The notes under the pieces: model-generated
What the model was told of the DNA's origin: nothing
Seen by the model: the letters and a program-made list of their open reading frames with translations, nothing else
The model's database searches: none
In this document: piece after piece, positions 1 to 22,769 of the stretch
Position numbering within the stretch: the stretch's first letter is position 1
How the letters are laid out: every line of letters starts with the position of its first letter
Position numbers and translations under genes: made by a program
IMG/VR virus record: IMGVR_UViG_3300008262_003928
Coordinates: 1-22,769 of that record
Direction: 5' to 3' (one strand)
DNA: 22,769 nt
Origin: a virus

Positions 1-503
1 ATACTGATACTGTTGACGATGAGCATTCTCCTGTTAACTATGGAAGATGGCATGCTTTTATAGGATGGATACTAGCACACGACCCTACTCAAGTAAATTA
101 CAAATATAGTAAACCTTTATTAAGAGAACCATTAATTGAAAAAACATACAAGCACTATGAAACTATAATTTGGGTAACGTGGTTAATCGCAGGACTAATA
201 AGTGTCGATTTATTATTGTGGATGTTTATTTTACCTGCGTTCGTAGGTATACATTCTGAAGGATTGATAAACGCATTTGGACACAGTGGTTTAGGTTACA
301 AAAATTTCGAATTAACTAACCAATCAACTAACATACCTGTTTTAGGTTTTCTAACATGGGGCAACGGCTGGCACAACAATCATCACGCGAAACCTTCTTC
401 ATATGATTTTGGAAAAGGTATAAGTGGCAGGTTGACAGAATTCGATCCTTGTGTTATATTTTTACCCTTAATAGAGAAACATCATGACAAAATTAATCTA
501 TAA
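1..503 (+). CDS. Fatty acid desaturase, 3' fragment
   Basis: The gene enters from the left edge (first full codon at base 3) and the last 166 residues are present. Seen: an upstream motif of the form D-D-E-H-S-P...GRWHAFIGWI, which matches the segment before the GW motif of membrane delta-9 (stearoyl-CoA/acyl-lipid type) desaturases. A hydrophobic stretch follows at about residues 60-80. Near the C-terminus is the third histidine box, GWHNNHHAKP. Family knowledge: these di-iron membrane enzymes insert a double bond in acyl chains using O2. The first two histidine boxes would lie upstream of the window. The stop overlaps the next gene by 20 bases. Inference: a phage-carried auxiliary gene altering host membrane fluidity during infection. 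A bile-acid or carotenoid-modifying relative of the same fold is less likely given the histidine box. Confidence 0.85.
   Translation, partial: TDTVDDEHSPVNYGRWHAFIGWILAHDPTQVNYKYSKPLLREPLIEKTYKHYETIIWVTWLIAGLISVDLLLWMFILPAFVGIHSEGLINAFGHSGLGYKNFELTNQSTNIPVLGFLTWGNGWHNNHHAKPSSYDFGKGISGRLTEFDPCVIFLPLIEKHHDKINL
432..460 (+). promoter_or_regulatory. Sigma70-type promoter inside the desaturase 3' end
   Basis: TTGACA at 432-437 and TATATT at 455-460 are separated by exactly 17 bases. The predicted start of RNA is near 467, leaving about 17 bases before the ATG at 484. It lies inside coding sequence, so chance cannot be excluded, but spacing and position fit a promoter for the AbrB-like/IF-1 pair. 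Confidence 0.5.
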
Positions 504-657
504 CGTAGAAGACATTTTTGAAGAAATAGACGGAGACCCAGACAACATACTTATGAAAATACCACAAGAAATTTTAGATCACAATGGTTGGAAGGAAGGC
601 GATGTGTTAACTGTTACCATTGAAGACGGTACCATTGTAATCGTTAAGAATGGCTAA
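484..657 (+). CDS. AbrB/MazE-like small DNA-binding protein
   Basis: A 57-residue protein with acidic N-terminus (NVEDIFEEIDGDPDN), followed by a compact beta-rich part: ILMKIPQEI, then GWKEGD at about 35-40, then EDGTIVIVKN at the end. The order 'IP.ei....gw.eGD.l....edg.ivi.k' is the SpoVT/AbrB swapped-hairpin pattern also used by MazE-type antitoxins. Family members bind DNA as dimers and act as transition-state regulators or antitoxins. No toxin gene is adjacent. The start overlaps the desaturase end by 20 bases, and its stop lies inside the start of IF-1 (8-base overlap), so the two are probably translationally coupled. Role in the phage is unknown; a transcription regulator is the most likely reading. 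Confidence 0.65.
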   Translation: MTKLIYNVEDIFEEIDGDPDNILMKIPQEILDHNGWKEGDVLTVTIEDGTIVIVKNG

Positions 658-871
658 AAATACCGAACTAATCGAATTTACCGCAAAGGTAATTGATGTA
701 CTGCCCAACAGTACTTTTAAAGTAAAAGTAGACGATACCAGCCACGAACTAATCTGCTACATGGGCGGCAGGCTCAAACAGCATAAAATTAAAGTAATTC
801 TAGGCGACAATGTTCGAATAGAAGTCAGCCCATACGATTTAACCAAAGGCAGAATCACCTTCAGATTGTAG
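650..871 (+). CDS. infA: Translation initiation factor IF-1
   Basis: 73 residues, the usual IF-1 length (E. coli 72). It follows the family along its whole length: MAK start, 'G/AKVIDVLPNSTFKVKVDD' strands, then MGGRLKQHKIKVILGD (38-53) and the C-terminal signature PYDLTKGRITFR (61-72). The single OB-fold of IF-1 binds the ribosomal A site on the 30S subunit and works with IF-2 and IF-3. Translation factors are rare in phage genomes of ordinary size. The gene overlaps the AbrB-like gene by 8 bases and ends exactly where the next promoter begins. Inference: it supplements or replaces host IF-1 to favour phage mRNAs, possibly those with weak or missing leaders such as uvsE here. Identification is strong; the functional role is a guess. 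Confidence 0.92.
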   Translation: MAKNTELIEFTAKVIDVLPNSTFKVKVDDTSHELICYMGGRLKQHKIKVILGDNVRIEVSPYDLTKGRITFRL

Positions 872-900
872 TTGACATTTAAATTGATTGATAGTATACT
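872..900 (+). promoter_or_regulatory. Strong sigma70-type promoter for the 931 gene
   Basis: TTGACA (872-877) begins on the base after the infA stop; TATACT (895-900) follows after 17 bases. RNA should start near 907. The -10 sits in a 12-base perfect palindrome, ATAGTATACTAT (891-902). The ribosome binding site GGAG is at 922-925, six bases before the ATG at 931. Confidence 0.8.
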
Positions 901-921
901 ATGTAAATTATCAACCAATTT
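881..921 (+). repeat. 13-base inverted repeat flanking the -10 box and RNA start
   Basis: AAATTGATTGATA (881-893) pairs with TATCAACCAATTT (909-921), 12 of 13 positions matching. The arms flank the -10 element and the predicted RNA start, and the right arm ends one base before the GGAG ribosome site. It can be read as a DNA operator, or as an RNA stem formed only in transcripts that read through from the infA unit. Confidence 0.6.
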
Positions 922-930
922 GGAGCAATC

Positions 931-1620
931 ATGGACTTTCCTGTACAAAGAGCATTAGAATTGGCTTGTGCTGCTCAGCGTTACAATCAATGCTATCAAA
1001 AAGAAAGCGAAATATTATACACTGATGATGGGAAAGCTATGGGTTATAAACATAGCAACAAAACACTGATGATTTGGACTTTGGATCAAGAACGGCGAAT
1101 AACTGCTGATCCACAGTACTTGCCTCCTGTAATTGAAGCTAATGACTCCGATCGATTGTTAACAGAAGATATCAGAACGTATTATCGTCGTCTTATGTTT
1201 AGCGTGTTGGCTCAACCTGAAAATCAATTCTTACAAGAGATTTTGAGTTTGCTTAATAAAGAAACAATGAATGAAAATAAACTAGGCTTCATTGCCTGTT
1301 TACCCCATGTTTACGAAAAGGATCGTAAACGTAACGATATTACTAAAATTATTAGAGAGTGTGATAATAACTACTTAGGCAGTAAAGAATCTAAGTTAAT
1401 GAATTTGGAAGCTACTATTGTAGATTGCGAACGTTCGAAGAATTATGATGCTTACAATATTCTTGCCATTGTTGACAATAAGCTGGCCAGCTGGTTTAGC
1501 AAATTTCCAATTAGACAGAATAAAGTAGAGATTGTGTCTGCCAAAGTAAAAGACAACAATCAAAATTGGCTTACTAAAAAAGCAGAAACCAGATTAAATT
1601 ATGTAAAGGTAAAAAAATGA
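931..1620 (+). CDS. Unknown phage protein with a C-terminal OB-like module
   Basis: 229 residues, not identified. The N-terminal half is helical and charged: an ACAAQRYNQCYQKES stretch, a 'GYKHSNKTLMIWTL' strand pair near 40, and a YYRRLMF helix near 85. The last 75 residues read as a beta-rich module: LGSKESKLMNLEATIVDCER, then NILAIVDNKLASWFSK, then VEIVSAKVKDNNQNWLTKKAETRLNYVKV. That order ('l...v.........d..n.l.W........v.....kVK.......T.lnyvkv') is recurrent in phage proteins of unknown function and looks like an OB-type nucleic-acid-binding fold; this is inference. It has its own strong promoter and operator-like dyad, and its stop overlaps the following phosphoesterase start (ATGA). 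Confidence 0.75.
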   Translation: MDFPVQRALELACAAQRYNQCYQKESEILYTDDGKAMGYKHSNKTLMIWTLDQERRITADPQYLPPVIEANDSDRLLTEDIRTYYRRLMFSVLAQPENQFLQEILSLLNKETMNENKLGFIACLPHVYEKDRKRNDITKIIRECDNNYLGSKESKLMNLEATIVDCERSKNYDAYNILAIVDNKLASWFSKFPIRQNKVEIVSAKVKDNNQNWLTKKAETRLNYVKVKK

Positions 1621-2422
1621 AAATAGCAGTAACTAGTGATGTCCATCTCGAGTTTGGAGATTTAGACCTACACAATGACGAAAATGCCGATGTGCTGATC
1701 CTCGGTGGGGATATCCTTGTGGCTGAAGATGTTAAAAACTTCAGTTACGTGGACGAGCAGATTATGGCAGCTACTCCAAGTATGTTAGCTCGTGGAGAGC
1801 GTTATTACAACTTCTTAAAACGTTGTAGTGAAAGATTTCCACAGGTTATTTTAATCATGGGTAACCATGAACACTATCACGGTGACTATGCGGAATCTGC
1901 TAGTGTAATTCGTACTGTAGTTGGTGAAATGAGTAATGTTCATTTCTTAGACAAAGAGTGGCGTATCATTAATGGTGTGGAGTACAAAACTCTAATAGGA
2001 CAGTTTCATATCGTGTACCTAGTCTGGACGAGAATAATCCAGATGGGGTCAAGTTTAAAGAAAGGCCTGCTACGTTCAGTCCTCAAGACAGCGTAGTGGA
2101 TCATAAAGAGTTTTTGAAGAAATTAGACGAAGTTCTTGCTTTACATCCTGATCTGACTACTGTAGTATGCGGACATCATGCTCCTAGTAAGGCTAGTACG
2201 CATCCTAGATATAAAAGTGAAGTTCTAATGAATGGTGCTTATAGTACTAACTTGGATAACTTTATTTTGGATCGTAGGCAGATTAAGTTATGGACTCATG
2301 GTCATACACATGAAGACTTTGATTACATGATTGGTACTACTCGTATTGTTTGTAATCCTCGTGGATATGACGGATATGAAGAAAGAGCAGATAATTTTAA
2401 ATTAAAATACGTGGAGATTTGA
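1617..2422 (+). pseudogene. Metallophosphoesterase broken by frameshift and probable internal deletion
   Basis: Two reading frames together carry all the sequence blocks of a calcineurin-like phosphoesterase. Frame 1 (1617-2096) has DVH (D8, H10), GGD (D32) and GNHE (N83, H84). Frame 2 (usable from about 2000, to 2422) has CGHHAPS and the terminal GHTH. The frames switch near 1995-2010: in the second frame, sequence upstream of the GTG at 2096 reads sensibly (RVPSLDENNPDG, then FKERPATFSPQDSV), while the first frame turns to unrelated residues and stops at 2094. Family members of this type usually have roughly 25-40 more residues at the junction (a GGTLW...ND segment). I therefore infer a deletion that also shifted the frame. 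All metal ligands remain, split between two products. An assembly error or programmed shift is possible, but no slippery heptamer is visible. A family enzyme would hydrolyse phosphoesters with two metals. Confidence 0.75.
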
Positions 2423-2424
2423 AA

Positions 2425-2628
2425 ATGAAACAACAACTAGTAGAAACACTAGAATCATATTTTACCAGCAACATTGCTAAACATAAAATGAATGTAGAAA
2501 TCATGATGGCCAATCCTATGGCCATTCATGATCATACGGATTGGATGACAGCAGTGGAGGCAGAAATTGCTCAAATCGCTGAGTACGAAGATAAGCTCGA
2601 AGCATTGATAAAATACTTCAAGGCATAA
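2425..2628 (+). CDS. Small helical phage protein
   Basis: 67 residues from the ATG at 2425, which is eight bases after GGAG (2413-2416); a TTG two codons upstream is less likely. The sequence is almost entirely helical: a QQLVETLESYF helix, then histidine- and methionine-rich NVEIMMANPMAIHDH, then a coiled-coil-like WMTAVEAEIAQIAEYEDKL segment. No catalytic motif is visible and I do not recognise the function. It sits between the broken phosphoesterase (3 bases) and the SGNH hydrolase (1 base) and is surely co-transcribed. The gene contains a strong 13-pair hairpin at 2500-2532. Confidence 0.7.
   Translation: MKQQLVETLESYFTSNIAKHKMNVEIMMANPMAIHDHTDWMTAVEAEIAQIAEYEDKLEALIKYFKA
2500..2532 (+). 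repeat. 13-pair inverted repeat inside a coding region
   Basis: ATCATGATGGCCA (2500-2512) pairs with TGGCCATtCATGAT (2519-2532) with one bulged T at 2526 and a six-base loop. There is no T-run after it, so it is not a classic terminator. Confidence 0.6.
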
Positions 2629-2629
2629 A

Positions 2630-3037
2630 ATGCTAGACTGTTTAATTCTAGGTGATAGTATTGCTAAGGGCATAAGCGACATAAGAAAAGAATGTGTTGC
2701 TTATGTCCAAAGTGGTATTAATAGTAGAGATTGGAATGATCGATTTGTCAAAAAAATTGTTCCGGCAAAAACTACTATTATCAGTTTAGGCAGTAATGAT
2801 TATAAAAATCTTAACACAGAGATTGAACTAGTAGCGTTGAGATCGTTTGTAAACTCTGATCACATCTTCTGGATTGTTCCGGCTATCAAACCTGAAAAAC
2901 AAGAATTAGTTAAAAAAATTGCCAGGTATTATGGCGATACATTTGTTATTATTCCAGAATTGTCACAGGATAAAATTCATCCTACATACAACGGCTATAA
3001 ACAATTAGGTATACTTACAAAAGAAATAGGAAAATAA
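2630..3037 (+). CDS. SGNH/GDSL-family hydrolase, minimal form
   Basis: 135 residues carrying the four SGNH blocks in order: block I LILGDSIAKG with the nucleophile S10; block II with G29 in VQSGINSRDW; block III SLGSNDY with N56; block V DKIHPTYNGY with D114 and H117. Family knowledge: these enzymes are esterases, lipases or carbohydrate O-deacetylases with a Ser-His-Asp centre and oxyanion groups from Ser, Gly and Asn. At 135 residues it is short (typical members are 180-220) and lacks a signal peptide, so it is probably cytoplasmic or virion-borne. Inference: deacetylation or acyl removal from a host glycan or lipid. It is closely packed with its neighbours (1 base before, 0 bases after). 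Confidence 0.8.
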   Translation: MLDCLILGDSIAKGISDIRKECVAYVQSGINSRDWNDRFVKKIVPAKTTIISLGSNDYKNLNTEIELVALRSFVNSDHIFWIVPAIKPEKQELVKKIARYYGDTFVIIPELSQDKIHPTYNGYKQLGILTKEIGK

Positions 3038-3172
3038 ATGGAAACTACCTCTATCGAACAAGCAGCAGAAATAACTGCTGAAAACTTAAAAAAACTTTTA
3101 CTAGATTTGATTAGTGAAATACGCAGACTTGAAACAGAAAATGCCGAACTTAGACAGCAAGTTGGAAAATAA
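3038..3172 (+). CDS. Mini coiled-coil protein
   Basis: 44 residues, starting directly after the SGNH stop with AGGA (3028-3031) six bases upstream. The sequence is one long amphipathic helix with leucines in heptad-like spacing (LKKLLLDLISEIRRL, then ETENAELRQQ), so a short homo- or hetero-coiled coil is expected. No function is recognised. Its last 32 bases overlap the start of the next gene in another frame, which is long for this compact genome and suggests coupling. Confidence 0.6.
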   Translation: METTSIEQAAEITAENLKKLLLDLISEIRRLETENAELRQQVGK

Positions 3173-3503
3173 AGAAAGTATTCCTCACATATTTCTTTTT
3201 ATGTGGGACATGTATGGACTTGAGTTTTGTCAAGATGTGACTGTTGTAGAAAAACGCAATATGATGGCCGCTCTGAAGGGCCAACCATTAGAGCGTCCAT
3301 TTAATCTCAATGCGTTATTAATGAGAGCTAGAATTAATAGTCAACGTAATTATGAAATTTTTACAATGACTGTGGAACAAGGAATTGCCGAACAAGATGT
3401 TATAAATTGGTTTAACTCTAATCCGCAAGAGGCAGTTAATCAAATCAGAGCTAGAGGCCGACGACTTCACGGACAAGTAAGTTGTGCGCCTATTATTAAG
3501 TAA
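3141..3503 (+). CDS. Conserved T4-like phage protein of unknown function
   Basis: 120 residues from the ATG at 3141. A GTG further upstream (3114) lies deep in the preceding gene and is not preferred; an ATG at 3201 is the alternative. Features seen: a hydrophobic HIFLFMWDMYGLEF segment near 20-35, VEKRNMMAALKG, LLMRARINSQRNYEIF, then a helix EQDVINWFNSNPQEAVNQIRA. The 'MwDMyGLE....v...ek..m.AALKG' pattern recurs in T4-like cyanophage hypothetical proteins, from memory of the family; no activity is known to me. It belongs to the same unbroken (+) run that ends with clpP. Confidence 0.65.
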   Translation: MPNLDSKLENKESIPHIFLFMWDMYGLEFCQDVTVVEKRNMMAALKGQPLERPFNLNALLMRARINSQRNYEIFTMTVEQGIAEQDVINWFNSNPQEAVNQIRARGRRLHGQVSCAPIIK

Positions 3504-3511
3504 AGGAAAAA

Positions 3512-3748
3512 ATGAAAACATTTGACACATATGAAAAGGTAGCAGGAATGAGTTCATGTATGAAACGTGCTATTATTGTTCATGCTAAACAAATTGACGA
3601 TGAATTTAGAGTTAACACACTAGAAGGTAATTACAAACAAGGTAAGGCAGGTGATTACTTAATGCGTGGCATCGATGGTGAACTTTATATTTGTGATAAA
3701 GATATATTCGAAAAAACTTACGATTTTATGAAGGACGAAAATGCCTAA
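3512..3748 (+). CDS. PGDYG-family small protein
   Basis: 78 residues. The central segment [20 protein letters not shown] followed by FEKTYDFM matches the PGDYG family ('pGDyl..g.dGElY.i....F..tY'), found in bacteria and T4-like phages with unknown function. The ribosome site AAAGGAAAA precedes the ATG. Its stop overlaps the clpP start by 8 bases, so the two are probably translated together. A small regulatory or substrate-related role linked to ClpP is only a contextual guess. Confidence 0.75.
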
Positions 3749-4328
3749 TCTAATACCAATGGTCGTGGAACAAGAAGCACGTGGTGAACGTGCCTACGAC
3801 ATTTACAGCCGTCTATTAAAAGATCGTATTGTGATTTTAGATACCGACGTTAACGAACATAGTGCCAGTATAATTGTAGCACAATTGTTATTTTTAGAAA
3901 GTCAAAGCAATGACGATATTAATTTCTTTATTAATAGTCCTGGCGGAGTCGTTACTGCTGGCATGGCTATCTATGACACTATGCAGTTTATTCGGCCTGA
4001 GGTTTCAACGATTGTTATGGGTCAAGCTTGTAGTATGGGTAGCTTACTTGCTACTAGTGGCGCACCTGGCAAACGTAAGATGCTGCCCAATGCACGTCAT
4101 ATGATCCATCAGCCCTCAGGCGGTGCTCGTGGGCAAGCTACAGACATGCAGATACAAGTTGAAGAAATTCTAAAAATGAAAAAGAGCTTAACTGAAATCT
4201 ATGTTAAGCACAATAGTAAGGGTAAGACTTACGAACAGCTACTTTCGGATATGGAACGTGATAAGTTCATGAGTGCTGAAGAAGCACTAGAATATGGCTT
4301 AATTGACGAAATTATCACTAAAAGATAA
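3741..4328 (+). CDS. clpP: ClpP serine protease
   Basis: 195 residues, the normal size of mature ClpP. The catalytic triad is complete: S98 in [11 protein letters not shown]123 in HMIHQPSGG and D174 in [12 protein letters not shown]. The NSPGG motif at 65-69 and the C-terminal [12 protein letters not shown] are also typical. ClpP forms a tetradecameric chamber that degrades proteins fed by ClpX or ClpA. No Clp ATPase is in the window, so the subunits presumably join host partners. Alternatively it acts as a prohead-type protease, as proposed for some ClpP-like phage enzymes, but the triad and size favour true ClpP. There is no long propeptide. It is the last gene of the 931-4328 run. Confidence 0.93.
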
Positions 4329-4349
4329 TATGCGTATATAATCGGGTAA

Positions 4350-4386
4350 CGTAGTCTGCTATAAATATGTGTAGGAGCAGACTATG
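4350..4386 (+). promoter_or_regulatory. RBS/start-codon sequestering hairpin around a late promoter
   Basis: TAGTCTGCT (4352-4360) is a perfect complement of AGCAGACTA (4376-4384). The stem extends by G4351-U4385 and C4350-G4386, so the whole AUG is paired, along with the last two bases of the AGGAG site (4373-4377). The late promoter box begins at the last base of the left arm. RNA entering from clpP contains both arms; RNA started at the late promoter (+1 about 4373) lacks the left arm. This matches the known arrangement at the T4 lysozyme gene e. Confidence 0.7.
4360..4367 (+). promoter_or_regulatory. T4-type late promoter
   Basis: An exact TATAAATA octamer, the sequence read by the T4 gp55 sigma factor. 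Placing the last A at -6 puts +1 at 4373, the first base of AGGAG, so the mRNA would have an 11-base leader. No -35 match is seen at the proper distance, as expected for a late promoter. Confidence 0.75.
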
Positions 4387-5106
4387 GCCCGAGAAGTATT
4401 TGATTGGTCCGCACTGGATCGACACACTTTATATAGTATTCTAAATGGCGCCCGAAAATACATTGTCGGGAAGAAACTCTATATTGAAGAAATTCATAAA
4501 ATCCTTTCAAAGCAAGTCAAAGAACATCTTCCAATACGTACTAAATTATTACGCGGTGCTGATCAAGAAGACGGAATTATCTACATCGGTGGCTGCTATT
4601 ATGGCGGCGAAGATGAGCAGAATAAAGATAGATTTATCGAAATAGTTTTTTGTTATTTTATGTGGGATCAATATCTTACTATTTCGGAAAGACGTTGGAA
4701 ACGAATGTGTGAAGTATTTGCTGACACTGTGTTACACGAAATCATTCACATGCGACAGTATAGAACAAGAAATTTTAAAGTTCTTCCCGGATACGAAAGT
4801 ACAGCATATAGTGCCAAATTAAGAAAGAATCAAAATTATTATGGACATCCGGATGAAATCGGTGCTTATGCTTTTAACATTGCCTGCGAAATGCATGATC
4901 GATTTGGTTCTAATAAAAAACTGATTGAAAAATATATGGACAGCAATCACGCCAATCGTCATCGTAGAAGTGGTTATCTAAGATACTTACGAACCTTTGG
5001 ACACGATCATCCTGTAATGAAACGTCTTAAAAGAAAAGTAATGTTTTATCTTCCTTATGCCGAAATTGGTAGGCCATTTAAGACATCAGACTACTTGACA
5101 TACTGA
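4384..5106 (+). CDS. HExxH putative zinc metalloprotease-like protein
   Basis: 240 residues with a clear zincin motif LHEIIHMRQYR: H118, E119 and H122. A downstream acidic residue in GHPDEIGAYA (E158) could be the third zinc ligand. The N-terminal part has a helical DRHTLYSILNGARKYI segment and IIYIGGCYYGG; the C-terminal part is basic (NRHRRSGYLRYLR, MKRLKRKV). No signal peptide or membrane segment is seen. T4-like aquatic phages carry similar unnamed proteins; activity has to be inferred from the motif alone. Late expression, if correct, fits a virion, maturation or lysis role rather than early takeover. Its start is buried in the hairpin at 4350-4386 and its last bases carry the -35 of the ligase promoter. 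Confidence 0.75.
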   Translation: MAREVFDWSALDRHTLYSILNGARKYIVGKKLYIEEIHKILSKQVKEHLPIRTKLLRGADQEDGIIYIGGCYYGGEDEQNKDRFIEIVFCYFMWDQYLTISERRWKRMCEVFADTVLHEIIHMRQYRTRNFKVLPGYESTAYSAKLRKNQNYYGHPDEIGAYAFNIACEMHDRFGSNKKLIEKYMDSNHANRHRRSGYLRYLRTFGHDHPVMKRLKRKVMFYLPYAEIGRPFKTSDYLTY

Positions 5107-5123
5107 AACAAATATAGTATAAT
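5095..5123 (+). promoter_or_regulatory. Consensus sigma70-type promoter for DNA ligase
   Basis: TTGACA (5095-5100), 17 bases, TATAAT (5118-5123): both hexamers and the spacing match the bacterial consensus exactly. RNA should start near 5130, giving a leader of about 24 bases in which I see no Shine-Dalgarno sequence before the ATG at 5154. Confidence 0.85.
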
Positions 5124-5153
5124 CACTACACTATCAATTCACAATCAATAATC

Positions 5154-6476
5154 ATGTCCGATCCTTGCGATTCAGTTATACGCAGTCTAGAAAATCATAA
5201 CAGCCGTTTAGACAAAGAGGCTATCATTTTGGCACAGGCCGAATGGAAGAATGACGAGTTCTTCAAAGGTGTTCGTCTAGCACTAGATCCTATGATTACT
5301 TTTGGTGTTAAAAAAGTTCCAACACATAGTGGTCCGGATGGTCAAGGACTTCCGTGGACTGTATTTGAAGACTTGGCAGATAAATTAGCCAAGCGAGAAC
5401 TAACAGGAAATGATGCTAAAACTGCTATCGAACTGTGTCTTGCTATTGCTAAGAAAAATGAATGGAATGATTGGTATCGTCGTATTCTAATCAAGGACTT
5501 GCGCTGTGGTGTAAGCGATAAAACTATTAACAAGGTTGTGGAGAAGATTAATGCAGATTACATTGTACCTACTTTCGCTTGCCAGCTTGCTCACGATAGT
5601 GCTAATCATGAAGGAAAGTTGGCAGGCAAAAAACTTGTTGAAGTCAAGTTGGATGGTGTGCGTGTTATTACTATTGCTTGGCCAGACGGTCGTGTTCTTC
5701 AGTTTAGCCGAAATGGTAAAGAGCTTGTAAATTTTGAACACATTAAAAATCAATTCACTGCTATTGCTAAACTTGGATGTTTTTCTCATCCTGTGGTATT
5801 TGATGGCGAAGTGATGTCGAGCTCATTCCAAGATTTAATGAAGCAGGTACATCGTAAAGATAACGTAGCTGCCGGTGATGCTGTACTTAACTTGTTTGAT
5901 TATCTTACATTAGAAGAATTCGAAGCAGGCAAGAGTGATACTACACAAATACAACGTAGCGATCAATTGAAAAATTGGTATGAACATTACGGCAATCAAT
6001 GTGCCAATGTAACTATAGTTGGACAAGAATTAGTAGACTTAGATACAGAGGAAGGACAAGCAAAATTTCGAGAAATTAATCAACGAGCTGTAGACGGAGG
6101 CTATGAAGGTATTATGATTAAGGATCCAGAAGCTCCTTATGAATGTAAGCGTAGTGTAAGTTGGTTAAAATTAAAACCATTTATTGAAGTTTCATTGGAG
6201 ATTAAAGATGTCGAAGAAGGTACTGGAAGGAATGTGGGACGGCTTGGTGCTCTTGTCTGTGAGGGTGATGACGACGCTAGGCTCATCAGGGTTAACGTTG
6301 GTTCCGGTTTTAGCGACTCTGATCGCGATACTTTTTGGAATTCACGGAGTTCTCTTTTTGGAAAGATTGTTGAAGTAAGAGCAGACGCTGTGACACAAAA
6401 TCAAGATGGCAGTTATAGTTTAAGATTTCCAAGATTCTTGCATTTTAGAGGATTTGAAATAGGAGAAAAAATTTAA
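5154..6476 (+). CDS. ATP-dependent DNA ligase, T4 gp30 type
   Basis: 440 residues. The nucleotidyltransferase motifs are present in order: motif I EVKLDGVR with the adenylated lysine K165; FSRNGKE near 185 (motif Ia-like); motif III FDGEVM at 217-221; motif IV YEGIMIK at 317-323; motif V WLKLKP at 337-342; and a C-terminal OB domain ending RFPRFLHFRG. The N-terminal 150 residues form a helical domain with LRCGVSDKTINKV, as in T4 ligase. It seals nicks using ATP during replication and repair (Okazaki joining). T4 ligase has 487 residues, so this is a slightly shorter version. It is driven by a perfect sigma70-type promoter, consistent with early expression. Its stop overlaps the next start by one base (TAATG). 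Confidence 0.95.
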   Translation: MSDPCDSVIRSLENHNSRLDKEAIILAQAEWKNDEFFKGVRLALDPMITFGVKKVPTHSGPDGQGLPWTVFEDLADKLAKRELTGNDAKTAIELCLAIAKKNEWNDWYRRILIKDLRCGVSDKTINKVVEKINADYIVPTFACQLAHDSANHEGKLAGKKLVEVKLDGVRVITIAWPDGRVLQFSRNGKELVNFEHIKNQFTAIAKLGCFSHPVVFDGEVMSSSFQDLMKQVHRKDNVAAGDAVLNLFDYLTLEEFEAGKSDTTQIQRSDQLKNWYEHYGNQCANVTIVGQELVDLDTEEGQAKFREINQRAVDGGYEGIMIKDPEAPYECKRSVSWLKLKPFIEVSLEIKDVEEGTGRNVGRLGALVCEGDDDARLIRVNVGSGFSDSDRDTFWNSRSSLFGKIVEVRADAVTQNQDGSYSLRFPRFLHFRGFEIGEKI

Positions 6477-6673
6477 TGAGTGAACGAATTGAAATAGGAA
6501 GTGTATGGACTAGTGTAAATGGCGTACACTTTCAAGTTATAAGTGAAACACATATTGAAGGTAATGATTGGATTTATTATCGTATGATCGATAAAGAAAC
6601 AGAAGAGTCGAAAGAGTTTAGCTGTTATAAAGAAAGTTTTTTGAGTCGGTTTCATCAAATACCAAAAGATTAA
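6476..6673 (+). CDS. Small conserved phage protein after ligase
   Basis: 65 residues. The pattern 'IGSVWTSVNGVHFQVI......WIYYR.......eFSCYKESFLSRF' is a compact beta-rich domain with a terminal SC...F..RF motif that recurs in T4-like marine phage hypothetical proteins. No catalytic residues stand out. AGGAG (6461-6465) lies ten bases before the ATG, which overlaps the ligase stop by one base. The function is unknown; coupling to ligase suggests but does not prove a role in DNA metabolism. Confidence 0.7.
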   Translation: MSERIEIGSVWTSVNGVHFQVISETHIEGNDWIYYRMIDKETEESKEFSCYKESFLSRFHQIPKD

Positions 6674-6683
6674 GGAGATAAAA

Positions 6684-7355
6684 ATGTTTGTTACAAGTTA
6701 TAGAACTGCTGGTGAAATTAATTCAGCAATGATACGTGTTTATCAAAATATGATGATAGCTGTTTTGATTAGTATGGTTACTAGTTTCATAGTAGGCAAT
6801 ACACCCATGATGATGGCATTGTTTTTCGGAACGCCATTAAAATGGTTGATTATGTTGGCGCCCATTGGATTCATTTTATTTTTTAGTTTTAAAATGGAAG
6901 ACCTTAGTAAAGATACAGCCACAATGTTATTGTGGGTATTTTCTGTATTAATGGGACTAAGTTTCAGTGCTATTTTTGTCGTCTACACCGGTGCTAGTAT
7001 TGTTATGTCATTTATGAGCGCAGCTATACTTTTCGGTTGTATGACCTTTTATGGTTATTTTACAAAACGTAGTTTAGAAAGTTTCGGACAATTTTTGATT
7101 GTAGGACTAATTGCTATCTGTATCGCTAGCATTGTTAATATTTTTGTAGGTAGTAGTGTAATGACCACTGTGATCAGTGCGTTGGCTATCATAATCTTTT
7201 TGGGACTAACTGCATATGATACACAACGTATCCGTGAAATGGTTAGCTATGATAATAATGGTAATGCTGAGGTAGCAGGAGCATTGACTTTGTACTTAAA
7301 TTTCATTAACATATTCCTTAACTTGTTACAACTTTTTGGAAGTAAAAACGAATGA
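6684..7355 (+). CDS. Bax inhibitor-1 family membrane protein (YccA/YbhL-like)
   Basis: 223 residues with about seven membrane helices, roughly 24-40, 52-69, 78-101, 105-126, 134-156, 159-178 and 200-219. The family signature GLTAYDTQRIREM (174-186) follows helix six, with the conserved aspartate and glutamine. The bacterial relatives YccA (a modulator of the FtsH protease) and the YetJ calcium-leak channel belong to the same family. AAGGAG stands seven bases before the ATG. The stop overlaps the next start (ATGA). Inference: in infection it could protect phage membrane proteins from FtsH or alter ion leak and membrane stress. The fold assignment is strong; the role in the phage is not established by the sequence. 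Confidence 0.9.
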   Translation: MFVTSYRTAGEINSAMIRVYQNMMIAVLISMVTSFIVGNTPMMMALFFGTPLKWLIMLAPIGFILFFSFKMEDLSKDTATMLLWVFSVLMGLSFSAIFVVYTGASIVMSFMSAAILFGCMTFYGYFTKRSLESFGQFLIVGLIAICIASIVNIFVGSSVMTTVISALAIIIFLGLTAYDTQRIREMVSYDNNGNAEVAGALTLYLNFINIFLNLLQLFGSKNE

Positions 7356-8167
7356 GAAATTATTGGACTTGTAGTAAATTTGCAGATTGGATTCGCGGCA
7401 CCACTAAACTAAAGTGCGGCACTGGCAAAGAGTGGCATGAATGGGAAAAGGCTGCTAAGGCTAAGTATCCTGTTCGTTGGTGGATCGCCGAAGAAGGCCT
7501 AGACCATATTCAAGACGTTTGGTGCTGGATTCCGGAAAGGATTAATGATGTACGATATTATGTTAATAATCGTTGGGTCTCTCATAGCCATCGCCTCACG
7601 GCACATCCTAGAGATATCAAACCAGGACAATGGTCGGACGTTGGCAATCGTTTTCTTCCTTGTCTATTTAACAGCTTGGTGGATTTTATTGAGATAGAAA
7701 AAGCGTGGACACATTGTGTTTGGGACGACGATGCACGTAAGACCTTTGGATACCCTTGGTGGCGTCGATGGTTCCGTCAATGGCGCTGTCCAGAAGCAGG
7801 CATTGCCCATTTAAAATGGGAAATGGAACTAACTACCGCGGAGTTTCTTGAGGATAGTGAAAAGCACAAAGCCGAGCCTACATATCAAGCTAAGGCTGCT
7901 CGAGAGCTTTTTGAGCTGTATACTTGGTGGAAGGAAGTTTATCCAAAACGTCCAGACATGTATGATGCTAGTGGATGGAGTGCCTACTGCGAAAAGCGTC
8001 GTGAACGAGGTTACTATCTCTTAGACATGGAAGATAAGACACCAGAAGAAGCTGAAATGTGTAGAACTGCATTAGATAAGAGTCAAGAAATTGAAGCAGC
8101 ATATAACAAAGAAGATGAAGAAATGATGATTCGTCTTATTAAAATTCGTGAAAGTCTTTGGACTTAA
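7352..8167 (+). CDS. Tryptophan-rich unknown phage protein
   Basis: 271 residues, 21 of them tryptophan (about 8%), concentrated in RNYWTCSKFADW, GKEWHEW, RWWIAEEG, VWCWIPER and PWWRRWFRQWRC. The middle part, ERINDVRYYVNNRWVSHSHR followed by GNRFLPCLFNSLVDFIEIE, looks like a conserved core. The C-terminal third is acidic and helical (EEAEMCRTALDKSQEIEAAYN). No signal peptide, membrane helix or named motif is seen. Many histidines and aspartates (SHSHRLTAHPRD, WDDDARK) could bind metal, but this is speculative. Similar unnamed proteins occur in aquatic T4-like phages, from memory. It is translationally coupled to the BI-1 gene by a 4-base overlap. Confidence 0.75.
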   Translation: MRNYWTCSKFADWIRGTTKLKCGTGKEWHEWEKAAKAKYPVRWWIAEEGLDHIQDVWCWIPERINDVRYYVNNRWVSHSHRLTAHPRDIKPGQWSDVGNRFLPCLFNSLVDFIEIEKAWTHCVWDDDARKTFGYPWWRRWFRQWRCPEAGIAHLKWEMELTTAEFLEDSEKHKAEPTYQAKAARELFELYTWWKEVYPKRPDMYDASGWSAYCEKRRERGYYLLDMEDKTPEEAEMCRTALDKSQEIEAAYNKEDEEMMIRLIKIRESLWT

Positions 8168-8184
8168 TAAATATTCAACAAAGG
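8155..8184 (+). promoter_or_regulatory. Near-match late promoter with possible RBS-masking arm
   Basis: AATAAATA (8166-8173) differs from the late octamer at one base. The predicted +1 is 8179, two bases before the AAGGAG site (8181-8186), giving a 14-base leader like the other late candidates. TCTTTG (8155-8160) can pair with CAAAGG (8179-8184), including one G-U pair, covering half of the ribosome site in read-through RNA only. The stem is short, so confidence is modest. Confidence 0.45.
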
Positions 8185-8192
8185 AGACCGCT

Positions 8193-8426
8193 ATGAAATT
8201 AATCACAGCACTAGTATTAGCCTCAGCAATGAGCTTGGCAACAGCAGCCGAAGAAAAAAATGTAAAGGTTGATGGCAAGACCTACGAAGTTCGTGTACCA
8301 AAATCAGCAAAAATTGACTGTAAGGATGCTAAAAATGCAGACAAAACTGAATGCAAAAAGCAACCTAAAGAAATGCCAAAAATTGAAAAACCAGTTGCAC
8401 CAAAAGAAGAACCTAAAAAGAAGTAA
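8193..8426 (+). CDS. Small exported lysine/proline-rich protein
   Basis: 77 residues from the ATG at 8193, chosen because AAGGAG lies seven bases upstream and because it begins a textbook signal peptide: MKLITALVLASAMSLATAA, with cleavage likely after ATA or TAA. The mature part is about 58 residues, starts EEKNVKVDGKTYEVRVP, and has two cysteines (IDCKDAKNADKTEC) that could form a disulphide in the periplasm. It ends in a repetitive Lys/Pro/Glu tail (KEMPKIEKPVAPKEEPKKK). The function is unknown. A periplasmic action such as wall, lysis or superinfection effects is inferred from the export signal. A terminator follows directly. Confidence 0.8.
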   Translation: MKLITALVLASAMSLATAAEEKNVKVDGKTYEVRVPKSAKIDCKDAKNADKTECKKQPKEMPKIEKPVAPKEEPKKK

Positions 8427-8437
8427 TTTTATCCACC

Positions 8438-8462
8438 GCCCGGACCTAGTCCGGGCTTCTTA
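8438..8462 (+). terminator. Intrinsic terminator
   Basis: GCCCGGAC (8438-8445) and GTCCGGGC (8449-8456) form a perfect 8-pair GC-rich stem with a 3-base loop, followed by TTCTT. It closes the unit that ends with the exported protein. Confidence 0.85.
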
Positions 8463-8471
8463 AATTGTAAT

Positions 8472-8696
8472 ATGAACGACTACTCTACAGTAATATCTGC
8501 CATTAATTTTGTTAATAGTGCTTTTTTACTAACACTTGGCCTTATTATTATTATCGCTGGGATAATAATCATAAACAATCTTATTATGCGTTTTTATATG
8601 CCTATGGGCATAGCCAAATGGCTGCGTAATACTATAATGCACCCGACTGAATATCCAAAAGAACCGGTTGACAAGAAAGACCCAACTGTGCTATAA
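8472..8696 (+). CDS. Small single-span membrane protein
   Basis: 74 residues. One strongly hydrophobic helix runs from about 17 to 40 (AFLLTLGLIIIIAGIIIINN), followed by a short basic/amphipathic part (MGIAKWLRNTIM) and a charged proline-containing tail (PKEPVDKKDP). The topology is probably N-out/C-in because the positive charges follow the helix. No ribosome site or promoter is obvious in front of the ATG, which comes only 16 bases after the terminator stem, so expression is uncertain. The 3' end of the gene contains the promoter of the following gene. Function unknown; a small inner-membrane effector is plausible. Confidence 0.55.
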   Translation: MNDYSTVISAINFVNSAFLLTLGLIIIIAGIIIINNLIMRFYMPMGIAKWLRNTIMHPTEYPKEPVDKKDPTVL

Positions 8697-8697
8697 T
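8668..8697 (+). promoter_or_regulatory. Sigma70-type promoter for the 8726 gene
   Basis: TTGACA (8668-8673), 18 bases, TATAAT (8692-8697). Both hexamers are exact; spacing is one over the optimum. RNA should begin near 8704, leaving about 22 bases with AGGAG (8716-8720) before the ATG. Confidence 0.8.
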
Positions 8698-8725
8698 TAC
8701 TCATAATTAACAAACAGGAGTGATT

Positions 8726-9904
8726 ATGGCTCGCGTCAAAGCTAAAAAAGTTGTTGTAAAATCCACAACTTCCAAATCCAAACGTGATACTAGCCCAAAT
8801 TGGGAAGGTAGCGAAGCTTGGTCTATTGACAAGTTTTATGCACATTTTCATAACAGTTCTTTGTACTACCGTTCTGAATACGGTGGCAAAGAACTGAAGC
8901 CTCAAGTTATTAAATGGTTAACGCAAAAAGGCGTGGACAAAAGCATTATAGCGTCGTTTAAGCGTACTAAAGACTGGCGCAGTCATCTTACCATGGGCAC
9001 TATTGCTTCTTGCTTGTTGAAGGGTATGCCCGAACAGCGAGCTGATTTTAACAACGGCAGAAACACTGCGGATTGGTTGTTAGCCCAAGTTAACAAAGTT
9101 ATAGGTGAAGGTAAGTACGACATCGAAGAAGTAACAGACGATGTTGCTAAAACTACAACTGTACAACCTAGTATTCAAGACAGACTACGCGAAGTTGCCC
9201 TGTCAATGACTGAAGATATCGAAAATGCTATCGAAAGTTGGCAATCCGACGCTGAATCTTTTGAGCCAAAGGCTTTTAAGGTTCTTAACTTACTAAAAGG
9301 CAAAGATGCTAAGGCAGCTCATGCTCGCGTTATTCGAGACCAGTATGCTAAAGACTTAGCAGAACTAGAAGAATTAGCTAGTGGACAAGCTGACGAACAG
9401 TTACGTGAAGCGTACAGCCATCGCAGTAAAAAACAGATCCGCAAGTTAATTGATTTTTACACAGAAGTGAATTCTGCTTGCACCATGCTCATGCAGGAAA
9501 GTAAAATCAATCGTAAGCCACGTGCTAAGAAAGTAGTACCTGCTGACAAGATTGTTGCTAAACTCAAATATAAAAAGACCGACGAGCCTTTAAAATTAGT
9601 CAGTATTAATCCTGCAGACATTCTTGGTTCAAAAGAATTGTGGATCTACAATACTAAAACTCGTAAATTAGGCAAATATGTAGCTGCCGACTTTAACGAA
9701 CTTGGTGTCAAAGGTGCTAGTATTACAGGATTTAGTGAAGCTAACAGCATTCAAAAAACTCTACGTAAACCTGTTGAACAACTCAAAGAATTTAAGGCAG
9801 CAGGTAAAGTTGCACTACGTAAGTTTTTAGAAGACATCAAAGCAACCGATACAAAATTAAACGGTCGACTAAATGAAGAAACTATTTTGCTTAAAGTAGC
9901 ATGA
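8726..9904 (+). CDS. Unknown 392-residue phage protein with basic N-terminus
   Basis: The start at ATG 8726 is preferred over the GTG two codons earlier because AGGAG lies five bases upstream. The first 20 residues are very basic (RVKAKKVVVKSTTSKSKR), suggesting nucleic acid binding or a flexible tail. The body is helical: DKFYAHFHNSSLYYRSEYGG, WRSHLTMGTIASCLLKG, then charged helices around 190-250 (AAHARVIRDQYAKDLAELEE, SHRSKKQIRKLIDFY). A second basic linker (NRKPRAKKVV) precedes a beta-rich C-terminal part with ELWIYNTKTRKLGKYVA. I do not recognise a named family, though similar proteins occur in T4-like aquatic phages. A strong sigma70-type promoter points to early or middle, abundant expression. 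Confidence 0.75.
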   Translation: MARVKAKKVVVKSTTSKSKRDTSPNWEGSEAWSIDKFYAHFHNSSLYYRSEYGGKELKPQVIKWLTQKGVDKSIIASFKRTKDWRSHLTMGTIASCLLKGMPEQRADFNNGRNTADWLLAQVNKVIGEGKYDIEEVTDDVAKTTTVQPSIQDRLREVALSMTEDIENAIESWQSDAESFEPKAFKVLNLLKGKDAKAAHARVIRDQYAKDLAELEELASGQADEQLREAYSHRSKKQIRKLIDFYTEVNSACTMLMQESKINRKPRAKKVVPADKIVAKLKYKKTDEPLKLVSINPADILGSKELWIYNTKTRKLGKYVAADFNELGVKGASITGFSEANSIQKTLRKPVEQLKEFKAAGKVALRKFLEDIKATDTKLNGRLNEETILLKVA

Positions 9905-9919
9905 TAGATAAGTATGTAC

Positions 9920-9980
9920 AGAGGACTTAGGCATTCAACCCTCTTTAAATATTCTGCATGCCATTGCTAACTTTAAGGAG
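9920..9980 (+). promoter_or_regulatory. Structured leader of queD with late-like promoter
   Basis: The 82-base gap holds several overlapping signals. TTTAAATA (9944-9951) is one base from the late octamer. CTCTTTAAA (9941-9949) can pair with TTTAAGGAG (9972-9980), with one G-U, hiding the whole AAGGAG site. AGAGG (9920-9924) can instead pair with CCTCT (9940-9944), releasing the site, and GGCAT (9930-9934) can pair with ATGCC (9958-9962) to make an H-type pseudoknot. The stems are short, and none is proven. Confidence 0.4.
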
Positions 9981-9986
9981 ATATCA

Positions 9987-10511
9987 ATGGCAAAATATTA
10001 TTCAACAAAAACATATGGCACTGACAGAGGATTAAGTTGTTGTTTTAGGCAATGGCGTAGCACTCATAGTCATTGCGCATTACTACACGGATACTCGATT
10101 GGTATCAAACTAATTTTTGAATCAGAGACACTAGACGATCGTAATTGGGTCATGGACTTTGGCGGACTCAAAGCGTTCAAAGAATGGAGTGAGTGGCAAT
10201 TTGATCATACACTTTGTGTAGCATTAGATGATCCTCACCTGGAACTTTTTAAACAAATGGCTAAACTAGGCAAACAAGCAGACGGCGGTGTCTGTGATTT
10301 AAGACTAGTAGAAGCCGTTGGTTGCGAAAAGTTTGCTGAATTAACGTATCGTACCATGAATGAAATACTAGAAGCTTATAGGGAAGGCAGAGGATGGACA
10401 CATCCAGATGGTCGTGTATTTGAAGCACGATATCCTGTAGGGCAAGGTGTTAAATTACGTTCAGCAGAAGTATTCGAACACGCTGGTAACTCAGCAATAT
10501 ACGAAGGATAA
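9987..10511 (+). CDS. QueD-like 6-carboxytetrahydropterin synthase / PTPS family
   Basis: 174 residues. The zinc-site region is recognisable: FRQWRSTHSHCALLHGYSIGIKLIFE, with H27/H29 and H34 as probable zinc ligands and C30 nearby. DDRNWVMDFGGLKAFKEW (50-68) is the conserved 'viDf..lk' segment, and QFDHTL (71-76) carries the Asp-His pair of the family. QueD converts dihydroneopterin triphosphate to 6-carboxytetrahydropterin on the path to preQ0, queuosine and the 7-deazaguanine DNA modifications found in phages. No queC, queE or folE is in this window. AAGGAG precedes the ATG by six bases. The N-terminal histidine spacing is unlike classical QueD but matches a phage-type subgroup as I recall it. 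The substrate is therefore less certain than the fold. Confidence 0.85.
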   Translation: MAKYYSTKTYGTDRGLSCCFRQWRSTHSHCALLHGYSIGIKLIFESETLDDRNWVMDFGGLKAFKEWSEWQFDHTLCVALDDPHLELFKQMAKLGKQADGGVCDLRLVEAVGCEKFAELTYRTMNEILEAYREGRGWTHPDGRVFEARYPVGQGVKLRSAEVFEHAGNSAIYEG

Positions 10512-10512
10512 C

Positions 10513-10650
10513 ATGTTTACCTTGTTGTTACTTGTACTAGTTTTTTTAGTTATAAGTTTAGTAGATTGGACTTGGATAAAATCTAAATTTTATTCATACG
10601 ATACAGAGCTAATAAAACAAATTTTAGAAGATTATTCCAAAAGTAAATGA
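10513..10650 (+). CDS. 45-residue membrane mini-protein
   Basis: It begins two bases after the queD stop, with GAAGGA (10503-10508) inside the end of queD as ribosome site. The N-terminus is one hydrophobic helix, MFTLLLLVLVFLVISLVDW, continuing into a short charged amphipathic tail (SKFYSYDTELIKQILEDYSK). The helix lacks a clear cleavage site, so it is probably an anchored inner-membrane peptide. Its end overlaps the glycosyltransferase start by 4 bases (ATGA). Possible roles include anchoring a partner to the membrane or lysis timing; neither is supported beyond topology. Confidence 0.65.
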   Translation: MFTLLLLVLVFLVISLVDWTWIKSKFYSYDTELIKQILEDYSKSK

Positions 10651-11348
10651 CACAAAGATGGGTAGTTTGCCTAAAACATGGCACAAAGTATTCTTCTGAA
10701 TACGTAAACAAATTATACAGTATGACTAAAAGGCATTCTACGATGCCTTTTAATTTTGCCTGCATTACAGAAAACGCACATGGGCTTGATCCAAATATAA
10801 AAATTATTCCTTTACCTCAAGATAATAAGTTAAGTGGATGGTGGTACAAGCCTTATGTATTTTCAACAGAAATTCCAATAGATGGAACTATATTATTTTT
10901 AGATTTGGATCTAGTAATTGTTAGGAATTTTGATTACTTATGGACTTACGAACCTGAAAAGTTTTGCATAATACGAGACTTTGCAAGAAGTAGAGTTAAG
11001 CACTGGCACAAATTTAACAGCTCTGTGTTTAGATTAGAAAAAGGCCAACATGCACACGTATGGAATAATTTAATTTCTGACTACTCCCCTGTTAAAAAAA
11101 TGCACGGAGATCAGGATTGGATTTATAATCAAATTACCAAGAACTTTAGTTTTTGGCCTGATCAATGGATACAGAGTTATAAATGGGAAGTAAGATCTAA
11201 AAGTGAACTAGTAGGTGTAAATTCTGGAAGAAGATTCTCTACAGTAAAGAATCCAAAAGTTGATTACGAAACTTCAATATTAGTGTTTCACGGTGATCCT
11301 AAACCTAGCGAAGTAAAAGATCCAATAATCATTGACAACTGGCGATAA
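10647..11348 (+). CDS. GT-A fold glycosyltransferase
   Basis: 233 residues. The central GT-A metal-binding motif is seen as FLDLDLVIV (D86, D88) after a beta-strand, preceded by the W-rich acceptor-side segment SGWWYKPYVFS. Downstream are HGDQDW and, near the C-terminus, the strand-H motif VFHGDPKP, whose histidine would help bind the sugar nucleotide pyrophosphate as in GT8-like enzymes. No signal peptide or membrane span is present. Phages use such enzymes to glycosylate DNA, host surface polymers or virion proteins; the acceptor cannot be deduced. Co-transcribed with queD and the mini membrane protein. The last 17 bases carry the -35 of uvsE. Confidence 0.85.
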   Translation: MTQRWVVCLKHGTKYSSEYVNKLYSMTKRHSTMPFNFACITENAHGLDPNIKIIPLPQDNKLSGWWYKPYVFSTEIPIDGTILFLDLDLVIVRNFDYLWTYEPEKFCIIRDFARSRVKHWHKFNSSVFRLEKGQHAHVWNNLISDYSPVKKMHGDQDWIYNQITKNFSFWPDQWIQSYKWEVRSKSELVGVNSGRRFSTVKNPKVDYETSILVFHGDPKPSEVKDPIIIDNWR

Positions 11349-11360
11349 AAGTATTATAAT
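11332..11360 (+). promoter_or_regulatory. Consensus sigma70-type promoter abutting the uvsE ATG
   Basis: TTGACA (11332-11337), 17 bases, TATAAT (11355-11360): an exact consensus match. Only five bases separate the -10 from the ATG at 11366, so RNA should start at, or one base from, the A of the start codon. The -10 lies in the 12-base palindrome GTATTATAATAC (11351-11362). No Shine-Dalgarno sequence is present. Confidence 0.8.
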
Positions 11361-11365
11361 ACATC

Positions 11366-12385
11366 ATGACTAAACGTATAGGTTTCGCTTGCAAATGGAT
11401 CGACTTTCCGCACCAAGTGGAAGGCATCAAACCAAAAGACGAGTGTAAAAAATATAATACTGGTGCTACAACCGTAGCTTGGCTTAATCGTCAAACTAAA
11501 GATGTAGCAGTGGCAAAGCTCTGGTCATTGATGGAACAGAATATTGAATCAACCCGTAAACTAGTAGAAAGAGTAGGTAATCTAGATGAACCACTTAGGA
11601 TGGTACGTATCAGCAGTGATCTTCTTCCCGTATATACTGAGTCTAGTTGGAGCTGGTTTTGGCGTCAAGCTGATGTACGATCATACGCCGAAACACATTT
11701 TAAACAAGTGGGCGATTTGGCTAGAGCTCGTAACGTTCGTCTCAGTTTTCATCCTGGGCAATTTACTGTTTTGGCATCTGACAATGAAAATATTGTTCAG
11801 CGTTCTATAGAGGAGTTTGAATATCATGCAGATATGGCCCGTTGGATGGGGTTCGGTATACAATTCCAAGACTTTAAAATCAATGTCCACATTGCGGGTA
11901 GAGCCGGTCCAGAAGGTATCCGCAGTGCCTACAAAAAACTCAGCACCGAAGCAAGAAATTGCATTACCGTCGAAAACGAAGAAAACTCGTGGGGTTTAGA
12001 TGATTGTCTCAGTCTTAGCGATCTTATACCTACTGTTCTTGATATTCATCATCATTGGGTTCGCGAAGGGGAGTATTTGGATCCTAGCGACGCCCGAGTT
12101 ACACGGGTCATTGACAGCTGGCGCGGTGTTCGTCCTACTATGCATTACTCCATCTCAAGAGAAGACGTCTTGGCCGGACATTGTTCAAACACTCTTCCGG
12201 ACTATCAATCTTTACTAGAGTCTGGTTACAAAAAAGCCAAGCTTAGAGCACATAGTGATTTTTATTGGAACACGCCTGTAAATGATTGGGCATTAACTTT
12301 TAATGATCAATTTGATATTATGTGTGAATCGAAGGCTAAGAACTTAGCCAGTTTTAAACTATATGAGCATAGTTTGATAAAATAA
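11366..12385 (+). CDS. uvsE: UV damage endonuclease (UVDE/UvsE)
   Basis: 339 residues with the family's opening RIGFACKW and its TIM-barrel metal residues spread in order: RLSFHPGQF (H129), FEYHADMARW (H154), NVHIAG (H175), ITVENEENSWGLDD (E203), LDIHHHW (D226, H228-H230), MHYS (H260) and LRAHSDFYW (H296). UVDE cuts 5' of UV photoproducts such as cyclobutane dimers and 6-4 products, starting excision repair. Family members are about 300-340 residues, so this is full length. For a phage in sunlit water it would protect phage and host DNA, a role played by denV in T4. The gene has its own consensus promoter, probably yields a leaderless mRNA, and ends at a bidirectional terminator. Confidence 0.93.
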   Translation: MTKRIGFACKWIDFPHQVEGIKPKDECKKYNTGATTVAWLNRQTKDVAVAKLWSLMEQNIESTRKLVERVGNLDEPLRMVRISSDLLPVYTESSWSWFWRQADVRSYAETHFKQVGDLARARNVRLSFHPGQFTVLASDNENIVQRSIEEFEYHADMARWMGFGIQFQDFKINVHIAGRAGPEGIRSAYKKLSTEARNCITVENEENSWGLDDCLSLSDLIPTVLDIHHHWVREGEYLDPSDARVTRVIDSWRGVRPTMHYSISREDVLAGHCSNTLPDYQSLLESGYKKAKLRAHSDFYWNTPVNDWALTFNDQFDIMCESKAKNLASFKLYEHSLIK

Positions 12386-12387
12386 AA

Positions 12388-12409
12388 GGGCTCCGAAGAG
12401 CCCTTTTTT
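12388..12409. terminator. Bidirectional intrinsic terminator
   Basis: GGGCTC (12388-12393), loop CGAA, GAGCCC (12398-12403), then six T on the (+) strand; upstream AAAATAAAA supplies the T-run for the (-) strand. It serves both uvsE and the convergent EF-hand gene, whose stop codon at 12408 lies inside the T-run. Confidence 0.88.
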
Positions 12410-12755
12410 ATTGTGCCTTGGGTTTACGACCTCGGGACGTTTTGACTTTTTCAGTAACTGCCTTTGTTACTTCTTTGGCTTTCTTTGTAGTTTTCTTTAC
12501 TGCTTCTTTAGCATCTTCTAGATTTACTTTTCCGTCTCCGTTTACATCTAATACATTAGAAATAACAGGTTGAACAGGTACACTTTCGTGTCCAATTCCG
12601 TCTGCTTTAGTTGTTTTAGAGGGAGTTTCAATCTTGTAAGGTGCTTGCGTAGCAGCATCTAGTGGGTGCTTACCATCTGAACTTTCTTTGTTTAGCATAT
12701 GGTACCCAACATAAACGATAATAGCCAAAGCTATAATAGCGATAATGATTTCCAT
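12408..12755 (-). CDS. Membrane-anchored single EF-hand protein
   Basis: 115 residues. An N-terminal uncleaved membrane helix (MEIIIAIIALAIIVYVGYHM) is followed by a polar linker rich in Lys, Pro and Thr. Then comes one canonical calcium loop, DVNGDGKVNLED (70-81), with D70, N72, D74, N78 and D81 placed as ligands; aspartate in the last position resembles dockerin loops. The C-terminal 30 residues are very basic (VKKTTKKAKEVTKAVTEKVK, ending GRKPKAQ), recalling histone-H1-like tails that bind nucleic acid or envelope. AAGGAG lies six bases before the ATG. It is one of only two (-) genes in the window. Function unknown; a calcium-dependent envelope protein is an inference from the parts. Confidence 0.75.
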   Translation of the reverse strand: MEIIIAIIALAIIVYVGYHMLNKESSDGKHPLDAATQAPYKIETPSKTTKADGIGHESVPVQPVISNVLDVNGDGKVNLEDAKEAVKKTTKKAKEVTKAVTEKVKTSRGRKPKAQ

Positions 12756-12774
12756 AAAAATCTCCTTAGGAAAA

Positions 12775-12790
12775 TATTTAGTTATAAATA
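12775..12790. promoter_or_regulatory. Back-to-back late promoters in a divergent gap
   Basis: (+) TATAAATA at 12783-12790 is an exact late octamer facing the SOD gene; the ATG follows after four bases. On the (-) strand, ACTAAATA (12782-12775) matches six of eight bases, would place +1 near 12769, and would give a 14-base leader carrying AAGGAG. The two boxes abut and lie in an AT-rich inverted repeat, AATATTTA (12773-12780) / TAAATATT (12785-12792). The (+) box is convincing; the (-) box is weak. Confidence 0.55.
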
Positions 12791-12794
12791 TTCC

Positions 12795-13349
12795 ATGACA
12801 TACAATTTTATCAAATGGGCACTTGTAGAAAGTACAAATGAACCAAAAACACTAGAACTCTATGATTTACCCTACAGCCGTACTGATCTAGACCCGTCAA
12901 TTAGTAAAGAAACACTAGATGTACACTACGGTAAATTAGCCAAAGGATATGTAGACCGTTATAATGCAGGAGAAGGAGACCCCGATTTTAACGAAGCGGG
13001 CGCCTATTTGCACAATATTTTATTTGCACAATACAAAAAACCAGAAAGCAGTAATAGTCCAACTGGTGCAATTTTAGAATTTATTGAAAAACATTTTAAA
13101 AGCTTTAATAACTTTGTAGAAAAATTTGAAGTTGAAGCTATGAAGCTACAAGGATCAAATTGGATTTACTTAGCTAAGAACGGCAAAATTAAAAGCATAC
13201 CGAACCATCAAACACGTAGTGATATTGTACTGTTAATTGATTGGTGGGAACATGCTTGGTTCTTGGATTACGGCAGCGACAAGAAAAAATATCTAGCTAA
13301 TCAATGGAAAATTATTAACTGGGAAATTGTTTCCGCTAGAGTTCACTGA
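12795..13349 (+). CDS. Fe/Mn superoxide dismutase-like protein
   Basis: 184 residues from the ATG at 12795; the frame is open further left but that part overlaps the opposite gene and has no family resemblance. After a 22-residue unusual N-terminus come YDLPYSRTDLDPSIS and LDVHYGKLAKGYV, then AGAYLHNILF, GSNWIYL and LIDWWEHAWFLDY. All four metal ligands are present (H44, H73, D149, H153), together with the active-site Tyr (Y52), the Trp after the GS motif (W123) and the dimer-bridging Glu (E152). Gly at H73-4 plus His in NHQT (H138) is the pattern I recall from mycobacterial iron enzymes. Two gateway residues are replaced: the usual second-shell His is L48 and its partner Tyr is F156. Slightly shorter than typical SODs (about 190-210). 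It would convert superoxide to O2 and H2O2 if active. Confidence 0.85.
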   Translation: MTYNFIKWALVESTNEPKTLELYDLPYSRTDLDPSISKETLDVHYGKLAKGYVDRYNAGEGDPDFNEAGAYLHNILFAQYKKPESSNSPTGAILEFIEKHFKSFNNFVEKFEVEAMKLQGSNWIYLAKNGKIKSIPNHQTRSDIVLLIDWWEHAWFLDYGSDKKKYLANQWKIINWEIVSARVH

Positions 13350-13623
13350 TGTCCTTCATGCTGCTAGCTGGCATGTCCCACACTGTTCTACGCTCAACTG
13401 CTTTTCTTTGAGCAAACTTTTTTGTATCACAGATTGAACAACAATGAAAAAAATTGTTGTTCAATCGTCGCGGATCTAACTTTCCCTTGTCTCTCTTAAA
13501 AATAGTTTTACAATTGTCACATCTTAGAACTACAATAGTTTTTTTACGAATGTATTGATGGGATGCTCCAAGTTTACTGACTCTTGTAAAGGATTTTTCT
13601 TCAGTCTCAAGTGTTAAAAACAT
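13336..13623 (-). CDS. Small zinc-ribbon protein
   Basis: 95 residues. RCDNCKTIF (C35, C38) and FHCCSIC (C61/C62, C65) form two cysteine knuckles of a likely zinc ribbon, with H60 as alternate ligand. Between them is basic KRDKGKLDPRRLNNN, after which come FAQRKAVERR and a WDMPASS tail. Similar 'CDnC..... rgK.dprRLnNnyfH.C..Cd.k.fAq' proteins occur in aquatic T4-like phages from memory and may be related to HNH or other nucleic-acid-binding fingers; no HNH catalytic triad is visible. The gene overlaps the 3' end of the SOD gene by 14 bases tail-to-tail. It contains a perfect 14-base inverted repeat over its second knuckle. No ribosome site is obvious. Confidence 0.7.
   Translation of the reverse strand: MFLTLETEEKSFTRVSKLGASHQYIRKKTIVVLRCDNCKTIFKRDKGKLDPRRLNNNFFHCCSICDTKKFAQRKAVERRTVWDMPASSMKDISEL
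13432..13466. repeat. Perfect 14-base inverted repeat in the zinc-ribbon gene
   Basis: GATTGAACAACAAT (13432-13445) and ATTGTTGTTCAATC (13453-13466) are exact reverse complements around a 7-base A-rich loop. It lies over the codons for LNNNFFHCCSI on the (-) strand. No T-run follows on either strand. Confidence 0.85.
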
Positions 13624-13640
13624 TAAGTATTTACATTCGG

Positions 13641-13670
13641 ATTATAAAATTTTCCTATAAATAATGACAA
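13641..13670 (-). promoter_or_regulatory. Sigma70-like promoter for the zinc-ribbon gene
   Basis: Read on the (-) strand: TTGTCA (13670-13665), 18 bases, TATAAT (13646-13641), with RNA starting near 13634 and about 11 bases before the ATG at 13623. Its spacer contains the opposing late promoter at 13656-13663. Confidence 0.45.
13656..13663 (+). promoter_or_regulatory. T4-type late promoter for the Fe-S carrier and fibre unit
   Basis: Exact TATAAATA. Predicted +1 at 13669 gives a 15-base leader with CGGAG (13671-13675) eight bases before the ATG. A 7-pair hairpin, AGATTAA (13674-13680) with TTAATCT (13688-13694), would hold the AUG in its loop. Confidence 0.75.
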
Positions 13671-13683
13671 CGGAGATTAAAAA

Positions 13684-14037
13684 ATGGTTAATCTTAGCAA
13701 TAGTGCTATTGAAAAAATTAAAGAATTAATAGAAGAAGAAGGAAATCCTGATTTAAAACTGCGGGTCTTTGTGCAAGGCGGCGGCTGTTCAGGATTCCAA
13801 TACGGATTCACATTCGATGAAGAACAGAACGAAGATGATTTTGATTTTACATTTAACGGTGTAAAAGTAATTATTGACAGTATGAGTAGTCAGTATTTGC
13901 AAAACGCTGAAATAAACTACGTAGAAGATATCACAGGAAGTCAGTTTACAGTTAAAAATCCTGACGCTAAAACTACCTGTGGATGCGGCAGCAGTTTTTC
14001 CGTTGACGAAGAGTTCTACGATAATATCGGAGTATAA
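13684..14037 (+). CDS. ErpA/IscA-type iron-sulfur carrier (HesB family)
   Basis: 117 residues matching A-type carriers along their length: [22 protein letters not shown], then [15 protein letters not shown] with C35, IDSMSSQYL near 65-71, and [10 protein letters not shown] with C99 and C101. These three cysteines hold the Fe-S cluster delivered to target enzymes. The GFQYGFTFD run and the NPxLKLRV start are closer to ErpA than to IscA or SufA. It is the first gene downstream of an exact late promoter and lies 6 bases before the giant fibre gene, so it is apparently made with virion proteins. Inference: it could mature a host or phage Fe-S enzyme late in infection, or place metal in a tail protein; neither is shown. 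Confidence 0.92.
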
Positions 14038-14043
14038 TAAAAA

Positions 14044-17000
14044 ATGGCAAGAAGAGTAATTGATATTGGAGTCCAAGGGAACGACGGAACTGGGGATAGT
14101 ATTAGAGAAAGTTTTCGAAAAGTAAACGAAAACTTTGTAGAACTCTATGCTATTTTTAATCAAGGCGATACTATCAGTTTTACAGATCTAGATGATGTTC
14201 CTGACGAATTAGGCAGTTACAAAATTCCAATGAGTTCAGCCGAAGGCGACTTTATTGAAATGCGTTCTTTAGTTGAAGGAACTGGTATAGCCATAGATTA
14301 CGAAAATGAAGATGGCGAAATTATTATCAGTTCTACTTCTAGTGAAGTATCTAGTGATCCTAGTCCAACATTAGGCGGTCCTTTAAATGCTAATCTTCAA
14401 GGTGTAGCTAATACAGTAGATTTTAACGATATTACTGCTATTAATAATGCAGTCATTAGTTTTAATGCTACTCACGGAACAAATATTACTGCTGATAGTT
14501 TAGTCATCAACAGAGGATATGCAGATTCAAGGTATATAAATGTTGCTGGCGATACTATGACTGGTGCATTAAATGTGCCAGCCGGGGCATCAGGAACACA
14601 AGTTCCAAGAGTTAGCGAAGTAGTTAAAAAAGCTGGCGATACTATGACCGGCGTTTTAACACTATCAGATCATCCTGGGACACTTGCAGGTGTTGGTATT
14701 ATTAACGGCGATGATGATTTACAAGCAGCTACTAAACTTTATGTTGACAATTCTAGTTTTAGTAGTGCAACAAATTTATTTGTAGCAACCAGTGGACAGG
14801 ATGATCCTGATCCTCCTTATCCAGAAGGTAAAGAAGGTCGAGCATTTGCTTACGCATTTGGAACAGTAAACAGAGCTGCACAAAAAGCGGAAGAAGTTAT
14901 ATATTACAATCGAGCGAGACCAGGACCGTATAAGCAAACAATTACCTATACAAATAACGACGTTGCTATATCTTCAATTATTAGTACAGTTAGTTTAACC
15001 ACTACACAAAGTTTAGGATATATTGAAGCCAGTGATATTTTGTATAGCAATATTGAATTCATTCAAAAAGAAGTTATAGAACATATAAACACTGAATATC
15101 AAGATCTAGTTTATAATGAAGAGTTGTGCGAAAGAGATGTAGGGTTAATTGTACAGGCTATTCTTTTAGATCTACGTATTGGCGGAAATTATCAGACAGT
15201 TAATGCAGGGTTAAGCTATCGCCGAAACGCTAGTGCTAGATTTGCAAGTTCAACTCAATTAGAAGAAACCGCAGCTGGTATCGCATACGCACAAACAGTA
15301 GCAAATGTTATCTTAAGCGAAACTTTAAGTTACGAACCTTTACAAGGCGTAGTAGCAATTCAGTATCCAAGTGATCTAGGTTTCGCCATCCCTAACAGCT
15401 CAATTAGAAATAATGTAAGCGAGCAGTTCAATGATATTATTGATATTTTAAATACAGGACTAAGTGCTGCTCCTACTGTTGACACAGGTAACGGAACATA
15501 TCTTGTTCAATTTTCAAACGGCGGTAACTCTAGCGTAGATCAAGGTATTGCTGCAAACAGAGATATTATTGCAGGCAAAATATTAAGAGGTCAAACGTCA
15601 GGTGCTACAGGTAAGATTGTTAGTTATACAGCAGACTACGATCCCGGAATTGATGATTTAATTGAAGTACAATTACTACAGCCAATTGAATTTGAAGTAG
15701 GTGAGACACTTGAATATGCAGAAAGTATCAATCAATCAGAGATCACTATTAGAGTTGAGAGTGGATCTTATGAAGAAGATTATCCAATAAGAATTCCAGC
15801 TAACGTTTCTCTAAAAGGAGACGAATTTAGACGAGTGCTTATTCGTCCTAAAGATAGACCAAGTCAAAGTCCTTGGAGAGGAATATTCTTCCGAAGAAAC
15901 ATCGAACACGATGGTATTGACAATGTATTAACTAGATCAGGTTACGATATTCAGCCTGTTACTATAAATTTAACTACAGATAGACTGACTGCGATTACTG
16001 CAATCAAAGCAGGGGTTGGAATACGAATAAGAAGTACCGGATCATTACCAACCCCATTAACAACAGACGCAGTTACTAGTGCAGGTATTACACTAACTAA
16101 AGTTCTTTACGTTAGAGATGTAGTTGGACTAACTTTTAAATTATCTGACACTCCTGAAGGTACTGCATTTGATTTAACTGGATTAAACAGTGGTATTCAT
16201 ACTTTAATACCAGAACCGTTAAACACTTTAGGTGCTACATGTGCAATTAGTATATCAGCTATCACTAAAGGTACCAGTACTATTGTTACTACTGGATCGG
16301 CTCATAATTTAAAAGATGGAGATAGAATAACATTCGCTGACGTTGGAGGAATGACTCAGTTAAATGGAAATACTTATTATGCCAAGGCAAGCACCCTAGG
16401 GACTACTCAGTTTGAATTGCACGATGCAGAAAAATTGATCAGTACTAGTCGAGTAGACAGTACAGCGTACGGTGTGTACACTCCAAGTACTGGTTACGTC
16501 AAAGCATTTATTGAATATGGGTACCATTATCTGACTGATCCTCGATTAGCTCTATCAAACACTAATCCGGCTCTAAACAACAAACTGATCGATGTTTTCT
16601 TAATGAATGATGCAACTATTATAAGAAACGTCACAGCACAGGGTCACGGTGGATTTATGATGGTACTTGATCCTGAGGGTCAAATCTTACACAAGTCACC
16701 ATACTGTCAAACTGCTACCAGTTTTAGTCAAAGTACTCATACTCATAGATTTGCAGGCGGACAATATATTGACGGATTTACTGGACGTCTTGGTGCTACT
16801 GTTACGTTGTCAGGATCATTCACTGGACCTTTTAGAATTGGACTTAGTGGATTACCTCGGAATATTAATTCACCTACCAGTTTCTTTTATAACGGATTTC
16901 GATATCAAATCAATGCTGTAATTAGATATAGCTCTAATACAGCGTTCGTAGTTCTTGATGACACTACACCCTGGGTTGAAAATCCAACATTTGGATTATT

Positions 17001-20000
17001 AAGTCCACTACTGCCAGGAGGTATTAGAGTCATTATAGAAACAGCAGGATATCGTAGTATGTTGGCTAATGACTTTACTCAAGTTAACGATCTAGGCTAT
17101 GGTATTGTTGCAACCAATAATGGATACACTGAACAAGTAAGTACTTTCTGTTATTATAATCAAATTTCATATCTGTCTGAGAATGGCGGACAAATTCGTT
17201 CAGTTGCTGGATCTAACTGTAATGGCGTTTATGCGCTTGTTGCTCGAGGAAGAGATCCTAATGAAGTTCCTGATGTTGTAGCATTAGCACAATCTTTTGT
17301 GCAGGTTGCTAGAGTTTATAAGTCAGGTTTATTAACTGACGGTGACATAAGTGATACTTTATTTTATATTAGAAATTATTCTTATGTTCCGTTTAATCAA
17401 TCAGAAGTTGAAATTGATCATGGTTCAAGTATTGGTATAGTAAAATATACTATTAGTAGTGCCAGTGGAACTGGCGAAATTGCCGCAGCAGATCAAGTTG
17501 GTCCAATAACAATTTTAACTGCGGATAATACTAATCCTGTTAGAATAACAACTACAACACCGCACGGTTTTAGTTCAGGTTGGCTCGTTAATATTAGCGG
17601 CGTAAGCTCTATGATTCAAATTAACGACCGATCGTATTATGTAAAATATATCAACGCAACACAATTTGATCTTTATTCACAAAGAACATTAAAGAGCGAT
17701 TACAGCATTGATGGTACAGGATATCTTGACGGTACAGGCGGCAGTGCTAGTGCTGGGCCCGAAATTCTAAAAGTAAATCTAGCAGCAAGTATTATTGCAG
17801 GTGCTAGTAGTGGACTGTTTGACGATGTAAACAATAATCAAACTATTATTATTAGAGCACAAACACAATTTAGTTTAACTGGTGTAACTGAAGTTTCTCC
17901 TACAAGACCTTCTACTGCACTTGTATTTGACAATCAAACAGATCAAACTCTTAGAACAATTGCATTTAGCACATCAAGTCCAGGCAATGGAGGATTGTGG
18001 TCAGATTTAACACAAACTTCTGTTACAGTTAGAGAAGCATATTCTTATGTAAGTCTAGCATTAGATTATAATAATCTTGCAGTTGTAGATCCAACTAATG
18101 CAAGTAAAAAATTAGGTTCTCAATCTAGTGACACTAAGATAGCAGTTAATATAGGAGAAAGTCCTTCTCAAACACTTCTTGATAAACTTAACTCCGGTAA
18201 TTATGCATTTGGCTGGTACGGTAAAATACATAGAATTGACAGTGTAACTCAAGCTGCAAATGATCCTGCTAGCGTAAAATATATTAATTCCCCAGCTGGA
18301 GCAATTACTAAATCAGTGGCTCTAAGAGAAATTAACGGCATTACAAACAGCTCAGTGGTAGAAATTACAACCTCTGTGGCGCATACCTATACTGACGGAA
18401 CTAGAGTTAGAATTTTTGGTTTGCCAATAGCCAGTATGTATGCACTTAATAATACTGTAGGTTATACAAAATCTACTGGTCCTAACACGTTTGAACTTTA
18501 TTCAGATAGCGGACTAACTCTAGGTATTGATACTTCGAATACCACTGTATACAGTGCTTACACAACTGGTGGTAAAATAGAATCACCTACAAGAATAAGA
18601 ACTAATACCAATCACGGCTACAGTGACGGTACTAGAATTTATATTACCAACGTAGGAGGTATGGTTCAATTAAATGGACAGACACTCTATGCTAAGGTGA
18701 TAGATGCAGACGAATTTGAATTATATGAAGATGCTGATTTACTAAATCCATTAGACACTAGTTTGTATAATAACTATAGTGGCGTCGGTGGTACAATAGT
18801 AATAAGCAACCCTTCGTACATCAGCATTAGTACAATATCTGAAATTTATAGTCCTGCTAGTGCAGCAGGTCTTTATTCCGGCTTCGACAGCGGCATTGCT
18901 TATAGCATCCAAGCTGGCTTGCAGGCAGGCAGTACAGGTGAAATCAGTGTTAACATTAGTACTACTCGTGTAACTAGTCATGACTTCTTAGACATCGGTA
19001 CTGGCGGTGTTAATGACACTAACTACCCAAGACAAATTTATGGCGATCCTGTTAATCAACCAACTCAAGCTAACGAGGTAGTTGAAGAAGGCGAAGGACG
19101 AGTTTTCTATTCAAGCACTGATCAAGACGGTAATTTTAAAGTCGGTGAATTCTTTAAAGTTGATCAAGGAACAGGTACAGTTCAGATTAGCGGTAGTATC
19201 AGTCTTGGAAGACTAGCAGGTATACAATTACTGCGTGGTGACGAAGTCAAAGAATTTAGTAACGACAGTTCGATGACTAATGCTGACACTGATACTGTTC
19301 CAACTGAAAGTGCAGTTGTAGGATATGTTAATAAACGATTAGGATTAACAGAAGCTAGCGCACCAGTTACTGGTCCAATTGGTCCAGGGTTCCTTGCATT
19401 AGATAATAGTAATCAACCTTCATCTAATATTAGTTGGGGCGGTTATAAAATTACCAACTTGTTAAATCCCACTGACGCTTTAGATGCAGTCAATAAAGAC
19501 TATGTTGACACACAACTTTCACTTCAAAACGAATTAAGTGAACTACAAGATATTGTAATTAATGAACCTTATCTTGATGCACAATTACTGGCATCTAAAC
19601 AAGTACCAGGCGGATTAGAATGGCACAATGTTACTGTTACCGGAGATTTAAATCTTGAGTATGACAGTACTGCAAACAGTATTGTAGCAAACTTGTCTTT
19701 AGGCAGTATTGGCAACGCTCAAATCGCTAATGACGCTGCTATTGCACAAAGTAAATTAAGTTTATCAAACAGTACATCAGCAACCACAGCTGGAGCAGCT
19801 ACTAAAGGTATAGCTAGTTTTAACAGTGCCAACTTTACTGTCGTCGATGGATGGGTAAGCATTACATCCACTGGTCTAGCATCTTTAGGTAATATAGCAG
19901 CTACTTCAGTGTTAGGAAATTCTAATAGTAGTAGTGCGTCTGTTTCAGAAGTAACAATGAAGACTGTAGTTGAAAAAGGTGTGGCCACTGCATTTAGCGG

Positions 20001-20778
20001 TAGCGGTCTATTACAAAAAACTGTTAATCCTTTAGACCCCACTGATATAACCTATAGTACTACTAGCGTAACCTCTACAGGGGTTGCTGGAGCACTGATA
20101 CAAACCGAAGCTGCTTCTGGATCACCTACGTTAACTACAATGCAAGGTGGTGGTGGTATTGATATAAAATATCTAAAACTTGATACTTATCGAGTAATGG
20201 ATACTGGTACATTTACTATTTTTTCCGGTACTGCTATCGAACAAACTGCTTTGGTAACTAGACTGTTTACTCCAGCAGGACAACAGTATGAGGGAGCTCA
20301 TTTTATAAGTGCTACAGGAGGTAGTGATTCATCGTTACCACTTATTGAACTGCATGGCAATTTTAACCTACCAGATGATGGAAGTACTCTTGTATCTACA
20401 TACGGTGACTTGTCAGAATACTATGAAGCCGATCAAGAATATGAATCCGGAACTGTACTAATATTTGGTGGAAATAAAGAAATTACTACTACAACAACAC
20501 TAGCAGATTCTAGAGTAGCAGGTATAGTAAGTACTGCATCAAGTTTTCAAATGAACGGCGATTGTCCAGGTACAAAAGTACTGTTAGCATTAACAGGTCG
20601 TGTTCCGTGTAAATTTATCGGAACTATAAGCAAAGGAGACATGGTATGCACATCCTCAACACCAGGGTATGCGTGTCGTGCTGACAATCCGGCATTTGGA
20701 ACAATCATAGGAAAATCGCTTGTAGATAAAACTACACTAGAACCAGGTGTAATCGAAGTAGCAGTAGGAAGACTATAA
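14044..20778 (+). CDS. Giant fibre-type virion structural protein
   Basis: 2244 residues. Modules seen: N-terminal RVIDIGVQGNDGTGDSIRES then FRKVNENFVELY (4-38), a likely virion attachment module; two AGDTMTG motifs near 168 and 197 followed by ATKLYVDN, as in T4-like fibres; a cyanophage-like core with NVTAQGHGGFMMVLDPEGQ (from 862), RFAGGQYIDGF near 905 and VYALVARGRDPNEVPDV; four FCCH-like repeats between 740 and 1580; AVNKDYVD near 1817; and a C-terminal domain from about 2120 (GDLSEYYEADQEYESGTVLI...GDMVCTSSTPGYA...GTIIGKSL), the DLxEYy domain common at fibre ends. No coding interruption. GGAG (14029-14032) lies 11 bases before the ATG. Role: host recognition or baseplate-linked fibre (inference from homologous architecture). 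The stop overlaps the next start (TAATG). Confidence 0.88.
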   Translation: MARRVIDIGVQGNDGTGDSIRESFRKVNENFVELYAIFNQGDTISFTDLDDVPDELGSYKIPMSSAEGDFIEMRSLVEGTGIAIDYENEDGEIIISSTSSEVSSDPSPTLGGPLNANLQGVANTVDFNDITAINNAVISFNATHGTNITADSLVINRGYADSRYINVAGDTMTGALNVPAGASGTQVPRVSEVVKKAGDTMTGVLTLSDHPGTLAGVGIINGDDDLQAATKLYVDNSSFSSATNLFVATSGQDDPDPPYPEGKEGRAFAYAFGTVNRAAQKAEEVIYYNRARPGPYKQTITYTNNDVAISSIISTVSLTTTQSLGYIEASDILYSNIEFIQKEVIEHINTEYQDLVYNEELCERDVGLIVQAILLDLRIGGNYQTVNAGLSYRRNASARFASSTQLEETAAGIAYAQTVANVILSETLSYEPLQGVVAIQYPSDLGFAIPNSSIRNNVSEQFNDIIDILNTGLSAAPTVDTGNGTYLVQFSNGGNSSVDQGIAANRDIIAGKILRGQTSGATGKIVSYTADYDPGIDDLIEVQLLQPIEFEVGETLEYAESINQSEITIRVESGSYEEDYPIRIPANVSLKGDEFRRVLIRPKDRPSQSPWRGIFFRRNIEHDGIDNVLTRSGYDIQPVTINLTTDRLTAITAIKAGVGIRIRSTGSLPTPLTTDAVTSAGITLTKVLYVRDVVGLTFKLSDTPEGTAFDLTGLNSGIHTLIPEPLNTLGATCAISISAITKGTSTIVTTGSAHNLKDGDRITFADVGGMTQLNGNTYYAKASTLGTTQFELHDAEKLISTSRVDSTAYGVYTPSTGYVKAFIEYGYHYLTDPRLALSNTNPALNNKLIDVFLMNDATIIRNVTAQGHGGFMMVLDPEGQILHKSPYCQTATSFSQSTHTHRFAGGQYIDGFTGRLGATVTLSGSFTGPFRIGLSGLPRNINSPTSFFYNGFRYQINAVIRYSSNTAFVVLDDTTPWVENPTFGLLSPLLPGGIRVIIETAGYRSMLANDFTQVNDLGYGIVATNNGYTEQVSTFCYYNQISYLSENGGQIRSVAGSNCNGVYALVARGRDPNEVPDVVALAQSFVQVARVYKSGLLTDGDISDTLFYIRNYSYVPFNQSEVEIDHGSSIGIVKYTISSASGTGEIAAADQVGPITILTADNTNPVRITTTTPHGFSSGWLVNISGVSSMIQINDRSYYVKYINATQFDLYSQRTLKSDYSIDGTGYLDGTGGSASAGPEILKVNLAASIIAGASSGLFDDVNNNQTIIIRAQTQFSLTGVTEVSPTRPSTALVFDNQTDQTLRTIAFSTSSPGNGGLWSDLTQTSVTVREAYSYVSLALDYNNLAVVDPTNASKKLGSQSSDTKIAVNIGESPSQTLLDKLNSGNYAFGWYGKIHRIDSVTQAANDPASVKYINSPAGAITKSVALREINGITNSSVVEITTSVAHTYTDGTRVRIFGLPIASMYALNNTVGYTKSTGPNTFELYSDSGLTLGIDTSNTTVYSAYTTGGKIESPTRIRTNTNHGYSDGTRIYITNVGGMVQLNGQTLYAKVIDADEFELYEDADLLNPLDTSLYNNYSGVGGTIVISNPSYISISTISEIYSPASAAGLYSGFDSGIAYSIQAGLQAGSTGEISVNISTTRVTSHDFLDIGTGGVNDTNYPRQIYGDPVNQPTQANEVVEEGEGRVFYSSTDQDGNFKVGEFFKVDQGTGTVQISGSISLGRLAGIQLLRGDEVKEFSNDSSMTNADTDTVPTESAVVGYVNKRLGLTEASAPVTGPIGPGFLALDNSNQPSSNISWGGYKITNLLNPTDALDAVNKDYVDTQLSLQNELSELQDIVINEPYLDAQLLASKQVPGGLEWHNVTVTGDLNLEYDSTANSIVANLSLGSIGNAQIANDAAIAQSKLSLSNSTSATTAGAATKGIASFNSANFTVVDGWVSITSTGLASLGNIAATSVLGNSNSSSASVSEVTMKTVVEKGVATAFSGSGLLQKTVNPLDPTDITYSTTSVTSTGVAGALIQTEAASGSPTLTTMQGGGGIDIKYLKLDTYRVMDTGTFTIFSGTAIEQTALVTRLFTPAGQQYEGAHFISATGGSDSSLPLIELHGNFNLPDDGSTLVSTYGDLSEYYEADQEYESGTVLIFGGNKEITTTTTLADSRVAGIVSTASSFQMNGDCPGTKVLLALTGRVPCKFIGTISKGDMVCTSSTPGYACRADNPAFGTIIGKSLVDKTTLEPGVIEVAVGRL
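16261..18790 (+). repeat. Four diverged FCCH-like beta modules in the giant fibre
   Basis: Units begin near 16270, 17530, 18349 and 18586. Each has the order 'v.i.t...H.....G..v.i..v.gM..lN...yyak......tF.LY': for example HNLKDGDRITFADVGGM, HGFSSGWLVNISGVSSM, HTYTDGTRVRIFGLPIASM and HGYSDGTRIYITNVGGM. The last two are nearly adjacent. The pattern is the short beta domain labelled 'E1 FCCH' in databases and often present in marine phage tail proteins. Confidence 0.75.
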
Positions 20779-21083
20779 TGACACAAAAAATAATAAATTT
20801 AGGTACTGCAAACAAAGGTAATGGCGATCCCATTAGAGTAGCATTTGGTAAAGTCAACGATAACTTTACTGAGCTTTATAACTATGTTGGAGCTAGTAAT
20901 CTTACTGAATTGGCTCAAGACTATGTGGCACAAATGTTAGTCAATGGTGATCACGAAGGTGCAACTGTAGAATATGACGATGCAAATAATAAATTAAATA
21001 TTCTAATAGCACAGGACTACGACGGAGGAGCAGCCTCCACAGTATATGACGATGAAACACTTTTAGATGGGGGCGGAGCATAA
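20778..21083 (+). CDS. Small structural protein sharing the fibre N-terminal module
   Basis: 101 residues. Its first 35 residues, KIINLGTANKGNGDPIRVAF then GKVNDNFTELYNYV, repeat the N-terminal module of the giant fibre (RVIDIG..GNDGTGDSIRESF.KVNENFVELY). The rest is acidic, with NKLNILIAQDYDGG and a glycine-rich end. It could be an assembly partner, a short fibre or a capped version of the attachment module. The ATG overlaps the upstream stop by one base, with AGGA eight bases before it. The next gene follows after one base, so all three structural genes are in one late unit. Confidence 0.75.
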   Translation: MTQKIINLGTANKGNGDPIRVAFGKVNDNFTELYNYVGASNLTELAQDYVAQMLVNGDHEGATVEYDDANNKLNILIAQDYDGGAASTVYDDETLLDGGGA

Positions 21084-21084
21084 C

Positions 21085-22769
21085 ATGGCACGTAGAATAC
21101 AATTAAGAAGAGATACAGCAGCGAATTGGTCTAGTACTAATCCTACCTTGGCTCAAGGTGAGATTGGTATTGACTTGACCAATAATAAAATTAAAATAGG
21201 TACTGGTACTACTGCCTGGAACAGCCTTGCCTACTGGGATGATAAAGAAACTGCATCTATTGGTGCATTTGATTTTACTGGTAATGTGATAACAACTAAT
21301 GACAGTAGTAATGTTATTATAGATCAAGCAGTTGAAATAAAAAGTGATTTAAAAGTTGCAGGGAATTTAGAACCTACTATTAATTTAAATTCATCATTAG
21401 GTAGTCCAACAAAACAGTGGCGAGATATATTCGTCAGCAACGGCTCTGTATACATCGGTGATATTAAACTGAGTAACGATAACGGCCAGTTAATTGTTCA
21501 ACAGGTTACTAATCCTGGACAGGCCAATGAATCACCGGTTCCTGATGCTCCTGGTTCAGTGACTACAGATAGATTAACAAACGGTGCTTATACTGTCAGC
21601 CTTGGTGCTGATGGTACACTAACATTCCCTGGTCCGGGAGGTGGTAGCGATGTTGGTGTCAATAGCGATGATGAATTTGAAATCAGTACCCCGGGTGATA
21701 TTGTTTTACATAATACAAGCGGTAGTTGGACATTTGGCACAGATGGTAGCCTAACTTTACCCGCAGGTGGAGACATTTTAGATTCAAACGGTGATTCAGT
21801 ATTAGGTGGTGCCGCTGGTCCAGTACAACCATACTTAGAACTAACCAACGAACCTTTTATTACACGACCCGTGATATTAGGCACACCAGTTACTGTTACA
21901 GTACCTGTAACAGGTATCAATGCTCAAGTTCAAGTTAATATTATAGGAGGCCCTGGATACCCAATATTAAGCGATGTCATAGTAGTTGCTCCAGGTACAG
22001 GTTATGTACCAGGTACGACTTATAAAATCTACGGTTATCAAATTGGCGGCTCCAACGATGCTACTGATAGTATAACATTTACCATAGACACAGTAAACGG
22101 ATCTGGCGGCATATTAACTGTCGCCAATGCTGCCTTTACGGGTGTTGCAACAAACAGTCCAGCAGGTTACGGCAATGTTGGCATTGATTATCAACCAGTA
22201 CAAATATTTGATGAGATTGGACCAGGATTAACACTGACACGAGATGTTAATCAAGGTATCTACAACAGTGCAGTGGAACTAGAATACGATAATAGCACTT
22301 ATCTCAGTCCTTTAGGCACAGAGTGGAATGCGGATGGATGGGGAGATTTAACAGGAATAGGCGCTAGGTCATACACAACCTGGCGTCAGGCCTTAAACAA
22401 TCAAGTGGGTAACTACATCGTTGCCAGCGAACTGGTCATGCACGACATAGCCAACGACAAGTATTATAAGTTTGATTTTGCTGCTTGGGGTGGCAACAAC
22501 GGTGGCTACAGTTACACTAGGACAGAAGTAACTGATCCTAATTATTTTAAGAAAGATGACTACGCCACTGCCAACAACGTAGACGTTATTGAAGACGACT
22601 CCACACTACAGATTGGTATAACTCGAGACGAGAACAATGGTATCTACAATCCATTCATTGAAGAAGGGTGGAATGAGAATGTCAGTCCACAGGGCACAGT
22701 ATGGAACATTGACGGATGGGCCGATCTGTCAGACGTGGAAACAAGAACATATACTAATCTATATGCGGC
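21085..22769 (+). CDS. Fibre protein with Mtd-like N-terminal domain, 3' incomplete
   Basis: 561 complete codons, open to the window edge. GGAG (21075-21078) precedes the ATG by six bases. The N-terminus RRIQLRRDTAANWSSTNPTL then AQGEIGIDLTNNKIKIGTGT and TAWNSLAYW is the 'lRRdTaanW...NP.La.GEiG...t...iKiGdG.t.Wn.L' domain found at the start of many phage tail proteins, including the Mtd (major tropism determinant) type. Then come beta-rich stretches (LNSSLGSPTKQWRDIFVSNG; LGADGTLTFPGPGG) and, from 22228, a duplicated unit. It most likely forms a trimeric fibre or receptor-binding part of the tail. No variable repeat or reverse transcriptase is visible in the window, so diversity generation is not supported. 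Confidence 0.8.
   Translation, partial: MARRIQLRRDTAANWSSTNPTLAQGEIGIDLTNNKIKIGTGTTAWNSLAYWDDKETASIGAFDFTGNVITTNDSSNVIIDQAVEIKSDLKVAGNLEPTINLNSSLGSPTKQWRDIFVSNGSVYIGDIKLSNDNGQLIVQQVTNPGQANESPVPDAPGSVTTDRLTNGAYTVSLGADGTLTFPGPGGGSDVGVNSDDEFEISTPGDIVLHNTSGSWTFGTDGSLTLPAGGDILDSNGDSVLGGAAGPVQPYLELTNEPFITRPVILGTPVTVTVPVTGINAQVQVNIIGGPGYPILSDVIVVAPGTGYVPGTTYKIYGYQIGGSNDATDSITFTIDTVNGSGGILTVANAAFTGVATNSPAGYGNVGIDYQPVQIFDEIGPGLTLTRDVNQGIYNSAVELEYDNSTYLSPLGTEWNADGWGDLTGIGARSYTTWRQALNNQVGNYIVASELVMHDIANDKYYKFDFAAWGGNNGGYSYTRTEVTDPNYFKKDDYATANNVDVIEDDSTLQIGITRDENNGIYNPFIEEGWNENVSPQGTVWNIDGWADLSDVETRTYTNLYA
22228..22755 (+). repeat. Internal duplication in the terminal fibre gene
   Basis: Two copies of a roughly 52-residue unit: first at 22228-22383 (TRDVNQGIYN...SPLGTEWNADGWGDL...RSYTTW), second at 22606-22755 (TRDENNGIYN...SPQGTVWNIDGWADL...RTYTNL). 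The TRD codons are 384 bases apart, so the period is 128 residues. More copies may lie beyond the edge. Confidence 0.8.

Follow-up and report, generated by a model that had tools for sequence, protein, structure and literature searches.

An IF-1 gene overlapping a gene for an acidic AbrB-fold protein in a lineage of T4-like jumbo phages

In a family of T4-like jumbo phages, the gene for translation initiation factor IF-1 usually starts within the 3' end of a gene for a small, strongly acidic protein of the AbrB/MazE fold. We analyzed a 22,769-base IMG/VR virus record, IMGVR_UViG_3300008262_003928 (the whole stretch is referred to as the window), which carries phage tail genes and is a piece of such a phage. 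We favor, with moderate confidence, a reading in which the pair provides a phage-specialized initiation factor co-produced with an acidic AbrB-fold accessory protein. The lineage is large and clearly bounded, and it combines a conserved overlapping partner, a branch lacking that partner that can serve as a natural control, and specific residue substitutions at the decoding center. It thereby opens a question that can be tested with two small proteins, namely, whether phages build specialized initiation complexes. The acidic partner may help the virus steer host ribosomes. The features around the pair are as follows.

432..460, + strand: sigma-70-like promoter candidate TTGACA-17-TATATT (11/12 matches), upstream of the pair
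484..657, + strand: AbrB/MazE-fold protein (by PF04014 and a model), 57 aa, ATG start, net charge -9
650..871, + strand: IF-1 (infA), 73 aa, ATG start, beginning within the 3' end of the AbrB-like gene
872..900, + strand: second promoter candidate TTGACA-17-TATACT (11/12 matches), between IF-1 and the next gene
931..1620, + strand: 229-aa protein kept near the pair in relatives, with a C-terminal all-strand, OB-like part

A sequence-only reading of this DNA had described a full-length IF-1 with its C-terminal signature, overlapping an AbrB/MazE-type gene by 8 bases, and these points hold. The IF-1 open reading frame (ORF) passes the cut-off of the whole-protein model TIGR00008 for infA (80.4 bits against 61.15) as well as that of PF01176 (69 bits against 30.2), matches solved bacterial IF-1 chains in sequence comparison, and ends PYDLTKGRITFRL. 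The two ORFs share bases 650-657.

The same reading had proposed a search of viral databases for the gene pair, which turned out to be conserved. Among the best 80 of 401 IMG/VR relatives of the window IF-1 (forward scan), a related AbrB-like ORF lies directly upstream in 79 loci. The remaining locus, L041, has a diverged AbrB-like gene, for which the same contig gives a PF04014 match beside IF-1 above the cut-off (29.9 bits), bringing the count of overlapping upstream AbrB-like genes to 80/80. Counting the window, the distinct pairs in this set number 55 and the distinct IF-1s 50, with overlaps of 8, 4, 1, or 11 bases. For the reverse scan, an alignment of ten AbrB-like proteins was searched against IMG/VR, and in all 80 loci surveyed out of 175 confirmed relatives, IF-1 is directly downstream and overlapping, by 4 bases in 42 loci, 8 in 27, 1 in 10, and 43 in a single case that is probably due to an ambiguous start. 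The two scans have many contigs in common. Across eight locus pairs, dN/dS was 0.02-0.07 in IF-1 and 0.04-0.26 in its AbrB-like neighbor, which shows strong purifying selection on both genes in the pairs compared. Since the arrangement recurs in every locus of two scans and both genes are under purifying selection in these pairs, it is not a product of chance.

Neutral hitchhiking, in which common descent within a single phage lineage is all that keeps the two genes adjacent and the AbrB-like protein has no tie to IF-1, is an unlikely account of this pattern. Other local genes are conserved as well, and the upstream partner has been swapped in one branch; against it, the overlap is kept throughout both scans, the first of which includes 55 distinct pairs with the window counted, while the outer genes vary. 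The 229-aa protein lies downstream in 59/62 distinct loci with the AbrB-like gene versus 0/14 without it, in a count for which two more loci end too near for the upstream side to be judged and the unpaired loci have a flank of only about 2 kb. Its model is confident (AlphaFold pLDDT, 92.2), and its best fold matches are uncharacterized phage proteins; 25 of 33 members of its family match phrog_2319. It gave no Pfam match at the cut-off, no NCBIfam match, and nothing in the PDB with an E-value of 0.001 or better. Most paired loci have one ORF of about 220 aa between IF-1 and the 229-aa protein, with an HExxH-like motif in the examples read. Small HExxH-like proteins of several kinds occur around IF-1 (for example, L034 4222-4884, L241 1553-2014, and window 4384-5106), with motifs such as HELRHQ, HEMVHVKQ, and HEIIHMRQ and no Pfam match above the cut-off.

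Pairing has a boundary within the wider IF-1 family. A third scan, with the diverged L041 IF-1 as the query, covered 80 of 131 relatives and found the AbrB-like gene at 45 loci and none at 35, among which the IF-1 ORF takes 13 distinct forms. The upstream neighbor in 11 of the 13 is a small HExxH protein whose gene shares about 14 bases with the start of IF-1, and other genes lie upstream of IF-1 in the unpaired L245 and L262 groups. The two genes are therefore not an obligate module, since a related branch retains IF-1 without the AbrB-like gene. The gene is likewise missing from all of the best 80 bacterial IF-1 loci and from the six phage-collection loci examined (L089 to L094, out of 36 records with an IF-1 match). 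One of these six, L090 (CAKLQH020000005, "Acinetobacter phage MD-2021a"), carries ansA, truA, infA, leuB, and leuD and resembles bacterial chromosome; an IF-1 match in a record of this kind may therefore not come from a phage. Cyanophages have AbrB-fold proteins that match by profile (L095 and L096; 39.6 and 38.8 bits) and have a core charge of -12, with no IF-1 inside their 6-kb loci; likewise, the 36 phage records that match IF-1 include no cyanophage. Given the unpaired IF-1 branch and these acidic proteins without a visible IF-1, the two proteins are separable, and the cyanophage cases suggest that IF-1 is not the sole target of the acidic AbrB-fold family.

Neither of the outcomes that the sequence-only reading had named as refuting, an unconserved pair or a bacterial origin of the contig, occurred. 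The possibility that the window is a bacterial chromosome fragment was rejected, as it is a virus record with tail genes whose long relatives carry the T4-type capsid protein Gp23. Although no capsid gene was recognized among the scanned proteins of the 22.8-kb window, a Gp23-type capsid is present in 5 of 10 related contigs, including all five longer than 180 kb. Each of the ten contigs searched has exactly one IF-1, and ribosomal protein bS21 is encoded in 5 of 9, among them the three contigs that exceed 350 kb. In eight of nine contigs, PF04014 matches nothing but the AbrB-like gene linked to IF-1, and the ninth has one more, weak match. A metallophosphatase gene at 1617-2422 of the window is split over two frames with residues missing between the pieces, whereas its relatives are one ORF; an internal deletion or an assembly error could explain this. 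The window also contains several host-like genes, identified by profile matches.

3741-4328: ClpP
6684-7355: Bax1-I-type membrane protein
9987-10511: PTPS-family protein
13684-14037: ErpA-type Fe-S protein

The sequence-only reading had also called for a phylogeny of the IF-1 against host clades. Our tree included 80 IF-1s over 72 columns, with bacterial rows picked for their closeness to the query, and it places the paired and unpaired phage IF-1s of the window's type in one clade (100/100) with a stem of 1.2, beside IF-1s of Nevskiaceae (99/94) and Burkholderiales (96/91). Within this clade, the three unpaired IF-1s are nested inside the paired ones at 94/84 (not starred). This nesting suggests an old pair whose AbrB-like partner was lost or replaced once. 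The IF-1s of Lak-C1, Phosso, DAC16, LR756508, and LR756511 fall elsewhere, outside the window's clade, which makes it probable that phages acquired IF-1 on more than one occasion. A recent pickup of a host gene is not supported, given that the closest bacterial IF-1 among the best 80 matches listed is 57% identical, although there may be closer ones beyond these 80, and the stem of the phage clade is long.

Choosing bacterial rows for closeness weakens any inference of a host from this tree. Independently of it, ErpA gives a hint of a Burkholderiales-side host: in a comparison with 16 genomes, one of which had no match, the window protein is 60-69% identical to ErpA of seven Burkholderiales genomes, 57% to Stagnimonas, 55% to Acinetobacter, and 36-46% to six Alphaproteobacteria. 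ClpP was uninformative as a host marker, with best matches of 53-63% in 15 of the 16 genomes and none in one. Judged from these comparisons, the lineage probably infects Burkholderiales or related bacteria.

The assignment of the upstream protein to an AbrB/MazE type stands in part. The ORF passes the PF04014 MazE_antitoxin cut-off (30.0 bits against 24.7) and is predicted to have an AbrB-like fold, but it misses the cut-off of the NCBIfam AbrB domain model TIGR01439 (22.1 against 28.3), and its core is acidic. The AlphaFold model (pLDDT, 91.9) superposes on the AbrB N-domain with Z scores of 5.7-6.0, middling values in that they are under 8, and an rmsd of 1.9 over 49 residues. The best Foldseek E-value for the single-chain model is 0.057, and the 17 structural matches shown comprise AbrB, MazE, SpoVT, VapB, and similar small DNA-binding folds. 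A single-sequence PDB search gave no true match, and in a PDB profile search, AbrB appeared at an E-value of 0.014, after an unrelated human protein at 0.0018.

DNA-binding regulators of the AbrB type are expected to have a neutral-to-basic DNA-binding hairpin, which is not what we found in the phage proteins. The cores of 53 distinct phage AbrB-like proteins have net charges of -10 to -5 (mean, -8.1), and those of 27 bacterial AbrB/MazE proteins (from 27 of 28 loci) range from -2 to +4 (mean, +1.3), with no overlap between the two sets. The basic loop K-G-Q-x-T-x-P, which is present in many of the bacterial cores compared, is missing from the phage protein. The strongly acidic core and missing loop make a role as a DNA-binding transcription factor unlikely, and the transcription half of the combined takeover module that had been proposed for this pair is thus not borne out; takeover of translation by the phage is still a plausible proposal. 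The AbrB/MazE scaffold has probably lost DNA binding here, and the protein more likely binds a basic partner than DNA. IF-1, which is basic and encoded by the overlapping gene, is a candidate for that partner.

These charges also bear on an antitoxin-like explanation, in which the acidic protein would bind the basic 30S-binding face of IF-1 and would keep the factor inactive, escort it, or set its dose. The pair would then be an antitoxin-like regulator and its target, much as MazE acts on MazF. The gene order and overlap resemble those of antitoxin-toxin operons, antitoxins are among the structural matches of the AbrB/MazE-fold model, and whole-protein charges are opposite, with a mean of -7.7 and a pI of 4.2 for the partner (n = 53) and +3.1 and a pI of 9.2 for IF-1 (n = 50). 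However, IF-1 persists without the partner in the sub-lineage nested among paired rows, acidic AbrB-fold proteins occur in cyanophages where no IF-1 was seen, PADLOC returned no match, and no MazF/PemK-type toxin gene was recognized beside the AbrB-like gene, whose neighbors are a desaturase fragment, IF-1, and the 229-aa protein. We regard this explanation as improbable. The narrower proposal that the AbrB-fold protein is a dedicated, co-translated IF-1 partner holding its RNA-binding face, through which the phage times or doses its specialized IF-1, whose 30S-facing helix is unlike that of the host factor, is quite doubtful; were it true, an AbrB/MazE scaffold would have been turned from DNA or toxin binding into an antitoxin-like switch on an initiation factor.

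The phage IF-1 preserves the charge, though not always the identity, of its charged contacts with the 30S subunit. In the available text of a study of Clostridioides difficile IF1 (PMC10913371), K39 and M42 are placed at G530, R41 and R46 at A1492/A1493, and H35, Y60, R64, and R66 at S12. We transferred these positions through an alignment to a solved IF-1 chain, for which the chain index is the paper's number plus 3 by our own count. By this mapping, K39, R41, R46, Y60, R64, and R66 correspond to R41, K43, K48, Y62, K66, and R68 of the window protein, so that six basic or tyrosine contacts with the 530 loop, h44, and S12 keep their charge or identity. H35 corresponds to Y37 and M42 to Q44; with the exception of H35, basic contacts stay basic. 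Compared with a bacterial reference of 64 IF-1s, one of them from the mislabeled record L090, leucine replaces methionine at 42 and lysine replaces arginine at 43 in 100% of the paired phage IF-1s, glutamine replaces lysine at 44 in 94%, and lysine replaces arginine at 48 in 81%. These fixed or nearly fixed changes lie in the helix facing A1492/A1493. The phage IF-1 is thus probably a working 30S binder, whose handling of the decoding center may deviate slightly from that of host IF-1.

Selection on the phage IF-1 may concern something other than translation, because the factor is also an RNA chaperone and antiterminator: according to the available text of a review (PMC3017892), E. coli IF1 has both activities and can replace cold shock proteins in Bacillus subtilis. 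An IF-1 serving mainly as a cold-shock-like RNA chaperone or antiterminator for phage transcripts, rather than as an initiation factor, would accord with lineage-specific changes in the 30S-facing helix. However, a pure chaperone might not need the six retained 30S contacts, and bS21 co-occurs in 5 of 9 contigs. We consider this explanation distinctly unlikely.

The promoter candidate noted in the sequence-only reading is present, with TTGACA at 432-437 and TATATT at 455-460, and it lies within the end of a partial desaturase ORF. Promoter-like sites are not special in this region in general, as positions 1-1700 contain eight sites with at least 9/12 matches against 6.7 expected from shuffles; the two candidates listed above, one before the pair and one behind IF-1, are the only 11/12 sites there. 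The pair could therefore be a single short transcription unit. In the close relative L002, a site with 11/12 matches is spaced identically relative to the start codon. Sites scoring at least 9.5 occur in 13/53 distinct upstream regions, versus 4.4% of shuffles, and a conserved promoter as a general feature of the module is not supported at this frequency. In part of the lineage, a short box, GTAAATAC, directly precedes the start codon of the AbrB-like gene; it is a possible promoter or operator element.

L022 3826, L032 3814, L042 3813, L049 3821, L075 3822, and others: box GTAAATAC before the AbrB-like gene

In L043, L049, and L075, the same box stands ahead of an ATG on the other strand, at a distance of about 1.2 kb. 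A DNA-binding AbrB-type regulator of its own operon or of host promoters, paired with a translation factor in a combined takeover, is very unlikely, as the PF04014 match, AbrB-like fold, promoter candidate, and box directly before the start codon in several relatives are outweighed by the non-overlapping core charges, the missed NCBIfam AbrB cut-off, and the absence of the box from the + strand of the window and from many relatives.

Under the reading that we prefer, a phage-specialized initiation factor made with an acidic accessory protein, a T4-like jumbo phage lineage would have captured a host-type infA and kept it as a phage initiation factor. The phage IF-1 would bind the A site of host 30S subunits during infection, adding to or replacing host IF-1, and together with the phage bS21 of several of the same genomes, it could favor or sustain initiation on phage mRNA. 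Through the gene overlap, IF-1 would be translationally coupled to the AbrB-fold protein, with both made together. The AbrB-fold protein would most likely not be a DNA-binding repressor but a dimer whose acidic character suits it to a basic partner, either a host target or IF-1 itself.

That phages can encode IF-1 is already known, whereas its pairing with an AbrB-fold gene was not found in the literature searched. Huge phages encode IF1, IF3, and ribosomal proteins, and their IF-1 has been suggested to intercept the translation of the host and redirect it (Al-Shayeb et al. 2020, PMC7162821). As in the window's lineage, IF-1 occurs there in genomes of hundreds of kilobases; however, IF1 is named without an AbrB partner, and the term AbrB occurs 0 times in the available text of that paper. 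Of the five phages above whose IF-1s lie outside the window's clade, none has an AbrB-like gene at the IF-1 locus (0/5). In Jug phages, with genomes of 360-402 kb, the available text of a preprint (PMC12363816) gives "translation initiation factor 1A" as a conserved single-copy core gene. By this description they resemble the window's lineage, and they differ in being gut phages of Bacteroides or Phocaeicola for which that text describes no such pair. The bS21 of freshwater huge phages (PMC9723584) is a phage-made component of translation initiation that also occurs in the contigs studied here, but it is a ribosomal protein, and IF-1, IF1, infA, and AbrB appear 0 times in the available text. 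The AbrB-fold proteins of T4-like cyanophages belong by profile to the same family as the window protein, which matches PHROG 661, and are equally acidic; unlike in the window, no IF-1 adjoins their genes in the 6-kb loci. In MazEF operons, a gene for an AbrB/MazE-fold protein comes first, with a second small gene close behind. The window has the same order, with an AbrB/MazE-fold gene leading, but the second gene encodes IF-1 instead of MazF.

Follow-up and report, generated by a model that had tools for sequence, protein, structure and literature searches.

The window analysed here is a 22,769-nucleotide stretch of viral DNA (IMG/VR record IMGVR_UViG_3300008262_003928, positions 1 to 22,769). 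At the locus of interest, clpP (3741-4328) is followed directly by a gene for a 240-aa protein with an HExxH motif, HEIIH, which is presumed to be a metallopeptidase (4384-5106); these genes and the locus features described below all lie on the plus strand. The HExxH protein matched no Pfam family, and a fold search returned no usable match (model pLDDT 65). Several host-like genes were also noted in the window, encoding a fatty acid desaturase (1-503), a Bax inhibitor-1 family protein (6684-7355), a QueD-like protein (9987-10511), and a superoxide dismutase (12699-13349).

Between the two genes, starting 22 nt past the clpP stop codon, an 11-pair stem closes a 15-nt loop, with the left arm CGTAGTCTGCT (4350-4360) paired to the right arm AGCAGACTATG (4376-4386). 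A preliminary description of this DNA had listed nine perfect pairs followed by a G-U and a C-G pair, and its coordinates and pairs all checked out: C4350-G4386 and G4351-U4385 are followed by nine Watson-Crick pairs up to T4360-A4376. As it had also claimed, the whole AUG and part of the Shine-Dalgarno (SD) sequence are buried, with the AUG of the HExxH gene (4384-4386) lying entirely within the right arm and A4376 and G4377 of the AGGAG (4373-4377) paired in the stem. RNA spanning 4320-4420 folded at -31.1 kcal/mol compared to -20.0 +/- 3.3 kcal/mol for shuffled sequences (z -3.39; 0 of 200 as stable), confirming that the hairpin is real and more stable than expected by chance. When this RNA was compared with one beginning at 4373, the predicted late start, the stem was predicted in the long RNA and no comparable fold in the late RNA, in agreement with the arrangement first proposed. 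Overlooked in that proposal was a continuation of the stem beyond a two-base bulge, where six further pairs join TCGGGT (4342-4347) to GCCCGA (4387-4392, codons 2-3). This outer extension is particular to the window; folds of the six lineages described below showed that relatives make other outer pairs instead.

The late box TATAAATA occupies 4360-4367, with its core ATAAATA at 4361-4367, and its first base is indeed the last base of the left arm, as originally reported. In T4, late RNA starts at the sixth base after the late box. By this rule, which a cluster of genes with the spacing ATAAATA-N5-ATG supports, late RNA would start at 4373, with the AGGAG as its predicted first bases. This position falls after the left arm, which would be present solely in RNA entering from upstream, and the predicted late RNA cannot form the stem, consistent with the earlier claim that late RNA lacks this arm.

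Because TATAAATA is not rare in the window (three found compared to 2.8 expected), its count there is uninformative, and its significance was drawn instead from a related genome, G001 (contig IMGVR_UViG_3300042350_002797; 364,554 bases), which was analysed whole, the window itself being a 22.8-kb fragment. G001 contains 69 ATAAATA sites, 51 of them no more than 60 nt before an ORF start; this 22-fold enrichment was the highest among frequent 7-mers. An ORF ATG follows within 45 nt at 54 of the 69 sites, versus about 4-21% for single-base variants. Many of the genes behind ATAAATA are virion genes, including those for the baseplate wedge, tail fibre, tail tube, and virion structural proteins. 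G001 also encodes a gp55-family late sigma factor (97418-98227; phrog_12791, E 1.9e-81; phrog_234, E 6.9e-25), whose nearest counterpart, about 47% identical, is the one in PA5oct-like jumbo phages. Two marks of T4-type late transcription, a gp55 sigma family protein and (T)ATAAATA before late genes, are present in this genome, and ATAAATA is a true late promoter in the lineage. The variant CTAAATA precedes ORFs in 28% of cases, compared to 81% for ATAAATA and a background of about 8-11%.

An orthologue of the HExxH gene is carried by seven IMG/VR contigs besides the window, giving six distinct sequences with the window included. The encoded proteins are 64-70% identical, and both arms of the stem are kept in all six lineages, so that the pairing proves to be conserved in related phages, a point on which the preliminary description depended. 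Contigs L003, L005/L007/L008, and L006 were first found using a pattern that contained the arms; L001 and L032, which were found by protein alone, also retain them. A search of 50,697 phage records found no more distant orthologue, profile and peptide-pattern scans returned just the same seven contigs, and the protein-based scans identified no orthologue without the arms. In the alignment of the six lineages, stem columns 40 and 42-49 and their partners never vary, while at column 41 the window has G and the others A, giving a G-U or A-U pair, and the pair at column 50 is lost in L032 only. Nine of the 11 stem pairs are constant and one further pair changes only from A-U to G-U; the right arm and the AGGAG are invariant throughout. 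The exact box is kept in five of the six lineages, and L032 has CTAAATA yet keeps the stem.

Within the same gene, 27 of 29 fourfold sites vary and two are invariant, with pairwise fourfold differences of 40-58%. Because these sites are nearly saturated, the left arm cannot have stayed invariant by chance; at the fourfold rate, with sites treated as independent, the probability is about 3e-10 for nine of ten sites. Nor do the left-arm bases form a general promoter element, since the flanks upstream of 57 late boxes share no consensus. Conservation at another late gene was uninformative as a control, its box being preceded by coding sequence. Covariation of the arms, suggested at the outset as a check, was not found: the stem is invariant and contains no compensatory change across the six lineages. 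The argument for pairing is therefore made from the invariance of both arms and from energetics rather than from covariation, and arm invariance could stem from something besides pairing.

The computed cost of freeing the ribosome site in the window was 17.5 kcal/mol in the long RNA and 3.5 kcal/mol in the late RNA. In the other five lineages, opening cost 13.0-17.4 kcal/mol in the long RNA and 1.9-3.5 kcal/mol in the late RNA. The same computation applied to T4 leaders gave long and late values of 15.3 and 0.9 kcal/mol for gene e, 14.9 and 2.8 for gene 49, and 8.2 and 4.8 for soc. By these predictions, SD and AUG are paired in the long RNA and the ribosome site is free in the late RNA in all six lineages. 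The late promoter is likewise placed so that late RNA loses the 5' arm, with the CTAAATA lineage as a weak case.

RNA carrying both arms must come from upstream. A near-consensus, sigma70-type early promoter, TTGACA-N17-TATACT (872-900), lies 3.5 kb upstream of the element and heads the gene run that ends with clpP, with counterparts in G001 and G005. A consensus early promoter, TTGACA-N17-TATAAT (5095-5123), stands just before the DNA ligase gene, and TTGACN-N17-TAYAAT was found in the same position in all six lineages. A terminator scan predicted no intrinsic terminator between clpP and the HExxH gene. With early promoters and no terminator, read-through over the element, which the preliminary description took for granted from clpP, is plausible. 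In L001, however, a 1.2-kb minus-strand gene (1737-2894, 385 aa), which has an ATAAATA box of its own, lies precisely between the stop codon of clpP and the element; the element is unchanged despite this opposing gene. Read-through from clpP therefore cannot be the sole reason for the conservation of the element; either read-through has an effect even when weaker, or long RNA also arises nearer by.

We conclude that the element is very probably a late-only translation switch of the gene e type, a mechanism known from T4 that is new here in its gene, its phage lineage, and its depth of conservation. RNA from early promoters upstream would carry both arms and fold the SD and AUG into the 11-pair stem, leaving the cistron untranslated. 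At the late stage, the phage gp55-like sigma factor would direct RNA polymerase to start from TATAAATA in the loop; the resulting RNA would have AGGAG at its 5' end (about 4373) and no left arm, and would stay open and be translated. Counting against this reading are the absence of compensatory change, the weaker box in L032, the opposing gene in L001, and a conserved sequence, CGTATATAAT, for which the model has no need. Such regulation suggests that making the HExxH protein early does harm or serves no purpose, and so marks the gene out as a candidate for a role late in infection.

A variant of this explanation, rather than its opposite, is that two promoters are nested at the element, one per arm. 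The -10-like sequence CGTATATAAT (4333-4342) would then be a working -10, and RNA started from it at about A4349, at the foot of the stem, would have a 5' hairpin of its own; RNA from the late promoter would begin at the right arm. The result would be a self-contained switch independent of clpP read-through. All six lineages, L001 with its opposing gene among them, share CGTATATAAT unchanged, along with its spacing from the stem and an A at the expected +1, and this conservation is neither explained nor needed by the read-through model; the sequence also occurs once in G001. However, CGTATATAAT lacks a -35 or a TG extension, whereas the phage early promoters have TTGACA, and TATAAT is not a general companion of late boxes. 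The ligase gene has its own early promoter, so the silent RNA would have no obvious use. We consider nested promoters unlikely and, because no -35 is present, regard CGTATATAAT as no more than a possible candidate for a nearer source of long RNA.

The arms are invariant without compensatory change, as a protein-binding site would be, and the dyad TAGTCTGC-N17-GCAGACTA might accordingly be a DNA operator at which a phage or host repressor covers the promoter. This appears quite improbable given that the paired arms occur once per genome and always before the HExxH gene, that the right arm overlaps the SD and AUG, and that the opening energies resemble those of known RNA switches. A recurrent operator was rejected on finding a single site per genome. 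It is still harder to see the hairpin as an operator or sensor that controls translation of the long RNA and is opened by a ligand, a protein, or temperature; a conserved stem covering the ribosome site would be typical of such operators, but a promoter in the loop would then be superfluous, whereas it explains why the loop is conserved, and an Rfam search returned nothing. The hairpin's position 22 nt after the stop codon might suggest that it terminates clpP RNA or is where that RNA is processed. This is scarcely credible, since no U-run follows the stem, L001 retains the hairpin although clpP is not its neighbour there, and the terminator reading was rejected on the terminator scan, which does not list it.

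How common such an arrangement is in this phage was gauged from the late genes of G001. The ribosome site's gain in freedom when the sequence before the late start is removed averaged 3.4 kcal/mol for 41 late genes with a leader and 1.9 kcal/mol for 341 other genes (Mann-Whitney p 0.005), and gains of at least 6 kcal/mol were observed in 9 of 41 late genes versus 22 of 341 others (Fisher p 0.003), a comparison that is only indicative because many control starts lie inside coding sequence. It is clearer than a class-wide shuffle of the upstream 30 nt only, which gave a weak signal (mean 0.37 compared to 0.33; 6 of 42 at or below 5%). One strong hairpin, at box 220187 on the minus strand, precedes a 446-aa virion-like protein; its left arm contains the late box and its right arm the AUG. 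In its orthologue near position 8965 of L050 (G005), two left-arm substitutions, read by eye, keep the pairing as G-U or A-U. In another (G001 box 195777; L067-L077), the late box lies between the arms GATAATCCTAT and ATAGGATTATC before an 861-aa protein with Ig-like domains. Close relatives retain this hairpin, but it is missing where protein identity falls to 61-64%. The hairpin before the HExxH gene is the best conserved of the late-gene hairpins examined. More distant relatives of the 861-aa gene (L078-L084) have GTAAATA in place of ATAAATA about 30 nt upstream of the matched start, a hint that the late-promoter consensus has shifted in a sister lineage.

The distance from ATAAATA to the ATG in G001 also defines a separate class of 4-8 nt, comprising 11 of 53 genes (seven at exactly 5 nt), with none at 9-14 nt; over 150 kb of T4, 0 of 27 fell in this class. 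Examples of short-distance boxes in G001 (L009-L027) include 25667, 33290, 38569, 42773, 249720, and 267242. In the window, the late box at 12784 is followed after four bases by the ATG of the superoxide dismutase gene. Under the T4 start rule, boxes in the 4-8-nt class predict late RNAs that are leaderless or nearly so, and since the box takes up the SD position, read-through RNA of these genes would lack an SD. These patterns point to late genes that are either hairpin-held or leaderless. It is possible, and we propose it tentatively, that box position silences much of the late regulon in read-through RNA throughout this jumbo-phage lineage, with about one in five late genes that have a leader carrying an e-type hairpin and a further set having ATAAATA 4-8 nt before the AUG, read as leaderless late mRNA. 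The hairpin studied here would then represent one version of a general code for late-only translation.

The relaxed late box has precedents outside T4, with NATAAATA late promoters described in cyanophages and ATAAATA in the jumbo phages CBB and GAP32 (PMC2984593, PMC5259590). There, as here, the box precedes structural genes, although the parts of these accounts that deal with the promoters mention no hairpin at the box. Hairpin-held ribosome sites are established for T4 e, soc, 49, and I-TevI (PMC3014915). In gene e, a stem sequesters the SD and AUG in early read-through RNA and late RNA lacks the 5' arm (PMC3014915). The element shares with gene e the SD and AUG in a stem, a late promoter in the 5' arm or loop, and an arm missing from late RNA, and the analogy drawn in the preliminary description holds on each point that sequence can address (the late box, the conserved left arm, and energetics like those of e and 49). 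In silico, the element behaves like the experimentally established e leader (PMC3014915). The two differ in that gene e encodes lysozyme and has two boxes, whereas the HExxH gene has one box and an unrelated arm sequence, belongs to another phage lineage, and was found in no cultured carrier. Gene 49 follows the same logic, with its late box itself within the left arm. In soc, the box precedes the stem and late RNA retains part of the left arm, whereas the present element has its box in the loop and loses the left arm entirely in late RNA. A hairpin also holds the ribosome site in T4 I-TevI, where upstream RNA is silent and a late promoter lies by the 5' arm (PMC3014915), and in Aeh1 mobE, but these are homing endonuclease genes in or beside other genes, unlike the HExxH gene. 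A switch of the T4 lysozyme type on an unrelated gene, under strong selection in a large uncultured clade of T4-related jumbo phages, indicates that the device is not peculiar to T-evens; the T4 e/soc/49 class thereby gains a member from beyond that group.
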